Positions 1 through 64,000 of a stretch of 64,000 bases of DNA are shown piece after piece. The DNA is from Clostridia bacterium (lineage in GTDB: Bacteria; Bacillota; Clostridia; Christensenellales; Aristaeellaceae), in assembly GCA_017484085.1 (NCBI GenBank), contig JAFUTW010000026.1:1-64000 (forward strand). The letters are read 5' to 3'. The notes under the pieces were generated by a model. That model did not search any database. It was not told the origin of the DNA and saw nothing but the letters and a program-made list of their open reading frames with translations. Position 1 is the first letter of the stretch, and every line of letters starts with the position of its first letter. A program made the translations under genes and the position numbers.

Positions 1-1
1 C

Positions 2-286
2 GCTCCCGCTGCGGCACCCGCACCGGCTGCCGCGCCCGCTCCGGCTCCGGCCGCCGCTCCCGCCGCGGTCGCAGGCGAGCAGGTCACCTCTCCGATGCCC
101 GGCACGATCGTCAAGGTCAACGTCAAGGCCGGCCAGGCTGTCAAGTCCGGCGAGGTGCTGCTGGTTCTGGAAGCCATGAAGATGGAAAACGAGATCATGG
201 CGCCGCACGACGCGACCGTCGCGCAGGTGCTGACGGATGTCGGGACAAAGGTCGACACCGGAATGCCGCTCCTGGTTCTGGGATAA
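2..286 (+). CDS. Biotin carrier (gamma) subunit of a decarboxylase, 5' truncated
   Basis: The open frame runs in from the left edge, so the true start is outside the window. It begins with about 25 residues of alternating Ala and Pro, the flexible swinging-arm linker of biotin carrier proteins, and then has one biotinyl domain with the classic EAMKM motif. The biotin-accepting lysine is the codon at 179-181. Such a domain shuttles the carboxyl group from a carboxytransferase to a membrane decarboxylase. The beta subunit gene follows 18 bases later behind a purine-rich AGGAGAGGAG ribosome site, which supports this role over an acetyl-CoA carboxylase carrier. The substrate (oxaloacetate, methylmalonyl-CoA or glutaconyl-CoA) cannot be decided, because the alpha subunit lies upstream of the window. 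Confidence 0.9.
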
Positions 287-304
287 GGAGAGGAGAGCTG
301 AAAG

Positions 305-1516
305 ATGTTAGAAGCCCTTTCCAAACTGGTTACGGAATCCGGCTTTGCGGCCTTCTTTCTGATGGCCGACGGCTGGAAAAACCTGGTGATGATCGCCATC
401 GCGTGCGTGCTGCTCTACCTGGGCATCAAAAAGCAGTACGAGCCGCTGCTGATGGTGGGCATCGCGATGGGCTGCCTGCTGGCGAACGTCAGCGCGCTGG
501 GCGGTTTTTCCAACGCCCTGTATCATCAGGATCTGTGGAATAACTTTCTGGACAGCGCCAGCCCGTATCATCACAGCTACGGATACATCATGGCCAACGG
601 CGGCCTGATCGATCTGCTGTACATCGGCGTCAAGGCCGGCATCTACCCGTGCCTCATCTTCATCGGCATCGGCGCGATGACCGACTTCGGTCCGCTGATT
701 TCCAACCCGGCCAGCCTGCTGCTCGGCGCTGCCGCGCAGTTCGGCGTCTTCTTTGCCTTCTTCGGTGCGAACCTGCTGGGCTTCACCGGCAATGAAGCGG
801 CTTCCATCGGCATCATCGGCGGCGCGGACGGCCCCACGGCCATCCTGACCACCACAAGGCTTGCACCTCATCTGCTCGGGCCCATCGCCGTTGCGGCTTA
901 CAGCTACATGGCGCTGATCCCGATGATCCAGCCCCCGCTGATGAACCTGCTGACCACCGAAAAGCAGCGCAAGGTCAAGATGGAGCAGCTGCGCGAGGTC
1001 ACCAAGACCGAGAAGATCATCTTCCCGATCGTGGTCACGATCTTCATCGTCCTGCTGCTACCGAGCACCGCGCCGCTCATCGGCTGCCTGATGTTCGGCA
1101 ACCTGCTGAAGGAAACCGGCTGCACCGACCGTCTGTCCGACGTTGCGCAGAACGCCCTCATGAACATCGTCACGCTGTTCCTGGGCATCTCCGTCGGCGC
1201 GACGATGGTGGGTTCCAACTTCCTCAACATTCAGACGATTTACATCGTCATCCTGGGCCTCATCGCCTTCTCCTTCAGCACGATCGGCGGCTTGCTGGTC
1301 GGCCGGCTGATGTACAACCTCTCCGGCGGCAAGATCAATCCGCTGATCGGTTCCGCAGGTGTCTCCGCCGTCCCGATGGCGGCCCGTGTCTCCCAGAAGG
1401 TGGGGCAGAAGGCCAACCCGTCGAACTTCCTGCTGATGCACGCCATGGGCCCCAACGTGGCCGGCGTTATCGGCTCGGCGATCGCCGCGGGCTTCCTGCT
1501 CAGCGTATTCGGCTGA
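305..1516 (+). CDS. Sodium ion-translocating decarboxylase, beta subunit (OadB/GcdB/MmdB family)
   Basis: This 403-residue polytopic protein is of normal family length. It decarboxylates carboxybiotin on the carrier protein and uses the energy to export Na+ across the cytoplasmic membrane. The family signature is present as GFTGNEAAS followed by GIIGGADGPT; the Asp of GGADGP, near residue 175, corresponds to the residue shown to be essential for Na+ transport in OadB proteins. Many hydrophobic segments line both halves. It is the last gene before a strong terminator, so it closes the decarboxylase operon. Substrate specificity is set by the missing alpha subunit, so I give no gene symbol. Confidence 0.93.
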   Translation: MLEALSKLVTESGFAAFFLMADGWKNLVMIAIACVLLYLGIKKQYEPLLMVGIAMGCLLANVSALGGFSNALYHQDLWNNFLDSASPYHHSYGYIMANGGLIDLLYIGVKAGIYPCLIFIGIGAMTDFGPLISNPASLLLGAAAQFGVFFAFFGANLLGFTGNEAASIGIIGGADGPTAILTTTRLAPHLLGPIAVAAYSYMALIPMIQPPLMNLLTTEKQRKVKMEQLREVTKTEKIIFPIVVTIFIVLLLPSTAPLIGCLMFGNLLKETGCTDRLSDVAQNALMNIVTLFLGISVGATMVGSNFLNIQTIYIVILGLIAFSFSTIGGLLVGRLMYNLSGGKINPLIGSAGVSAVPMAARVSQKVGQKANPSNFLLMHAMGPNVAGVIGSAIAAGFLLSVFG

Positions 1517-1551
1517 GAACCGGATCGGCAGCGTACAATTCATCCGATCGG

Positions 1552-1587
1552 ATCCGTTCATCCCGCAGAGGGGTGGACGGATTTTTT
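1552..1587 (+). terminator. Rho-independent terminator after the decarboxylase operon
   Basis: A 13-base-pair stem (arms 1552-1564 and 1570-1582, with two G-U pairs) encloses a GCAGA loop and runs into six T residues. It separates the decarboxylase operon from the rnf promoter. Confidence 0.9.
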
Positions 1588-1632
1588 GTGTGGGATTGAC
1601 AATCTGTTAAGAAATAAACGTGTATATGATAT

Positions 1633-1660
1633 TTGATTTAGCTCTGTAATATGTTATAAT
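1633..1660 (+). promoter_or_regulatory. Likely vegetative promoter of the rnf operon
   Basis: TTGATT (1633-1638), a 16-base spacer and a perfect TATAAT (1655-1660) lie in an AT-rich island between the upstream terminator and rnfC. A second TTGACA at 1596-1601 has no well-spaced -10 box. A poor match to a Rex operator lies at 1604-1621. Confidence 0.7.
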
Positions 1661-1726
1661 TATAAAAGTGGGTTAATAGGACGCGGCATAGCTGTGCGTC
1701 TTTACAATGAAGGGAGGAGCTTGTCA

Positions 1727-3040
1727 TTGGGAGTTTCACAAACGTTCGTCGGGGGGATCCATCCGCACGAGCTGGGAAACGGTAAGGCTGTTAACGGCGC
1801 TAATGCCATTATTGACATGAAAGCGCCTGCAAAGGTGACGATACCGCTTTCACAGCACGTGGGAGCGCCTGCCGAGTGCCTTGTCAAGGTGGGGGATACA
1901 GTCAATCTGGGCCAGGTGATCGGCAGTGCCAGAGGGGCGATCTCCGCAGCCGTACATGCGTCCGTGTCCGGCAAGGTGATCGCGGTCGGCCCTGCGACCA
2001 TCGCCAGCGGCAAGAGCGTCACCGCGGTGACCATCGAAAACGACTTTGAAGACCGGTGGGATGAATCCGTCGTGCCCACTGAGGATCCGGATGCCGGGAG
2101 CATTGCCCGGATCGCCGCGGAGAAGGGCATCGTCGGTATGGGCGGCGCCGCTTTCCCGACCGCTGTAAAGCTGGAGGTTTCCCAGCTGAACCCGAGGCCC
2201 GATATGCTCGTCGTGAACGGCAGTGAGTGCGAACCGTACCTCACCTCCGATCACCGACTGATGCTGGAAGCCCCGGAGCAGATCATCGACGGCGTCCTGC
2301 TCGCCATGAAGGCGACTGGGATCACCAAGGCGAGGATCGGCGTCGAAGACAATAAGATGGACGCTGTCGAAGCCCTTCAGGCTGCGGCAAAGGACGGCGT
2401 TGAAGTCGTGGCGCTGCCTGCGAAGTACCCGCAGGGCTACGAGAAAATGCTCATCTACGCGCTGACGGGTCGCAAGGTGCCCAACGGCGGGCTGCCGTCC
2501 GCCGCACAGTGCGTCGTGCTGAACGTCGCCACCTGTGCCGCGCTGTCGCTGGCCGTGCGCCAGGGCCGGCCGCTGATCGACCGGATCGTGACCGTCGGCG
2601 GTCACGTCGCAAAGCCCGGCAACTACCGCGTGCGGATTGGCGCTTCACTGCTGGATCTGCTGGAGTGCGCGGGCGGCCTTGAACCGGATGTCCGCAAGGT
2701 CATCGTCGGCGGGCCGATGATGGGCAACAGCATCCCTTCGCTGAATATTCCCGTCACCAAGAACTTCGGCGGCCTGCTCGCGCTGGCGGACGAAGGCGTC
2801 GCTCCGGAGGAATCCGCGTGCATCCGCTGCGGCCGCTGCGTGCGCGCCTGCCCGATGGGGCTTATGCCGACGCAGATGGATGCCTATATCCGCCATGACA
2901 ACATTGCGGATGCCGTGCGCATCGGCGTGCTCAACTGCATGGAATGCGGCTCCTGCACATACGTGTGTCCCGCCAAGCGTGAACTGACACAGAGCTTCCG
3001 CATGGCGAAGGCCATGAACCGGATGAAGAACAGCCATTGA
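1727..3040 (+). CDS. rnfC: Rnf electron transport complex, subunit C
   Basis: RnfC is the peripheral NADH-side subunit of the ion-pumping ferredoxin:NAD+ oxidoreductase. The protein opens with TFVGGIHPHE, carries a Rossmann/SLBB-type middle (GMGGAAFPTAVKL, NGSECEPYLTSD) and ends with two ferredoxin-like 4Fe-4S motifs, CIRCGRCVRACP near residue 365 and CMECGSCTYVCP near 404. I place the start at TTG 1727, because GGAGG at 1713-1717 sits 9 bases upstream; an upstream in-frame GTG at 1694 lacks a ribosome site. That gives 437 residues, normal for the short clostridial type. It is the first gene of rnfCDGEAB, the order seen in Acetobacterium and clostridia. Confidence 0.95.
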   Translation: MGVSQTFVGGIHPHELGNGKAVNGANAIIDMKAPAKVTIPLSQHVGAPAECLVKVGDTVNLGQVIGSARGAISAAVHASVSGKVIAVGPATIASGKSVTAVTIENDFEDRWDESVVPTEDPDAGSIARIAAEKGIVGMGGAAFPTAVKLEVSQLNPRPDMLVVNGSECEPYLTSDHRLMLEAPEQIIDGVLLAMKATGITKARIGVEDNKMDAVEALQAAAKDGVEVVALPAKYPQGYEKMLIYALTGRKVPNGGLPSAAQCVVLNVATCAALSLAVRQGRPLIDRIVTVGGHVAKPGNYRVRIGASLLDLLECAGGLEPDVRKVIVGGPMMGNSIPSLNIPVTKNFGGLLALADEGVAPEESACIRCGRCVRACPMGLMPTQMDAYIRHDNIADAVRIGVLNCMECGSCTYVCPAKRELTQSFRMAKAMNRMKNSH

Positions 3041-3060
3041 GTCGGGGAGGTGCGAGTATT

Positions 3061-4005
3061 ATGCAAAAGTTGATTATCTCTTCTTCTCCGCATCTTCGTG
3101 ACAAGACGACTACGCGGAGCATCATGCAGGACGTCTGTATCGCCCTGCTGCCGGCGGTCATCGCGGGCATCCTGTTCTTCGGTTACCGTTCTGCTCTTAT
3201 CGTGCTGGTGGCGGTCGCCGCTGCGGTGCTGAGCGAGCTTATCTACTGCAAGGCCACGCATCAGAAGAACACGACCGGCGATTTCAGCGCGGTCGTGACC
3301 GGTATGCTGCTGGCGATGAACCTGCCGGCCTCCGTGCCGCTGTGGATGCCTGTTGTCGGCTCCATCATCGCGATCATTCTGGTCAAGATGATCTTCGGCG
3401 GTATCGGACAGAACTTCGTAAACCCGGCGCTGCTCGCGCGCGCCATGCTGGCGCTCTCCTGGGCAACGATCATGACGAAGTTCCCGGAGCCCGCATTCGG
3501 CAACCTGGCCGGCGTGGATGCCGTGGCATCCGCAACGCCGCTGGCCGCCGGCGGCGCCTACAGCATCGGGCAGCTCTTCCTCGGCAACATCCCCGGCGTC
3601 ATCGGTGAGACCTGCAAGCTCGCCCTGCTGCTGGGCGCGGCGTACCTGCTGTGGAAAAAGGTCATCTCCTGGCACATCCCCGCTGCTTTTATCGGCGTGT
3701 TTGCGGTGTGCTATCTCATCGGAACCGGGTTCAACGTCGGACTCACTGTTTCACAGGTGCTCTCCGGCGGCCTCATTCTGGGCGCGTTTTTCATGGCGAC
3801 GGATTATTCCACGTCGCCCACGACGGATCTGGGCAAGCTGATCTTCGGCGCGGGCTGCGGACTGCTCCTGTTCATCTTCCGCTTTGCGCGCGGCGGCCAG
3901 TCTGAGTGGTGCTCCTTTGCTATCCTGCTGATGAACGTGGTCTCGCCGCTCATCGAGCGCGTGACGATGCCGAAGAGCTTTGGGGAGGTCAGCAAGCATG
4001 AATGA
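3061..4005 (+). CDS. rnfD: Rnf electron transport complex, subunit D
   Basis: RnfD is the multi-spanning membrane subunit, homologous to NqrB, that carries covalent FMN and forms part of the ion path. This 314-residue protein has about eight to ten hydrophobic segments. The family flavin motif appears as DAVASATPLA, whose Thr is the candidate FMN attachment site, and ATDYSTSPTTDLG is the other conserved signature. The start is ATG 3061 behind GGGGAGGTG. The stop overlaps the rnfG start by 8 bases, which suggests coupled translation. Confidence 0.95.
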   Translation: MQKLIISSSPHLRDKTTTRSIMQDVCIALLPAVIAGILFFGYRSALIVLVAVAAAVLSELIYCKATHQKNTTGDFSAVVTGMLLAMNLPASVPLWMPVVGSIIAIILVKMIFGGIGQNFVNPALLARAMLALSWATIMTKFPEPAFGNLAGVDAVASATPLAAGGAYSIGQLFLGNIPGVIGETCKLALLLGAAYLLWKKVISWHIPAAFIGVFAVCYLIGTGFNVGLTVSQVLSGGLILGAFFMATDYSTSPTTDLGKLIFGAGCGLLLFIFRFARGGQSEWCSFAILLMNVVSPLIERVTMPKSFGEVSKHE

Positions 4006-6163
4006 TATTATCAAACTTGGCCTTCGCTTGTTCCTGTTTTCCCTCATCGCGGCGGCAGCGCTTGCGGTGACCAACGAGGTCACCAAGGGCCCGATCGCGG
4101 AGCAGAAGCTCGCCGCCAAGAAAGCGGCACTGAACACCGTGCTGCCCGGCTGCGATTACGAGCAGATCGAATACGAGAACCTCGCGGACGGAAGTGAGCT
4201 GGACGAGATCTTCGTTGGCAAGGACGCATCCGGCAATGTAAAGGGTTATGCGCTGTCGGCGTCTCCGCAGGGCTACGGCGGAGAGATCCCGATCACGATG
4301 GGCGTCAGTTCCGAGGGTTATGTCACGCAGGTTTACGTCGGTGCGCTGCAGGAGACTGCGGGTCTCGGCAGCCGCGTGGGCGATGATGCTTTTAAAGAGC
4401 AGTTCATCGGCATTGCGGCCGATCCGGATACGCTGCGCACGGATGTGGACAAGATCTCCGGCGCTTCCGTTTCCTCCGGCGCATTCCTGAACGCCAGCGA
4501 GCAGATCCTTGCGTACACGAAAGGTACGCTGGGCATCGAGCCGCACGCGGGGGATAAGGACGCGATCCTGGCGGCCGCTGCCGCCGCAAACGGCGGTGCG
4601 GCAGAGGAAGCTGCGCCTGAAGGCGGCGAAGCCGAAGCGGCCCAGGGCGGAGCCGCAACGTATGAAGTGACGGGCTTCCAGCCCTTCAAGGTCGACATCG
4701 AAGTGGACGGCGACGGCAAGATCGTGAGCATCGCGGTGCCGGAGCACAACGAGACACCGGGCCTTGGCGCGGACCTGATCGCTGACGAGGCGGTGCTGGG
4801 CGCGCTGGTCGGGCAGAGCATCGCGGACGCGAAGATCGATGTGAAGGCCGGCGTGACGCTGACCAGCAACGCGATCAACGACGCGCTTGCCCAGGCTGCG
4901 AAAGCTGCCGGCGGCACGGCGGGCGGAGCCGCAACATATGAAGTGACGGGCTTCCAGCCCTTCAAGGTCGACATCGAAGTAGACGGCGACGGCAAGATCG
5001 TAAGCATCGCGGTGCCGGAGCATAACGAGACGCCGGGTCTGGGCGCAGACCTGATCGCTGACGAAGCGGTGCTGGGTGCGCTGGTCGGGCAGAACATCGC
5101 GGACGCGAAGATCGACGTGAAGGCCGGCGTGACGCTGACCAGCAACGCGATCAACGACGCGCTTGCCCAGGCTGCGAAGGCTGCCGGCGGCGCTGAAGCT
5201 GCGGCGGTCATTCCCGGCGACCCGTACACGGTCAAGGGTATGAACAAGTTTACGGTTTACCTGGATGTCGCGGACGGCAAGATCGCGGGCATCACGGTGC
5301 CGGAGCACAATGAGACGCCGGGCCTGGGCGCAGACATGCTGACGGAAGAGGCGCTGGCTGCTTACGCCGGTGCTGATCTCGCCGAGGTTCAGGTGGATGC
5401 GAAGGCCGGTGTAACGCTGACGGCCAATGCGCTTACCGCTGCTTTTGATCAGGCTGCTGCCGTAAACGGCATCCAGAGGAGCGCTGCGGAAGAGGCTGCT
5501 CCTGCGGAAGAAGCTGAAGAGGCCCCTGCCGAGGAGACGGAAGCACCCGCCGAAGAAGCGGAAGCTCCGGCTGCGGAAGCGGAGCCCGCGGCTGTCGCGG
5601 AGAGCGCCGCCAAGGTGTACGAAGTGACGGGCTTCCAGCCCTTCAAGGTCGAACTCAAAGTGGACGCGGACGGCAAGATCATGAGCATCGCGGTGCCGGA
5701 GCACAACGAGACGCCGGGCCTGGGCGCGGATCTGATCGCTGATGAAGCGGTGCTGGGCGCGCTGGTCGGGCAGAGCATCGCGGACGCGAAGATCGACGTA
5801 AAGGCCGGCGTGACGCTGACCAGCAACGCGATCAACGACGCGCTTGCCAAAGCGGCTGCCGACTTTGGACCGGCAGCGGCGCCTGCTGAGGAAAGCGCAG
5901 CCAAAGTGTATGAGGTGACGGGCTTCCAGCCGTTTAAGGTGGAGATCGGGCTGGACGCGGACGGCAAGATCGTAAGCGTCGCAGTGCCGGAGCACAACGA
6001 GACGCCGGGCCTGGGCGCGGACCTGATCGCTGACGAGGCGGTGCTGGGCGCGCTGGTCGGGCAGAGCATCGCGGACGCGAAGATCGACGTAAAGGCCGGC
6101 GTGACGCTGACCAGCAACGCGATCAACGACGCGCTTGCCAAAGCGGCAGAGGAGGCGAAATAA
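3998..6163 (+). CDS. rnfG: Rnf subunit G with five extra FMN_bind-like repeats
   Basis: RnfG normally has about 190-220 residues: one membrane anchor and one extracytoplasmic FMN-binding domain. This one has 721. Residues 1-25 are the anchor and about 26-190 the ordinary domain, with GYGGEIPI, ETAGLG and SGASVSS at residues 154-160. Alanine/glutamate-rich linkers then join five further domains starting near residues 222, 314, 410, 541 and 638. Each holds PEHNETPGLG and, except for the diverged third, GVTLTSNAIND; these match the ETPGLG and SGATxTS elements of FMN_bind domains. The start is ATG 3998, 9 bases after GGGGAGG. The expected attachment Thr is Ser157 in the ordinary domain, while Thr remains in each repeat (about 287, 379, 473, 606, 703). 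Whether all six domains carry flavin is inference. Confidence 0.92.
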   Translation: MNDIIKLGLRLFLFSLIAAAALAVTNEVTKGPIAEQKLAAKKAALNTVLPGCDYEQIEYENLADGSELDEIFVGKDASGNVKGYALSASPQGYGGEIPITMGVSSEGYVTQVYVGALQETAGLGSRVGDDAFKEQFIGIAADPDTLRTDVDKISGASVSSGAFLNASEQILAYTKGTLGIEPHAGDKDAILAAAAAANGGAAEEAAPEGGEAEAAQGGAATYEVTGFQPFKVDIEVDGDGKIVSIAVPEHNETPGLGADLIADEAVLGALVGQSIADAKIDVKAGVTLTSNAINDALAQAAKAAGGTAGGAATYEVTGFQPFKVDIEVDGDGKIVSIAVPEHNETPGLGADLIADEAVLGALVGQNIADAKIDVKAGVTLTSNAINDALAQAAKAAGGAEAAAVIPGDPYTVKGMNKFTVYLDVADGKIAGITVPEHNETPGLGADMLTEEALAAYAGADLAEVQVDAKAGVTLTANALTAAFDQAAAVNGIQRSAAEEAAPAEEAEEAPAEETEAPAEEAEAPAAEAEPAAVAESAAKVYEVTGFQPFKVELKVDADGKIMSIAVPEHNETPGLGADLIADEAVLGALVGQSIADAKIDVKAGVTLTSNAINDALAKAAADFGPAAAPAEESAAKVYEVTGFQPFKVEIGLDADGKIVSVAVPEHNETPGLGADLIADEAVLGALVGQSIADAKIDVKAGVTLTSNAINDALAKAAEEAK
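4661..4915 (+). repeat. rnfG repeat 1 (FMN_bind-like unit)
   Basis: This 85-codon unit begins YEVTGFQPF. It differs from repeat 2 at 12 of 255 bases by my codon-by-codon comparison; 11 changes are silent and one changes Ser to Asn. Confidence 0.9.
4937..5191 (+). repeat. rnfG repeat 2 (FMN_bind-like unit)
   Basis: This 85-codon unit lies 276 bases after the start of repeat 1 and is almost identical to it. Its Thr in AGVT is near residue 379 of RnfG. Confidence 0.9.
5225..5473 (+). repeat. rnfG repeat 3 (diverged FMN_bind-like unit)
   Basis: This unit begins YTVKGMNKF. It keeps PEHNETPGLG and AGVTLTANA but is otherwise clearly different from the other four, so it is either older or under different selection. 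A Glu/Ala/Pro-rich linker of about 45 residues follows. Confidence 0.85.
5618..5863 (+). repeat. rnfG repeat 4 (FMN_bind-like unit)
   Basis: This unit begins YEVTGFQPF and closely matches repeats 1, 2 and 5. It sits after the acidic Glu/Ala/Pro linker. Confidence 0.88.
5909..6160 (+). repeat. rnfG repeat 5 (FMN_bind-like unit, C-terminal)
   Basis: The last unit ends the protein at ALAKAAEEAK, with no tail after it. It starts 291 bases after repeat 4 and closely matches it at DNA level. Confidence 0.88.
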
Positions 6164-6166
6164 ACG

Positions 6167-6763
6167 ATGAAAGATCTGATCAGGGTTTTTAAGAACGGTT
6201 TGTTGGATGAGAACCCGACATTCCGTATGGTGCTCGGCACCTGTCCCACTCTGGCCATTACGACCGCTGCCAGCAACGGCATCGGCATGGGCCTGGCCGC
6301 GACGTTCGTGCTGGTCTTCTCCAACCTCGTCATTTCGCTGCTGCGGAAGATGATCCCGGACGAGATCCGTATTCCCGCATTCATCGTGGTCATCGCGACC
6401 TTCGTTACCATCGTGCAGCTGGTCATCAAGGCCTATCTGCCGGCGCTGGATGAGTCGCTCGGCCTGTTTATCCCGCTCATCGTCGTCAACTGCATCATCT
6501 TTGCCAGGGCGGAAGCGTTTGCCTTCAAGAACCCGCCGCTTCCCTCCATCGCGGATGGTCTCGGCATGGGCCTCGGCTTTACCTGGGCTATCACGTTCAT
6601 CTCCAGCGTCCGTGAGATCTTCGGCGCCGGGACCTGGTTTGGCATGCAGGTGATGCCGGAGAGCTACATCCCCATGGGGATCCTCGTCCGTCCCGCCGGC
6701 GGCTTCATCATTTTCGGTCTTGCGATCGTGCTGATGAATGCCGTCATGCCGAAGAAAGCGTAA
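6167..6763 (+). CDS. rnfE: Rnf electron transport complex, subunit E
   Basis: RnfE is one of two homologous six-helix membrane subunits (with RnfA) that together hold an Fe-S centre in the membrane and form part of the ion channel. The 198-residue protein has the family motifs NPTFRMVLGTCPTLAITT near the N terminus, with the conserved Cys, and VNCIIFARAEAFA in the middle. The start ATG is 3 bases after the rnfG stop, and its GGAGG ribosome site lies inside the end of rnfG, so it is probably translationally linked to it. Confidence 0.95.
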   Translation: MKDLIRVFKNGLLDENPTFRMVLGTCPTLAITTAASNGIGMGLAATFVLVFSNLVISLLRKMIPDEIRIPAFIVVIATFVTIVQLVIKAYLPALDESLGLFIPLIVVNCIIFARAEAFAFKNPPLPSIADGLGMGLGFTWAITFISSVREIFGAGTWFGMQVMPESYIPMGILVRPAGGFIIFGLAIVLMNAVMPKKA

Positions 6764-6775
6764 GGAGGGGAGAGC

Positions 6776-7354
6776 ATGCTGTCTGATATCTTGGTCGTCA
6801 TGATCGGCGCCATATTCGTCAACAACTTCGTCATGTCGAGATTCCTCGGCATCTGCCCCTTCCTCGGCGTTTCCAAGAAGCTGGAAACCGCTTTCGGCAT
6901 GGGTATGGCCGTTACCTTCGTTATGGCCATCGCGTCGCTCGTTTCCTATCTGGTCAACGCGTTCATCCTCATCCCGCTGGATATGGAATACCTGCAGACG
7001 ATCGCGTTCATCCTCGTCATCGCGGTGCTGGTGCAGATCGTGGAAATGGCCCTCAAGAAGATGGTGCCTTCCCTCTATCAGGCGCTGGGCGTATACCTGC
7101 CCCTGATCACGACGAACTGCGCCGTCCTCGGTGTCGCGCAGCTCAACGTGACGGAAGGCTACGGCCTTATCCTCTCCGTTGTCAACGGCATCGCTTCCGC
7201 TTTGGGCTACACGCTGGCGATCTGCCTGTTTGCGGGCATCCGTGAGCGGCTGGCCATCGGCAACCTGCCGAAGTGGATGGAAGGCTTCCCCGGAGCGCTG
7301 ATCGCTGCCGGACTGATGGCTGTCGCGTTCAACGGCTTCAGCGGACTGATTTGA
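6776..7354 (+). CDS. rnfA: Rnf electron transport complex, subunit A
   Basis: RnfA is the inverted-topology partner of RnfE. The 192-residue protein has six hydrophobic segments and the conserved motifs NNFVMSRFLGICPFLGVS and LITTNCAVLG, each with the Cys expected to ligate the intramembrane Fe-S cluster. An AAGGAGGGGAG ribosome site precedes the ATG. Length and position between rnfE and rnfB are canonical. Confidence 0.95.
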   Translation: MLSDILVVMIGAIFVNNFVMSRFLGICPFLGVSKKLETAFGMGMAVTFVMAIASLVSYLVNAFILIPLDMEYLQTIAFILVIAVLVQIVEMALKKMVPSLYQALGVYLPLITTNCAVLGVAQLNVTEGYGLILSVVNGIASALGYTLAICLFAGIRERLAIGNLPKWMEGFPGALIAAGLMAVAFNGFSGLI

Positions 7355-7382
7355 CGCTTAGCGAGCAGGGAGGTAAATAGAA

Positions 7383-8507
7383 GTGAGTATTGCTGCGATT
7401 GTAATCGCCGCCGTGGTCCTGGGCGTCATGGGCCTCATCTTCGGAGCGCTGCTGGGCGTGACAGGCCGCGTATTTGCGATTGAAACCAACCCCAAGATCG
7501 GGGAACTGCGCGAGATCCTTCCCGGCGCCAACTGCGGCGCCTGCGGCTTCCCGGGCTGTGACGGCTATGCCGCCGCAGTGGCGGAGGGAAAAGCGGAAAT
7601 CGGCCTTTGCGCACCGGGCGGCGCGGCCGCTGCCGCAAAAATGGGCGAGATCATGGGCGTGGCAGCCGGCGTGGGTGCCCGCCAGGTCGCGACCGTGACC
7701 TGCCAGGGCTACGGCGATCACTGTGCGCCCAAGGCGGAGTATGAAGGCCTGCACGACTGCGTGGCCGCTTCCCTCGTAAACAACGGGACCAAGGCCTGCC
7801 AGTATGCCTGCCTCGGCCTGGGGACCTGCGAGCGCGTATGCCCGTTCGACGCCATCCACATCGATCCGGTCAAGAAGATCGCGGTCGTGGATGAGGAGAA
7901 GTGCCAGGCCTGCAAGAAGTGCGTCGCGGCTTGCCCGCAGCACGTGCTGGTGATGCGGCCTGCGGAGCGAGCGGTTTCCGTCGGCTGCCACAACCCCGAA
8001 AAGGGCATGGCGCTGAAGGAGAAGTGCGACCGGGCCTGTGTGGCTTGCGAAGCCTGTGTGAAGGCGTGCCCGTTTGAAGCGATCCACATGGAGAACGGCG
8101 TACCGGTCACCGATTACGAGAAGTGCGTCGGCTGCATGGCGTGCGTCGACGCGTGCCCGACCGGCGCGATGGAAGGCAACCTGGCAGAGCGCAAGGAAGC
8201 TTACATCGATCCCGACAAGTGCATCGGCTGCACGATCTGCGCCAAGCAGTGCAAGTTTGACGCGATCGAGGGCGAGCTGAAGAAGAAGCACAAGGTGCTC
8301 GGCGCCTGCACCGGCTGCGGCCTCTGCGCGGCAAAGTGCCCGAAGAAGGCCATCACGATGCGGGACCGCCGCGCACCCAGGAACAAGCTGGACAAGGTGA
8401 AGAAGGCGCCGGCTGCGAAGCCTGCCGCCGCGGCAGCCAAGCCCGCTGCACCGGTAAAGCCGGCAGCGCCCAAGGCTGCCCCGGCTGAAGCTGAAAAGAA
8501 AGAATAA
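7383..8507 (+). CDS. rnfB: Rnf electron transport complex, subunit B (polyferredoxin)
   Basis: RnfB is the membrane-anchored polyferredoxin that takes electrons from reduced ferredoxin. The 374-residue protein has an N-terminal membrane helix (about residues 3-24), a 4Fe-4S domain with CGACGFPGC, and six more cysteine groups, including [47 protein letters not shown] and [12 protein letters not shown]. This cluster-rich form is typical of clostridial rather than proteobacterial RnfB. The C-terminal 45 residues are Lys/Ala/Pro-rich and probably flexible. The start is GTG 7383, 9 bases after GGGAGG. It is the last gene of the operon. Confidence 0.95.
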
Positions 8508-8518
8508 GTTTAACCCGG

Positions 8519-8553
8519 ACCGGAGGGAGCTTTAAGCGACCCCTCCGGTTTTT
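8519..8553 (+). terminator. Rho-independent terminator after rnfB
   Basis: A perfect 9-base-pair stem (8519-8527 with 8541-8549) is followed by a run of five T residues. It ends only 16 bases before the glyA start codon, so the glyA ribosome site begins directly after the T run. Confidence 0.88.
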
Positions 8554-8569
8554 AGAAGGAGGAGACCTG

Positions 8570-9823
8570 ATGATCGATTTGAAGACAGTTGCCGCATGTG
8601 ATCCGGAAGTTGCGGAGGCGATGGGACAGGAGCTGCAGAGACAGCGTGAACACCTGGAGCTGATCGCATCCGAAAACTTCGTCAGCCCTGCCGTCCTGGC
8701 GGCGATGGGATCCCATCTCACCAACAAGTACGCGGAAGGATATCCCGGGCACCGGTATTACGGCGGCTGTCAGTACGTGGATGTGGTCGAGCAGCTTGCC
8801 ATCGACAGGGCAAAGGCGCTCTTTCACGCGGAGCACGCAAACGTTCAGCCGCACTCCGGCGCACAGGCGAACATGGCCGTGTATTTTGCCATGCTGAACC
8901 CCGGCGATACGGTAATGGGGATGAACCTCTCGCACGGCGGCCATTTGACGCATGGAAGCCCCGTGAACATGTCCGGCAAGTACTTCCGGTTTGAATCGTA
9001 CGGCGTTACCGACGATGCGGAGGTCATCGATTATGATGATCTCGAGAAGCGGGCGCTCGAGATCCGGCCGAAGCTGATCGTCGCCGGCGCATCGGCCTAT
9101 CCCAGGATCATCGATTTTGCGCGGCTCCGGGAAATCTGCGACAAAGCCGGCTGTCTGCTGATGGTCGATATGGCGCACATCGCCGGCCTAGTTGCGGCGG
9201 GCGAACATCCGTCTCCCGTGCCGTATGCGGACTTTGTGACGACGACGACGCACAAGACGCTGCGCGGCCCCAGGGGCGGCATGATCCTGTGCAAAGCGGA
9301 GTACGCCAAACAGATCGACAAGGCCATCTTCCCGGGAACGCAGGGCGGCCCGCTGGAGCATGTCATCGCGGGCAAGGCGGTGTGCTTTAAGGAGGCCATG
9401 ACGGAGGACTTCAGGGTTTATCAGCACCAGATCGTCGTCAACGCCAAGGCGATGGCGGAGCAGTTTGAGAGGGAGGGCATCCGGCTGGTATCCGGCGGTA
9501 CGGATAACCACCTGATGCTGCTGGATCTGAGCGAGACAGACGTGACCGGCAAGGAACTGGAAGCCCTGCTGGGACAGGCGAACATCACCGTCAACAAGAA
9601 TACGATACCCAAGGAGACGCGCAGCCCGTTCGTGACCAGCGGCGTCCGCGTCGGCACGCCGGCGGTCACCAGCCGGGGGATGAAGGAAGACGTCATGCGG
9701 GACATCGCTTCCATGATCGCCAGGATCGTACGCGAGAAGGATGCCGCAGTCGCCCCGGTAAAGGCGCATGTGCTTGAGATCTGCGAGGCGTATCCGCTCT
9801 ATCCGGATTGCGTGATCGGCTGA
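8570..9823 (+). CDS. glyA: Serine hydroxymethyltransferase
   Basis: GlyA interconverts serine and glycine with transfer of the C1 unit to tetrahydrofolate, using pyridoxal phosphate in the cytosol. The 417-residue protein is of full length. ELIASENF and [16 protein letters not shown] near the N terminus are family signatures, and [14 protein letters not shown] contains the PLP lysine near residue 229. A strong AGAAGGAGGAG site precedes the ATG. There is no room for a promoter between the rnfB terminator and this gene, so it must use read-through or a promoter inside rnfB. Confidence 0.97.
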
Positions 9824-9856
9824 CAGACAGGGCAAAGGGCGTTAACAGACAAAAAA

Positions 9857-9883
9857 ATGAGGAGCTGGTGGGCTCCTCATTTT
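9857..9883. terminator. Bidirectional terminator between glyA and the convergent minus-strand operon
   Basis: A perfect 9-base-pair stem (9857-9865 with 9872-9880) has a run of A on its left and a T run on its right, so it can stop transcripts arriving from either side. Confidence 0.88.
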
Positions 9884-11231
9884 ATGCTTTGCCGTTGTTG
9901 GATCTGTCCGTCCAGGCTTTGGCGGCCTCTTCGGCCAGTCGTTCCTGCTCCAGCAGCTGCTTTTGCGCGGCCGCCTTGGCTTCGGCATCCTTGGCGACGG
10001 CCAGCATCAGCCGGATGCGGTTTTCCTGGTTGACCTTCGTCGCGGAGAGATCGTAATCGATCGGGACGATGTTGATGCCGGGATGCACCTCGGTCAGCCG
10101 GCGGATCATGCCCTTGCCGTTGATGTGGTTCGGCAGGCAGCCGAAGGGCTGGGCACAGACGATGTTCTCATAGCCGTTTTCGGCCAGCTCCAGCATCTCG
10201 GCTGTCAGCAGCCAGCCCTCGCCCATTTTGCTGCCGTAGCCGATGACGCCGTCCACCAGCTTTTTGATGTGCTGATAGCGCGTGGGGGGAACAAAATCCG
10301 GGTGAGCGGAGACGGCCTCGATCAGGCTGCGCTCCATGCGCTCGACATATTTAAGAAAGAGCTGGCAGAAGACTTTCTTGAGCAAACTGCCGCCGTAGAG
10401 CTTGATGTCTTCGATGCGGTTATCGATCTTGAACTCAACGAAGGCCATGATGCCGGGCAGCATGTACTCGCAGTCCTGTGTCTGCAGGAAGGCCTCCAGG
10501 CCGTTGTTGCCCAGGGAGGAATACTTGACGTAGATCTCGCCCACGATGCCGACGCGCGTTTTCCGCTCCCGGCTGCGCTCGATGCTCTCAAAGTCATCGA
10601 CGATCGCCTTGAGGTTCTGTCTCATATCCTTATGAGACAGACCGCGGCCGCGGTTGTACTGGGCGATCAGCTCGTCATTCCACTTCTCGATAAGGGCATT
10701 GGTGTCCCCCTTGTGACGCTCATAAGGCCGCGTCTGGTTGGATACGCACATGATGCAGTCGCCGTAGACGAGGGAGGCGACAAGCTGCCGGATGAGCGGC
10801 AGAGTGATCGTAAAGCCGGATGCCTTCTCCAGACCGGAGAGGTTGACGGAGATGACGGGGATGTGCGAAAGCCCGGCTTTCTTCAGCGCTTTGCGCAGCA
10901 GGAAGATATAGTTGCTGGCGCGGCAGCCGCCGCCCGTCTGCGTGATCATGAGCGCTACCTTGTTCAGATCGTACTCACCGGAGTGGAGCGCATCCAGGAA
11001 CTGGCCGATGACCAGCAGGGCGGGGACGCAGGTGTCGTTATGCACGTACTTGAGACCCTCTGCCATAACGCCCGCGCCGCTGTTGTGCAGAACGACGGCA
11101 TTATAGCCGTTGAGCCGCAGCACCTTTTCGATCAGCGAGAAGTGAAACTCCAGCATATTGGGGATGAGGATGGTATAGCCTGCATCCCGCATCTCCTTTG
11201 TAAACTCTACGCGTTCATTGTCCACAGTCAT
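9882..11231 (-). CDS. 2-hydroxyacyl-CoA dehydratase-like C-terminal half of a split activase
   Basis: This 449-residue protein matches the C-terminal part of the roughly 1400-residue 'acyl-CoA dehydratase activase' proteins of Clostridia, where it follows two ATPase domains. Visible landmarks are NSGAGVMAEGLKYVHNDTC, TQTGGGCRASNY and GYGSKMGEGWLLTAEML, with Cys residues that could ligate Fe-S clusters. Its ATG overlaps the upstream stop as ATGA (11228-11231), so translation of the two halves is coupled. The C terminus is Ala/Glu/Gln-rich. The true substrate is unknown; no HgdA/HgdB-type dehydratase pair is present in the window. Confidence 0.75.
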   Translation of the reverse strand: MTVDNERVEFTKEMRDAGYTILIPNMLEFHFSLIEKVLRLNGYNAVVLHNSGAGVMAEGLKYVHNDTCVPALLVIGQFLDALHSGEYDLNKVALMITQTGGGCRASNYIFLLRKALKKAGLSHIPVISVNLSGLEKASGFTITLPLIRQLVASLVYGDCIMCVSNQTRPYERHKGDTNALIEKWNDELIAQYNRGRGLSHKDMRQNLKAIVDDFESIERSRERKTRVGIVGEIYVKYSSLGNNGLEAFLQTQDCEYMLPGIMAFVEFKIDNRIEDIKLYGGSLLKKVFCQLFLKYVERMERSLIEAVSAHPDFVPPTRYQHIKKLVDGVIGYGSKMGEGWLLTAEMLELAENGYENIVCAQPFGCLPNHINGKGMIRRLTEVHPGINIVPIDYDLSATKVNQENRIRLMLAVAKDAEAKAAAQKQLLEQERLAEEAAKAWTDRSNNGKA

Positions 11232-14170
11232 GCTCCCTCCTGTGACTGTTGGTCGATGGCAGCAAACAGGGAGCGGAGGCGGATGCGCACCGCGCCGAGA
11301 TTGGTGATTTCATCGATCTTGATCTGCGTGTAAATCTTGCCGCGGCTCTCCAGAATCTCGCGCACTTCGTCCGTCGTGATGGCATCGACGCCGCAGCCGA
11401 AGGAAACGAGCTGGACGAGGTCCATATCGGGCTGGGTCGCGATATACCGGGCGCTGGCGTAAAGCCGGGCGTGATAGGTCCACTGGTTGAGGACGCCTGT
11501 GGGCTCCTTGTGCATATGCCAGGAGAGCGCATCCTCCGTGACGACGGCTGCGCCGAAGCCCGCGATGAGCCGGTCGATGCCGTGGTTGGTTTCCGGATCG
11601 ACGTGATAGGGGCGGCCGGCCAGCACGATGATACGGCGGCCGTCCTTGCGCGCCTGCTCGATATAGGAAGCGCCTTCGCGCCGCACATCCTCCATGTAGC
11701 GCTCATAAGCGCCGTAAGCGGCCTCGCATGCGCGGCGGACTTCTTTCTTGTTCAGGTCCGGATAATACTGACGTAGCAGCTCGAAAAGCTTTCCGGGGAA
11801 TTCGCGCCGGTGATCGATGCCCAGATAACCGTGGATAAACCGGATGGAGCGGACAGCGGGGATGTTGGCGGCGACGACCTCCGGATAGTAGGCGACGACC
11901 GGGCAGTTGTAATGGTTGTCACCCAGCTTTTCGTCGATGTTGTAGCTCATGCAGGGATAGAAGATGGTTTCAACGCCGCTACGGATCAGCCAGTCGATGT
12001 GACCGTGCACGAGCTTGGCCGGGAAGCAGACCGTATCGGACGGGATCGTGGACTGTCCGGCGATATACAGGCTGCGCTTCGAGAATGGGGAAACGATGAC
12101 GTCGAACCCCAGCTCTGTGAAGAGCGTGTGCCAGAAGGGCAGCAGTTCGTACAGATTGAGAGCGAGCGGGAGGCCGATCTTTCCGCGCGGGGCGGAGGAA
12201 GGATGGCTGCTGCGCAGCGCTTCGAGCTGTTTCTGCTTGTAGTCGTACAGGTTCAGACCGCTGTCCTGTCGCTCTCCCTTTACGGGTCGGTCGCAGCGGT
12301 TCCCGCTGATAAAACGCCTGCCGCCGGGGAAGGTGCTGATGGTCAGCCGGCAGTGGTTTTCGCAAAGGCCGCAACGCGTCTGCCGCACATCCTGGCGGAA
12401 GGAGACGAGCTCATCATAGGAGAGGAGCGTGCTCTGCACGGGATGGATCTTCTGCTGATCCCGCGCGTAGAGCGCTGCGCCGTACGCGCCCATCAGCCCG
12501 GAGATGTCAGGCCTTACGACTTCGGTGTTCAATTCCTTTTCGAAGGCGCGGAGGACAGCGTCATTCAAGAACGTTCCGCCCTGCACGACGATGCGGTGTC
12601 CCAGATCGTCCGGACCGGAGCAGCGGATGACCTTGTACAGCGCGTTTTTGACGACGGAAATGGACAGGCCGGCAGAGATGTCGGTGATGTCCGCGCCGTC
12701 TTTCTGCGCCTGCTTTACGGAGGAGTTCATGAACACGGTGCAGCGGGAGCCCAGATCGACAGGCTTTCTGGAAGCCAGGCCCAGTCTGGCGAACTCGCCG
12801 ATATCGTAGCCCAGCGCATTGGCAAACGTCTGCAGGAAGGAGCCGCAACCGGAGGAGCAGGCTTCGTTCAGGAAGATATTGTCGATGACGCCGCCCCGGA
12901 TCTTGAAGCACTTGATGTCCTGGCCGCCGATGTCGATGATGAAATCGACATCCGGCATGAAGGCCTTGGCGGCCGTATAATGGGCGATGGTCTCCACGAT
13001 GCCGAGATTGACGCCGAAAGCGCTGCGGATCATATCCTCGCCGTAGCCGGTTACGGCGCTGGACGCGATCTCCCACTGCGGATATTTGGACCGCAGGTCG
13101 AAGAGGAAGTCCCTGACGTGCGGTACGGGATCGCCGCTGTTGGACTGGTAGCGGGTAAACAGAAGCCTGCCGTCCTCCGTGATGACAGCGGATTTGATCG
13201 TCGTGGAACCGGAGTCGATGCCGACGAACACGCGCCCCCGGTAAACATCCGGATCGGCCGTCGCGACCTTTGCGGAGGCGTGGCGGGCGAGGAAGGCGGA
13301 CAGCTCTTCTTCGGAGGAGAAGAGCGGAGGCAGAGCGCGGTAGCTTTCCGTGCTGTGGAAGGCGTCGATAGCCTCGATACAGTCGGAGAGCAGCATGAGG
13401 GAAGAGGGCTGGTGCGCGGCGCCGATCGCGACATAATAAAGGGAATTCTCCGGGCATGTGCCCTTCAGCTTCAGCGTCTCATCGAAGCAGCTGCGCAGCT
13501 CGGAGAGGAAGGTGAGCGGCCCGCCGAGATAGACCACGTTCCCTTCGATCGGGCGGCCCTGCGCAAGCCCGGCGATGGTCTGGTTGACGACAGCCATGAA
13601 GATGGAACGCGAAACATCCGTATGCTTGGCGCCTTGGTTGAGCAGCGGCTGAACATCCGTCTTGGCAAAGACGCCGCAGCGGGAGGCGATGGTATACGTG
13701 CGCTCGGCCTGCGCGGCCAGGCGGTTCATCTCATCCGGCGTGATGCCGAGCAGCGTTGCCATCTGATCGATGAAGGCGCCGGTGCCGCCGGCGCACGAGC
13801 CGTTCATGCGGACTTCCAGCGTGCCCTTTAAGAACAGGATCTTGGCATCTTCTCCGCCCAGCTCGATGACGACATCCGTGCCCGGCTTGTACAGGTCAAC
13901 GGCCACCTTGGTCGCGTAGACCTCCTGTACAAAGGGGATGTTGGAGCCCAGGACCAGGCCCATGCCTGCAGAGCCGGAGATGCACAGCTGCACCGGCTTG
14001 CCTTTGACGATGTCGGCATCGATCCGGGTAAGGAGTTCGCGCGTTTTCTGAGTGATGATCGAATAGTGGCGCTCATAGCAGCTGTACCGGATCCGGTCAT
14101 CCTGATCCAGCAGCACGCATTTGATCGTCGTGGAGCCGATATCCAGCCCAAGACGGTAGCATTCGGACAT
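11228..14170 (-). CDS. Two-domain BadF/BcrA-type ATPase activase (2-hydroxyacyl-CoA dehydratase activator family)
   Basis: This 980-residue protein has two ASKHA-fold ATPase domains. The first opens with GLDIGSTTIK (residue 8) and carries SCAGGTG near 124; the second opens with GIDSGSTTIKS (about 316) and carries CSSGCGSF near 437. Those cysteines are the type that bridge a 4Fe-4S cluster between subunits in HgdC-like activators, which use ATP hydrolysis to push low-potential electrons into a partner. A DUF2229-like region fills the rest. The start follows GAGG by 8 bases, 30 bases after asd, so it is probably in the asd transcript. The natural partner is likely the next gene, but the reaction is unknown. 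Confidence 0.82.
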   Translation of the reverse strand: MSECYRLGLDIGSTTIKCVLLDQDDRIRYSCYERHYSIITQKTRELLTRIDADIVKGKPVQLCISGSAGMGLVLGSNIPFVQEVYATKVAVDLYKPGTDVVIELGGEDAKILFLKGTLEVRMNGSCAGGTGAFIDQMATLLGITPDEMNRLAAQAERTYTIASRCGVFAKTDVQPLLNQGAKHTDVSRSIFMAVVNQTIAGLAQGRPIEGNVVYLGGPLTFLSELRSCFDETLKLKGTCPENSLYYVAIGAAHQPSSLMLLSDCIEAIDAFHSTESYRALPPLFSSEEELSAFLARHASAKVATADPDVYRGRVFVGIDSGSTTIKSAVITEDGRLLFTRYQSNSGDPVPHVRDFLFDLRSKYPQWEIASSAVTGYGEDMIRSAFGVNLGIVETIAHYTAAKAFMPDVDFIIDIGGQDIKCFKIRGGVIDNIFLNEACSSGCGSFLQTFANALGYDIGEFARLGLASRKPVDLGSRCTVFMNSSVKQAQKDGADITDISAGLSISVVKNALYKVIRCSGPDDLGHRIVVQGGTFLNDAVLRAFEKELNTEVVRPDISGLMGAYGAALYARDQQKIHPVQSTLLSYDELVSFRQDVRQTRCGLCENHCRLTISTFPGGRRFISGNRCDRPVKGERQDSGLNLYDYKQKQLEALRSSHPSSAPRGKIGLPLALNLYELLPFWHTLFTELGFDVIVSPFSKRSLYIAGQSTIPSDTVCFPAKLVHGHIDWLIRSGVETIFYPCMSYNIDEKLGDNHYNCPVVAYYPEVVAANIPAVRSIRFIHGYLGIDHRREFPGKLFELLRQYYPDLNKKEVRRACEAAYGAYERYMEDVRREGASYIEQARKDGRRIIVLAGRPYHVDPETNHGIDRLIAGFGAAVVTEDALSWHMHKEPTGVLNQWTYHARLYASARYIATQPDMDLVQLVSFGCGVDAITTDEVREILESRGKIYTQIKIDEITNLGAVRIRLRSLFAAIDQQSQEGA

Positions 14171-14200
14171 AGACAGAACCTCGTTTCGATACGTTGCGCT

Positions 14201-15286
14201 TTATTTGCGGGGGATATAGCCTTCCTGGCACAGCAGCTCTGCGATCAGCACCGCGCCGCCGGCCGCGCCGCGCACGGTGTTGTGGGAGAGGCCGACAAAA
14301 CGCCAGTCAAAGAGAGAGTCGCCGCGCAGGCGCCCCAGAGAGATGCCCATACCGTTTTCAAAATCGCGGTCCAGGCGTGTCTGCGGGCGGTCTTCCGCGT
14401 CGAAGTACTGCAGGAAGGGGTGCGGCGCGCTGGGCAGGTTCAGCTTCTGCGGCAGGCCTTCGAAGGTGCGCCAGCAATCGATGATCTCTTCACGGGAGGC
14501 TTTTTTGTCGAAGCTCACCCAGCAGGTGGAGAGATGCCCGTCAGCGACGGCGACCCGCACGCAGTGCGCGCTGATCACGGGAGCGGAGGCGGGGACGATG
14601 GCGCCGTTTTCGATGCGGCCCCAGATCTTGAGAGGCTCCTGCTCGCTCTTTTCCTCTTCGCCGCCGATGTAGGGGATGACGTTGTCCACCATCTCCGGCC
14701 AGCGCTCAAACGTCTTGCCTGCGCCGGAGATCGCCTGATAGGTCGATACCACGACGCGGTTCGGACCCAGGTGGCGCAGGGCAGTGAGCGCGGGAACGTA
14801 GGATTGGATGGAGCAGTTGGGTTTGACGGTGATGAAGCCGGTACGCGTGCCCAGCCGCCTGCGCTGGAAGGGGATGATCTCAGCGTGCTGGGGATTCAGC
14901 TCCGGGATGATCATCGGCACATCGGGCGTGCTGCGGTTTGCGGAGTTGTTGGAGACGACGGGCGTTTCCGCCTTTGCATAAGCCTCCTCAAGCGCCCGGA
15001 TCTCGGCCTTCGGCATGTTGACAGCGCAGAAGACGAAATCGACGTTTGCCACGACGGAGGCGACGTCGGAAGCATCCAGAACGGTCAGGGAGCGGACGGC
15101 CTCCGGGATGGGCCAGGGGAAAGCCCAGCGGCCGCGCACGGCCTCCTCGTAGGTTTTGCCTGCGCTGCCCGCGGAGGCGGCCAGTGTGACGACGTCAAAC
15201 CAGGGGTGATCAGCGAGCAGGGATATAAAGCGCTGACCGACCATGCCGGTAGCGCCCACAATGCCGACTTTCCATTTGGAAGGCAT
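14201..15286 (-). CDS. asd: Aspartate-semialdehyde dehydrogenase, archaeal/fungal-type
   Basis: Asd reduces aspartyl phosphate with NADPH to aspartate semialdehyde, the branch point to lysine, diaminopimelate, threonine and methionine. The 361-residue protein has the nucleotide-binding loop GIVGATGMVGQRF at the N terminus and the catalytic Cys in VKPNCSIQ. The stretch NNSANRSTPDVPMIIPE and the overall length point to the second ASADH class, best known from archaea and fungi and also found in some anaerobic bacteria, rather than the E. coli type. A -35/-10 pair lies upstream. It leads the minus-strand operon with the activase genes. Confidence 0.93.
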   Translation of the reverse strand: MPSKWKVGIVGATGMVGQRFISLLADHPWFDVVTLAASAGSAGKTYEEAVRGRWAFPWPIPEAVRSLTVLDASDVASVVANVDFVFCAVNMPKAEIRALEEAYAKAETPVVSNNSANRSTPDVPMIIPELNPQHAEIIPFQRRRLGTRTGFITVKPNCSIQSYVPALTALRHLGPNRVVVSTYQAISGAGKTFERWPEMVDNVIPYIGGEEEKSEQEPLKIWGRIENGAIVPASAPVISAHCVRVAVADGHLSTCWVSFDKKASREEIIDCWRTFEGLPQKLNLPSAPHPFLQYFDAEDRPQTRLDRDFENGMGISLGRLRGDSLFDWRFVGLSHNTVRGAAGGAVLIAELLCQEGYIPRK

Positions 15287-15322
15287 CTTTCAACACATTC
15301 CTTTCAGATTATAGTTCTTATT

Positions 15323-15351
15323 ATTTTACCATCTGTCAGTAAGCCGGTCAA
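15323..15351 (-). promoter_or_regulatory. Likely promoter of asd
   Basis: On the minus strand, TTGACC and TAAAAT are separated by 17 bases, 37 bases before the asd start codon. The rest of the 107-base gap between asd and the TraX-family gene shows nothing else convincing. Confidence 0.65.
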
Positions 15352-15393
15352 ACTTTATTTGGAAATCTTTGCCGGCAGGCCTGAAAGTGTGCG

Positions 15394-16176
15394 CTAAAAC
15401 GGCAGCAGGTCCGGGTGTGTCAGAAGCGCAAGCGCCAACAGATGTGCGGGATAAAAACCGTAGGAGAGCCACTTGGGCAGCTGCAGCCGGCTCCGCAGGG
15501 GGATCGCTGTCAGCACAACAGCGGGCAGGGCGTAGATCCGCATGGCAAAGCTCTGCCCGAAAAAGGTGTAGCCGCTGCCGTCTTTGGACCACCAGAGCCA
15601 GAACAGGGGTATGCAGACGGCATAGAGGACCGGGAAGCGGAGGAGCATGTAGCACAGAAGGATGAAGCGGACGCCGTTGATGCCGTAGTCCAGTGAGGAC
15701 GCAAAGCGTTCGCAGAGGATGTATAGCCCCAGCGCGAGGATCAGACGCCGGTTTTTGAGCGCCAGCAGGATGGCCAGGGAAAGAGAGAGCGAGAGAAGGA
15801 TACTGGGCTTCTGCCACGATTGGACGTAGAAGTTCCAGGCGGAGGCGATGGGGTTGGGCATCAAAGGGATACGGTACATGGAAGCGTTTTCGTGTGCGAG
15901 ACCCAGGGCGTAGAGCGGCTGGGATACAAGGGCCAGAAGGACAACCCGGCTGAGATACCGCACGGGATCACGCGTATAGACGGCGCCGGCAGCGATGCAG
16001 TAGCCGAAGAGGGGAAAGGCCAGCCGGCCGATCAGCCGCAGGACGGGATACTGCGGAAAGATCATCTTGCCGAAGTGATCGCACAGCATCGCCAGCGCGG
16101 CGATCACTTTGAGCAGGCCAGTATTGCGGTTGGAGCGCACCTCGGCCGGCGAAAACAACGAAGAAAGGAAGTTCAC
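15394..16176 (-). CDS. TraX-family integral membrane protein
   Basis: The 260-residue protein is almost entirely hydrophobic, with roughly eight membrane segments. LLKVIAALAMLCDHFGKMIF near the N terminus is the typical TraX-family opening, with a conserved Asp-His. In F plasmids TraX acetylates pilin; chromosomal homologs in Bacillota are common and mostly uncharacterised, probably membrane acyltransferases. The start is GTG 16176 with GGAGGG about 7 bases upstream. It has its own promoter and no partner genes. Confidence 0.78.
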   Translation of the reverse strand: MNFLSSLFSPAEVRSNRNTGLLKVIAALAMLCDHFGKMIFPQYPVLRLIGRLAFPLFGYCIAAGAVYTRDPVRYLSRVVLLALVSQPLYALGLAHENASMYRIPLMPNPIASAWNFYVQSWQKPSILLSLSLSLAILLALKNRRLILALGLYILCERFASSLDYGINGVRFILLCYMLLRFPVLYAVCIPLFWLWWSKDGSGYTFFGQSFAMRIYALPAVVLTAIPLRSRLQLPKWLSYGFYPAHLLALALLTHPDLLPF

Positions 16177-16211
16177 GGCACATCCCTCCGGACGCTTGCA
16201 GATTTTGGTTT

Positions 16212-16240
16212 ATGATACCATTCCGGACGCGAATGTGCAA
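16212..16240 (-). promoter_or_regulatory. Likely promoter of the TraX-family gene
   Basis: TTGCAC and TATCAT are separated by 17 bases on the minus strand, directly downstream of the clpB terminator. Confidence 0.6.
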
Positions 16241-16271
16241 ATCAAAAGCGGCAGGGAATGCTCCCTGCCGC
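16241..16271 (-). terminator. Rho-independent terminator after clpB
   Basis: A perfect 10-base-pair GC-rich stem (16248-16257 with 16262-16271) with a 4-base loop is followed, on the minus strand, by TTTT. Confidence 0.88.
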
Positions 16272-16285
16272 CCTTAGCGGACCCA

Positions 16286-18898
16286 TTATGAAACGCTGTA
16301 TTCCGGTTCGCTTCCTGCCGTCAGCTTTCCGTCCTGCGCATCGATGGTGATGACGGTGCGGGGCGACAGGCTGCCGGAGATGATTTCCCTTGCGATCAGC
16401 GTTTCGACGTTGCGCTGAATGTAACGTTTGAGCGGCCTTGCGCCGTAAACCGGGTCGTAGCCCTGGGCGACGATGAGGCTCCGTGCGGCTGCCGTGAGGC
16501 GCATGGAGAGCTGCTTGTCCTTCAGTCGGCGGTTCAGGTCGTCCAGCTGGAGATCGACGATGCGGTCGATCTCGTCCCGCGTCAGCGGCTTGTAGAAGAC
16601 GATCTCATCCAGCCGGTTCAGGAATTCAGGGCGGAACTGCGTCTTCAGCATCGCTTCGACCTGAGCCCGCGCCGCGTCCGTGATCCGGCCGCCCTCGTCG
16701 ATCCCCTCCAGGATGGCGGAGGAGCCGAGGTTGCTGGTCAGGATGATGATGGTGTTCTTGAAGTCGACGGTGCGGCCCTGGGAATCGGTGATGCGTCCGT
16801 CATCCAGCACCTGCAAGAGGACGTTGAAGACATCCGGGTGCGCCTTTTCGACCTCGTCAAACAGGATGACGGTGTACGGCTTCCTGCGCACGGCCTCCGT
16901 CAGCTGGCCGCCCTCGTCGTAGCCCACATATCCCGGAGGCGCTCCGATCAGGCGGGCGACGCTGTGCTTCTCCATGTACTCGCTCATGTCGATGCGGACC
17001 ATATTCTTTTCATCATCAAACAGGGCCTGGGCGAGCGCTTTGGCGAGTTCCGTCTTGCCGACGCCCGTGGGGCCGAGAAAGAGGAAGGAGCCGATCGGCC
17101 TGTCCGGGTTCTGGATGCCGGCACGGCTGCGGAGGATGGCGTCGCAGACCTTGGAGACCGCTTCATCCTGGCCGACGACGCGCTGATGCAGCGTATCATC
17201 CAGGTGAAGCAGCTTCTCCCGCTCGCCCTCCATGAGGCGCGCGACGGGGATGCCGGTCCAGCGGGCGATGATGCGGGCGATTTCCTCCTCGGTGACCTTG
17301 TCGCGGAGCAGGGAATGATCGCTGCGCGCTTCCTCTGCGAGCTTTTCCTGCTTTGCCAGTTCATCCTGCAGCTGGGGCAGCCGGCCGTATTTGAGCTCAG
17401 CTGCGCGGTTCAGATCGTAATCCCGCTCGGCCTTGCTGATTTCGGAACCGATCTGTTCGATTTCCTCGCGGAGCTTCTGCACTTTGCTGATGGAATTCTT
17501 CTCATCCTCCCAGCGGGCTTTCATGGAGGAGAAGCGCTCGCGCATATCGGCCAGCTCTCTCGTGATGACAGCCAGGCGCTCTTTGGAGAGCGGGTCTTCT
17601 TCCTTCTTGAGGGCTGCTTCCTCGATTTCATGCTGCATGATCCGCCTGCGGATATCGTCCAGCTCCTGCGGCATGGAGTCCATCTCGGTGCGGATGGTCG
17701 CACAGGCCTCGTCCACGAGGTCGATCGCCTTGTCGGGGAGGAAGCGGTCGGAAATATACCGGTTGGAGAGGGTGGCGGCTGCGATCAGCGCCTGATCCTG
17801 GATCTTGACGCCGTGATAGACCTCATAGCGCTCCTTGAGGCCGCGCAGGATGCTGATCGTGTCCTCGACGGTCGGCTCTGCGACGAGCACGGGCTGGAAA
17901 CGGCGCTCCAGGGCAGCATCTTTCTCAATATATTTCCGGTACTCGTTCAGGGTCGTGGCACCGATGCAGTGGAGCTCGCCCCTGGCCAGCATGGGCTTGA
18001 GCAGGTTGCCGGCATCCATGCTGCCTTCCGTCTTGCCGGCGCCGACGATCGTGTGCAGCTCATCGATGAAGAGGATGATCTGCCCGTTGCTGGCCTTGAC
18101 TTCTCCCAGTACGGCCTTCAGGCGTTCCTCGAATTCGCCGCGGAATTTGGCGCCGGCGATCAGTGCGCCCATGTCCAGGGAAAAGATGGTCCGGTCCTTC
18201 AGGCTGTCCGGCACGTCTCCGCGCACGATGCGCTGGGCAAGCCCTTCGGCGATGGCCGTCTTGCCTACGCCGGGCTCACCGATGAGCACCGGGTTGTTTT
18301 TCGTCTTTCTGGAGAGGATACGGATGGTATTGCGGATTTCCTGGTCACGCCCGATGACGGGATCCAGTTTGTTTTTCCTTGCCAGATCCACCAGATCCTG
18401 GCCGTACTTCTTCAGCACGTCATAGGTAGCCTCCGGATCCTCATTCGTCACGCGCGTGTTCCCGCGCACGGACTGAAGGGCGGTGAGGAAGGCGGCGCGG
18501 GTGATCTGATTCGAGTCGATCAGGGAGCGCAGCTGCACGTCCGGCTTGGCCAGGATGGCAAGGAAAAGGTGCTCGACGGAGATAAACTCGTCGCCCATCT
18601 GCCGCATCTCGGCTTCCGACTGGGTAAGCAGGGCGGAAAACGCGGGAGAGGGATAGGGCTGCTGATTGGCGCCGCTGACACGGGGAAGACGGGAGAGAAG
18701 CGTTTCACTGCTCTCTTTCAGCGGGGGAACAGAGACCCCCATTTTTGTCAGCAGATTGGGGATGAGACCGTCCTCCTGATGCAGCAGCGCATGGAAAAGA
18801 TGAGCCGGCTCCAGCTGGCTGTTGCCGTATTGCTGGGCGATGCTCTGCGCATTCTGGATGGCCTCGATTGATTTCTGCGTAAAGCGGTTGGTATCCAT
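16286..18898 (-). CDS. clpB: ClpB disaggregase
   Basis: ClpB is the hexameric AAA+ unfoldase that, with DnaK, rescues aggregated proteins after heat stress. The 870-residue protein has every expected part: a Clp N domain with two repeats (about 1-150), the first AAA+ domain with Walker A GEPGVGKT near residue 206, the coiled-coil M domain that separates ClpB from ClpA/ClpC (about 410-530), and the second AAA+ domain with GPTGVGKT near 607. There is no IGF loop for ClpP, as expected. A CtsR-like operator covers its -35 region. It is transcribed alone and ends at its own terminator. Confidence 0.97.
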
Positions 18899-18957
18899 AA
18901 GATCGACCTTCTTACCTTTGAAGTCCGAATATACTTTCTTTGTCTTTCGGCATGATC

Positions 18958-18986
18958 AGTATAGCATGCCCGAGAAGGTCAGTAAA
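18958..18986 (-). promoter_or_regulatory. Likely promoter of clpB
   Basis: TTTACT and TATACT are separated by 17 bases on the minus strand, about 60 bases before the clpB start. The -35 hexamer lies inside the CtsR-like repeats. Confidence 0.6.
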
Positions 18987-19003
18987 GGTCAAAAATAGAC
19001 AAA
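18977..19003. promoter_or_regulatory. CtsR-type operator: three direct heptads
   Basis: Three heptads, GGTCAGT (18977-18983), GGTCAAA (18987-18993) and AGACAAA (18997-19003), are each separated by 3 bases. CtsR, the heat-shock repressor of Bacillota, binds direct GGTCAAA heptads with 3-base spacing. The array overlaps the clpB -35 box. No ctsR gene is in the window. Confidence 0.78.
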
Positions 19004-19031
19004 ATTACCAAAATGAAATGCAGGGGTCTGA

Positions 19032-19775
19032 CTAGGTCAGCTGCAGCAGGCCGGGAGAGACCCTGAATTTCCGGTATCTCCGGCCGGCTGCATCCCTGTA
19101 ATCACCCCGCCTGTCCGGTACCATGACGGTCACGGTTTTCCCGACGCGCGCAACGACGCCGGACATCGTGCGGCCTTCATAGAGGAAGAGAACGCCGCGG
19201 CCCGGGACGAGCCCGGATGCAGCGGCTTCATCTGCGCGTGTAGGAAGGGCGTGGTATGCTTTGGTGTGCCCGAAAAGACCGCCGGCAAGCGCCAGAAAGC
19301 GCTTGGAATGCCCGGTCGCACCATAGAGCGCGTACTCCGCGGCGTGGATGACCTCGTGCTCAAAGACGATGAGGAAGGCCTCCTGCGGAGAGTGCGCCGA
19401 AAGACCGTTCAATTGAAAAGCGCCTTCTGAAAGCCGGAAGAGAAAATCAGAGGACAGCCGGATCTCACAGCTGTTATAATCGTTCATCTTGCGGCTGTAA
19501 ACGAATTTCCCGGCTGCGCGCGTCATGCGCGGGGACAGGCTGACGGGGAGAGCCCCATAGGTCTTCCTGAGAAAACCGCAGAGGAAAAGGCGATCCACCT
19601 CATCCCGCATCAGCAGGAGGGTCGACGCGCGAACGGAGCGGACGGGCAGAGAAGCGAATCCGGGATCGGCGTCCATCAGGCGGACAAGGATGCTCCTGCG
19701 TCGCTCCTGTATTTCCGCCGCGGAGAGAGGAAAGGGGAAAGGCAGCGCCTCCCCCCTGGCATTACTGCGCTTCAT
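19032..19775 (-). CDS. SprT-like zinc metallopeptidase
   Basis: The 247-residue protein has the zinc motif HEVIH at about residues 139-143 and a third ligand candidate in GHSKRF near 155. That spacing and the GHxxRF pattern fit the SprT-like fold. The C-terminal third is beta-rich (GRTMSGVVARVGKTVTVMV) and lacks the zinc ribbon of true SprT. Its start lies inside the end of the upstream XRE regulator gene (14-base overlap), so the two are co-translated. Pairing of an HExxH protein with an XRE regulator recalls ImmA/ImmR, so a role in cleaving or relieving that regulator is possible; this is inference. Confidence 0.7.
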   Translation of the reverse strand: MKRSNARGEALPFPFPLSAAEIQERRRSILVRLMDADPGFASLPVRSVRASTLLLMRDEVDRLFLCGFLRKTYGALPVSLSPRMTRAAGKFVYSRKMNDYNSCEIRLSSDFLFRLSEGAFQLNGLSAHSPQEAFLIVFEHEVIHAAEYALYGATGHSKRFLALAGGLFGHTKAYHALPTRADEAAASGLVPGRGVLFLYEGRTMSGVVARVGKTVTVMVPDRRGDYRDAAGRRYRKFRVSPGLLQLT

Positions 19776-20526
19776 CGAGAGAAATCTCGACGCGGACAGC
19801 CCTTCCGACGATCCGCACGTCGCTGATGTGCAGCGCTTCCGGCTCCAGCTCCCTGTCGCCGCTCTGGATGAGGATCTGGGAGTTGCCCAGCAGCATGATC
19901 TTCCGCAGACACCGGTGCGCGCCGTACTCGATCAGCATGATGGCACCGTTGACAGGCAGGTTCTGCGGTACGACGAGCACCAGGTCGTCCTTTTCGATGC
20001 GCATGCTGTGCATGGAGTTGTCCGGCGCCTTGAACCAGACGACCTTGTCCGGGTTGGCACCGCAGATTTTGCCATCCTGTACGGGCATCAGCTTGCGCCC
20101 GATCTGCATCCATGCGGCGTTCATGATGGGAACGGGCTTCAGCACGCTGCTGAGCGCATCCAGCCAGATGCCGGACGGGGAAGCGTTTTCGGAGGCGCGC
20201 TTCTCCGCAGCCGGCTTTTTGCTTTCGGGTTTCGGTGCTGCGGGGGCCGCAGGCTGCTCTTTGCCGGCCTCTGCGGGCTGCGGACGGGTCAGCGTCTGCA
20301 GGTCGACGGTGGCTGCGATCTCATCCAGCGAAAACTCGGCTTCCTGGTGATGTGAAATGCCGATTCTCTTGAGGATTCGCCTCGCCTGGTCATCCTGAAT
20401 GATCCGGCGTCCCTCTTCAACGTCTTTGAGATAGCCTTCCGAGATACCGCACATGCGTGCCACCTGTTTGCGTGTCATTTTCTGCCGTGTGCGTTCCAGC
20501 AACAGCAGGTCGCCCAATCTGCTCAT
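19762..20526 (-). CDS. XRE-family regulator with S24/LexA-like C-terminal domain
   Basis: The 254-residue protein starts with a clear helix-turn-helix (MTRKQVARMCGISEGYLKDV, about residues 17-36), then an Ala/Pro/Lys-rich linker near 85-115, then a beta-rich domain resembling the S24 peptidase fold of LexA and phage CI. PDNSMHSM, near residue 166, replaces the usual GDSM and keeps the Ser; the usual Lys element (VKRL) appears as CLRKI, so autocleavage is doubtful. I choose ATG 20526 because GGAGG lies 10 bases upstream; an ATG 12 bases earlier has almost no spacing. It overlaps the SprT-like gene. Confidence 0.75.
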   Translation of the reverse strand: MSRLGDLLLLERTRQKMTRKQVARMCGISEGYLKDVEEGRRIIQDDQARRILKRIGISHHQEAEFSLDEIAATVDLQTLTRPQPAEAGKEQPAAPAAPKPESKKPAAEKRASENASPSGIWLDALSSVLKPVPIMNAAWMQIGRKLMPVQDGKICGANPDKVVWFKAPDNSMHSMRIEKDDLVLVVPQNLPVNGAIMLIEYGAHRCLRKIMLLGNSQILIQSGDRELEPEALHISDVRIVGRAVRVEISLDEAQ

Positions 20527-20556
20527 GGTATCCATTCCTCCTGATTTAGTGGATAG

Positions 20557-20585
20557 ATTATAGCCCAAAGCGCCGTAGATGACAA
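20557..20585 (-). promoter_or_regulatory. Promoter of the XRE/SprT-like operon
   Basis: TTGTCA and a perfect TATAAT are separated by 17 bases on the minus strand, 30 bases before the regulator's start. It is divergent from the SH3b gene promoter. Confidence 0.78.
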
Positions 20586-20641
20586 CCGGGAACGCTTCGG
20601 ACGTGCATCACTCACTCATGTGTCTTCCCTTCGCGGAATCC

Positions 20642-20670
20642 TTGAAAAAGCTGATGCAAACCTGTATAAT
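20642..20670 (+). promoter_or_regulatory. Promoter of the SH3b protein gene
   Basis: TTGAAA, a 17-base spacer and an extended -10 (TG directly before TATAAT) lie 36 bases before the start codon. Confidence 0.78.
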
Positions 20671-20706
20671 AAAAGATAAGTATCTGACATAATGGAGTTG
20701 TCTGCG

Positions 20707-21690
20707 ATGCCGAAGAGGGGACAGCGGCCGGGAGACTGGCAGTCTGCGGGGAGCACGAGCACCGTCCGCAAAAAAAATAAGCGAACCAACGAGGGCCTTT
20801 CCAAGCAGATCAAAACGCTGATTGGTGTGGTGATCGTGCTGGTTCTGCTTCTTTGCGTGCTTCTTTTGGCGGAGCGCGTCCTGAAGCAGCGGCTGTCCGA
20901 CCGTTCCAGGACAGGGGAGACGACACTCTCCGAGCCGCTGCCCGCACAGAGTTCGCCCCGGGAAGCGTCTCCCTTGCTTGAGGCAACTGCCCCCGCAACG
21001 GTGACGGCCGCGCCCCTGCCTCCGGAAGAGCCGGAAGAGACGCTGCCGATCATCATGACCAATACGCCGACGCCGACGCCCAGCCCGACGCCAACCCCGA
21101 CCCCGGAGCCGACCCCGACCCCAAGTCCGTCGCCGGTTCCCGATCTGGCGCACGGCATCACACAGAAAACGGCCAACCTGAGAAGCAGCGCCTCCGGTTC
21201 CGCCAAAATCAAGAAAAAGGTGAAAAAGGGCGAAGCGCTGACGATTCACGACGTAACCCTGGACGCGCAGAAGAACAAGTGGTATTCCGTCACGCTGGAC
21301 GATACCGGAACAGCCGGATGGATGAGGGATTACCTGATCGAAGTGACCGACGGGGAAGCTGCGCTCGGAAGCTTTACGGAAGCGGCGCCTGACGAAACAT
21401 CGGCGGCAGGGCAGACGTCTGCTGTTACAGCATCCGGGGCGACGCCGATCGGCCGGGCGACGGCAAACCGCGCGGCCAATATCCGGCAGAGGCCGGTTGC
21501 CAATGCCGCTATCGTTCGGCAGGTGTCGGAAGGAACCCAGCTGTACATCCTGAGACGGGTAGCGTACCAGGACATCGAGTGGTTTGAAGTGGAAACGACC
21601 TCCGGCAAGACGCGCGGGTATGTCCGGCGTTATACGGTGAAGGTACAGACGATCGATGAAAACGCCGAAGTTGAAGCGTACGCGGAATGA
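20707..21690 (+). CDS. Membrane-anchored protein with Pro/Thr linker and two SH3b domains
   Basis: The 327-residue protein has a basic cytoplasmic N terminus, one membrane helix (IGVVIVLVLLLCVLLLAERV, about residues 39-58), a Thr/Pro-rich linker at about 113-144, and two bacterial SH3 modules, about 150-215 (KTANLRSSAS) and 255-320 (AANIRQRPVA). Such proteins usually sit outside the membrane and bind peptidoglycan. No catalytic domain is visible. ATG 20707 has GGAG 9 bases upstream; an earlier in-frame ATG at 20692 would put that site inside the gene. Function is unknown. Confidence 0.8.
   Translation: MPKRGQRPGDWQSAGSTSTVRKKNKRTNEGLSKQIKTLIGVVIVLVLLLCVLLLAERVLKQRLSDRSRTGETTLSEPLPAQSSPREASPLLEATAPATVTAAPLPPEEPEETLPIIMTNTPTPTPSPTPTPTPEPTPTPSPSPVPDLAHGITQKTANLRSSASGSAKIKKKVKKGEALTIHDVTLDAQKNKWYSVTLDDTGTAGWMRDYLIEVTDGEAALGSFTEAAPDETSAAGQTSAVTASGATPIGRATANRAANIRQRPVANAAIVRQVSEGTQLYILRRVAYQDIEWFEVETTSGKTRGYVRRYTVKVQTIDENAEVEAYAE
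21064..21139 (+). repeat. Simple ACSCCG-type repeat coding a Pro/Thr linker
   Basis: This low-complexity run encodes alternating Pro with Thr, Ser or Glu. Such repeats can change length by slippage, altering only linker length. Confidence 0.7.
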
Positions 21691-21716
21691 CAGTCGCATG
21701 AAAGAGACTGAAGTCC

Positions 21717-21737
21717 GTTTCACGCGTTTTGTGAAAC
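21717..21737. promoter_or_regulatory. Inverted repeat upstream of rex
   Basis: GTTTCAC and GTGAAAC are separated by 7 bases, 19 bases upstream of the rex -35 box. It contains one perfect TTGTGAA Rex half-site on the plus strand. It could be an operator or a weak hairpin after the SH3b gene; there is no proper T run. Confidence 0.4.
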
Positions 21738-21755
21738 TGTCTTAAGAACTTTTAC

Positions 21756-21784
21756 TTGCACCGCCGCGCTGTTACTGTTATACT
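21756..21784 (+). promoter_or_regulatory. Promoter of the rex operon
   Basis: TTGCAC, a 17-base spacer and TATACT lie 37 bases before the rex start codon. Confidence 0.72.
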
Positions 21785-21820
21785 AAACTATATTGTTTTT
21801 TAGAACGGAGTGTTTTCCTG

Positions 21821-22501
21821 ATGAGCAAAGCGCATGTTTCGGATGCCGTAATCCGCCGGCTCCCAATGTATTACCGGCATTTGAAAGAGCTGGAAAAAGC
21901 CGGCGTGGAACGCATTTCATCCAGGGAACTGGGGGAGAGGATGAACCTGACGGCTTCGCAGATCCGCCAGGATATCAACTGTTTCGGCGGCTTCGGCCAG
22001 CAGGGATACGGCTATCGGGTGCCGGAGCTGCGCTGGCACATCGGGGAGATCCTCGGGCTGGAAAAACAGTACGATGTGATCATCGTCGGCGCCGGCAATA
22101 TCGGCAGGGCCGTTGCAAACTACGACGGTTTCCGCAAAGAGGGCTTCTTCGTCCGCGCGGTTTTTGACGTATCGCCGTCCCTCATCGGGGTCGATGTGCA
22201 CGGGATCCCCGTTCAGGCCATGGATAAGCTGGATGCCTGGCTGACGGAGCATAACGCGGATATCGCGGTGCTGTCGGTCCCGGCTTCTCAGGCACAGGCG
22301 ACGGCAGACCGGCTTGCGCAGGCAGGCATCAAGGCGATCTGGAATTTCGCGCCGGTGGATCTTCACCTGCCGGAGGATGTCGTCAGCAACCATGTGCATC
22401 TGTCGGACAGCCTGCATATCCTCACCTATCGGATGAATGAAGAAGCGCTGTTCCGGGAAATTGAAGAAAAGGCGCGCATGAACGGACAGGAGCAGGATTA
22501 A
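21821..22501 (+). CDS. rex: Redox-sensing transcriptional repressor Rex
   Basis: Rex is a homodimeric repressor that releases DNA when the NADH/NAD+ ratio rises, controlling fermentation and respiration genes. The 226-residue protein has the N-terminal winged helix (ISSRELGERMNLTASQIRQD, about 31-50), the hallmark FGGFGQQGYGY, and a Rossmann nucleotide-binding motif GAGNIGRA near residue 90. The C-terminal helix for dimer swap is present. Its stop shares one base with the next gene's start (TAATG), so the two are coupled. The rnf operon in this window is a plausible target, but no strong Rex site was seen there. Confidence 0.95.
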   Translation: MSKAHVSDAVIRRLPMYYRHLKELEKAGVERISSRELGERMNLTASQIRQDINCFGGFGQQGYGYRVPELRWHIGEILGLEKQYDVIIVGAGNIGRAVANYDGFRKEGFFVRAVFDVSPSLIGVDVHGIPVQAMDKLDAWLTEHNADIAVLSVPASQAQATADRLAQAGIKAIWNFAPVDLHLPEDVVSNHVHLSDSLHILTYRMNEEALFREIEEKARMNGQEQD

Positions 22502-23928
22502 TGCCACAACAGAATCAAAACAGAGAAAGGGAAACAGACCGTTTCCCTTTTTGGACTGTCATCGTTTTGCTGTGCTGCCTGATCGCCTGGCTGATTGCGG
22601 CAAAGGCTGTGCTGCAGCTGAGAGATGATTATGCGCAGTACAGGGAGAAGGCGCTTCAGCTTCAGGCGGCGGACGGCGTATTCTGCAGCGGTGTCACTTT
22701 GGACGGCATCGATTTGGGCGGCATGACGCGAGTGGAAGCGGAGGCGCTTTTCGGCGGCAGGGAACAGCAGCAGTCGGGCGACTTCACCCTGAACGTCACC
22801 GCCCAAGGAAAACAGTGGCGCATCGACAGCGAAGTCGTTCCGCTGGTGTTTGATTACCGGCAGCAGCTTGAACGCGCATACCTGATCGGCCACAGCGGGA
22901 CGATGGAGCGCCGCCTGGCGGAAATGGATGCCGCCGGGAATGCCGGCGCAGCTTTTACGTCCTCATATGTGTACGACAGGGGAGCCATTGACAACCTGGT
23001 CGCGATCATTGCTTCCAACGTGGACAGACCTGCGAGGGATGCCACGTTGGATGCTTTCGACCCGATCACGAAGACCTTTTCTTTCAAGAAGGAGGAAGCA
23101 GGCTGGCTGCTGGATCAGCAGACGCTGGCTCAGCAGATCCTCTCCGCGCTGGACAGCCGGGACTACGGCAAGGCGGTGCAGGCAACAGGGGACAGCGTTG
23201 AACCCGCGGTAAAGGCCCGCGATCTGGAAGGGCACTTCGGCCTTGTTTCGGCTTTCACGACCCAGACGACGGCGGACCGCGACCGGAATACGAACATCTC
23301 TATCTCCGCCGCGGCTTTGAACGGCAAGGTCGTAGCCCCCGGGGAACAGCTGTCCTTCAACAACTCCACGGGAAAGCGCACGGGCGAAAAGGGTTACCGG
23401 GAAGCCGGCGCGATCGCCGGTGGTGTGCTTGTGGATGATACGGGCGGCGGCGTATGCCAGACATCCTCGACGCTGTTCAACGCGGTGGTCCGGGCGGACC
23501 TGGAGATCGTGAAGCGCTATGCGCACAGCTGGCCTTCTTCATATGTCCCCAAAGGGGAAGATGCGACGGTGAACTGGCCGTCCCGCGACTTTATCTTCCG
23601 CAACAGCAGCGAATACCCGGTTTTTCTCCTTTCCTGGTACAAAGACAGGATGGTGACGGTCGAGGTATACGGAAAGCTGCCGGAAACGTGGAGCAGCATC
23701 GATCTGGAATCGAAGACCGTCAAGACGATCAAACCCTCCAACGACACACTTTACACGCTGGATGAGTCGCTGCCGGTCGGCACACGCCAGGCCGGGCACA
23801 GCAAGCATACGGGATACATCGTCGATACCTACAAAATCTATAAAGATGCGGAAGGCAACGAGACCGGCAGGGTAAAGCTGTGGACGACAGAGTATCCGGC
23901 CACGCAGAACGAGATCCTGTATCATTGA
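22501..23928 (+). CDS. VanW-family cell-envelope protein
   Basis: The 475-residue protein has one N-terminal membrane helix (about 17-38), an extracellular region of the kind annotated as a peptidoglycan-binding module, and a VanW domain with FNNSTGKRTGEKGY, GGGVCQTSSTLFNA and HSWPSSYVPKGEDATVNW. VanW domains are widespread in Bacillota and are named for a gene in vancomycin-resistance clusters; their biochemical role is unknown. No other van genes are here, so a resistance role should not be assumed. The start overlaps the rex stop by one base. Confidence 0.88.
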   Translation: MPQQNQNRERETDRFPFWTVIVLLCCLIAWLIAAKAVLQLRDDYAQYREKALQLQAADGVFCSGVTLDGIDLGGMTRVEAEALFGGREQQQSGDFTLNVTAQGKQWRIDSEVVPLVFDYRQQLERAYLIGHSGTMERRLAEMDAAGNAGAAFTSSYVYDRGAIDNLVAIIASNVDRPARDATLDAFDPITKTFSFKKEEAGWLLDQQTLAQQILSALDSRDYGKAVQATGDSVEPAVKARDLEGHFGLVSAFTTQTTADRDRNTNISISAAALNGKVVAPGEQLSFNNSTGKRTGEKGYREAGAIAGGVLVDDTGGGVCQTSSTLFNAVVRADLEIVKRYAHSWPSSYVPKGEDATVNWPSRDFIFRNSSEYPVFLLSWYKDRMVTVEVYGKLPETWSSIDLESKTVKTIKPSNDTLYTLDESLPVGTRQAGHSKHTGYIVDTYKIYKDAEGNETGRVKLWTTEYPATQNEILYH

Positions 23929-23945
23929 GAAATGAAGGGAAACGC

Positions 23946-24671
23946 ATGAAAAAGGGAGACACGCGGCGAATACAGCTGATCGAGACGGCGGAGCGGCTGT
24001 TTTATACCAATGGATATGAAAAAACCTCCGTGCAGGACATCCTGGATGAGATCCATTTCTCCAAAGGCGGGTTTTATCACCATTTCGACAGCAAGCTGTC
24101 GCTGCTGGAGGCGATCTGTGAAACGCGGGCGGCAGAGACGTGCGAAGCGGCGCGGGCTGTGCTGGACAGGGAAGACCTGTCTGCCGCCGAAAAGCTGAAC
24201 GGCGTTTTTCAGGCGGGCACACTGTGGCGCAGCGGCAATGCAGGCTTTGTTTCGCTGCTCATCGGGGTCGCTTACCGGGAAGACGGCGCGCTGATGCGCG
24301 AGAAGATGAAGGCCTGTCAGCTCAGCGGGATGCAGGACATCGTGGAAAGCCTGCTGCGGGAAGGAAGCCGCAGCGGCGAATTCACCGTAAGCGACGCGCC
24401 GGCTGCGGCGCAGATGCTGCTGCGGCTTTACATGCAGTTCACGGATGAGATCGCCTTTCTGCTTGCCGCAGAGAGCGAGGAGACACAGCTTGCGGAAGTG
24501 ATGACGCGAAAGCTGTGGGTATACCGCGATGCCATCGAACGGATCCTGCTGGCGCCTTTCGGCAGCATCGTCCTCTTCGAGGCGGATGATCTGCTGCGGT
24601 TGGGGCAGCAGATCGTTCAGGACAGGATCCGCAGGGAAGCGGGCCTGGTGCAGATGCGGATCGACCTGTAA
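23946..24671 (+). CDS. TetR/AcrR-family transcriptional regulator
   Basis: The 241-residue protein has the standard TetR N-terminal helix-turn-helix: AERLFYTNGYEKTSVQDILD followed by SKGGFYHHFDSKLSLLEAI, about residues 13-58. The C-terminal ligand domain is helical and not assignable. It is longer than a typical TetR protein by about 40 residues. ATG 23946 follows a GAAGGGA site, 17 bases after vanW. The next gene is a small membrane exporter-like protein, the usual type of target. Confidence 0.9.
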   Translation: MKKGDTRRIQLIETAERLFYTNGYEKTSVQDILDEIHFSKGGFYHHFDSKLSLLEAICETRAAETCEAARAVLDREDLSAAEKLNGVFQAGTLWRSGNAGFVSLLIGVAYREDGALMREKMKACQLSGMQDIVESLLREGSRSGEFTVSDAPAAAQMLLRLYMQFTDEIAFLLAAESEETQLAEVMTRKLWVYRDAIERILLAPFGSIVLFEADDLLRLGQQIVQDRIRREAGLVQMRIDL

Positions 24672-24694
24672 GAACAGGATATACGGAGGAAAAC

Positions 24695-25162
24695 ATGCTG
24701 AAGAAATCGATTTATGCCTTTCTTATTTCCATGCTGCCGCTCATCGAGCTGAGAGGCGCGCTGCCTTATGCGCTGGCCAGCGGCATCCCGACACTGCCGG
24801 CTTATGCGATCTGCATTATCGGCAATATGATCCCTGTGCCATTCATTTATTTTTTTGCCACTTCGGTCCTGAATTGGGGCCGCACGAAGCCGGTCATCGG
24901 CAGGTTCTGCCAGTTCTGCATCGAAAAGGGAAACCGGGCCGGGGCAAAGCTGCAGTCCTCCGCGGGCATGGGGCTTTATGTGGCGCTGCTGCTCTTTGTG
25001 GGCATCCCGCTGCCCGGAACGGGTGCCTGGACGGGGACCTTTGCGGCGAGCATCCTGCATATGGATTTCAAAAAGAGCGTCGTGGCCGTCATGGCAGGCG
25101 TGCTGCTGGCCGGGATCATCATGGGGCTGCTGACTTTCCTCGGCATACAGGTCCTGACCTGA
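24695..25162 (+). CDS. Small multidrug export-like membrane protein (PF06695 type)
   Basis: The 155-residue protein has four or five hydrophobic segments and the family hallmarks PLIELRGALPYAL near the N terminus and GIPLPGTGAWTG in the middle. The family name comes from early annotation; transport has not been firmly shown for most members, and it is distinct from EmrE-type SMR proteins. Its position 23 bases after the TetR gene suggests the regulator may control it. Confidence 0.85.
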   Translation: MLKKSIYAFLISMLPLIELRGALPYALASGIPTLPAYAICIIGNMIPVPFIYFFATSVLNWGRTKPVIGRFCQFCIEKGNRAGAKLQSSAGMGLYVALLLFVGIPLPGTGAWTGTFAASILHMDFKKSVVAVMAGVLLAGIIMGLLTFLGIQVLT

Positions 25163-25163
25163 T

Positions 25164-25185
25164 AATCAACACAGAGTTGTTTTTT
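25164..25185 (+). terminator. Weak terminator after the small exporter gene
   Basis: A short CAAC/GTTG stem (25167-25170 with 25176-25179) is followed by six T residues at 25180-25185. The short stem makes it uncertain. Confidence 0.45.
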
Positions 25186-25206
25186 GATGAAAATGCAAAT
25201 TGTGTA

Positions 25207-25235
25207 TTGACAATTAAAGACTTGTTTGATAGTCT
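25207..25235 (+). promoter_or_regulatory. Promoter of the metK riboswitch leader
   Basis: A perfect TTGACA is followed after 17 bases by TAGTCT, a moderate -10 match, just upstream of the S-box. Confidence 0.6.
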
Positions 25236-25250
25236 TACCCCCGCTGAAAG

Positions 25251-25343
25251 CCTTATAAAGAGTGGTTGAGGGAATGGGCCCGATGACACCCGACAACCGA
25301 AGCAATTCGGTGCCAAATCCCACGGCTTTGCCGACAGATAAGG
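25251..25343 (+). ncRNA. SAM-I (S-box) riboswitch
   Basis: The conserved S-box core is present in order: the P1 strand CCTTAT, AGAGTGGTTGAGGGA, TGGGCCCGATGA, ACCCGACAACC, then GGTGCCAAATCC, and the closing strand ATAAGG that pairs with the start of the element. SAM binding is expected to stabilise P1 and let the downstream terminator form, shutting off metK when SAM is plentiful. Confidence 0.93.
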
Positions 25344-25351
25344 TTGCGAAT

Positions 25352-25392
25352 AAAAGTGCCGCCTGTTCTGCTGTGGAACGGGTGCTTTTTTT
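25352..25392 (+). terminator. Riboswitch-controlled terminator before metK
   Basis: An interrupted stem (25352-25368 with 25376-25389, including two wobble pairs and small bulges) runs into seven T residues at 25386-25392. It is the expression platform of the SAM-I riboswitch. Confidence 0.82.
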
Positions 25393-25416
25393 CGCACAAG
25401 GGAAAGGAAGAGAAAA

Positions 25417-27335
<1,919 letters not shown>

Positions 27336-27342
27336 GGGCTCT

Positions 27343-27367
27343 GGCGCACCGTATGGTGCGCCTTTCT
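27343..27367 (+). terminator. Rho-independent terminator after upp
   Basis: A perfect 8-base-pair stem (27343-27350 with 27355-27362) with a GTAT loop is followed by TTTCT, a short T tract, so some read-through into the next operon is possible. Confidence 0.75.
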
Positions 27368-27413
27368 CGTCGCCCTGCCGGGGTGAGCCGTGACAAGAGG
27401 GAGAAGAAAGCAC

Positions 27414-29255
27414 TTGATCAGCGAACAGATTGAAAGCCTGCTGGACAGCGTACAGAAGCCCGCCCGCTATATGGGCGGGGAGTTGAACTGCATACTGAAG
27501 GACTGGGACAGCGTAAAGGTCCACTACGCGTTTGCCTTTCCGGATGTCTACGAAGTTGGCATGTCTCACCTGGGCTCCAGGATCCTCTACGACATCGTCA
27601 ACCGGCGTGAGGATGCGCTGTGCGAGCGGGTGTTTATGCCCTGGACGGATATGGCGGACCTGATGCGGGAAAAGAAGGTCCCGCTGTTCTCACTGGAAAC
27701 ACGTACGCCGATCCGCCGCTTTGATATGCTGGGCTTCACCCTCCAGTACGAGATGAGCTATACGAACATCCTGGAGATGCTGGATCTGGCCGGCATCCCG
27801 CTCCATACCGCGGAGCGCACTTGGGAGGATCCCGTCGTCATCGCCGGAGGACCCTGCGCGTTCAATCCGGAACCGCTGCACTGCTTTGTGGATGCCTTTT
27901 CGATCGGCGACGGCGAGGTCAATATCCTGCAGACGGTGGACGTCGTGCGGCAGGCGAAGGAAGAGGGCGTATCGCGCGAAGAATGCCTGCTGCGGCTGTC
28001 GCAGCTCCCCGGCGTCTATGTCCCGTCGCTGTACGAAACGGATTACAACGACGACGGAACGATCGCGGCTTTCCGGCCGCTCAGAGAAGATGTGCCTGCC
28101 GTCATCCGGAAAAACATGATCCCGGATCTTGAAAGCGCAGCGTATCCGACGGCGCCGATCGTCCCCTACATGGAAATCGTCCATGACCGCATCAATATCG
28201 AGGTGCTGCGCGGCTGCACGCGGGGCTGCCGCTTCTGCCAGGCAGGCATGATCTACCGCCCGGTGCGGGAGAGGAGCCGGGAGCGCGTCATGGAACTCAT
28301 CCGGGCGCAGCTGAAGAGCACCGGCTACGAGGAGGTCACGCTGTCCTCACTCTCGACCGGCGACTATTCCTGCCTCAAGGAGCTGACCCGGGAGATGATG
28401 GAGGAGTTTTCAAAAGAGAAGGTAGGGATCTCGCTGCCTTCCCTGCGGCTGGACAGCGACCTTGAGGAAGTGCTGGAAGAGACGCAGAAGGTGCGCAAGA
28501 CGGGTCTCACCTATGCGATGGAAGCGGGGACCCAGCGCCTGCGCGACGTCATCAACAAAGGCATAACGGAAGAGGATCTGCTGACCTCGGTTTCCGGCGC
28601 GTTCATGAAAGGGTGGAGCTCCGTAAAGCTGTACTTCATGTTCGGCCTGCCGACGGAAACCACGGAAGACCTGGACGGCATGGCCGAGGTGAGCCGCAAA
28701 GTGGCGGAGTGCTACTTCAAAACGCCGAAACAGCTGCGAGCCAAAGGGCTGAGGATCCACTGCAGCGCCTCCTGCTTCGTGCCCAAGCCCTTTACGCCTT
28801 TCCAGTGGGAACCGCAGGATACGCTGCAGCAGTTCGACGAAAAGCAGCGCTATCTGCGCGGCATCATGAAGATCAAAGGCGTGGAATTCAACTGGCATAC
28901 GCCGGAGGTCTCTTTCCTGGAGGCCTGCTTTGCCAGAGGAGACCGGCGTCTGGCTGCCGTCCTGGAGGAAGCCTGGCGAGGCGGCTGCCGGTTTGACGGA
29001 TGGACGGACTGCTTCCGCTTCGACAGCTGGATGGAGGCCTTTGAAAAGTGCGGCGTCGATCCGGCTTTCTATGCCAACCGGCGGCGCGAAAAAGGGGAGA
29101 TCCTGCCCTGGTCGTTCATCGATGCGGGCGTGACGGAAGCTTTCCTGTGGAGCGAAAAGGAGCGCGCGGAGGCGGCAAAGACGACGGCAGACTGCCGGAA
29201 GGGCTGCCGGGGCTGCGGACTCAAGCGGTTTGAAGGAGCGTGTGTGGGCAGATGA
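27414..29255 (+). CDS. B12-binding/radical SAM family protein (TIGR03960 type)
   Basis: The 613-residue protein begins with VQKPARYMGGELN, has a cobalamin-binding-like N-terminal region (YEVGMSHLGSRILY), and a radical SAM core with CTRGCRFCQAG at Cys 268, 272 and 275, which holds the 4Fe-4S cluster that cleaves SAM. Cysteines close the C terminus (CRKGCRGCGL). I choose TTG 27414 because GAGGGAG lies 10 bases upstream; an in-frame GTG is 24 bases earlier. In Clostridia this gene and the next commonly sit together next to rng. The substrate is unknown. No clear promoter is visible between the upp terminator and this gene. Confidence 0.85.
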   Translation: MISEQIESLLDSVQKPARYMGGELNCILKDWDSVKVHYAFAFPDVYEVGMSHLGSRILYDIVNRREDALCERVFMPWTDMADLMREKKVPLFSLETRTPIRRFDMLGFTLQYEMSYTNILEMLDLAGIPLHTAERTWEDPVVIAGGPCAFNPEPLHCFVDAFSIGDGEVNILQTVDVVRQAKEEGVSREECLLRLSQLPGVYVPSLYETDYNDDGTIAAFRPLREDVPAVIRKNMIPDLESAAYPTAPIVPYMEIVHDRINIEVLRGCTRGCRFCQAGMIYRPVRERSRERVMELIRAQLKSTGYEEVTLSSLSTGDYSCLKELTREMMEEFSKEKVGISLPSLRLDSDLEEVLEETQKVRKTGLTYAMEAGTQRLRDVINKGITEEDLLTSVSGAFMKGWSSVKLYFMFGLPTETTEDLDGMAEVSRKVAECYFKTPKQLRAKGLRIHCSASCFVPKPFTPFQWEPQDTLQQFDEKQRYLRGIMKIKGVEFNWHTPEVSFLEACFARGDRRLAAVLEEAWRGGCRFDGWTDCFRFDSWMEAFEKCGVDPAFYANRRREKGEILPWSFIDAGVTEAFLWSEKERAEAAKTTADCRKGCRGCGLKRFEGACVGR

Positions 29256-29929
29256 GAATGCTGATGGAGTTTGCCAAGGGAGATACCATCCGGCATCTAG
29301 GGCTGCTGGACCTGCAGCGCACCATGCAGCGCGCGCTCCGCAGGAGCGGACTGCCGGTCGCTTATTCCAACGGATACAATCCGCATATCCTCATGTCCTT
29401 TGCATCCGCGCTTTCCAGCGGAATCCCGGGCGACGCGGAACTGGTGGATGTCGCCCTCGGTGAAGAGCGGACGGAAGAAGAGTGCCTGCAGGCGATGCGC
29501 CGGGCACTGCCGCCCGTCATGCAGCCGGGGCGCGTGAGACTGGTGGATGACCGCTTTCCCAAACTGGGAAAGCTGCTGACGCATGCCGGTTACCGCTACG
29601 CGGTGACGGGCCCCGACAGTGAGGCTTTGCTGGAGAGCCTGGCATCGTTCCTCGCAAAAGAGGAAATCATGGCGGTCCGTAAGAGCAAAAGCGCGGAAAC
29701 GCTGGTGAACATCCGCCCGATGATCCGGAAACTGGAAGGGGCGAAGGCGGAAAACGGCGTGACGCTGGATGCGGCCGTCTCCTTTACGGAGGCTGCGACG
29801 CTGAAGCCGGATCTTCTGTTTGCGACGCTGCTGCGCGAAGCGGGGCTTCAGGAAACCGGCTGCCGGATCAGGAGGACAGGGCTGTATACGGAAAGAGACG
29901 GGCACCTGATCCCGCTGATTGAGGCTTGA
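29252..29929 (+). CDS. DUF2344 / TIGR03936 radical-SAM-associated protein
   Basis: The 225-residue protein opens with a KGDTIRHLGLLDLQR stretch followed by LPVAYSNGYNPHILMSFASAL, the family hallmark. Its ATG overlaps the previous stop (ATGA at 29252-29255), showing coupling with the radical SAM gene. In some bacteria the two are fused into one chain, so they probably act together. The biochemical role is unknown. Confidence 0.87.
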   Translation: MRMLMEFAKGDTIRHLGLLDLQRTMQRALRRSGLPVAYSNGYNPHILMSFASALSSGIPGDAELVDVALGEERTEEECLQAMRRALPPVMQPGRVRLVDDRFPKLGKLLTHAGYRYAVTGPDSEALLESLASFLAKEEIMAVRKSKSAETLVNIRPMIRKLEGAKAENGVTLDAAVSFTEAATLKPDLLFATLLREAGLQETGCRIRRTGLYTERDGHLIPLIEA

Positions 29930-29933
29930 CGCT

Positions 29934-31160
29934 GTGGAACGGATCGTAATTGCGGAGCGAAGGAAAAGCGTTGCGCGCATTGCGCTGGTGGAAGACGGAA
30001 GGGTCTCGGAGATCCGCTATTTTGACCTGGATGCTGCCGAGCAGGGCAATGCAGTTTATCTTTCGCGTGTGAAATCGCTGCAGCCGGCGCTGGACGTCGC
30101 GTTTGTCGATATCGGGAGCGGCAGGGAAGCTTTTCTTCCGCTCGAGGGGCAAAAAGTCAAACAGGGCGATTACCTGATCGTGCAGGGTTTTGCGGCACAG
30201 ACCAACCCGGACAAACGCTACAGGGTTAGCCGCCGGATCGGCCTTGCGGGAAGGTGGCTCGTCTATCAGCCCGGAAAGGGGAAAATCAGCGTTTCCGGGG
30301 AGATCCGCGAGGCAGCGGTGCGCGAAAGGCTGAAGACGCTTCTCGGCGGATGGCTGGAAGAAGGAGAGGGCGCCATCCTGCGGACCGCTGCCGCCGCGGC
30401 GTCGGAATCCGAAATGGCAGTCGAACTGGAAGCCTTGCGCCGCGAGTGGCGGGAGATGGAAAAACGGGCACAAACGGAGCACACTCCGGGGATGCTCAGG
30501 TCCTACGGCTATGAGGATGAACTCATCGGCAGGTTTTTAAACAAGACGGTGCAAAAGGTCCTGACAGACGATGGGGCCTGCTATCGGCATCTGCTGCAGG
30601 CCAAGGAAGAGGGGCGGCTGGACAGGGAGGCGGAAGTTTGTCTGACCGGCGGGCAGGACAGGGCCCCGGGCGTGCTGTACGGAGTGGATACGGCGGAAGA
30701 AAAGGCGCTGCACAGGGTACACTGGCTGCCCTGCGGCGGCTATCTGACCGTCGACTACTGTGAGGCGCTGACGGTTTACGATGTCAATTCCGGGAAAGCG
30801 AATCCGAAAGGCAGCGGGGAAGAAACCGCGCTGAAAGTCAATCTGGAGGCCGCCGTCGCGGCTGCCCGGCACCTCAGGCTCTGCAATACGGGCGGCATCG
30901 TCATCATCGATTTTATCGATATGGCGCAGCCGGAACACCGCGCGCTACTGGAGGAAACGCTGAAGCAAACGCTCAAAGAGGACAGCTCACAGACGAAGGT
31001 CTACGGGCTGACGCGGCTGGGGCTGATGGAGCTGACGCGCAAGCGCGCCGGGCTGCAGCTTCGGCAGGTAAAAGAAAAAAGCATCCGCACGGCAGGGCAG
31101 GAGAACCGCGCCCGGCAGGATGAGGGAAGGAAAGCAAAGAATGGACAGGATGCCGGCTAA
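29934..31160 (+). CDS. rng: Ribonuclease E/G family endonuclease
   Basis: RNase G cuts single-stranded RNA near 5'-monophosphate ends in rRNA maturation and mRNA decay. The 408-residue protein has an S1-like RNA-binding segment near the N terminus (VAFVDIGSGREAFLPL) and the catalytic metal site: Asp in YDVNSGK near 283 and Asp in VIIDFIDM near 326. The TRKRAG element follows. It ends soon after, without the CPxC Zn-link cysteines that form the dimer interface in E. coli enzymes. GTG 29934 has GAGG 9 bases upstream and lies 4 bases after the previous stop. Confidence 0.9.
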   Translation: MERIVIAERRKSVARIALVEDGRVSEIRYFDLDAAEQGNAVYLSRVKSLQPALDVAFVDIGSGREAFLPLEGQKVKQGDYLIVQGFAAQTNPDKRYRVSRRIGLAGRWLVYQPGKGKISVSGEIREAAVRERLKTLLGGWLEEGEGAILRTAAAAASESEMAVELEALRREWREMEKRAQTEHTPGMLRSYGYEDELIGRFLNKTVQKVLTDDGACYRHLLQAKEEGRLDREAEVCLTGGQDRAPGVLYGVDTAEEKALHRVHWLPCGGYLTVDYCEALTVYDVNSGKANPKGSGEETALKVNLEAAVAAARHLRLCNTGGIVIIDFIDMAQPEHRALLEETLKQTLKEDSSQTKVYGLTRLGLMELTRKRAGLQLRQVKEKSIRTAGQENRARQDEGRKAKNGQDAG

Positions 31161-32559
31161 GGAACTGAGCCCGCAGGAGCTGGGCGAGCAGAAAGCCTAT
31201 GCGGAGGCTTTCCGCAAACTGGAAGACAGGCCGAAGACCTACTGTATCGTGACCTACGGCTGCCAGATGAACGAGCGTGACAGCGAAACGCTGGCGGGGC
31301 TGTTCGTCTCCATGGGGCTTACGGAAGCCGCCGGCAGGGAAGAAGCGGATCTTGTGATCTTCAATACCTGCTGCGTCCGCGACAATGCGCAGAGGCGGGC
31401 GCTGGGCAATGTGACCTGGCTGAAAGAACTGAAGAAGACCCGGCCGCATCTGCTTGTGGCGGTTTGCGGCTGTATGATGCAGCAGCCGGGCATGGGCGAG
31501 GAGATCCTGCGGCAGTATCCCTTCGTGGATCTGGCTTTCGGCACGGTCAACCTTCACCGGCTTCCGGAACTGCTTTACAGGAGGGTGTGCGAGAGGCGCC
31601 GGGTCATCGAGATCCTGCAGGACGACAGGAGCGCGATACCGGAGGAGCTGCCGGTCCTGCGCAGCAGCGCCATATCGGCGTATGTCACGATCATGTACGG
31701 GTGCAACAATTTCTGCTCCTACTGCATCGTCCCTTACGTGCGGGGAAGAGAGCGCTCCAGAGATTCTGCCAGGGTTCTGGAGGAAATCCGCGGGCTGCAG
31801 AAGGAAGGCATCCGTGAGGTCATGCTCCTGGGGCAGAACGTCAACTCCTACGGCCTGGACAGACAGGGCGAGCTCTCCTTTGCGCAGCTGCTGAAGGCAG
31901 CTGATGAGACCGGTATCCCGCGGCTGCGGTTTATGACATCGCATCCCAAGGACATCTCCGAGGAGCTGATCGGGGTGATGGCCGGCGCAAAGAACGTTTG
32001 TCACAGCCTGCATCTCCCGGCCCAGCACGGAAGCGACCGGATCCTGAAAGCGATGAACCGCCGGTATACGAAGCAGCGTTACCTGGAGATCGTCTCGCAT
32101 CTGCGGGCGGCTGTCCCGGATATCGCGCTTTCCACGGATCTGATCGTCGGCTTCCCGGGAGAGACGGAGGCGGATTTTGAAGAGACCTGCGACCTCGTCC
32201 GCACGGTGGAGTTTGACAGCGCCTTTACCTTCATCTATTCGCCGCGGATCGGGACGCCGGCTGCGTCGATGAAGGATCAGGTGCCTGCGGAGGTCTCCTC
32301 CGAGCGGATACAGAAACTGATCGCGCTGCAGAAGGACATCACGAAGCGCCGGCTGAAAAGCCAGATCGGACAGATCCAGCGCGTGCTCGCGGAAGGGCCG
32401 TCCAGGCGCGATCCGCTGCAGGTGTCCGGCAAAAACGAATATAACGTCACCGTGAACTTCCCGGGCGACGCATCCCTCGTCGGGCAGTTCGTGGAGATTA
32501 AAATAACAGATGCCAAGGAGAGCACGCTGACAGGCGTGCGGATGGAGAAAGGTGTTTGA
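31141..32559 (+). CDS. miaB: tRNA-2-methylthio-N6-dimethylallyladenosine synthase
   Basis: MiaB adds the 2-methylthio group to i6A37 in tRNAs reading UNN codons. The 472-residue protein has the three N-terminal cluster cysteines (TYGCQMNERDSE, NTCCVRDNA, VCGCMMQQ), the radical SAM motif CNNFCSYC near residues 188-195 with IVPYVRGRERSR, and a C-terminal TRAM domain. Its start overlaps the end of rng by 20 bases. The enzyme making its substrate, MiaA, is encoded four genes downstream. Confidence 0.96.
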   Translation: MDRMPAKELSPQELGEQKAYAEAFRKLEDRPKTYCIVTYGCQMNERDSETLAGLFVSMGLTEAAGREEADLVIFNTCCVRDNAQRRALGNVTWLKELKKTRPHLLVAVCGCMMQQPGMGEEILRQYPFVDLAFGTVNLHRLPELLYRRVCERRRVIEILQDDRSAIPEELPVLRSSAISAYVTIMYGCNNFCSYCIVPYVRGRERSRDSARVLEEIRGLQKEGIREVMLLGQNVNSYGLDRQGELSFAQLLKAADETGIPRLRFMTSHPKDISEELIGVMAGAKNVCHSLHLPAQHGSDRILKAMNRRYTKQRYLEIVSHLRAAVPDIALSTDLIVGFPGETEADFEETCDLVRTVEFDSAFTFIYSPRIGTPAASMKDQVPAEVSSERIQKLIALQKDITKRRLKSQIGQIQRVLAEGPSRRDPLQVSGKNEYNVTVNFPGDASLVGQFVEIKITDAKESTLTGVRMEKGV

Positions 32560-32562
32560 CGT

Positions 32563-32964
32563 ATGGATCGGGTGATCGAATGCACGCGGGCGCTGGGAGA
32601 GGCCATCACATCGTCCGGCGCTTATGCGCAGATGAAGCTGGCTGAAGAAGAGATGGAACGGGATCCGGCTGCCGCTGCGATCCGTGCCAATCTGGAAGAA
32701 TTGAAAGCCCGGCACCTTGCGGCGCTGAGAAGCGGGGATGAAGAGGCGGAAAACCTGTATGCTCAGGTGCAGGAGATGGAAAAGCTTCTTTCTGAATTGC
32801 CGAGCGTGGAGCAGGCCATGACAGCGCGCCAGGCCTTCTCCGAACTGATGAACCGCGTAAACCAGGTCCTGGAATTTACGATTACCGGAGAAGTGCGCAC
32901 GGCAGGCGGGTGCAGCGGAAGCTGCGCGACGTGCGGCGGCTGTGCCGGAGCTGCCGGCAGATAA
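32563..32964 (+). CDS. YlbF/YmcA (RicA/RicF-like) family protein with C-terminal Cys cluster
   Basis: The 133-residue helical protein belongs to the Com_YlbF family. In Bacillus, RicA, RicF and RicT form an Fe-S complex that adjusts RNase Y-dependent mRNA processing. The position between miaB and mutS matches ymcA (ricA) in B. subtilis, where the order is also miaB, ymcA, then mutS and mutL. The C terminus ends in CSGSCATCGGC, four cysteines able to ligate a cluster. It lies 3 bases after miaB. A RicT partner is not in the window. Confidence 0.85.
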   Translation: MDRVIECTRALGEAITSSGAYAQMKLAEEEMERDPAAAAIRANLEELKARHLAALRSGDEEAENLYAQVQEMEKLLSELPSVEQAMTARQAFSELMNRVNQVLEFTITGEVRTAGGCSGSCATCGGCAGAAGR

Positions 32965-32981
32965 GTTTTTGGAGGTAATGA

Positions 32982-35579
32982 ATGGCCGGAATGACGCCCA
33001 TGATGCGCCAGTACCTGGAGACGAAAAAAGCGTATCCGGGGATGATCCTGTTTTTCAGGCTGGGCGATTTCTATGAGATGTTTTTTGAGGACGCGCAGCT
33101 GGTATCGCGGGAGCTGGACCTGACGCTGACCGGGAAAAGCTGCGGGCTTGAAGAGCGGGCGCCGATGTGCGGCGTCCCGTTCCACAGCGCGGAAACCTAC
33201 ATCAATCAGCTGATCGAAAAAGGGTATAAGGTCGCCATCTGCGAGCAGATGGAGGACCCTGCGACGGCAAAGGGGCTTGTGAAGCGGGACGTGATCCGGG
33301 TCGTGACGCCCGGAACGGTCATCGAGCCTTCCATGCTGAGCGAGAGAAAGAACAACTACATCCTGTCGCTCTGCCTGGATGGGAAGCGGGCCGGCATCGC
33401 GTTCGCCGATGTATCGACCGGTGAATTCTATGCGTACGAGACCTCAGCCGGGCGCGAGTCGCTGGACAATGAGATCGCCCGCATCCTGCCGAGCGAGGTG
33501 CTTGCAAACGAGGTACCGCAGGGCGGCGACTGGACGGCAAAGGTCTCCGTGCTGGAAAAAGAGGATTACGCGCCGGCCAAAGCAAAGAAAAACCTGCTGG
33601 AGCATTTCGGCGTGCAGTCGCTCGCCTCTTTCGGGCTGGAAGACCAGAAGGCCGCGGTACGCGCTTCCGGAGCGCTTATTAAGTATCTGCGGGACACGCA
33701 GAAAAACGCGATGGTGCATATCACTGCGATCCGCCCTTATCACAGCCGGGAGTACATGGCGTTGGATCAGACGGCCAGGCGAAACCTGGAACTCACGGAA
33801 TCTCTGAGGACCAAGCAGAAAAAGAATTCTCTTCTGGGCGTGCTGGATTATACCTGCACCTCCATGGGCGCAAGGCAGCTGCGCGCGTTCATCGAGCAGC
33901 CGCTGGCCGTGGCTTCCGCCATACGGGAACGGCTGGACGCGGTCCGTATGCTGAAGGAAGACGAGATCACCCTCGATGAACTCCGCGCCGAACTGGACAG
34001 AGTTTACGACATAGAGCGCCTGCTCAGCAGGGTGGCCTACCGGACGGTCATGCCCAAGGACTGCCTCGCGCTCTGCGAGTCGCTGTCCCACATACCGGGC
34101 ATCCGCGACGCGATGCAGAAGCTGCCGGAGCAGGCGACGCTTACGGCGCTTCAAGAGAAGCTGTCGCCGATGGAAGATGTGAGAGACCTGCTCCAGCGGG
34201 CGATCGACCCGGATGCGCCTGCGCTGCTCAGCGACGGACGGTTCATCCGAGAGGGGTATAACGAAGAACTGGACCGCTACCGCGCGGCTTCCCGCGACGG
34301 GAAACAGTGGATACTGGACCTGGAGGCAAAAGAACGCGAGCTGACGGGCATCAAGAATCTGCGGATCCAATACAACAAGGTTTTCGGTTACTACATCGAG
34401 GTGACCAAATCCAATTACAGCCAGGTGCCTTACCGTTACACCAGGAAACAGACGCTGGCAAACTGCGAGCGGTATACGACCCAGGAACTGCATGAGATCG
34501 AGGAGACTGTGCTGGGCGCGCAGGAAAAGGCCGTCCGCCTGGAGCAGCAGCTCTTTTCCGAGATCCGGGACAGGCTCGTGGAGCAGATCCCGCGGATCCA
34601 AAGCCTTTCAGACGGTGTGAAGACGCTGGACGCGCTCTGCGCGCTGGCGATGGCCGCCATCCGCAACGGCTATACGCAGCCGGAGATCACGGAGGACGGA
34701 TGCCTGGAAATCCGCGGCGGCAGGCACCCGGTCGTGGAACGGGCCATGCCGACGGACGACCCTTTCATCCCGAACGACACCGTTATGGATACGGAAGACA
34801 ACCGGATGATGATCATCACGGGGCCGAACATGGCGGGCAAGAGCACCTATATGCGGCAGACGGCGCTCATCGCGCTGATGGCGCACATCGGCAGCTTTGT
34901 GCCGGCCGATAGCGCCAGAATCGGCATCATCGACCGGATCTTTACCCGTATCGGCGCATCGGATGATCTGGCGGGCGGGCAGTCCACTTTCATGGTGGAA
35001 ATGAACGAGATGGCCCACATCCTGAACAACGCGACGGAGCGCTCGCTGATCATCCTGGATGAGATCGACCGCGGAACGAGCACCTTTGACGGCCTCAGCA
35101 TCGCATGGGCTGTCGTCGAGTACCTGGTGGACAAGAAAAAAATCGGCGCCAAGACGCTGTTTGCGACGCACTATCACGAGCTGAGCGAGCTGGAAGGGCG
35201 GCTGCCCGGCGTCGTCAATTACCGCGTCAGTGTGCTGGAGCACGGGGAGAATATCGTCTTCCTCCGCAAAGTTGAACGCGGCGGGACGGACAAGAGCTTC
35301 GGTATCCACGTCGCCTACCTGGCCGGCATCCCGCGGCAGGTGATCATGCGAGCGCATGAGATCCTGGCCAGACTGGAGACCAATGACGAGAACCACAACA
35401 GCCTGGGGCAGGATATCCTGGATGACGGAAAAGGACAGAGCCCCAAACAGGTCAACCTGTTCGAGACGCCCGCGCTGCAACTGGTGAAGGAACTGCAGGA
35501 GTTGGACGTGCTGTCCCTGACGCCGATCGAAGCGCTGAATCTGCTGTTTACGTACAAGGAAAAGGCCAGAAGGGCTTAA
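32982..35579 (+). CDS. mutS: DNA mismatch repair ATPase MutS
   Basis: MutS binds mismatches and signals to MutL. The 865-residue protein has the mismatch-reading motif FRLGDFYEMFF near residue 25 (the Phe-x-Glu wedge is FYE), the connector and lever domains, and the ABC-type ATPase with Walker A GPNMAGKSTYMRQ near 614, Walker B LIILDEIDRGTSTFDG and a C-terminal helix-turn-helix. Length is normal. GGAGG precedes the ATG, 17 bases after the YlbF-like gene. Confidence 0.98.
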   Translation: MAGMTPMMRQYLETKKAYPGMILFFRLGDFYEMFFEDAQLVSRELDLTLTGKSCGLEERAPMCGVPFHSAETYINQLIEKGYKVAICEQMEDPATAKGLVKRDVIRVVTPGTVIEPSMLSERKNNYILSLCLDGKRAGIAFADVSTGEFYAYETSAGRESLDNEIARILPSEVLANEVPQGGDWTAKVSVLEKEDYAPAKAKKNLLEHFGVQSLASFGLEDQKAAVRASGALIKYLRDTQKNAMVHITAIRPYHSREYMALDQTARRNLELTESLRTKQKKNSLLGVLDYTCTSMGARQLRAFIEQPLAVASAIRERLDAVRMLKEDEITLDELRAELDRVYDIERLLSRVAYRTVMPKDCLALCESLSHIPGIRDAMQKLPEQATLTALQEKLSPMEDVRDLLQRAIDPDAPALLSDGRFIREGYNEELDRYRAASRDGKQWILDLEAKERELTGIKNLRIQYNKVFGYYIEVTKSNYSQVPYRYTRKQTLANCERYTTQELHEIEETVLGAQEKAVRLEQQLFSEIRDRLVEQIPRIQSLSDGVKTLDALCALAMAAIRNGYTQPEITEDGCLEIRGGRHPVVERAMPTDDPFIPNDTVMDTEDNRMMIITGPNMAGKSTYMRQTALIALMAHIGSFVPADSARIGIIDRIFTRIGASDDLAGGQSTFMVEMNEMAHILNNATERSLIILDEIDRGTSTFDGLSIAWAVVEYLVDKKKIGAKTLFATHYHELSELEGRLPGVVNYRVSVLEHGENIVFLRKVERGGTDKSFGIHVAYLAGIPRQVIMRAHEILARLETNDENHNSLGQDILDDGKGQSPKQVNLFETPALQLVKELQELDVLSLTPIEALNLLFTYKEKARRA

Positions 35580-35589
35580 AGGAGCACAG

Positions 35590-37614
35590 ATGGAAGAGTA
35601 CAGACCGATTGCCCGGCTGAGTGATGAAGTTATCGGCATGATCGCCGCGGGCGAGGTGGTGGAGAACCCTGCTTCGGCTGTCAAAGAGATGATCGAAAAC
35701 AGCCTGGATGCGGGGGCGACCTCCGTCACGATCGAGATCCGGGACGGCGGCATCAGCTATATGCGCGTCAGCGACAACGGCAGGGGAATCCGCAAGAAGG
35801 ATATCCGCATGGCTTTTGAACGGCATGCGACCAGCAAGATCAGGGACGAAAAGGATCTGTACGATTTGCATACCCTGGGGTTCAGGGGGGAGGCGCTTGC
35901 CTCCATCGCCGCCGTCTCCAGGGTGACGCTGACGACGTCCGGCGGTGAGGAGACCGGTATCCGCGTCATCAACGAGGGCGGCGTCTTCAAGGAAATTAGC
36001 GATGCGGCAAGCCCGAAAGGGACGACGATCGTCGTCCGGGATCTGTTCTACAACACGCCGGTCCGGCTGAAATTCCTCAAGAAGCCGGCGACGGAGGCGG
36101 CCAAGGTATCCGAGGTCGTGGCGCGCTTCATTCTGGGCAGACCGGACAGGTCTTTCCGCTTCATCAATAACGGCAAACAGGTTTACGCCTCCTCCGGCAA
36201 CGGGGATCTGAAGAACGCGGTTTTTAGCATCTACGGCCGGGATACGGCCAACAGCGTCGTCCCGGTTCATGCGGAAGGCGCGGTTTCGATCAGCGGCTAT
36301 GTGGGGATCGGCGATGAAGCGCGCACGAGCCGCAGCCGGCAGACGTTCATCGTCAACGGGCGGAACATCCGCAGCCCGCTGCTGTCCCAGGCGCTGGAAA
36401 CGGGCTGCCGGGAGCGGGTCACGATCGGGCATTATCCCATCTGCGTCCTCCTTCTGGATATGCCGGGCAATATGGTGGACGTAAACGTGCACCCCAACAA
36501 GCTGGAGGTGCGCTTCAGCGACGAACATGCCATCTTTGAAAAGGTAAGGACGGCGGTCCTGTCCGCTTTTTCACCGGACCCGATCGACAACGCGCCGAGG
36601 ATCACGCTGGATGAAGGCAGAGAGCCGGTACCCGCCGCAAAGGCAGCCTTGCGCATCATCGATACGAGTACCGAAGAAGGGGCGCTGCAGGCCCAGAAGG
36701 CCGTAGAGGAAGCTGTCATTCAGACGGAGCAGCAGAGGATGGAAGAGCCTCCGGCGGCAGTTCAGCCTGCATCCGGGGACGCGGAAGCCATCGATGCCGC
36801 CGAAGCGGGCCGCAGGATCTTCTCATCCGGAATGCCTGCCGGGCCTGAGCGGGAGACAGCCCCATTGCGGGAACGGCCCTCTGTGCTCTATACGGCGCAG
36901 CCGCAGGAGCTCTTTGCCGCGCGGCGGCCGGAAGAAGACGGCGGACGAAAGCAGGAGCCAGAAGCGCCCCGGATGGAGCCGGAGGTGCCCCGGCCGGAGG
37001 CGCCGGCGCCGGCTGAAGCGCCCTTGCAGAAGGGATACCGGGGGTATTCCGTTGTGGGCGTCCTCTTTGACACATACATCATCCTGCAGAACGACCGGCA
37101 GATGCTGATGGTAGACCAGCATGCCGCGCATGAGCGCGTGCTGTATGAACGGCTGATGCGCCAGGTCGATCTGGGGTTGGGCAGCCAGCCCCTTCTGGTG
37201 CCGCAGATCGTGCATGTTACGCCGCAGGACAAAGCGAAAATCGAGGATTACGCGCAGGAGATCCGGGACGCCGGCTACGATTTCGAAGCCTTCGGCGAGG
37301 ATGCTTATCAGATCCGGGCCGTCCCCTGCGTCCTCGGCGAACCGGAAGGCAAAGGGGCCTTTCTGGATCTTGTTGAGAGCCTGGCGGAGCTGCGCGTGCT
37401 GGCGACGAGACAGAAGCGCAGGGACGCGATCCTTCAGATGGCCTGCAAAAAGGCGATCAAGGGCGGGGACCGGATCGCCATGGAGGAAATCGTAACGCTG
37501 CTCAACGATATCATGGACCAGGATACGCCGCCGACCTGCCCGCACGGACGGCCGCTTGTCGTCGTGCTGACGAGGAGCGAAATCGAAAAGCGGTTTAAAC
37601 GAATCAATCACTGA
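35590..37614 (+). CDS. mutL: DNA mismatch repair endonuclease MutL
   Basis: MutL links MutS to strand excision. The 674-residue protein has the GHKL ATPase motifs NPASAVKEMIENSLDAGA, DNGRGI and TLGFRGEALASI at the N terminus, a variable Glu/Pro/Ala linker (about residues 350-480), and the C-terminal endonuclease motif DQHAAHERVLYE with CPHGRP near the end. The nuclease motif indicates a nicking MutL that works without MutH, as in most Bacillota. It follows mutS by 10 bases. Confidence 0.97.
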   Translation: MEEYRPIARLSDEVIGMIAAGEVVENPASAVKEMIENSLDAGATSVTIEIRDGGISYMRVSDNGRGIRKKDIRMAFERHATSKIRDEKDLYDLHTLGFRGEALASIAAVSRVTLTTSGGEETGIRVINEGGVFKEISDAASPKGTTIVVRDLFYNTPVRLKFLKKPATEAAKVSEVVARFILGRPDRSFRFINNGKQVYASSGNGDLKNAVFSIYGRDTANSVVPVHAEGAVSISGYVGIGDEARTSRSRQTFIVNGRNIRSPLLSQALETGCRERVTIGHYPICVLLLDMPGNMVDVNVHPNKLEVRFSDEHAIFEKVRTAVLSAFSPDPIDNAPRITLDEGREPVPAAKAALRIIDTSTEEGALQAQKAVEEAVIQTEQQRMEEPPAAVQPASGDAEAIDAAEAGRRIFSSGMPAGPERETAPLRERPSVLYTAQPQELFAARRPEEDGGRKQEPEAPRMEPEVPRPEAPAPAEAPLQKGYRGYSVVGVLFDTYIILQNDRQMLMVDQHAAHERVLYERLMRQVDLGLGSQPLLVPQIVHVTPQDKAKIEDYAQEIRDAGYDFEAFGEDAYQIRAVPCVLGEPEGKGAFLDLVESLAELRVLATRQKRRDAILQMACKKAIKGGDRIAMEEIVTLLNDIMDQDTPPTCPHGRPLVVVLTRSEIEKRFKRINH

Positions 37615-37624
37615 GGCGATAAAA

Positions 37625-38590
37625 ATGGGTGAAAGGCCGATCGTGCCGGCCATCGTGGGGCCGACCTGCAGCGGTAAGAGCGGTGTCGCGCTTTACGTGG
37701 CGGAACGCCTGGACGCTGAGATCATCTCCATGGATTCCATGCAGGTGTACCGCGGCTTTGATATCGGAACAGCGAAGGTGGGCAGCGGGGAACAGGAACG
37801 TATACCGCACCACCTGATCGATATCTGCGAGGCGGACGAGCCGTTTACGGTGGCGGACTACGAAAAGCGCGCCAAAGCGCTGATCCGCGGACTGCTTTCA
37901 AAAGGAAAGCTGCCTCTGCTGATTGGCGGGACGGGACTGTATCTTGACGCGGTGCGCTACCGGATGACCCTAGGGAGCAAGCCGGGGGATGATGCTTACA
38001 GAAAAGAGCTGCATGAGATCGCGGACGCACCGGAGGGAAAGCAAAAGCTCCACGATCTGTTGAAGGAAAAGGATCCGGAAGCGGCGGCGCGTCTGCATCC
38101 CAACGATGTGCGCAGGGTGATCCGTGCGCTGGAGGTGGCAGGCGAGGGGGATGCGGCTCTCCCTAAAGAGGAGCGGGAGCAGGAGCGGGATTTTTGCGTC
38201 ATTCCCTACGGGCTGAGCCTTCCGAGGGACGTCCTCTATAAACAGATTGACAAGCGTGTAGATGAAATGATAAAGTTAGGTTTGTTCCTTGAGTGGGACA
38301 GGATGAACGAGAGGGTTCCTTTTGAAAGATGGGCCGGCGCCGCACAGGCGATCGGATACAAGGAAATCAAGGGCCTGCGGGACGACGAATACGACAAGGC
38401 GGAAGCCGTCCGCCTCATCAAGCGGAATACCAGGCGCTACGCAAAGCGGCAGATGACCTGGTTTACCCGCGAACCGGGGATCCGATGGTTTGACGGGACG
38501 GATTACGGCAGCCGGGAGGCGCTTGGCGAAGCGGTGCTGAAGGCGATACGCAGTGATCTTGCGCAGCCGGAAACGGCGGCGGGACAGTAA
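37625..38590 (+). CDS. miaA: tRNA dimethylallyltransferase
   Basis: MiaA adds a dimethylallyl group from DMAPP to N6 of A37 in tRNA, giving the substrate of MiaB. The 321-residue protein has the P loop GPTCSGKSGVAL at residue 11, SMDSMQVYRGFDIGTAK, GGTGLYLDA, and the tRNA-contacting YAKRQMTWF near the C terminus. It is 10 bases downstream of mutL, in the classic mutS-mutL-miaA order. Confidence 0.97.
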   Translation: MGERPIVPAIVGPTCSGKSGVALYVAERLDAEIISMDSMQVYRGFDIGTAKVGSGEQERIPHHLIDICEADEPFTVADYEKRAKALIRGLLSKGKLPLLIGGTGLYLDAVRYRMTLGSKPGDDAYRKELHEIADAPEGKQKLHDLLKEKDPEAAARLHPNDVRRVIRALEVAGEGDAALPKEEREQERDFCVIPYGLSLPRDVLYKQIDKRVDEMIKLGLFLEWDRMNERVPFERWAGAAQAIGYKEIKGLRDDEYDKAEAVRLIKRNTRRYAKRQMTWFTREPGIRWFDGTDYGSREALGEAVLKAIRSDLAQPETAAGQ

Positions 38591-38603
38591 AGGGGGATGT
38601 TCA

Positions 38604-39173
38604 ATGAAACTGCTGGAACAGGCGATTACGGAACGGGGCAAGGTGATCGGCAGCGACATTCTGCTTGTCGATACGTTTCTCAACCACCAGGTGGATGTCT
38701 CCCTCATGCAGGAGATCGGAAAGTGCTTTGCGGAACGCTTCCGTGCGGAGAAGATCGACCGCGTTGCGACGATCGAGAGTTCCGGCATCGCCCCTGCGGC
38801 CTTTACGGCGCTGTGCCTGGAAGTCCCGCTGGTCATCATGAAAAAACAGGCTTCCCGTATTCTGACGGGGGATCTGCTGGCGACGACGGTGCGCTCCTTC
38901 ACCAAGGGGACGCAGTATGATCTGACGGCAAAGCGCGACTTCCTGCCGTCCGGCGACAGGGTCCTTTTTATCGATGATTTCCTGGCGAGCGGCGAAGCTG
39001 CTTTCGGCGCGAAAAAGCTGATCGAATCCGCCGGTGCGGTATTGGCCGGCGTGGGGATCGTCATCGAGAAGTCTTTCCAGTCCGGGCCGGAGAGACTGGA
39101 AAAGGAGGGGATCCCCCTGTATTCGCTGGCGAGGATCGCCTCCATGGAGGACGGAAAGATCGTCTTCCGGTGA
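38604..39173 (+). CDS. xpt: Xanthine phosphoribosyltransferase
   Basis: Xpt converts xanthine and PRPP to XMP. The 189-residue protein starts MKLLEQAITERGKVIGSDIL, matches Bacillus-type Xpt throughout, and carries the PRPP loop VLFIDDFLASGEA near residue 125. The start ATG has an AAGGGGGA site upstream. It is the last gene before a terminator. No purine riboswitch precedes it, unlike the B. subtilis gene. Confidence 0.95.
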   Translation: MKLLEQAITERGKVIGSDILLVDTFLNHQVDVSLMQEIGKCFAERFRAEKIDRVATIESSGIAPAAFTALCLEVPLVIMKKQASRILTGDLLATTVRSFTKGTQYDLTAKRDFLPSGDRVLFIDDFLASGEAAFGAKKLIESAGAVLAGVGIVIEKSFQSGPERLEKEGIPLYSLARIASMEDGKIVFR

Positions 39174-39181
39174 AACTGAAG

Positions 39182-39202
39182 ACAGGCTGAGGCCTGTTTT
39201 TC
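39182..39202 (+). terminator. Terminator after xpt
   Basis: A 6-base-pair ACAGGC/GCCTGT stem with a TGAG loop runs into five T residues. Confidence 0.75.
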
Positions 39203-39232
39203 ATTAGTACAGCCAAAGATTGGGAAGGAAAC

Positions 39233-39805
39233 ATGAAACAGGTTTATCCGATCGTCCTGGCCTCCGGTTCCCCCAGAAGGAAGGAACTGATGCAGATGCT
39301 GGGGCTCAGTTTTGAAACGGACGTTTCACAGGCGGACGAGCATTTTGCAGGTACGCCAAAAGAGACGGTAGCCGTTTTGTCGCAGCGAAAGGCTGCGGCG
39401 GTCGCGCCTGCGCACCCCTCTGCGATCATCCTCGCTGCGGATACGCTGGTCTTTGTTGACAGCGACAGGCTGGGAAAACCGAAGGACCGCGACGACGCCA
39501 GACATATGCTGCAGCAGCTTTCCGGCAGATGGCATTCCGTACTGACCGGCGTTACCGTATGCAACACGAAAACCGGACGGAGTCTCACGGAAGTGGAAGA
39601 GACGAAGGTCCATTTTCTCGATATCAGTGAAGAGGAAATGGAAGCGTACCTTTCCACGGATGAGCCGTATGACAAGGCCGGAGCATATGCGATACAGGGA
39701 CGCGCGGGCGTCTTTATCGACAGGATCGACGGCTCCTGGTCCAATGTGGTCGGGCTGCCCATGCATACCGCAAAGCGCCTGATCGAAGCGCTGAGCGAAG
39801 GCTGA
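39233..39805 (+). CDS. maf: Maf-family nucleoside triphosphate pyrophosphatase
   Basis: Maf proteins hydrolyse non-canonical or modified nucleotides such as dTTP, UTP or modified pyrimidine triphosphates. The 190-residue protein has the signature LASGSPRRKELMQML at residue 8, AADTLVF and the KAGAYAIQG loop. It lies upstream of mreB, the same neighbourhood as in Bacillus (maf-radC-mreBCD), here without radC. No convincing promoter is visible in the 59-base gap before it. Confidence 0.95.
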   Translation: MKQVYPIVLASGSPRRKELMQMLGLSFETDVSQADEHFAGTPKETVAVLSQRKAAAVAPAHPSAIILAADTLVFVDSDRLGKPKDRDDARHMLQQLSGRWHSVLTGVTVCNTKTGRSLTEVEETKVHFLDISEEEMEAYLSTDEPYDKAGAYAIQGRAGVFIDRIDGSWSNVVGLPMHTAKRLIEALSEG

Positions 39806-39826
39806 AGAAACCGGGAGGTGTGAGCA

Positions 39827-40855
39827 TTGGCGCTTGGACAGTTTTCTCCCGCGGATCTCGCGATCGACATGGGCACGAACCGCACGCGGATCTATGTGCG
39901 CGGAAAAGGGATCGTCATCAATGAGGCCTCCGCCGTCGCCATGGACTCGGGCAAAAACGGCCGGATCGTTGCGATCGGCGACAGCGCGGAAGAGGTCGCG
40001 GGCCGCTCGGACAACCGCATCCGCATCCTGCATCCGGTTCAGCAGGGCAAGATCACAGATCTTGAGACGGCGCAGCTGATGATCCAGTATTTCGTCAACA
40101 AAGCGATCGGCACCGTTCGCCTGAAGCCGCGCGCGATCGCCGTGAAGCCGATCGGCTGTACGCGGATGGAGGAGAGCATCCTGAAGCGGACGGTCGAAAC
40201 CATCGGCTGCAGGGCGATGGTCATTACGGATTCCATCATCGCTTCCGGTATCGGGGCAGGCCTGTCGGTGTATGAGCCGCAGGGCAGCTTCATCGTGGAT
40301 ATCGGTGCAGGCAAGACGGAGATCGCGCTGACCTCCATGGGCGGCATCGTGATCAGCCACAGCGTTCCCGTCGGAGGGAACCAGATCGACAGAGAGATCG
40401 TGGAGCACATCCGCCGGGAGTACGAAATGTCGATCGTGGAGCATACGGCGGAGCAGATCAAATTCGACCTTACGGATATTTCCCGGCCGGATACATCGGA
40501 CAGGTATATCGTCGTGCGCGGCAGAGATATCGCGACCGGCATGCCGACGACTGCGGAAATCCGGATCGAGGGCATCCGCGCCGCAGTCTGCACCGTGCTG
40601 GACCAGATCCTGGAGGCGGTCAAGTGGGTCCTGACCCGCGTGCCGCCGGAGATGTGCGTGGACGTACTGAAAAACGGAATCATGGTCTGCGGCGGATCCT
40701 CCCTGCTGCCGAAGCTCGCAGACAAGATCACGGACGCGTTCGGCGTGCCTTCCCTGATTGCCAGAGAAGCGGGAGAGTGCGCGGTGCTGGGCGCCGGCTA
40801 TATGGCGGATCACTTTGAAGTCTACAGCAGTTCCGTCGAAAACAAAAAGCTGTAA
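39827..40855 (+). CDS. mreB: Rod shape-determining actin homolog MreB
   Basis: MreB polymerises under the membrane and directs lateral wall synthesis. The 342-residue protein has the actin-fold phosphate loop DMGTNRTRIYVRGKGIVINE near the N terminus, VDIGAGKTEIAL as the second phosphate motif, and GGSSLLPKLADK as the adenosine motif. The start is TTG 39827, 8 bases after GGGAGG; no better ATG exists. It starts the mreBCD-mrdA series and could equally be an Mbl-type paralog, since only one copy is in view. Confidence 0.93.
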   Translation: MALGQFSPADLAIDMGTNRTRIYVRGKGIVINEASAVAMDSGKNGRIVAIGDSAEEVAGRSDNRIRILHPVQQGKITDLETAQLMIQYFVNKAIGTVRLKPRAIAVKPIGCTRMEESILKRTVETIGCRAMVITDSIIASGIGAGLSVYEPQGSFIVDIGAGKTEIALTSMGGIVISHSVPVGGNQIDREIVEHIRREYEMSIVEHTAEQIKFDLTDISRPDTSDRYIVVRGRDIATGMPTTAEIRIEGIRAAVCTVLDQILEAVKWVLTRVPPEMCVDVLKNGIMVCGGSSLLPKLADKITDAFGVPSLIAREAGECAVLGAGYMADHFEVYSSSVENKKL

Positions 40856-40876
40856 TCCATCTGAAGGATGATGCGC

Positions 40877-42091
40877 ATGAGAAACAAACATCCTGTTCTG
40901 TTCCGGTTTATCCGGAGGGCCTTTGTCCTGTTCCTGATCTTGCTCATGGCGCTGACCATCTACCATCAGTCGACGGGCGGTCTGTTTTCGCCGGAAGCGA
41001 TCCTGAATACGGGCATGACGGTCCTTCAGCGCACGGTTTCGGCTGCCACGCAGTATGTCGGCGGATACCTGTACCGCCTCAAACTGAGGAGCAATATCGA
41101 ATATGAGTACAATCAGCTGAAGGCACAGAATGATGAGCTGATCTTAAAGAGCCTGCTGTATGATGAGGTCGTGGAGGAGAACACACAGCTGAGGGCGCTG
41201 CTCGGTGAATATGAGACCAAGGCGGATATGAATCCCGTCCTGGCCCGCGTGATCGCAAGCGAAACCGGAAACTACTTTTCAACGTTTACGATCAACAAGG
41301 GCAGACGGGACGGCGTTGACAACCAGATGGCTGTCATCACGGCGGACGGCCTTGTCGGATATGTCTACGAGGTCTTCGACACAACATCGAAGGTCATCAC
41401 GATCATCGACGATCAGGCGAGCCTTGCGGCGCTGATCGAAAGCAGCCGCGACCAGGGCGCCGTGAAGGGCACGCTGGGCAGCAGTGGGGAAGCGCTCTGC
41501 CGCATGTATTATCTCTCTGCCGACAGCGTACCCAGACCGGGAGACCGCGTCATTACCTCCGGCGTCGGCGTGTCCTTCCCCAAGGGCCTCGTCATCGGCT
41601 ATGTCCGGGAAAGCACCCGCGCGATCGAAGACAACAAGCACTATATCGTGGTGGAGCCTGCGGCGGATTTTGAGCACATCGAGAATGTGCTGGTCCTGCG
41701 GTACTATGCGCAGGTGGAAGAGATGCCTGAGAACTACAACAACACGGAGGTCATCGTCGCACCCATAGCCACGGCAAGGCCGCAGGCTGTAATCGAGGAG
41801 GAGCGCCTTACGGCATCCACCCCGGTGCCGCTGCCGGATGCGCCGGGACGCGCAACGCCGACCCCTGCGCCGCAAGTCATTGACTTTGTCATTGACGAAG
41901 AGGCCATGGGTGACATGGCAGAGCGTTTCCGGGAGGCAGGAGAAGGACAGACGCAGCCCGGTGCGCAAACGGAAGCCGGGACGGCTGAGACTGATGACGT
42001 GACGGCTGTGCCGGAAGACGAGACAGTTGCGCAGGATGATGAGGAATGGTATGAAGAGGACGAACCCGCCGATTTCCCGGAGGGCTTCTGA
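40877..42091 (+). CDS. mreC: Rod shape-determining protein MreC
   Basis: MreC links MreB to periplasmic-side wall synthases. The 404-residue protein has one N-terminal membrane helix (about residues 15-33), a coiled coil near 65-110 and the two beta-barrel MreC core (about 120-290). An acidic Pro/Glu/Thr-rich tail of over 100 residues is longer than usual. GAAGG lies 9 bases before ATG 40877; two earlier ATGs (40868, 40871) overlap or abut that site. Confidence 0.92.
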   Translation: MRNKHPVLFRFIRRAFVLFLILLMALTIYHQSTGGLFSPEAILNTGMTVLQRTVSAATQYVGGYLYRLKLRSNIEYEYNQLKAQNDELILKSLLYDEVVEENTQLRALLGEYETKADMNPVLARVIASETGNYFSTFTINKGRRDGVDNQMAVITADGLVGYVYEVFDTTSKVITIIDDQASLAALIESSRDQGAVKGTLGSSGEALCRMYYLSADSVPRPGDRVITSGVGVSFPKGLVIGYVRESTRAIEDNKHYIVVEPAADFEHIENVLVLRYYAQVEEMPENYNNTEVIVAPIATARPQAVIEEERLTASTPVPLPDAPGRATPTPAPQVIDFVIDEEAMGDMAERFREAGEGQTQPGAQTEAGTAETDDVTAVPEDETVAQDDEEWYEEDEPADFPEGF

Positions 42092-42113
42092 TCCGTGACG
42101 AGGTGATAGAGTC

Positions 42114-42632
42114 TTGACCAGGGCGCTTAAAATACTGGCGATAACAGTCCTTGCGGTCTTGTGCCAGACGAATCTGTCGTCCTTTCTCCGCCTTCAGAGC
42201 ATCGCGCCTGATCTTATGATCGCGGCGCTGGTGGCACTGGGGTTCCATTACGGCACGTACGGCGGATTTTGCGCCGGCGCCATCATGGGGCTCCTGTACG
42301 ACGCAGCTGTAGGCTATGTACTTGCGCTGAACATCATCATCTATACGTTCATCGGTTATGCGGCCCCTGCGGGGAAGGCCCTGCTGCAGAACAGGTTTGG
42401 AAAGCGCCGCTATCACAGGTGGCTGCAGGCGATGGCGCTCGGTTTTGCGATGACACTCATCCGGGAGTTCACAGACATCGGCTATCTGTTTCTGATCGGC
42501 GCGCAGCAGGGGCTGGTAACGCTGCTGCGCATGGTCCTGTGCTGCGGATATACGGCCGTGTGGACGCTCCCGGTGCTGCTCGCGGTAGACCGGATCCTCC
42601 GCGTGCCGAAAAAAGAAGTATCCCCCGTTTAA
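42114..42632 (+). CDS. mreD: Rod shape-determining protein MreD
   Basis: The 172-residue protein has about five membrane helices and the MreD-like pattern SIAPDLMIAALVALGFHYG near residue 29. It acts with MreC in the elongation complex. The start is TTG 42114 with GAGGTGAT upstream. Position after mreC and before the class B PBP is diagnostic. Confidence 0.9.
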   Translation: MTRALKILAITVLAVLCQTNLSSFLRLQSIAPDLMIAALVALGFHYGTYGGFCAGAIMGLLYDAAVGYVLALNIIIYTFIGYAAPAGKALLQNRFGKRRYHRWLQAMALGFAMTLIREFTDIGYLFLIGAQQGLVTLLRMVLCCGYTAVWTLPVLLAVDRILRVPKKEVSPV

Positions 42633-42653
42633 GAATGCTGAAAGGTCACAAAC

Positions 42654-45185
42654 ATGAGCAATCGCTATCTGGGCAGGTACCGTACGATCGCTGTGATCGT
42701 CGCCCTCATGTTTATCGTGCTGGCTGCAAGGCTGTTCCAGCTGCAGATCATCGATTATGACGAGAACCGCGCAGCTGCGGATGCCAAAAAGACCAAGACG
42801 ATCACGAGCAAGGGCTCGCGCGGCACCATCATGGATGTCAATTCGCTGACGCTGGCCTATGACAAGCAGGTCTACAATGTTCAGTTCTACCGGGATCCGA
42901 ACTATGTGCCCTCCTCGACGGATGCAAACGGGAGGACGCTTTCCCAGAGCCAGGTGTACACGAACTCGATCATCAGCGTCATCGACATTGTGGAGAGGAA
43001 CGGGGGCAAGATGGACACCTCCTTCTCCCTGGTGCGGGATGAGATGACCGGGCTGTGGATCTTTTCGTGGAACAACAACGACTATACCCAGGCACAGCAA
43101 AACGCCAGGGAGAGAATGTGGCGCAGCAACTTTTATGTGCAGAACGTTGAACAGCAGCAGCTCTTCTCTTCTCTCTGCCGCCGCTACAGGATCCCCGACG
43201 AGCTGAGCGACGACAAGAAAATACAGGTGCTGGGCGTCTGGGAAACCATGCAGAACAATGCTTTCCTTTCCCAGCCGATCACCATCGCCTCCAACGTCAG
43301 CTGGGAGACCGTCATCGAGATCGAGGCAAAGGCGCTGACCCTGGAGGGGATCACCGTGGCGGTCAGCACGCAGCGCGTCTATCCGAACGGAACGCTTGCC
43401 GCCCATGTCATCGGTTATATCGGAAAGATCCAGAACTACGATACCTATTACGCTTCTTACAGGGACAAGGGCTACGCGCTTTCCGATCTCATCGGCCTGG
43501 ACGGCATCGAGAAGACCATGGAGGACTGGCTCTCCGCCTGCACTTCGCAGCGCGTGGGCAAGCGCGTCGTCGAGATCGACCGCTACGGCGCGGTCAGCCG
43601 GACGCTTTCGACCTCGGAGGCCACCGACGGGAACAACATCAAGCTGACCATCGACTCCAACCTTCAGCGCATTGCGGAATCCGCGCTGCAGGAGAACGTG
43701 AATTACATCCGCGACGCGCAGGAAGTGCTGCTGAACTCCGATACCTGGCTGGACACGAACAAGACCGTCCTCCAGGGCACGACACGCGACTTTGATTCGC
43801 AGCCGATCGAACTGGCGGAAAAGGGCGCTGTCGTCGTCATCGATATGGAAGGCCGTGTCCTGTCCCTGGCCAGCTATCCGCCTTATGATCCCAACGCTTT
43901 CATCATCGGCGGGGAGACGGCGGCAAACATCCTGCTGGATTCCCGCAATCCGCTGGTCAACTACGCCATCGGCTCCCGCGATACACCGGGTTCCATCTTC
44001 AAACTGGTCACGGCGACGGCGGGCCTCATTTCGGGCGAGCTGACGACGACCGAGCTGATCAGCGACGAAGGCTACTTCGACAAGTACGACAAGAGCGCTC
44101 CGCCTAAGTGCTGGATCAACATCCGGCAGCTGTCCAGGCATGCGAACCAGACGGTCGTGGAGGGCCTTACGCATTCCTGCAACTACTTCTTCTATACCGT
44201 CGGTTCCAGACTGTACGAGAATACGGACGACCAGCTCTACAAGACGGCTGCACTCTACGGCCTTACGACCAAGACGGGCATCGATCTGCCCGGCGAGCTG
44301 CAGGGCTACGTCGGCAGCCAGACGACGCTGTATGACAAGAACAAGGCCATCAGCGCTGCGGAGCAGGCGACGTGGCGCCCCTTCCTGGTGTTCAACAACA
44401 TCAAGCGCATCCTCATCGACGTCGGCGAGGATTACGGCATGACCTTTGAAGAGGCGAAGCTGGACAAGTGCTGCAAGCGCCTCATGGACATGGCTGTCGA
44501 TTACAACCAGAGCGACTGGCTGCCCAATATCCGTACCATCCTGATGGAGGAACTGGATATGCCGCGCGAACTGGTGTACCTGCAGATCGTAGCCGGCGAT
44601 ACCTACCTCAAACTGAACGAAATCAAATGGGGCGGATCGGAGGCCATCATGTGCGCCGTCGGACAGTCGATCACAACGGTTACGCCGGTTGCGCTGGCGC
44701 GCTATGTGGCGGCCGTCGCCAACGGCGGGTATGTGTATGACCTCCGGCTGGTGGACTCCATCATCTCCCCGGACGGCGAGGTGCTGAGCAAGAGCCAGCC
44801 GATCCTGGCCTCCCAGATCGAAGACGAGAACCTTGACGAGTATTACGCCAAAATACGCGAAGGGATGTACGGCGTGACGGAAGCGGAAGGTACCGCAACG
44901 CGCTTCTTCAAAGGACAGACCGCCAGGGGCATGCCGCTGGGTGAGCAGATCGGCGCTAAAACGGGAACCGCCGAAAAGACGGATATCGACCTGGAAAACA
45001 ACGCGTGGATGGTGGCCTTCGCGCCGTATGAGAACCCGGAGATCGCCATCTGCGTATACATCCCGCACGGATACAGCGGAGCCTACTGCTCCATCACGGT
45101 GCGTGAAATCTGCAAATACTATCTGGAGCACCGCGCATTGGGCGGTGACGACTACCTGCCGCCTTCCAACTGGCTGGCCAACTGA
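42654..45185 (+). CDS. mrdA: Penicillin-binding protein 2, elongation transpeptidase
   Basis: This class B PBP crosslinks peptidoglycan in the rod complex with RodA. The 843-residue protein has one N-terminal membrane helix (about 10-28), a long pedestal domain, and the transpeptidase domain with the active-site SIFK in DTPGSIFKLVTA, SCN in THSCNYFFY, and KTG in GAKTGTAEK. It is roughly 150 residues longer than typical PBP2, with insertions in the pedestal and transpeptidase regions. It lies 21 bases after mreD. Confidence 0.95.
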   Translation: MSNRYLGRYRTIAVIVALMFIVLAARLFQLQIIDYDENRAAADAKKTKTITSKGSRGTIMDVNSLTLAYDKQVYNVQFYRDPNYVPSSTDANGRTLSQSQVYTNSIISVIDIVERNGGKMDTSFSLVRDEMTGLWIFSWNNNDYTQAQQNARERMWRSNFYVQNVEQQQLFSSLCRRYRIPDELSDDKKIQVLGVWETMQNNAFLSQPITIASNVSWETVIEIEAKALTLEGITVAVSTQRVYPNGTLAAHVIGYIGKIQNYDTYYASYRDKGYALSDLIGLDGIEKTMEDWLSACTSQRVGKRVVEIDRYGAVSRTLSTSEATDGNNIKLTIDSNLQRIAESALQENVNYIRDAQEVLLNSDTWLDTNKTVLQGTTRDFDSQPIELAEKGAVVVIDMEGRVLSLASYPPYDPNAFIIGGETAANILLDSRNPLVNYAIGSRDTPGSIFKLVTATAGLISGELTTTELISDEGYFDKYDKSAPPKCWINIRQLSRHANQTVVEGLTHSCNYFFYTVGSRLYENTDDQLYKTAALYGLTTKTGIDLPGELQGYVGSQTTLYDKNKAISAAEQATWRPFLVFNNIKRILIDVGEDYGMTFEEAKLDKCCKRLMDMAVDYNQSDWLPNIRTILMEELDMPRELVYLQIVAGDTYLKLNEIKWGGSEAIMCAVGQSITTVTPVALARYVAAVANGGYVYDLRLVDSIISPDGEVLSKSQPILASQIEDENLDEYYAKIREGMYGVTEAEGTATRFFKGQTARGMPLGEQIGAKTGTAEKTDIDLENNAWMVAFAPYENPEIAICVYIPHGYSGAYCSITVREICKYYLEHRALGGDDYLPPSNWLAN

Positions 45186-45195
45186 GGTGGCGGGA

Positions 45196-45888
45196 ATGAA
45201 GTGGTTTGTGTATTCTAAGGCCGGCGGGACCGGAAAATCCACCTTTGCCGCGGCGCTCGCCGTCGCGGCTGCGCAGCAGGGGAAACGGACCGTGCTGCTG
45301 GACGCTTCGGCCGGGAGTCGCATTGCTGACGAGATGCTTGGGGTCAGCGGCGTGGACGTACTGGATCTGGCTGATGCTCTGTCCGGGGAGACGGATGTTT
45401 CCTCCGCCTGCTACGCGGTACCGGAACTCCCGGACCTCAGATATGCGTTGGTTTCCCATGAGGATGCGGACAAGCTGGAAAATTATGCCGAAGAGATCGG
45501 GATGCTTGAAGCGGACTGCGAACTGCTGATCATCGATACGCCGACGGAGGACGGCGGCTTCCGCAGGCTGCCTTTCGGTGAGAACGACCGCGTCTTTTTG
45601 ATGGCCAGGCCGGATGCCCGGTCGCTGAACCGGCTGAGCGGGCTGTGCAGCGAACTGGAGCAGCATGCGGTCGACGTGACGCTGGTTTTAAATGACACCC
45701 AGGGGCTTGCCAAAGAGAGACAGGCGTGCAGCCGGGAGGAAGCCTCCGCGATGTTTGAGAAGAAACCACTGGTCGTGATCGAAAGGGATGCGTCCCTGCC
45801 GAAATCGGCATATACGATCAGGAAGCTTATGCATACGAGGCCGGGGAAGGCAGCCGCGCAGGCTGTATCCGACCTGCTTCGGCCCTGA
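45196..45888 (+). CDS. MinD/ParA-like P-loop ATPase with atypical Walker A
   Basis: The 230-residue protein has a P loop at residues 7-15, SKAGGTGKST, and a Walker B-like LLIIDTPTEDGG. In MinD and ParA the loop reads KGGxGKT, with a signature Lys next to the first Gly; here that position is Ala and a Lys lies one residue earlier. Related clostridial loci read mrdA-minC-minD-minE-rodA; here only this gene stands between mrdA and rodA. The C terminus lacks an obvious amphipathic membrane-targeting helix. It may be a diverged MinD or a partner of the elongation machinery; function is not established. Confidence 0.72.
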   Translation: MKWFVYSKAGGTGKSTFAAALAVAAAQQGKRTVLLDASAGSRIADEMLGVSGVDVLDLADALSGETDVSSACYAVPELPDLRYALVSHEDADKLENYAEEIGMLEADCELLIIDTPTEDGGFRRLPFGENDRVFLMARPDARSLNRLSGLCSELEQHAVDVTLVLNDTQGLAKERQACSREEASAMFEKKPLVVIERDASLPKSAYTIRKLMHTRPGKAAAQAVSDLLRP

Positions 45889-45902
45889 GAAAGGAGAGCG
45901 TT

Positions 45903-47078
45903 TTGTTCCGCAGAGACTATTTGGCCAGGCCTCATTTTGACTGGCTCCTCCTGTTTGGAGCTTACGCCCTGGCGCTTTATGGGGTGCTGGCGATCACCAT
46001 CGCCAACTACAACCCGTCGCTGGGCGTCGACCGTTCCATGCAGGACCTGGTCATGGACGCCAACAACGGCAGGCTGCAGCTCTTGTGGGTCATCATCAGC
46101 ATGATCGTCGTGGCGATGATGCAGACGGTCCGTTATGATATGATCGGGCGCATGTGGCCGATCATCTATGTCGTTGATGCGCTGCTGCTGGCTTTCGTTC
46201 TGGCTACCAGCAAGATCAACGGTGTGCGCGGCTGGTTCCAGTTTCTGGACAGGACCTTCCAGCCTTCCGAGGTGGCTAAAATCGCGCTGATCATCACGCT
46301 TTCAAAAGCGCTTACCCGGTATCCGGGAAATCCGGTGCCGAACACGAGATACCTGATCTATGTCTTTATCCACTTCGGTATCCCGGCAGTGCTCATTCTT
46401 GCGCAGCCGGACATCGGCACGCTGCTGGTGTTCGTGCTCATCTTTATCGTGCTGCTGTTCAGTTCCGGCTACAGCATCAAAAACATGATCATCATGGGGT
46501 TCATTGCCGTGATGCTGATAACGCCGGTCATCATCTATCTGGCCAGGACCAACAATTTCAGGTGGCTGCGCCTGGTGACGTTCATCAATCCGGAATCGGA
46601 CCCGACGGGCAGCAGCTATCAGATCATCAATTCCCGGGTCACGGTCGGTTCGGGCGGGCTGTTTGGAACAGGCCCCTGGGCGCAGGGGACTCTGACGCAC
46701 CTCAACTATGTGCCGGAGAACCATACGGATTTTATCTTTACCGTCGTAGGGGAAACGCTGGGCTTCCGCGGCGCGCTGATCCTGCTGGGGCTGTACGCCT
46801 TCATCATCTACCGCATGCTGCTCCTTTCCTACCATACTGAGGACCCCTTCGGACGCCTGGTGATCAACGGCGTTATGGCGATGCTGCTGTTCCACGTCTT
46901 TGAAAACGTGGGGATGTGTATCGGCGTCATGCCGATTACGGGTATACCGCTTCCCTTCATCAGTTACGGGGGTACGAACCTGGTGGCCAATATGGCAGGT
47001 ATCGGCCTGGTGATCAACGTGACGCGGTTCAAAACCGCGCATGCATACAGAGAAGGCGCAGCCGCGCAGCTGGCCTGA
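45903..47078 (+). CDS. rodA: Peptidoglycan glycosyltransferase RodA (SEDS family)
   Basis: RodA polymerises lipid II for lateral wall growth with PBP2. The 391-residue protein has about ten membrane helices and SEDS hallmarks: GVRGWFQFLDRTFQPSEVAK, with the Trp/Gln-rich loop, and GMCIGVMPITGIPLPFISYG near the C terminus. The start is TTG 45903 with AAAGGAGAG upstream, 14 bases after the MinD-like gene. FtsW and SpoVE are homologous alternatives, but the mre context favours RodA. Confidence 0.92.
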   Translation: MFRRDYLARPHFDWLLLFGAYALALYGVLAITIANYNPSLGVDRSMQDLVMDANNGRLQLLWVIISMIVVAMMQTVRYDMIGRMWPIIYVVDALLLAFVLATSKINGVRGWFQFLDRTFQPSEVAKIALIITLSKALTRYPGNPVPNTRYLIYVFIHFGIPAVLILAQPDIGTLLVFVLIFIVLLFSSGYSIKNMIIMGFIAVMLITPVIIYLARTNNFRWLRLVTFINPESDPTGSSYQIINSRVTVGSGGLFGTGPWAQGTLTHLNYVPENHTDFIFTVVGETLGFRGALILLGLYAFIIYRMLLLSYHTEDPFGRLVINGVMAMLLFHVFENVGMCIGVMPITGIPLPFISYGGTNLVANMAGIGLVINVTRFKTAHAYREGAAAQLA

Positions 47079-47136
47079 AGACATCTGCACGGAACCGTGC
47101 AGCATAATGTGAACGATGAATCTGGAGGATGAGAGG

Positions 47137-48321
47137 ATGGAGCATTCCGGGGGACATAACCGGCTGGAGCAAATGGGGATCAGCAAAGAGGTTATCGAAG
47201 CGTTCGACTGGATGAATTTCAGTGAGCTGACTGCGATACAGGAAAAGTGCATACCGCCGATGATGCAGGGTGGCGACATCATCGCGATCGCGCCGACGGG
47301 CACCGGCAAGACGCTGGGCTTCGGTATACCGATGCTGGAGTACGTGGGGCTTGACAACCCGCAGGTGCAGGAGGTCGTCCTTGCGCCGACGCGGGAGCTG
47401 GCCCAGCAGATCGCAGAGGAGCTGACCAATCTCGCACATTTCATCAAAGGGGTGCGCATCGCTGTCATTTACGGCGGGCAGCCGTTTTCAAAACAGATGG
47501 CGGCGCTTAAAAAGCAGCCGCAGATCATCGTGGCGACGCCCGGAAGGCTGCTGGATCACATGCAGCGGGGGAATATCCGCCTGAAGAACGTGCACACGAT
47601 GGTCCTGGATGAAGCGGATGAAATGCTGAAGATGGGCTTCATCGAAGACGTGCAGAAGATCATCGAAAGCGCCGACCCGACCCGGCAGTTGGTCATGTTC
47701 AGTGCGACGACCAACCAGGACGTGCTGACGGTTTCCTGGAAGTACCAGAAGGATCCGATTGAGATCGTGGTTCAGCCGGAAGCGGAGAACCGCCCGCAGA
47801 TCACGCAGTACATCATCGAGTGCCAGCAGAAGGAGAAGTATGAAAACCTGCTCTATCTGCTGGATACGGATGAGTACAAGCGGGTCATGATCTTCTGCAA
47901 TACGAAAGACATGACGGCGCGGCTGTGCTCGCGGCTGCAGAAAGCGGGCTATAACGCGGAATGCCTGCACGGGGATATCCGCCAGTCGCAGCGCGACAAG
48001 GTGATGAGCGGGTACCGCAAGGGGAAATACGAGATCCTTGTGGCCACGGACGTCGCCGCGCGCGGCATCGATGTGGACGACGTGGAGGCCGTGATGAATT
48101 ACGACCTGCCGGACAAGAAGGAATACTATGTCCACAGGATCGGCCGCACCGGCAGGGCGAAGCGCCAGGGGGTCAGCTTTTCATTCGTGACCTTCTCCGA
48201 GAGCGTGCGGATGGATGAGATCCTCAAGTATATCGATTCGGAACCCACGCCGCTCGTCTTCGACGAGTTTGGGACGCTGTGCTATAAAGCAGACATGAAG
48301 CCGTTTATGGCAGGCGTATGA
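47137..48321 (+). CDS. DEAD-box ATP-dependent RNA helicase (core only)
   Basis: The 394-residue protein has the ordered DEAD-box motifs: Q motif LTAIQEKCIPP, Walker A APTGTGKT, PTRELAQQ, VATPGRLLDH, DEAD in VLDEADEMLKMGF, SAT, and the C-terminal VATDVAARGIDV and HRIGRTGRAKRQG. It stops after the helicase core, with no CshA- or DbpA-like RNA-binding tail. I place the start at ATG 47137, 8 bases after GGAGG; ATG 47116 would put that site within the gene. Cellular targets cannot be read from sequence. Confidence 0.94.
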   Translation: MEHSGGHNRLEQMGISKEVIEAFDWMNFSELTAIQEKCIPPMMQGGDIIAIAPTGTGKTLGFGIPMLEYVGLDNPQVQEVVLAPTRELAQQIAEELTNLAHFIKGVRIAVIYGGQPFSKQMAALKKQPQIIVATPGRLLDHMQRGNIRLKNVHTMVLDEADEMLKMGFIEDVQKIIESADPTRQLVMFSATTNQDVLTVSWKYQKDPIEIVVQPEAENRPQITQYIIECQQKEKYENLLYLLDTDEYKRVMIFCNTKDMTARLCSRLQKAGYNAECLHGDIRQSQRDKVMSGYRKGKYEILVATDVAARGIDVDDVEAVMNYDLPDKKEYYVHRIGRTGRAKRQGVSFSFVTFSESVRMDEILKYIDSEPTPLVFDEFGTLCYKADMKPFMAGV

Positions 48322-48333
48322 CCCGTCGGTTTC

Positions 48334-48362
48334 TTGACAAGCACTGCCGGCATTTCTATAAT
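48334..48362 (+). promoter_or_regulatory. Perfect-consensus promoter of the metG operon
   Basis: TTGACA (48334-48339), exactly 17 bases, and TATAAT (48357-48362) lie 34 bases before the metG start. Both hexamers and the spacer match the vegetative consensus exactly. Confidence 0.93.
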
Positions 48363-48395
48363 GAAAACCACTGATTCGATCTAGGAGGCAGGACG

Positions 48396-50348
48396 ATGGC
48401 AGACAAACCCAAATTCTATATTACGACCCCTATCTATTATCCGAGCGACAAGCTGCATATCGGGCACAGCTACTGCTCGACGGCGGCTGACACGATCGCG
48501 CGTTATAAAAAGCTGACCGGCTATGACGTGTATTTCCTCACCGGAACGGACGAGCACGGCCAGAAGATCGAGCGCAAGGCGAGGGACGCCGGGGTTACGC
48601 CGCAGCAGTACGTCGACAAGATCGTCGCCGGCATCAAAGACCTCTGGAAGCTGATGGATATCGGCTATGACGACTTTATTCGCACGACGGATGAGCGCCA
48701 TGTCAAATCCGTGCAGAAGATCTTCAAGCAGCTGTACGATCAGGGCGACATCTACAAGAGCGAATATGAAGGCTGGTACTGTACGCCCTGCGAGTCCTTC
48801 TGGACGGAGCTGCAGTTGAAGGACGGCTGCTGCCCGGACTGCGGCCGCCCGGTGGAGAAGACGAGGGAGGAGAGCTACTTCTTCCGCCTTTCCAAATACC
48901 AGGACTGGCTGATCGACTACATCCGCGCAAATCCGGAATTCATCCAGCCCAGCTCCCGCACGGCGGAGATGCTCAACAACTTCCTGCTCCCGGGGCTGCA
49001 GGATCTCTGCGTGTCCAGGACCTCGCTCAAATGGGGCATCCCGGTGGATTTCGATCCCAAGCACACGGTGTACGTCTGGGTGGATGCGCTGACCAACTAC
49101 ATCACGGCGCTGGGCTACGGCTCCCAGGACGATTCTCTGTACAAGAAGTACTGGCCGGCGGATCTGCATCTGGTCGGCAAGGAGATCGTCAGGTTCCATA
49201 CGATCATCTGGCCGATCATGCTGCATGCGCTGGGGCTGCCGCTGCCCAAGCAGGTTTTCGGCCACGGCTGGCTGGTCATCGACGGCGGCAAGATGAGCAA
49301 ATCCAAAGGAAACGTCGTCGATCCCGTGGCGCTCTGCGAGCGGTACGGATCGGACGCCATCCGCTATTTCCTCATGCGTGAGATGCCGTTCGGCGCGGAC
49401 GGCGAATTCAGCAATGAGGCGCTTGTCAAGCGGATCAATTCAGATCTGGCCAACGATCTGGGCAACCTGGTTTCCCGCAGCGTCGCCATGATCGAAAAGT
49501 ATTTCGCATCCGAGGTCCCCGCGCCGGCTGAGTATCAGGAGATCGATCTCCAGCTCATCCAAAGGGCGGAGAACCTGTGGAAGAACTATGCCACGGATAT
49601 GGACGCGCTGCAGTTCTCTTCCGCGCTCAGCGAGGTGTGGAAGCTGATCGGCGACTGCAATAAGTACATCGACCAGACGATGCCCTGGGTGCTTGCCAAG
49701 CGGGAAGAGGACAGGGCCCGGCTGGGAACGGTGCTTTACGTCCTTGCGGAGTGCGCGCGCATCGTAGCGGTTGCCATCTCCCCGGTGATGCCCCGCACGC
49801 CTGCGCGGATTTTTGAGCAGCTGGGGATCACCGATGAAGCGCTGATGACCTGGGATTCGATCAAGCATTTCGGCGGCATGAACGGGCAGCGCGTCCACAA
49901 GGGCGAGGCGCTCTTCCCGAGGCTGGACATCGAAAAAGAACTGAAGGAGTTTGCCGTTACGCCGGCTAAAGAACAGCCGGAGGCGGCGAAGGAACAGACT
50001 CTTGCCTTCAAACAGGCCGATGAAGTCGGGATCGACAGCTTCGAGCCGATCCAGCTGGTCGTGGCAAAGGTGCTGGAGTGCCAGAAGGTGCCCAAAGCCG
50101 ACAAGCTGCTGCAGCTTCGGCTCAAAGTCGGTGATACGGAGCGGACGGTCCTTTCCGGGATCGCGAAGCATTATGAACCTGAAAAGCTGGTAGGCAAAAA
50201 GGTCGTGCTGTTTGCCAACCTTGCGCCGAGGAAGATCCGCGGTATTGAATCGAGCGGCATGCTGCTGTGCGCTGTCAATGAACAGGCCGGAAAGCTGACG
50301 CTGCTCACCGTGGACGAAGATATCGAGGATGGAAGTGAGATCGGCTGA
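48396..50348 (+). CDS. metG: Methionyl-tRNA synthetase with C-terminal tRNA-binding domain
   Basis: MetG charges initiator and elongator tRNAs with methionine. The 650-residue class I enzyme has the HIGH motif as HIGHSYC near residue 23, one zinc knuckle with CTPCESFW and CPDC, and KMSKS in GGKMSKSKGN near 300. An EMAP/Trbp111-like domain ends the protein (about residues 545-650, FEPIQLVVAKVLECQKVP). No T-box leader is present; only 34 bases lie between the promoter and the ATG. It is the first gene of a four-gene operon. Confidence 0.97.
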   Translation: MADKPKFYITTPIYYPSDKLHIGHSYCSTAADTIARYKKLTGYDVYFLTGTDEHGQKIERKARDAGVTPQQYVDKIVAGIKDLWKLMDIGYDDFIRTTDERHVKSVQKIFKQLYDQGDIYKSEYEGWYCTPCESFWTELQLKDGCCPDCGRPVEKTREESYFFRLSKYQDWLIDYIRANPEFIQPSSRTAEMLNNFLLPGLQDLCVSRTSLKWGIPVDFDPKHTVYVWVDALTNYITALGYGSQDDSLYKKYWPADLHLVGKEIVRFHTIIWPIMLHALGLPLPKQVFGHGWLVIDGGKMSKSKGNVVDPVALCERYGSDAIRYFLMREMPFGADGEFSNEALVKRINSDLANDLGNLVSRSVAMIEKYFASEVPAPAEYQEIDLQLIQRAENLWKNYATDMDALQFSSALSEVWKLIGDCNKYIDQTMPWVLAKREEDRARLGTVLYVLAECARIVAVAISPVMPRTPARIFEQLGITDEALMTWDSIKHFGGMNGQRVHKGEALFPRLDIEKELKEFAVTPAKEQPEAAKEQTLAFKQADEVGIDSFEPIQLVVAKVLECQKVPKADKLLQLRLKVGDTERTVLSGIAKHYEPEKLVGKKVVLFANLAPRKIRGIESSGMLLCAVNEQAGKLTLLTVDEDIEDGSEIG

Positions 50349-51195
50349 GGCAGGGGCGGGTCCGATTGCCCCGGCCTGGTTTGATTCACATCTGCACCTG
50401 AACGACAGCCTCTTTGACGATGACAGGGAGGCTGTTGCCCATGCGATGGCCCGGGAAAGAATTGCCGGCGTGTGCGTCGGTTATGACATGCCTTCGAGTC
50501 TGGCGGCGATCCGTCTGGCCCGAAGGCATCGCCATCTTTTCGCTGCCGTCGGTATCCATCCGATGGCAGCCGGGGCAGCGGGGCAGGAAGCGCTGCGGCA
50601 GCTGAAACGCTGGATCCTTGAGGAGCCGGATGTCGTCGGCATCGGCGAGTGCGGCCTGGACAGAAGCATACCGTCCGTATCGAAAGAGGAGCAGCGGAAG
50701 GCCCTGATCCGTCAGCTCGAACTGGCGTGCACCGTGCAAAAGCCGCTGATCCTGCACGTCCGCCAGGCGTACGGGGAGATGCTGGAGATCCTTTCCAGAT
50801 ACAGGGAAAGCCTGCCTGCACTCGTGCTGCACGGCTGCTCCGCCAGCCCGGAGAGCATCCGGCAGTATTTGCAGCTCGGCGCGTTCGTTTCCGTGGGCAG
50901 CCCCGTCACATGGGAGGGGGCGGTAAAGCCGAAGAAGGCAGCCGCTGCCGTCCCGGCGGACAGGCTGCTTATCGAGACGGACAGCCCGTTTTCTCCGCCT
51001 GAGGGGATGCGGGGGCAGCGCAACACCCCCATGACCATCGGGATCGTGGGCGCCACCGTATCCGGGATCAGGGGCGCAGCGCCGGAGGAGATCGCCGGGC
51101 AGACCTTCCGCAACGCCTGCAGAGCGTTTGGGCTCCCTTGCGAATACGGAGAGGATCTGTTCGCAAAGGGGCAGGAAAGGACAAGGGAAGGATGA
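50329..51195 (+). CDS. TatD-family metal-dependent hydrolase
   Basis: The 288-residue TIM-barrel protein has the metal-binding landmarks of TatD nucleases: DSHLHLN near residue 19, GIGECGLD, ILHVRQAY, LVLHGCSASP and LIETDSPFSPP. TatD enzymes cut DNA from the 3' end, and the gene commonly follows metG, as in B. subtilis. It overlaps metG by 20 bases. The start is ATG 50329 or GTG 50335; the latter has GAGG 6 bases upstream. Confidence 0.9.
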   Translation: MEVRSAEAGAGPIAPAWFDSHLHLNDSLFDDDREAVAHAMARERIAGVCVGYDMPSSLAAIRLARRHRHLFAAVGIHPMAAGAAGQEALRQLKRWILEEPDVVGIGECGLDRSIPSVSKEEQRKALIRQLELACTVQKPLILHVRQAYGEMLEILSRYRESLPALVLHGCSASPESIRQYLQLGAFVSVGSPVTWEGAVKPKKAAAAVPADRLLIETDSPFSPPEGMRGQRNTPMTIGIVGATVSGIRGAAPEEIAGQTFRNACRAFGLPCEYGEDLFAKGQERTREG

Positions 51196-51938
51196 AAAAG
51201 ACGGTAGAGAGGGCATGGCCTGTCCTCATCTGGATCGGGATCTGGCAGGCCTTGTCCGTGAAACTGGGCAGCGGCATCCTGCTGGCTTCGCCTCTTCGGG
51301 TCGCCGCACGGCTGCTGGAGATGGCTGCGAGCCCCGGCATCTGGCGGATCCTGCTGAACAGCACGGGGTTTGTGGTGCTGGGTTTCCTGCTGTCGCTGCT
51401 GCTGGCTGTCCCGTGCGCGGTCTTGGCCCGCCGTTTTGCGGTGTTTCGCCGGCTGATGGAACCTCCGGTGAAGGTGATGCGCAGCGTGCCGGTCGCCTCC
51501 TTCATCATTCTGGCGCTGGTCTTTGTATCCTCGCGCCATCTGTCCATCCTCATCGCTTTTACGGTGTCTTTTCCGCTGTTTTTCACCGAACTGATTTCCG
51601 CGCTGGATGAGAGAGATCCTCAGTTGGAGGAGTTTTCCCGTGTATTCCGGCTGCCGGCGGGTGAGCGGATCTGGAGGATCGACTTGCCGCAAATACTGCC
51701 GAAACTGGCGACGACGTGCCGTACGGCAACGGGCGTTTGCTGGAAGGCGGGGGTCGCGGCTGAAATCATCGGTATTCCCAGGGGCTCCATCGGGGAACAG
51801 ATGCATATGGCCAAGCTTTACCTCGATACAGCGGATCTCTTTGCGTGGACCCTGCTGATCCTCGTGCTCAGTGCATTTTTTGAGGCGGCGGTACAGACGG
51901 CCATCCGCAGGCTGACTGCCTGTGCCAAGGCGCTGTAA
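51192..51938 (+). CDS. ABC transporter permease, NitT/TauT-like, without partners
   Basis: The 248-residue protein has six hydrophobic segments and the permease EAA-type loop LEEFSRVFRLPAGERIWRID, followed by LPQILPKLATTC. This resembles permeases for nitrate, taurine, aliphatic sulfonates or thiamine precursors. Neither an ATPase nor a solute-binding protein gene lies next to it, so its partners must be encoded elsewhere or it is a remnant. Its ATG overlaps the tatD-like stop (ATGA at 51192-51195). Confidence 0.85.
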   Translation: MKKTVERAWPVLIWIGIWQALSVKLGSGILLASPLRVAARLLEMAASPGIWRILLNSTGFVVLGFLLSLLLAVPCAVLARRFAVFRRLMEPPVKVMRSVPVASFIILALVFVSSRHLSILIAFTVSFPLFFTELISALDERDPQLEEFSRVFRLPAGERIWRIDLPQILPKLATTCRTATGVCWKAGVAAEIIGIPRGSIGEQMHMAKLYLDTADLFAWTLLILVLSAFFEAAVQTAIRRLTACAKAL

Positions 51939-51967
51939 AATCGTTTCCGGCAGCAACAGGAGGCAAC

Positions 51968-52870
51968 ATGCAATTTATCGTTACGGCTAAAGAAGAGGGG
52001 ATGCCCCTGTACACCGTCGTCGCCGAACACGCGCAGGGGATCCCGCGCTGGGCAGTGAAGGCTGCCTTTAAATCGAAGGACGTCAAGGTGGACGGAAAGC
52101 GCGCAGAAAAAGACCTGCGCGTCAGCGCAGGCCAGGAAATCCGGGTTTTCTTTCCAAAGGAAGCCCTTGTAAAGGATCGGCCTTTGGAAGCGGAACAGGT
52201 CCGCTACGAGGATGAGCGTATCCTCATCGTTGAGAAGCCGCAGGGGATCGCCTGCGAGGGGGAAGAGGATACCCTTGAAAAGCGCGCCGGGTCACTTCTC
52301 CGCACGCGGGGCTTCGAAGGCAGTGTGTATGCCTGTCACCGGCTGGATGTGCAGACCGGCGGTCTCGTCATTCTGGCGAAGGACCCGGAAAGCAGAGAAG
52401 CGATGCGCAGCGCATTTGAAGCCCATGAGATCCGCAAGACCTACACCTGCCTGGTGAAGGGCTGCCCGGCCAGACGGCAGGCGGAGCTGCGCGCCTACCT
52501 GAGAAAGGATGCGGCGCTGTCTAAAGTGTCCGTCACCGATGATCCGGTACACGGCAGCGTGCCGATCATCACCGTTTACCGGGTCACGGTTCCCGGGGAG
52601 CCGGTTTCACAGCTTGAAGTCGATCTGGTAACGGGAAAGACCCATCAGATCCGGGCGCATCTTGCGCACATCGGCCACCCGATCCTTGGGGATGACAAGT
52701 ATGGTGACCGCGCGCTCAACCGCCGGATGAACCGGACGGCGCAGTGCCTTTGGGCAACCGGGCTCCGTTTTCTCATCAATACCGGAAGGCTTGCGGATTT
52801 GAACGGGCTTGAAGTGTCCGTGCCTTTTCCCTTTGAAGGGCTGCTCAGCGCCCCGGCTTCCCGTCCGTAG
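51968..52870 (+). CDS. RluA-family pseudouridine synthase
   Basis: The 300-residue protein has an S4-like N-terminal region (WAVKAAFKSKDVKVDGKRAE) and the catalytic loop HRLDVQTGGLVILAK near residue 125, whose Asp attacks the uridine. VDLVTGKTHQIRAHLAHIGH is the second signature. The RNA target (23S rRNA or tRNA) cannot be assigned. Its 3' end overlaps the convergent dut gene by 26 bases. Confidence 0.93.
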   Translation: MQFIVTAKEEGMPLYTVVAEHAQGIPRWAVKAAFKSKDVKVDGKRAEKDLRVSAGQEIRVFFPKEALVKDRPLEAEQVRYEDERILIVEKPQGIACEGEEDTLEKRAGSLLRTRGFEGSVYACHRLDVQTGGLVILAKDPESREAMRSAFEAHEIRKTYTCLVKGCPARRQAELRAYLRKDAALSKVSVTDDPVHGSVPIITVYRVTVPGEPVSQLEVDLVTGKTHQIRAHLAHIGHPILGDDKYGDRALNRRMNRTAQCLWATGLRFLINTGRLADLNGLEVSVPFPFEGLLSAPASRP

Positions 52871-53363
52871 AGCCGAAGCCGCCGTTGCGCTGCGCCTGGG
52901 CGTCGTCATCAAAGGTGATGCCGTAAGGGAGAAAGATGCCCTGGGCGACGGCGGAGCCCGCAGCGACAGTCAGGGGTTTGCCCTCCCTGCCGTCGTTGGT
53001 CAGCTTCAGCATAATGTGGCCTTCGTTGTCCGAAAGAGCGTAATCGCTGTCGATGATGCCGACCGAGTTATCCAGCTGCAGCCGGTAGCGGAAACCCAGA
53101 CCGCTGCGCGGGAAGACGGCGAGAAACCAGCCGTCGCTGATGAGGGCGCGGATTCCGGTGGGGATGAGCACGGATTCGCCGCAGGGCAGCGTAAATCCGG
53201 CGGGGGCGAAGAAATCATATCCGGCCGAGCCGGAGGTTGCGCGCCGGGGCAGGGGTATACCGGATATGTCAGGCAGGGAACCCAGACAGGCAGAAGCCTT
53301 TTTTTCCCAATCGTTTGCGAAGACAGACGCGGAAACGCGCTCGAAGCGGGCTACTGGAACCAT
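52845..53363 (-). CDS. dut: dUTP diphosphatase
   Basis: Dut hydrolyses dUTP to dUMP, keeping uracil out of DNA. The 172-residue trimeric-type protein shows all five motifs: ATSGSAGYDF, PRSGLGFR, VGIIDSDY, AQGIFLPYG and RNGGFGSTD. The segment after motif 3 (ALSDNEGHIMLKLTNDG) is slightly extended, and a 35-residue N-terminal extension precedes motif 1. It converges on and overlaps the pseudouridine synthase gene by 26 bases, leaving no terminator between them. Confidence 0.93.
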   Translation of the reverse strand: MVPVARFERVSASVFANDWEKKASACLGSLPDISGIPLPRRATSGSAGYDFFAPAGFTLPCGESVLIPTGIRALISDGWFLAVFPRSGLGFRYRLQLDNSVGIIDSDYALSDNEGHIMLKLTNDGREGKPLTVAAGSAVAQGIFLPYGITFDDDAQAQRNGGFGSTDGKPGR

Positions 53364-53396
53364 CGTGCATTCAACCTTTCTTGGTCATTTGTCGTC

Positions 53397-53424
53397 TTGT
53401 ATTTGGCGCAAATCGGTGTATAAT
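53397..53424 (+). promoter_or_regulatory. Likely promoter of the Apt-like gene
   Basis: TTGTAT and an extended TATAAT (preceded by TG) are separated by 16 bases, 40 bases before the start codon. Confidence 0.65.
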
Positions 53425-53464
53425 CTGTAAAGGAAAAAGCTATTGAGGAAAGGATGATCTGTAT

Positions 53465-54025
53465 ATGAACAAGGCTTACCATATGACGATAGCGGGCTGT
53501 GAGCGCGACCTGCCGATCTGCCCGCTGAACGAGAATCTTTCGATCGGCGCTTTCGTCATCTTCGGCGACTGCGAACTCACCAGAGCATGTGCCGCTGAGC
53601 TGCTGAAGAAAGCGCCGGAGTTTGATTACATCCTGACGGCCGAGAGCAAGGGGATCCCGTTGGCATATGAAATGGCCAGGCAGATAAACGCGCCCAAGTG
53701 GATGCTTGCGAGGAAGGGCGTCAAGCTCTACATGAGGGATGTGCTCCATGTGGAAGTGCGCTCCATCACGACAGACCATGTGCAGAATCTGTACATCGAC
53801 GGCGCGGATGCCGAGATGATGAAGGGCAAGCGCATCCTCGTGGTGGACGACGTCATTTCGACGGGCGAGTCCCTCGCCGCGCTGGAAGCGCTGGTCGAGA
53901 AGGCCGGCGGCATCGTGTGCGGCCGGATGGCGATCCTTGCGGAGGGAGACGCACAGGACCGCGGCGACATCATCTACCTGGAGAAACTCCCGCTTTTCAA
54001 GCCGGACGGAACGCCGATCGCCTGA
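53465..54025 (+). CDS. Apt-like purine phosphoribosyltransferase
   Basis: The 186-residue type I phosphoribosyltransferase has the PRPP loop RILVVDDVISTGESLAA near residue 122 and AESKGIPLAYEMAR in the base-binding half. It resembles adenine phosphoribosyltransferases but lacks enough of the diagnostic hood sequence to fix the base; adenine, xanthine or a regulatory PurR-like use are alternatives. It is flanked by a promoter and a terminator, so it is monocistronic. Confidence 0.85.
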   Translation: MNKAYHMTIAGCERDLPICPLNENLSIGAFVIFGDCELTRACAAELLKKAPEFDYILTAESKGIPLAYEMARQINAPKWMLARKGVKLYMRDVLHVEVRSITTDHVQNLYIDGADAEMMKGKRILVVDDVISTGESLAALEALVEKAGGIVCGRMAILAEGDAQDRGDIIYLEKLPLFKPDGTPIA

Positions 54026-54036
54026 TGGGTTTGCTT

Positions 54037-54075
54037 AAGAAAGACGCCTGAAGCACAGGCGCCTTTCTTTTATTT
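54037..54075. terminator. Bidirectional terminator between the Apt-like gene and plsY
   Basis: A 14-base-pair stem with one mismatch (54037-54050 with 54056-54069) and an AAGCA loop is followed by a T-rich run on the plus strand; the mirror side gives TTTCTTAA on the minus strand. Confidence 0.85.
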
Positions 54076-54669
54076 TTGGGACTTGAAGCTGATCTTGTTT
54101 TCCCTGTGCTCGATCAGCCGGACGATGTTCTGCCGGTGCCGGTAAATCGCCAGGAGCCCGAAGGCCGTGACGAGGATCTTGGCGAAGACGCCGGCTGAAG
54201 GGGTCAGGATGACACCCAGCGGCAAAACGACAGCGGCCGTGACGGAGCCTGCGGAGACGTACCGGGTGACGGCCACGACGATGAGAAAGCTGAGAAACGC
54301 GGCCATCGTCTGCAGGGGGAAGAGGTAGAGCAGCGCGCCGAAGCTGGTGGCGATCCCTTTTCCGCCTTTAAAGCCGAAGTAGAGCGGATAGTTATGGCCG
54401 ACGACCGAAGCGATCCCGCCGAGCAGACCGCCCGTCTGCGTGCCGGTGAGCTTAAAGCCCAGCCAGGCTGCGAGGACGCCCTTGAAGAAGTCGATCAGAA
54501 AAGTCAGCAGGGCGTATTTTTTTCCCATGACGCGCAGGATGTTGGTCGTGCCGGGGTTCCCGCTGCCCATCGTGCGGATGTCCTTATGGCCGAAGACACG
54601 CATGACGATGATGCCGGCGGACAGGCTGCCCAGCAGATAGCCCAGAACGATGGCGAGAAGGGTCTTCAC
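54070..54669 (-). CDS. plsY: Glycerol-3-phosphate acyltransferase PlsY
   Basis: PlsY transfers acyl groups from acyl phosphate to glycerol 3-phosphate, the first step of phospholipid synthesis, in the membrane. The 199-residue protein has about five helices and all three catalytic motifs: GSLSAGIIV near residue 15, SGNPGTTNILR near 37 and GFKGGKGIATSFGALL near 100. Its ATG overlaps the der stop by 4 bases (54666-54669). A gpsA gene often follows in Bacillota but is absent here. Confidence 0.96.
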   Translation of the reverse strand: MKTLLAIVLGYLLGSLSAGIIVMRVFGHKDIRTMGSGNPGTTNILRVMGKKYALLTFLIDFFKGVLAAWLGFKLTGTQTGGLLGGIASVVGHNYPLYFGFKGGKGIATSFGALLYLFPLQTMAAFLSFLIVVAVTRYVSAGSVTAAVVLPLGVILTPSAGVFAKILVTAFGLLAIYRHRQNIVRLIEHRENKISFKSQK

Positions 54670-55997
54670 GCGTTGTCGCCTCCCTTTTTATTGCGCAGGA
54701 TAAAGCGCAGCGGCGTTCCTTCAAAGCCGAAGGCCTTGCGGAACTGGTTTTCGATGTAGCGCTCGTAGGTGAAGTGCATCAGTTCTTCGCTGTTCACGAA
54801 CAGCACGAAGGTCGGCGGCGCGACGCTCTGCTGGGTCGCATAGTAGATGCGAAGCTGCCGGCCGCTCATGAACGGCGGCTGCTGTGCGGTCTGGATATCC
54901 TGCATGATATCGTTGAGCACGCCGGTGCTGATACGCTTGTTCGCCTGCTCATAGACGGAATTGACCATCGAAAGGATTTTTGCGACACGCTGTCCGGTCA
55001 GGGCGGAAATGAAGAGCACGGGCGCGTAATCCATGAACTTGAGATCCGAGAGGATCTCTTTGCGTTTTTGCTCCAGCGTGTTGGTGTCCTTCTCTACGAG
55101 GTCCCATTTGTTGACGACCAGCACGCAAGGTTTCCCCGCCTCATGGACAAATCCGGCGATCTTGGTATCCTGCTCCGTCACGCCGTCCTCTGCATTCAGC
55201 ATCATAAGCACGACGTCCGCCCTGCGGATGGCATCCAGCGAACGCAGGATGCTGTAGCGCTCGATGGATTCCTCCTCGATGGCTTTCTTGCGGCGGATCC
55301 CGGCGGTATCGACGATGCTGTAGGTCTGCCCATCGGCGACGAACTGGGAATCGATGGCGTCCCTCGTGGTTCCGGCGATGTCGGAGACCATGGTTCGTTC
55401 CTGCCCCAGAATGCGGTTGACCAGGCTGGATTTGCCGACGTTCGGCCGGCCGACCACGGCGATTTCGATGAGCGATTTTTCCTCATCGCTTTGCCGGGAG
55501 GGGGGCAACAGCTCCAGCACTTTATCCAGCAGGTCGCCGAGGCCCAGCATATTGGTGGAAGAGATCGGCACCGGTTCGCCGAGACCCAGCGCGTAGAATT
55601 CGTAAACCGAATCTTCCAGGCCGGAGAAATCGACCTTGTTGATGACGGGAATGATGGGCTTCCCGCTCCTGCGCAGCAGTGCGGCCACGTCCTCGTCGTC
55701 GGAGGTCAGCCCCGAACGCCCATCCAGGAAGAAGAGGATAACGTCGCAGGTGTCGATGGCGATCTGCGCCTGTTTGCGGATCTCTTTCAGGATGGTCTCA
55801 TCCGAATTGGGCTCCAGTCCGCCCGTATCCACGAGCGTGAAGCGGCGGCCGAGCCATTCGCAGTCCACGTAGATGCGGTCCCGGGTCACGCCCGGCGTAT
55901 CCTTGACGATGGAGATGCGCCTTCCGGCGATCTTGTTGAAAAAGGTGGATTTACCGACGTTCGGCCGCCCGACGATGGCGACAAGTTGATCTGTCAT
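54666..55997 (-). CDS. der: Ribosome-assembly GTPase Der (EngA)
   Basis: Der is the double-GTPase needed for 50S ribosome maturation. The 443-residue protein has two G domains, with P loops GRPNVGKSTFFN at residue 10 and GRPNVGKSSLVN near 186; switch and NKxD motifs are complete in both (NKVD, NKWD). A C-terminal KH-like domain follows. It overlaps plsY downstream and the DUF512 gene upstream (55994-55997) by 4 bases each, so three proteins are made from a coupled transcript. Confidence 0.98.
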   Translation of the reverse strand: MTDQLVAIVGRPNVGKSTFFNKIAGRRISIVKDTPGVTRDRIYVDCEWLGRRFTLVDTGGLEPNSDETILKEIRKQAQIAIDTCDVILFFLDGRSGLTSDDEDVAALLRRSGKPIIPVINKVDFSGLEDSVYEFYALGLGEPVPISSTNMLGLGDLLDKVLELLPPSRQSDEEKSLIEIAVVGRPNVGKSSLVNRILGQERTMVSDIAGTTRDAIDSQFVADGQTYSIVDTAGIRRKKAIEEESIERYSILRSLDAIRRADVVLMMLNAEDGVTEQDTKIAGFVHEAGKPCVLVVNKWDLVEKDTNTLEQKRKEILSDLKFMDYAPVLFISALTGQRVAKILSMVNSVYEQANKRISTGVLNDIMQDIQTAQQPPFMSGRQLRIYYATQQSVAPPTFVLFVNSEELMHFTYERYIENQFRKAFGFEGTPLRFILRNKKGGDNA

Positions 55998-57304
55998 ATT
56001 GGCTCCTTACCAAGCAGGGCATCCAACAGGTCGCCGCCGTCGTCCGGAACGGGGCGGATGGGAATGCCGAGCTGCTGTGTTGCTTGCGCGAGGGTCAGGT
56101 TGTCCAGGAAGACGTCGTCCCCCTTGCGCAGCATGTTTTCCGTGATCAGGACCTCATCCGCGTCGCTGCCTTTCAGCTGCCCGACCAGGTCCTGGCCGGT
56201 GACAAGGCCGGAGACGGTCACCGTCTCCCCGAAAAAGATGTTGCGGATCGGCCGGACTGTTACCGTCAGGCCTTCGATGGGATGGGCTGCAAACAGACCG
56301 GCCATGAAAGGGGCGACGGAGGTGCCGGTCGCGACGATGATCTTTCTTGGCCGTACGGCGCGCAGCGGCGCTTCCAGCCGGCAGGCGGATTCGAATTCAT
56401 CCTGCAGCCGCCGCAGCAGGCCGACGCCGTTTTCATACTGCGGATAGTCCTCGTACGCCTCATCCGGGGGGATCGGCAGCCCTGCGATCTGATAAAACTC
56501 ATCGGAAGGGAAGACGAACCGCGTGCCGACGCGCTGCAGCATGGTCTTCTGGAAAGCCTCGGCCTGAAGGATGACGCGCCGGGCCTCCTCGCGCGTATAG
56601 GGGCGCAGAGGAAAGAGGTTCTGCCGGTACCGTGTCAGCCCGACGGGCACCAGCGCGGCGCTGAGCGCGTGCGGGGAAAAAGAAGCGAGGTCATTTAAGG
56701 TCCTGTCCAGCTGCGCACCGTCGTTGATGCCCGGGCACAGGACGATCTGGCAGTGAAAGTTGATGCCGTTTTCCGAAAATCGCCGGAGGTGCTCCATGAT
56801 GCGGTCGGCATGCCGGTGGTTCAGCATCCTGCAGCGCAGAGCGCCGTCGGTCGTATGCACCGAGATGTAAATCGGGCTGGCCTTGCGGTCGATGATCCGC
56901 TGCAGTTCGGCCTCCGGCAGGTTCGTCAGGGTAACGAAATTGCCGGCCATGAGGGAAAGCCGCCAGTCGTCATCGCGCACGTACAGACTGTCCCGCATAT
57001 TGGGCGGCATCTGCTCGATGAAGCAGAAGATGCAGTGGTTGGCGCAGGTCTTGGGAGCGCTCATAAGGGAGGACTCCAGGACAAGACCCAGCGAAGCCTC
57101 GACCGGTTTGCGGATGCAGATTTCCTGCTCCGTACCGTCAGCGTGGACCAGCCTGAGATTCAGGTTGGACCGGGCTGTCAGGTACTGGTAGTCCACCAGG
57201 TCCAGCACCGGGACCCCGTCGATGCGTAAGAGCGTATCCCCTTTCCGGATACCGCTGTGCTCGCCGATTGACCCGGGAGAGACTTCTACGATGCGCTGCG
57301 GCAT
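55994..57304 (-). CDS. DUF512-family protein with PDZ-like and radical-SAM-like parts
   Basis: The 436-residue protein opens with a PDZ-like domain (SPGSIGEHSGIRKGDTLLRI, about residues 9-28), has a cysteine trio CANHCIFCF near residue 86 that fits a radical SAM 4Fe-4S site, a TIM-barrel-like middle, and the DUF512 C-terminal region (GTSVAPFM). ATG 57304 has AAGGAG about 8 bases upstream; a longer reading from 57391 has no ribosome site and would cover the promoter. It stands upstream of der in many Clostridia. The substrate is unknown. Confidence 0.87.
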   Translation of the reverse strand: MPQRIVEVSPGSIGEHSGIRKGDTLLRIDGVPVLDLVDYQYLTARSNLNLRLVHADGTEQEICIRKPVEASLGLVLESSLMSAPKTCANHCIFCFIEQMPPNMRDSLYVRDDDWRLSLMAGNFVTLTNLPEAELQRIIDRKASPIYISVHTTDGALRCRMLNHRHADRIMEHLRRFSENGINFHCQIVLCPGINDGAQLDRTLNDLASFSPHALSAALVPVGLTRYRQNLFPLRPYTREEARRVILQAEAFQKTMLQRVGTRFVFPSDEFYQIAGLPIPPDEAYEDYPQYENGVGLLRRLQDEFESACRLEAPLRAVRPRKIIVATGTSVAPFMAGLFAAHPIEGLTVTVRPIRNIFFGETVTVSGLVTGQDLVGQLKGSDADEVLITENMLRKGDDVFLDNLTLAQATQQLGIPIRPVPDDGGDLLDALLGKEPI

Positions 57305-57335
57305 AAATGACTCCTTTGCCAGAACTTCGCCCTGT

Positions 57336-57364
57336 ATTATCGCGAAAATGAGAGGTAAAGTCAA
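57336..57364 (-). promoter_or_regulatory. Promoter of the DUF512-der-plsY operon
   Basis: TTGACT and GATAAT are separated by 17 bases on the minus strand, 31 bases before the start codon. Confidence 0.72.
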
Positions 57365-57395
57365 GGCATTGAGGCTTTGCGGAGCCCGCATTTGT

Positions 57396-57423
57396 TTGAC
57401 ACCGCGGTGATTTATGATATAAT
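57396..57423 (+). promoter_or_regulatory. Promoter of the RNase J operon
   Basis: Perfect TTGACA and TATAAT hexamers are separated by 16 bases, divergent from the DUF512 promoter. Confidence 0.85.
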
Positions 57424-57474
57424 CTTTTGTGATGATAAGACAGACGTGCTGAAACGGACTACAGGATGGATTAT

Positions 57475-59127
57475 ATGTCGAAATTGAGAATCATACCGCT
57501 GGGCGGCGTGGGAGAAATCGGAAAGAACATGACCGCGTTTGAGTGCGATGAGGATATCATCGTCGTCGACTGCGGGTCCGTCTTTCCCAAGCAGGATCTC
57601 CTGGGGATCGACTTGGTCATCCCGGATATCACCTATCTGGAGCGCAACCGTGACCGCATGCGCGGGTACTTTGTGACCCACGGCCACGAGGATCACATCG
57701 GCGCTTTTCCCTATATTTATCCGCATGTGCAGGCACCGATTTACGGTTCCCGTCTCACGTGCGCGCTTATACATGCCAAAATGGAGGACCATGGCGTTGA
57801 AAACGTCGAGCTGAATGTCGTCAAGGCGCTGGATGTCGTGCGCTGCGGCGTGTTCGAAGTCCAGTTCATCCACGTCAGCCACTCCATTTCGGGCGCGTTC
57901 GCCCTGGCGATCACCTGCCCTGCGGGCACGGTCATCGTGACGGGAGACTTCAAGGTCGATTTTTCGCCGAACAACGGTCTGGTCACGGATCTCAATACGC
58001 TGGCCGCGTGGGGGAGCAAGGGTGTCCTCGCACTGCTTGCCGAATCCACGAACGTGGAGAAGAGCGGCTATACGATGAGCGAGCGGCAGATCGGCACGAC
58101 TTTCCGCAACCTCTTTAAAGAGGTGCAGGGGCGGCTGATCATCGCGATGTTCGCTTCCAACCTTCAGAGGATCCAGCAGATCGTCGACAACTGCATCGAA
58201 TTCCGCAGGAAGATCTGCTTTATCGGGCGCAGCATGATCAGCGTCACCCGCCTGGCCATGGAGATCGGTGAACTTCGCATCCCAAAGGGGATCCTGATCG
58301 ATGCGCTGGATGTGGACTGCTATGACGACAACCAGATCGTGATCCTGACGACGGGCAGCCAGGGTGAGCCGATGAGCGGCCTGACCCGGATGGCCAGCAA
58401 CGAGCGCAAGCGGATGCAGATCCGCAGCAACGATACGGTCGTCATTTCCGCCACGCCGATACCGGGTAACGAGCTTATGGTGGCGCACGTGATCGACCAG
58501 ATTTATCGCTGCGGTGCAAGGGTCGTATACAACCGCGTCGCCGACGTGCACACCTCCGGCCACGCCTGTCAGGAGGAGCTGAAGCTGATCCACACGCTGG
58601 TGAAGCCGCGCTACTTCATTCCCGTTCACGGGGAGTACCGCATGCTGAAGATGCATGCGGAGCTTGCACAGTCGCTGGGGATGCCGGCGGACCGTACGAT
58701 CGTGCTGGAACTGGGGCAGGCGCTGGAACTCTCCAGCGACGAAGCCAACATCACGGGCCCGATCCCGACCGGGACGGTCATGGTGGACGGGCTGGGGGTC
58801 GGCGACGTTGGAAGCGTCGTGCTGAGGGACAGAAAGCATCTTTCCCAGGATGGGCTCATCATCGTGGTGATCGGCATCGACCAGGAGACCGGAAAAGTGG
58901 CCAGCGGCCCCGAACTGATCTCCAGAGGTTTTGTATACGTACGCGAGAACGAGGAACTGATCGAGAGCGTCAAAGCGGTCGTGCAGACCGTTCTGGACCG
59001 CTATCCGACGATTGCGCCGGGCGATTGGAATTCCATCAAGAACGAAATCAAGGATCAGCTTCATGCGCATATTTCGGATCTGCTGAAGCGGTCTCCCATG
59101 ATTCTGCCCATCATCATCGGGATCTGA
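57475..59127 (+). CDS. rnj: Ribonuclease J
   Basis: RNase J is the 5'-to-3' exo- and endonuclease of Bacillota mRNA decay. The 550-residue metallo-beta-lactamase has the zinc motif HGHEDH at residues 69-74, the beta-CASP domain with TTGSQGEPMSGLTRMA, and HVSGH-equivalent HTSGHACQEELK. RYFIPVHGEYRML and a C-terminal helical domain complete it. ATG 57475 has CAGGA 8-9 bases upstream; ATG 57466 lies inside that spacing. J1 versus J2 cannot be settled with one copy in view. Confidence 0.95.
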   Translation: MSKLRIIPLGGVGEIGKNMTAFECDEDIIVVDCGSVFPKQDLLGIDLVIPDITYLERNRDRMRGYFVTHGHEDHIGAFPYIYPHVQAPIYGSRLTCALIHAKMEDHGVENVELNVVKALDVVRCGVFEVQFIHVSHSISGAFALAITCPAGTVIVTGDFKVDFSPNNGLVTDLNTLAAWGSKGVLALLAESTNVEKSGYTMSERQIGTTFRNLFKEVQGRLIIAMFASNLQRIQQIVDNCIEFRRKICFIGRSMISVTRLAMEIGELRIPKGILIDALDVDCYDDNQIVILTTGSQGEPMSGLTRMASNERKRMQIRSNDTVVISATPIPGNELMVAHVIDQIYRCGARVVYNRVADVHTSGHACQEELKLIHTLVKPRYFIPVHGEYRMLKMHAELAQSLGMPADRTIVLELGQALELSSDEANITGPIPTGTVMVDGLGVGDVGSVVLRDRKHLSQDGLIIVVIGIDQETGKVASGPELISRGFVYVRENEELIESVKAVVQTVLDRYPTIAPGDWNSIKNEIKDQLHAHISDLLKRSPMILPIIIGI

Positions 59128-59149
59128 TATCCGAGGATCGGAGGAAGAG

Positions 59150-60355
59150 GTGGCAAACCCCAAGAAGGGCCGGAATTCCGGCGGACAGGATGCCCTGGAA
59201 AGACAGTGGCATAAGCGGCGCAAAGAAAAACTCGCCGTCTATGCCGGCATATGGAAAATCATCAGGCCGGTGCTGGTCTACAGTTGCGCCTTTATTGCGC
59301 TTGTGGGCATCCTCAGCACGGGCTGGCAGTCATTGAACCGCTATTACCTGGCGCCGATGGATCCCGGGAACGATACGGCGGTTCCCGTCACGGTGACGTC
59401 CGGAAGCTCCCTGTCGCTGGTTGCGAGGCAGCTGGAGGAGAAGGGGCTGGTGCGCAACAGCACCGTCTTTAAGTATTATGCCGATCTGATGGGCATGGGC
59501 CAGCGCATACAGAGCGGCAGCTACGAAATGAAGAAGACCATGGCGGCCCAGGATTTGCTGGAGATGCTGGTCTCCGGAGACGGCAGGCCGAAGACGGTCC
59601 GCATCACCATCATCCCCGGCTGGACGATCGAGGACACGGCGGATTATCTCGTCGATTCCGGCATCTATGCATCGCGGGACAAATTCCTTTCTCTGTGTGA
59701 GAAGGGAACGGCGTTCAACGACATCTACTTCGTGCAGTCCCTGCTGCAGCAGGGCTCGCAGAAGCAGCCGACCTACGCGCTGGAGGGGTATCTGTCCCCC
59801 AATACGTACGAAATCTATACCAGCACGGAAGAAGAAAGCCTGATCCGCCGTCTGCTTCGCCAGACGGAGAGCGTATACCTGACCTCCTACGAGGAGAGGG
59901 CGGAGGAGCTGGGCTTCTCGATGGGCGATGTGTTCACCCTGGCCTCCATGATCGAAAAGGAAGCCAAGACGGACGACTTTGCAAAGGTGAGCGCGGTCTT
60001 CCACAACCGGCTGAAGAAGCAGATGACGCTGGATTCGGACGCTACGGTGAAGTACGTGTCCGGCTCCAGCAAGATGGCGCTCAACTCGGCTGATCTGGCG
60101 GTGGATTCGCCGTATAACACCTATCGACGGAAGGGCCTGCCGGCCGGGCCGATCTGCAACCCGTCCATGGACGCGGTGATGGCGGCCTTGTATCCGGATG
60201 AGGAGTATGTAAGCCAGCAGTACCTGTATTTCTGCTCGACCGATCCGGGTTCGGGCGCGCTCCACTTCTCAAAGACGCTGGAGGAGCACGAGGCGGCTGT
60301 CGCCATGTACCGGCCTCTCTGGGAAGAGTATGATCAGCGCAGAGGTGCACAATGA
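59150..60355 (+). CDS. mltG: Endolytic murein transglycosylase MltG
   Basis: MltG cuts nascent glycan strands at the membrane and sets glycan length. The 401-residue protein has a basic N terminus, one membrane helix (about 45-65), a LysM-like region and the YceG domain with the catalytic Glu in the MIEKEA motif near residue 267, VFHNRL and YNTYRRKGLPAGPICNP. The start is GTG 59150 with GGAGGAAGAGG upstream. Its stop overlaps the next start as ATGA. Confidence 0.95.
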   Translation: MANPKKGRNSGGQDALERQWHKRRKEKLAVYAGIWKIIRPVLVYSCAFIALVGILSTGWQSLNRYYLAPMDPGNDTAVPVTVTSGSSLSLVARQLEEKGLVRNSTVFKYYADLMGMGQRIQSGSYEMKKTMAAQDLLEMLVSGDGRPKTVRITIIPGWTIEDTADYLVDSGIYASRDKFLSLCEKGTAFNDIYFVQSLLQQGSQKQPTYALEGYLSPNTYEIYTSTEEESLIRRLLRQTESVYLTSYEERAEELGFSMGDVFTLASMIEKEAKTDDFAKVSAVFHNRLKKQMTLDSDATVKYVSGSSKMALNSADLAVDSPYNTYRRKGLPAGPICNPSMDAVMAALYPDEEYVSQQYLYFCSTDPGSGALHFSKTLEEHEAAVAMYRPLWEEYDQRRGAQ

Positions 60356-61608
60356 GAACCGGAACCCTACCTTCTTTACTCGCGCCCGCAGGAAACAGGC
60401 GGGCGTTTTTAACGGCCGTGCGCTTTGGCGCGGACGCCGTCTACTGTGGCTTCCGGCAGCACAGCCTGCGGGCAAAAGCAGCCAATTTTACCGGGGACGA
60501 GCTGGCGGAGCTGATTCGCTTTGCCCATGAGCAAGGCGTCAAAGTCCACCTGACCCTCAACAGCTTTATGATGGAGGGGGACGCGGCGGGGATGCTGGAG
60601 GATGCGAAAACCGCATCAGAGATCGGTGCGGACGCACTGATCATCAGCGATCCCGGGCTGGCCTCCCTCGTCCACCGCGACCTTCCCCAAATGCCCATTC
60701 ACATAAGCACACAGGCCAATGTCACCAACAGCGCCGCGGCGCTGCTGTGGAACACCATCGGGGCAACCCGTGTGGTCCTTTCAAGGGAGCTGACCCTTGC
60801 ACAGATCGCACGGATCGCCGAAGAACTGAAGGGCAGGATGGAAGTGGAGACCTTCGTGCACGGCTCGGTGTGCATGGCCTGGTCCGGACGGTGCTTCCTG
60901 TCCAGGAACCTGACAGGCCGCAGCGCCAACCGGGGCGCCTGTACCCAGCCGTGCCGCTGGACGTATGAGATCACAGAGAGCGGAAAGCCTGCCAACCGGC
61001 TCTTTGTCAGCGAAAGCCCGGGAGCGACGGAGATCCTTTCCGCAAACGACCTGTGCCTGATCGATCATCTGAATGAGCTGGAGCGGGCTGACATCGCCTG
61101 TCTAAAGGTAGAGGGGAGAACCAAGTCCGAGTATTACGTCGCCACGGTCATCGGCGCGTACCGCAGAGCGCTGGATGCGCTGAAGCTGGAAGACGGGACG
61201 CTGGCGGAGCAGATCCTGTCGGAATGCCGCACCGAGTTGGACAAGATCAGCCACAGGCCGTACGATACCGGCTTCTATTTCGAGGCGAACGGCTTTTCGG
61301 CGCCGCAGCCCGTGCGGGCGGATGAAAAAGAATACATCGCTTACGTGCTGGAGCGAAGAGGTTCCTCGGTGCTGCTTGAAGTCAAGAACCGCTTCTATGT
61401 GGGGGACGAGCTGGAGACGGTGACCCCCGGGGGGAGCCGCAGCTTCATCGTAGAGGACATCGTACTGGAGGAAGAGGGGGAACACGCCGCCTGCGTGCTG
61501 GCACCGCAGAAGAAGGTACTCATTCCCTGCAGCGTTCCGCTTGAAGCCGGGGACCTGCTGAGGGGGATCATACGGAACAGAGCCGGGACGAAACCGGCCG
61601 GAGGTTGA
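60352..61608 (+). CDS. U32-family peptidase/hydroxylation-type protein
   Basis: The 418-residue protein has the U32 signature ETFVHGSVCMAWSGRCFLS near residue 165, followed by RGACTQPCRW. Named as collagenase-type peptidases, several U32 members (RlhA, TrhP) are in fact needed for 23S rRNA or tRNA hydroxylation, which fits the housekeeping context better. It overlaps mltG by 4 bases; in Bacillus the yrrN/yrrO U32 pair also lies downstream of mltG. Confidence 0.9.
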   Translation: MRTGTLPSLLAPAGNRRAFLTAVRFGADAVYCGFRQHSLRAKAANFTGDELAELIRFAHEQGVKVHLTLNSFMMEGDAAGMLEDAKTASEIGADALIISDPGLASLVHRDLPQMPIHISTQANVTNSAAALLWNTIGATRVVLSRELTLAQIARIAEELKGRMEVETFVHGSVCMAWSGRCFLSRNLTGRSANRGACTQPCRWTYEITESGKPANRLFVSESPGATEILSANDLCLIDHLNELERADIACLKVEGRTKSEYYVATVIGAYRRALDALKLEDGTLAEQILSECRTELDKISHRPYDTGFYFEANGFSAPQPVRADEKEYIAYVLERRGSSVLLEVKNRFYVGDELETVTPGGSRSFIVEDIVLEEEGEHAACVLAPQKKVLIPCSVPLEAGDLLRGIIRNRAGTKPAGG

Positions 61609-61610
61609 TC

Positions 61611-63839
61611 TTGGAGACGATCAGGGCGACGGCGGAGGACGTCGTATACCGGAACGAAGAAAACGGCTATACGGTTTTGATCGTAAAAAGCGGGAAGAAC
61701 CGCCTGTCGGCGATCGGCGTCATGCCGGAGGTCGCGGAGGGGGAGCAGCTGGAGCTGGAAGGTTCGTGGCAGGACCATCCGGTTTACGGCCGCCAGTTCC
61801 GGGTTTCCTCGGCGAAGGTGCAGGCGCCGACGACGCTTACCGCTGTCGAGCGCTTTCTGGCCAGCGGCCTGATCCGCGGGATCGGCCCCGCTACGGCAAA
61901 GCTCATCGTGCGCACCTTCGGAAAGGATGCGCTGGACATCATGGCCTCGGACCCGGAGCGGCTGCTGGAAGTGCCGGGGCTCGGTCGCAAAAAGGTGGCA
62001 ATGATCGCCGAAAGCTATGCCCAGCATCATCAGCAGCAGGAGACCCTGCTGCTTTTGCAGGAGTATCACATTTCCCCGTCACTGGCGATGAAGATCTATA
62101 AACGCTACGGGGACGACGTGCGGGAGATCCTCAAAAACAATCCGTACCGCCTCGTCGATGATATCGAGGGTGTCGGCTTCCGGACGGCGGACCAGATCGC
62201 CGTAGCCGCAGGCATCGACCGCAACAGCGAGTTCCGCATCTCGTCGGGCATACGCTACCTCATCAGGGAGGCCTCCAGTGCCGGAGGGCACTGCTATCTG
62301 CCCAGAGAAAAGCTGATCGCGGAGAGCATGCGCGTTTTGGGATGCTCGGAAGAGCTGGCGCAGCATACGCTGGATTCACTGATCCTCGGCGGCGGCGTCA
62401 AGGCAGAGGTGCTGCAGGAGGACGATCAGGCGGAATTCGTTGCGGTATACGATCCGTATGTCTGGCAGGCCGAGCAGGAGACGGCGCTGCGGCTGATCCG
62501 CCTGCTTGAAGCGGATGGCGGCGACGGTTATACGGACAAAGAAATCGAAGACAGCATCGAGGCGGTGCAGGCGCTGGAGGGGCTCTCCTTTCACGAAGCG
62601 CAGAAGCAAGCCGTTCGCCTGGCGGTGCAGTCCCGCGTATCGGTCATTACCGGCGGCCCCGGCACGGGCAAGACGACCATCATCAAGTGCATTCTTCACA
62701 CGCTGGGAGCGGGCGCATCCGTAGCCCTCGCCGCACCGACGGGAAGGGCGGCAAAGCGGATGTCCGAAGCCTGCGGGGCGGAGGCGAAGACGATCCACCG
62801 CCTGCTGGAATACAACGGGGAAGGCGGGATGTTCCTGCGGGGGAAAAATCACCCGCTTGAAGTGGACAACATCATCGTCGACGAAATGTCGATGGTGGAT
62901 ATCTTTCTCATGCGCTCCCTGCTCTATGCCATTCCGGCAGGCGCCCGGCTGATCCTGGTCGGCGATGCGGATCAGCTGCCCAGCGTCGGGGCCGGCAACG
63001 TGCTCCGGGATATCCTGAAGAGCGGACAGATCCCGTCCGTCTGCCTGTCTGAGATCTTCCGGCAGGACGAAAAAAGCATGATCGTCTATAACGCGCACTG
63101 CATCAACAGGGGCGAGATGCCGAAGCTGAATGCAAAAGACGGAGACTTTTACTTTGAGCGGGCGGCAACGCCGCAGGATGCGGTTTCCAAAGTGCTTGCG
63201 CTGTGCGAGTCCCGCCTGCCGTCCTTCCTGGGGCTGGATTCTGTGCGGCAGATCCAGGTGCTGTCGCCGGCCAAAAAGGGCGAATGCGGCGTCTGGGAAC
63301 TCAACCGGCGGCTCCAGCAAAGCTACAACCCGCCGGAGAAGGGAAAGGCGGAGAAGCTGCGCGGCGAGACGCTCTTCCGCGTCGGCGACAAGGTGATGCA
63401 GACGAAGAACAACTACGAGCTTCAGTGGAAGCGGGAGGGGATCTTCGGCTGGGAAGAAGGAGAAGGCGTCTTCAACGGCGACATCGGTTACATTAAGGAG
63501 ATCGATAACGAGGATGCGACGGTGACCGTGCTGTTTGATGACGACAGGCTGACGGTGTACGAGGGGGACGATATCGAAGACCTGGAGCTGGCTTACTGCA
63601 TCTCCATTCACAAGAGCCAGGGAAGCGAGTTCCCGGTGGTCGTCATGCCCGTTATGGGCGGGCCGCCCATGCTGATGAACAGGAACCTGTTCTATACGGC
63701 TGTGACAAGGGCCAAGAAATTCGTCATGCTCGTCGGCCGGGAGGCGGTCATCGAGCAGATGGTCACCAATACCTATGTGAGGCAGCGGTATACGGCGCTG
63801 GACAGGCGGATCCGCGCCGTGTGCGGCCGTGAGGCCTGA
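61611..63839 (+). CDS. recD2: RecD2-type ATP-dependent DNA helicase
   Basis: RecD2 is a 5'-to-3' superfamily 1B helicase that works without RecBC in replication-fork repair. The 742-residue protein has an N-terminal OB-like and helix-hairpin-helix region with GIGPATAKLI and LLEVPGLGRKKVAMI, the Walker A GGPGTGKTTIIK near residue 348, DEMSMVD and the C-terminal VLSPAKKGECG and AYCISIHKSQGSEFP. TTG 61611 has GGAGG 6 bases upstream; an in-frame TTG at 61605 touches that site. Confidence 0.95.
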   Translation: METIRATAEDVVYRNEENGYTVLIVKSGKNRLSAIGVMPEVAEGEQLELEGSWQDHPVYGRQFRVSSAKVQAPTTLTAVERFLASGLIRGIGPATAKLIVRTFGKDALDIMASDPERLLEVPGLGRKKVAMIAESYAQHHQQQETLLLLQEYHISPSLAMKIYKRYGDDVREILKNNPYRLVDDIEGVGFRTADQIAVAAGIDRNSEFRISSGIRYLIREASSAGGHCYLPREKLIAESMRVLGCSEELAQHTLDSLILGGGVKAEVLQEDDQAEFVAVYDPYVWQAEQETALRLIRLLEADGGDGYTDKEIEDSIEAVQALEGLSFHEAQKQAVRLAVQSRVSVITGGPGTGKTTIIKCILHTLGAGASVALAAPTGRAAKRMSEACGAEAKTIHRLLEYNGEGGMFLRGKNHPLEVDNIIVDEMSMVDIFLMRSLLYAIPAGARLILVGDADQLPSVGAGNVLRDILKSGQIPSVCLSEIFRQDEKSMIVYNAHCINRGEMPKLNAKDGDFYFERAATPQDAVSKVLALCESRLPSFLGLDSVRQIQVLSPAKKGECGVWELNRRLQQSYNPPEKGKAEKLRGETLFRVGDKVMQTKNNYELQWKREGIFGWEEGEGVFNGDIGYIKEIDNEDATVTVLFDDDRLTVYEGDDIEDLELAYCISIHKSQGSEFPVVVMPVMGGPPMLMNRNLFYTAVTRAKKFVMLVGREAVIEQMVTNTYVRQRYTALDRRIRAVCGREA

Positions 63840-63855
63840 ACCATCGGGGAGTGCA

Positions 63856-64000
63856 ATGGCTGTTAAGACAATCGGGCGCTGGATCGGGGACCTTCTCTTC
63901 CCGCCGGAGCGCAGCTGCATCTGCTGCAAAGGCGACCTCGGGACTCCACTAAACAGGCTTGGGCTGTGCGCTGACTGCGTAAAAGCGCTGGAGCATCTGG
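63856..64000 (+). CDS. ComF-like phosphoribosyltransferase-domain protein, 3' truncated
   Basis: Only the first 48 residues are inside the window. They include a Cys-rich N terminus (CICCKG, then LCADC) after a hydrophobic DLLFPPERS stretch, which is how ComF-family proteins begin with a zinc finger before a phosphoribosyltransferase fold. In naturally competent Bacillota ComF is involved in DNA uptake, but many non-competent species have it. The start follows GGGGA by 5 bases. Confidence 0.7.
   Translation, partial: MAVKTIGRWIGDLLFPPERSCICCKGDLGTPLNRLGLCADCVKALEHL

Follow-up and report, generated by a model that had tools for sequence, protein, structure and literature searches.

A six-domain RnfG in a Clostridia rnf operon and its possible role as an electron outlet

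Why does an RnfG subunit carry six FMN_bind domains, and what would the additional five do? RnfG is described as a carrier of electrons between RnfA/E and RnfD on the outside of the membrane (PMC12174285). RNF clusters with "multi-flavinylated RnfGs", defined as having more than one FMN-binding domain, were described by Meheust et al. in 2021 (eLife, PMC8238504), together with the proposal of a second electron path from Rnf to extracytosolic acceptors. The function of multi-flavin proteins is called unclear in PMC11334425, and among the titles listed by a search of the literature, with most subscription journals outside its coverage, none concerned an experiment on an RnfG array. The locus considered here lies in the window, meaning the whole 64-kb stretch of DNA that was analysed, from a Clostridia bacterium.

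Domains and motifs of the enlarged RnfG

The window carries a complete rnfCDGEAB operon on the + strand, in which rnfG (3998-6163), a frame of 721 amino acids recognized by its translation, Pfam and TIGR01947, sits between rnfD (3061-4005; TIGR01946, 288 bits), the sole member of the NqrB/RnfD family found in the genome, and rnfE (6167-6763; TIGR01948, 236 bits), with rnfC (1694-3040; TIGR01945, 473 bits) ahead of them and rnfA (6776-7354; TIGR01943, 266 bits) and rnfB (7383-8507; TIGR01944, 175 bits) behind. The initial annotation had read this RnfG as enlarged by five additional FMN_bind domains, and this holds: Pfam FMN_bind matches the protein with 243.5 bits over six stretches, giving six places within 3998-6163, the first of them at 4271-4510 and all above the curated cut-off, and its 721 residues compare with approximately 180-260 in the RnfGs of single-domain relatives. 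The rnfG model TIGR01947 scores 193.2 bits on the entire protein (cut-off 102) but 94 bits on domain 1 alone, so that the identity of the gene also leans on its operon. No other FMN_bind protein was found within the window. Just upstream of rnfC, at 305-1516, lies the beta subunit of a sodium-ion-translocating decarboxylase (TIGR01109, 475 bits), partly visible ahead of rnfC in a relative (L070) too, a neighbourhood that suggests linked sodium energetics.

The N-terminal hydrophobic helix (residues 8-25, 4019-4072, +), read by eye, is a putative membrane anchor that would place the remainder of the protein on the outer face. The N-terminus aligns from residue 4 to the solved RnfG 9eri_G, and the anchor, domain 1 and the operon partners correspond to those of the single-domain RnfGs of 9eri and 7zc6, whose chains of 207 and 189 residues, respectively, cannot hold a five-domain array. 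Domain 1 (4271-4522) is of the RnfG type, and its motif DKISGAS (4448-4468) contains the Ser/Thr for flavin attachment. Five repeat domains follow on the same strand: domains 2 (4682-4900) and 3 (4958-5176), with the motif DVKAGVT at 4838-4858 and 5114-5134; domain 4 (5249-5458), the most diverged repeat, with DAKAGVT at 5396-5416; and, after an Ala/Glu/Pro-rich linker of about 50 residues (approximately 489-540, 5462-5617, +), domains 5 (5639-5857) and 6 (5930-6148), with DVKAGVT at 5795-5815 and 6086-6106. The elements said at the outset to be retained are present, as ETPGLG (five times) and ETAGLG (once), and as the GVT motif in domains 2 to 6. The CxxCH haem motif is absent from the protein sequence of this RnfG.

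Are these repeats able to bind FMN covalently? In their motif D[V/A]KAGVT, Asp, Gly and Thr are kept, and AGVT replaces [S/T]GA[S/T] in all five, while SGAT or TGAT stands at this position in some relatives. Among 104 repeats of 23 proteins of the genus, including the protein of the window, three are cut by contig ends before the attachment site; Thr occupies the site in 101 of the 101 repeats that reach it, Gly is likewise invariant, the motif Ala is replaced by Val in 76 of them, and the motif Ser/Thr by Ala in 46. Two reductase FMN_bind domains of the same genome themselves carry TGVT or AGVT. According to a test described in PMC12052999, an Ala-to-Val change in the flavinylation motif lowers flavinylation (approximately 50%). 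With Thr and Gly kept, but Val at the Ala position, FMN attachment to the five repeats is, judging from sequence, likely and perhaps partial. Compared by sequence profile, the solved structure nearest to the repeats is PDB 8p2b, named CbFMN4 domain 1, a domain reported to contain covalent FMN (PMC10339131), the report and the structure being tied by the name of the molecule. ApbE, which the initial annotation had suggested looking for, has two matches in the genome (189 and 176 bits).

Conservation of the array and its known counterparts

Repeats 2, 3, 5 and 6 are 91-95% identical in DNA, domain 4 being more diverged, and their pairwise comparison yields a dN of 0.005-0.057 for a dS of 0.21-0.35 (dN/dS approximately 0.03-0.2), indicating that the repeats are maintained as protein by purifying selection. 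An RnfG frame was detected in 22 of the 28 other members of the genus and is enlarged in all 22, with 5-9 domains in the nine complete frames and 2-7 domains so far in the 13 that reach a contig end. The domain numbers of the complete frames (nine out of nine) and the dN/dS values together exclude chance, and the six-domain RnfG is real and conserved in the genus. The assembly of such a repeat array is fragile. Could the array then be an artefact, given that its repeats are nearly identical and that 13 of the 22 other frames end inside it? This is very improbable in view of the complete arrays of nine other genus members, and of a 3.97 Mb contig of G069 that carries eight domains, although the frames that run off their contigs make the exact count of six less certain.

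Counting domains and residues in RnfG homologs, as had been proposed initially, gives one or two domains for most named relatives: among the best 80 named loci retrieved via RnfE, 61 have an RnfG frame, in which 5-9 domains were counted in seven cases and one or two in the other 54. The relatives among the RnfE matches listed include Christensenella sp., Limiplasma and Pullichristensenella, with rumen and rectum as sample sources, which suggests gut-dwelling Christensenellales, although NCBI assigns Limiplasma and Pullichristensenella no more closely than to Clostridia; the nearest named relative is RUG12645, whose RnfE is 97% identical and whose RnfG has five domains. The RnfG of UBA4263 has nine domains, with the canonical motif in all but one.

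The six-domain RnfG thus belongs to an already described kind, of which it is a further, conserved example: it has more than one FMN_bind domain and lies in a complete rnf operon, like the multi-flavinylated RnfGs of PMC8238504, for which the same second path was proposed. It differs from the Christensenellales multihaem subset named in that work by its lack of CxxCH. The idea that fusion to RnfG is unusual has therefore to be corrected, since a 2021 study had already described such proteins and drawn nearly the same conclusion (PMC8238504), and since enlarged RnfGs occur not just in 22 of the 28 other genus members but also in several additional genera of this family. Free multi-flavinylated proteins, SaFMN3 and CbFMN4, have been purified with covalent FMN, and the mass of SaFMN3 fits all three flavins (PMC10339131); they share tandem FMN_bind domains with the array, but are separate proteins, whereas the array is here fused to an Rnf subunit.

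Arrangement and origin of arrays in the family

How are such arrays arranged in other genera? In g1 (the genus of the window) and g34, they are extensions of RnfG inside rnfCDGEAB, in g7, g33 and g36 the enlarged RnfG heads the operon, and in g39 the array RnfG gene lies apart from the other rnf genes, RnfD being on a different contig. Four g35 genomes, in which RnfD and RnfG are fused, encode the array as a gene of its own behind rnfB, and in three of these four the array protein also bears a cytochrome c552 (L190:5476-8670, L192:5278-8310 and L180:5607-8501, each directly after rnfB); these are possibly the multihaem proteins described by Meheust et al. G108 and G309, also of g35, are unfused and have RnfGs of three and two domains, respectively. 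An ApbE gene immediately precedes the enlarged RnfG in three relatives (two of g39, and G309). In one of the two g39 arrays, the nine-domain RnfG at L188:2673-5873, Arg replaces the motif Gly in six late repeats, which read [S/T]RAT. An RnfG with four domains is also found in another family (G055).

RnfD and RnfG share one frame of approximately 520-570 amino acids in several genera of the order (loci L053, L054, L180, L185, L190-L192 and L197-L203), the fusion being demonstrated by Pfam for L053 and L054. Fifteen frames of 516-570 amino acids had been candidates for enlarged RnfGs; 13 of them proved to be RnfD-RnfG fusions with one FMN_bind domain, and the remaining two (G204 and G291) are arrays truncated at the end of a contig. 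Two rnf operons (L211 and L197) are present in G327, one carrying an RnfD-RnfG fusion and the other a three-domain RnfG, with an upstream frame that resembles ApbE by eye.

A FastTree phylogeny of RnfD and RnfE from 32 loci, with g3, g5, g37 and g39 outside the tree, places the arrays of the family in three groups, one of them weakly supported. The array-bearing g1 and g34 (0.89) group with the single-domain g8 (0.91) and g6 (0.96), the array group of g7, g33 and g36 (0.46, weak) goes with the single-domain g2 (0.997), and g35 (0.99) falls within the fusion clade. This distribution fits separate gains of arrays within the family, while losses or transfer of rnf genes may instead be responsible.

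Are the repeats copies of RnfG's own domain? In the genus, sequence comparisons lean against it: of the 104 genus repeats, 96 score higher with a profile built on 15 reductase-type FMN_bind domains from the genome of the window than with one built on 55 single-domain RnfGs, and none of the 23 first domains does so, a test biased towards reductases because the reductase profile was built from this genome. In a domain tree, one reductase domain is joined (support 0.71) by all repeats of g1 and by six of the seven from g34; the seventh g34 repeat lies nearer to RnfG-type domains, as do those of g33 and g36 and some of g7. Judging from these sequence comparisons, a construction from reductase-type domains is suggested for g1 and g34 only.

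A possible outlet from Rnf to secreted reductases

What, then, could the array be used for? It is probably an outlet through which electrons leave Rnf for secreted flavin reductases; the flow of electrons and its direction, the secretion of the reductases and their pairing with the array are what we infer here. Domain 1 would keep the ordinary RnfG task between RnfA/E and RnfD, and domains 2 to 6, tethered, covalently flavinylated and connected by linkers of which some are long and rich in Ala, Glu and Pro, would take electrons off the Rnf path and hand them to secreted proteins whose own FMN_bind domains are similar. The main acceptors would be reductases of the fumarate/urocanate type that combine FMN_bind with FAD_binding_2, and Rnf would act as the membrane electron source of a quinone-free respiration. 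Candidate partners are numerous in the genome of the window, where 19 other frames contain 20 additional FMN_bind places; FAD_binding_2 was found in seven of the eight further FMN_bind proteins tested and is absent from one, and the N-termini of the FMN_bind reductases resemble signal peptides, by eye. The UbiA prenyltransferase has no match in this genome, whereas 14 out of 14 controls match, a result of limited weight since the genome is 80.75% complete.

Across the family, Rnf-linked domains covary with other FMN_bind places: genomes with at least four Rnf-linked domains (23 of 32) have 2-27 other places and those with fewer than four (9 of 32) have 0-2, with a genus-level rank correlation of 0.80 over 14 genera that ignores relatedness. 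The underlying table, compiled by hand with domain counts from our own profile and genome totals from Pfam, keeps 32 of the 59 family genomes; 20 with incomplete or unresolved frames were dropped (13 of g1, and G060, G172, G204, G247, G291, G264 and G327), as were seven with no recognized RnfG frame (six of g1, and G273). The kept row of G123 has an incomplete array, and the FMN_bind totals of G069 and G300 are lower bounds (18 candidates scored). From other families, the 14 genomes whose RnfG domains had been counted (G040 was not entered) have 0-4 other places. G055, in spite of its four-domain RnfG, has just one, and G327, outside the table, combines its three-domain RnfG with 15 FMN_bind places, contradicting a simple threshold, so that the covariation is a tendency and not a strict rule.

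The outlet is supported by the six FMN_bind domains in the operon, the kept Thr, ApbE and the covariation, and also by the separate array with cytochrome c552 of relatives, the genome without UbiA and its one RnfD. It is weakened by a motif departing from D-x-x-[S/T]-G-A-[S/T] at two positions, by a covariation that may reflect shared ancestry, by a window encoding no further FMN_bind protein, by G327, and by a NapH-like protein that may supply electrons. The latter (L210:3580-4980), the single Fer4_5 protein of the genome, is the less probable source: its fusion to a redoxin domain, with no FMN_bind found in it, makes a thiol role seem likelier.

Other uses of the array must be weighed against this outlet. 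The extra flavins might simply store electrons close to the pump and even out its turnover, with no dedicated downstream enzyme. The near identity of repeats 2, 3, 5 and 6 suggests similar potentials, as in SaFMN3, whose three similar domains show a single potential of -184 mV (PMC10339131), and the variation of domain number across species (5-9 in complete genus frames) would suit such a buffer, which nevertheless leaves unexplained both the covariation and the joining of the array to cytochrome c552 in relatives; we regard it as rather unlikely. A similarly small chance is given to an outlet towards acceptors that are insoluble or lie outside the cell, for example iron or humics: longer-distance transfer has been proposed for multi-flavinylated proteins (PMC8238504), but the genome is rich in FMN_bind reductases instead. 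Repeats that fold as FMN_bind and carry no flavin, merely spacing or anchoring domain 1, would account for AGVT in place of SGAT, and are still less probable given the invariant Thr and Gly and the two reductase domains with TGVT or AGVT. As for the initial annotation, which proposed an extracytoplasmic multi-flavin wire or store, the chain tied to Rnf remains the best-supported reading, and a flavin store is unlikely because attachment by ApbE is described as irreversible (PMC12052999).

Extended to the family, a tentative and rather less secure possibility is that Rnf became a hub of quinone-free respiration more than once, with the array feeding a large and exchangeable set of secreted FMN_bind/FAD reductases and, in the genus of the window, deriving from reductase-type domains. 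The present analysis adds comparative evidence, namely the occurrence of arrays in distinct parts of the Rnf tree, their link to cytochrome c552 in relatives and their covariation with other FMN_bind places. The family also offers a natural comparison set for testing the function of multi-flavin proteins, as its arrays are fused, separate, joined to a cytochrome or absent. If the array is an outlet, Rnf would serve not just as a ferredoxin:NAD pump but also as the point where electrons enter a respiration through secreted reductases, in bacteria that perhaps have no quinones.
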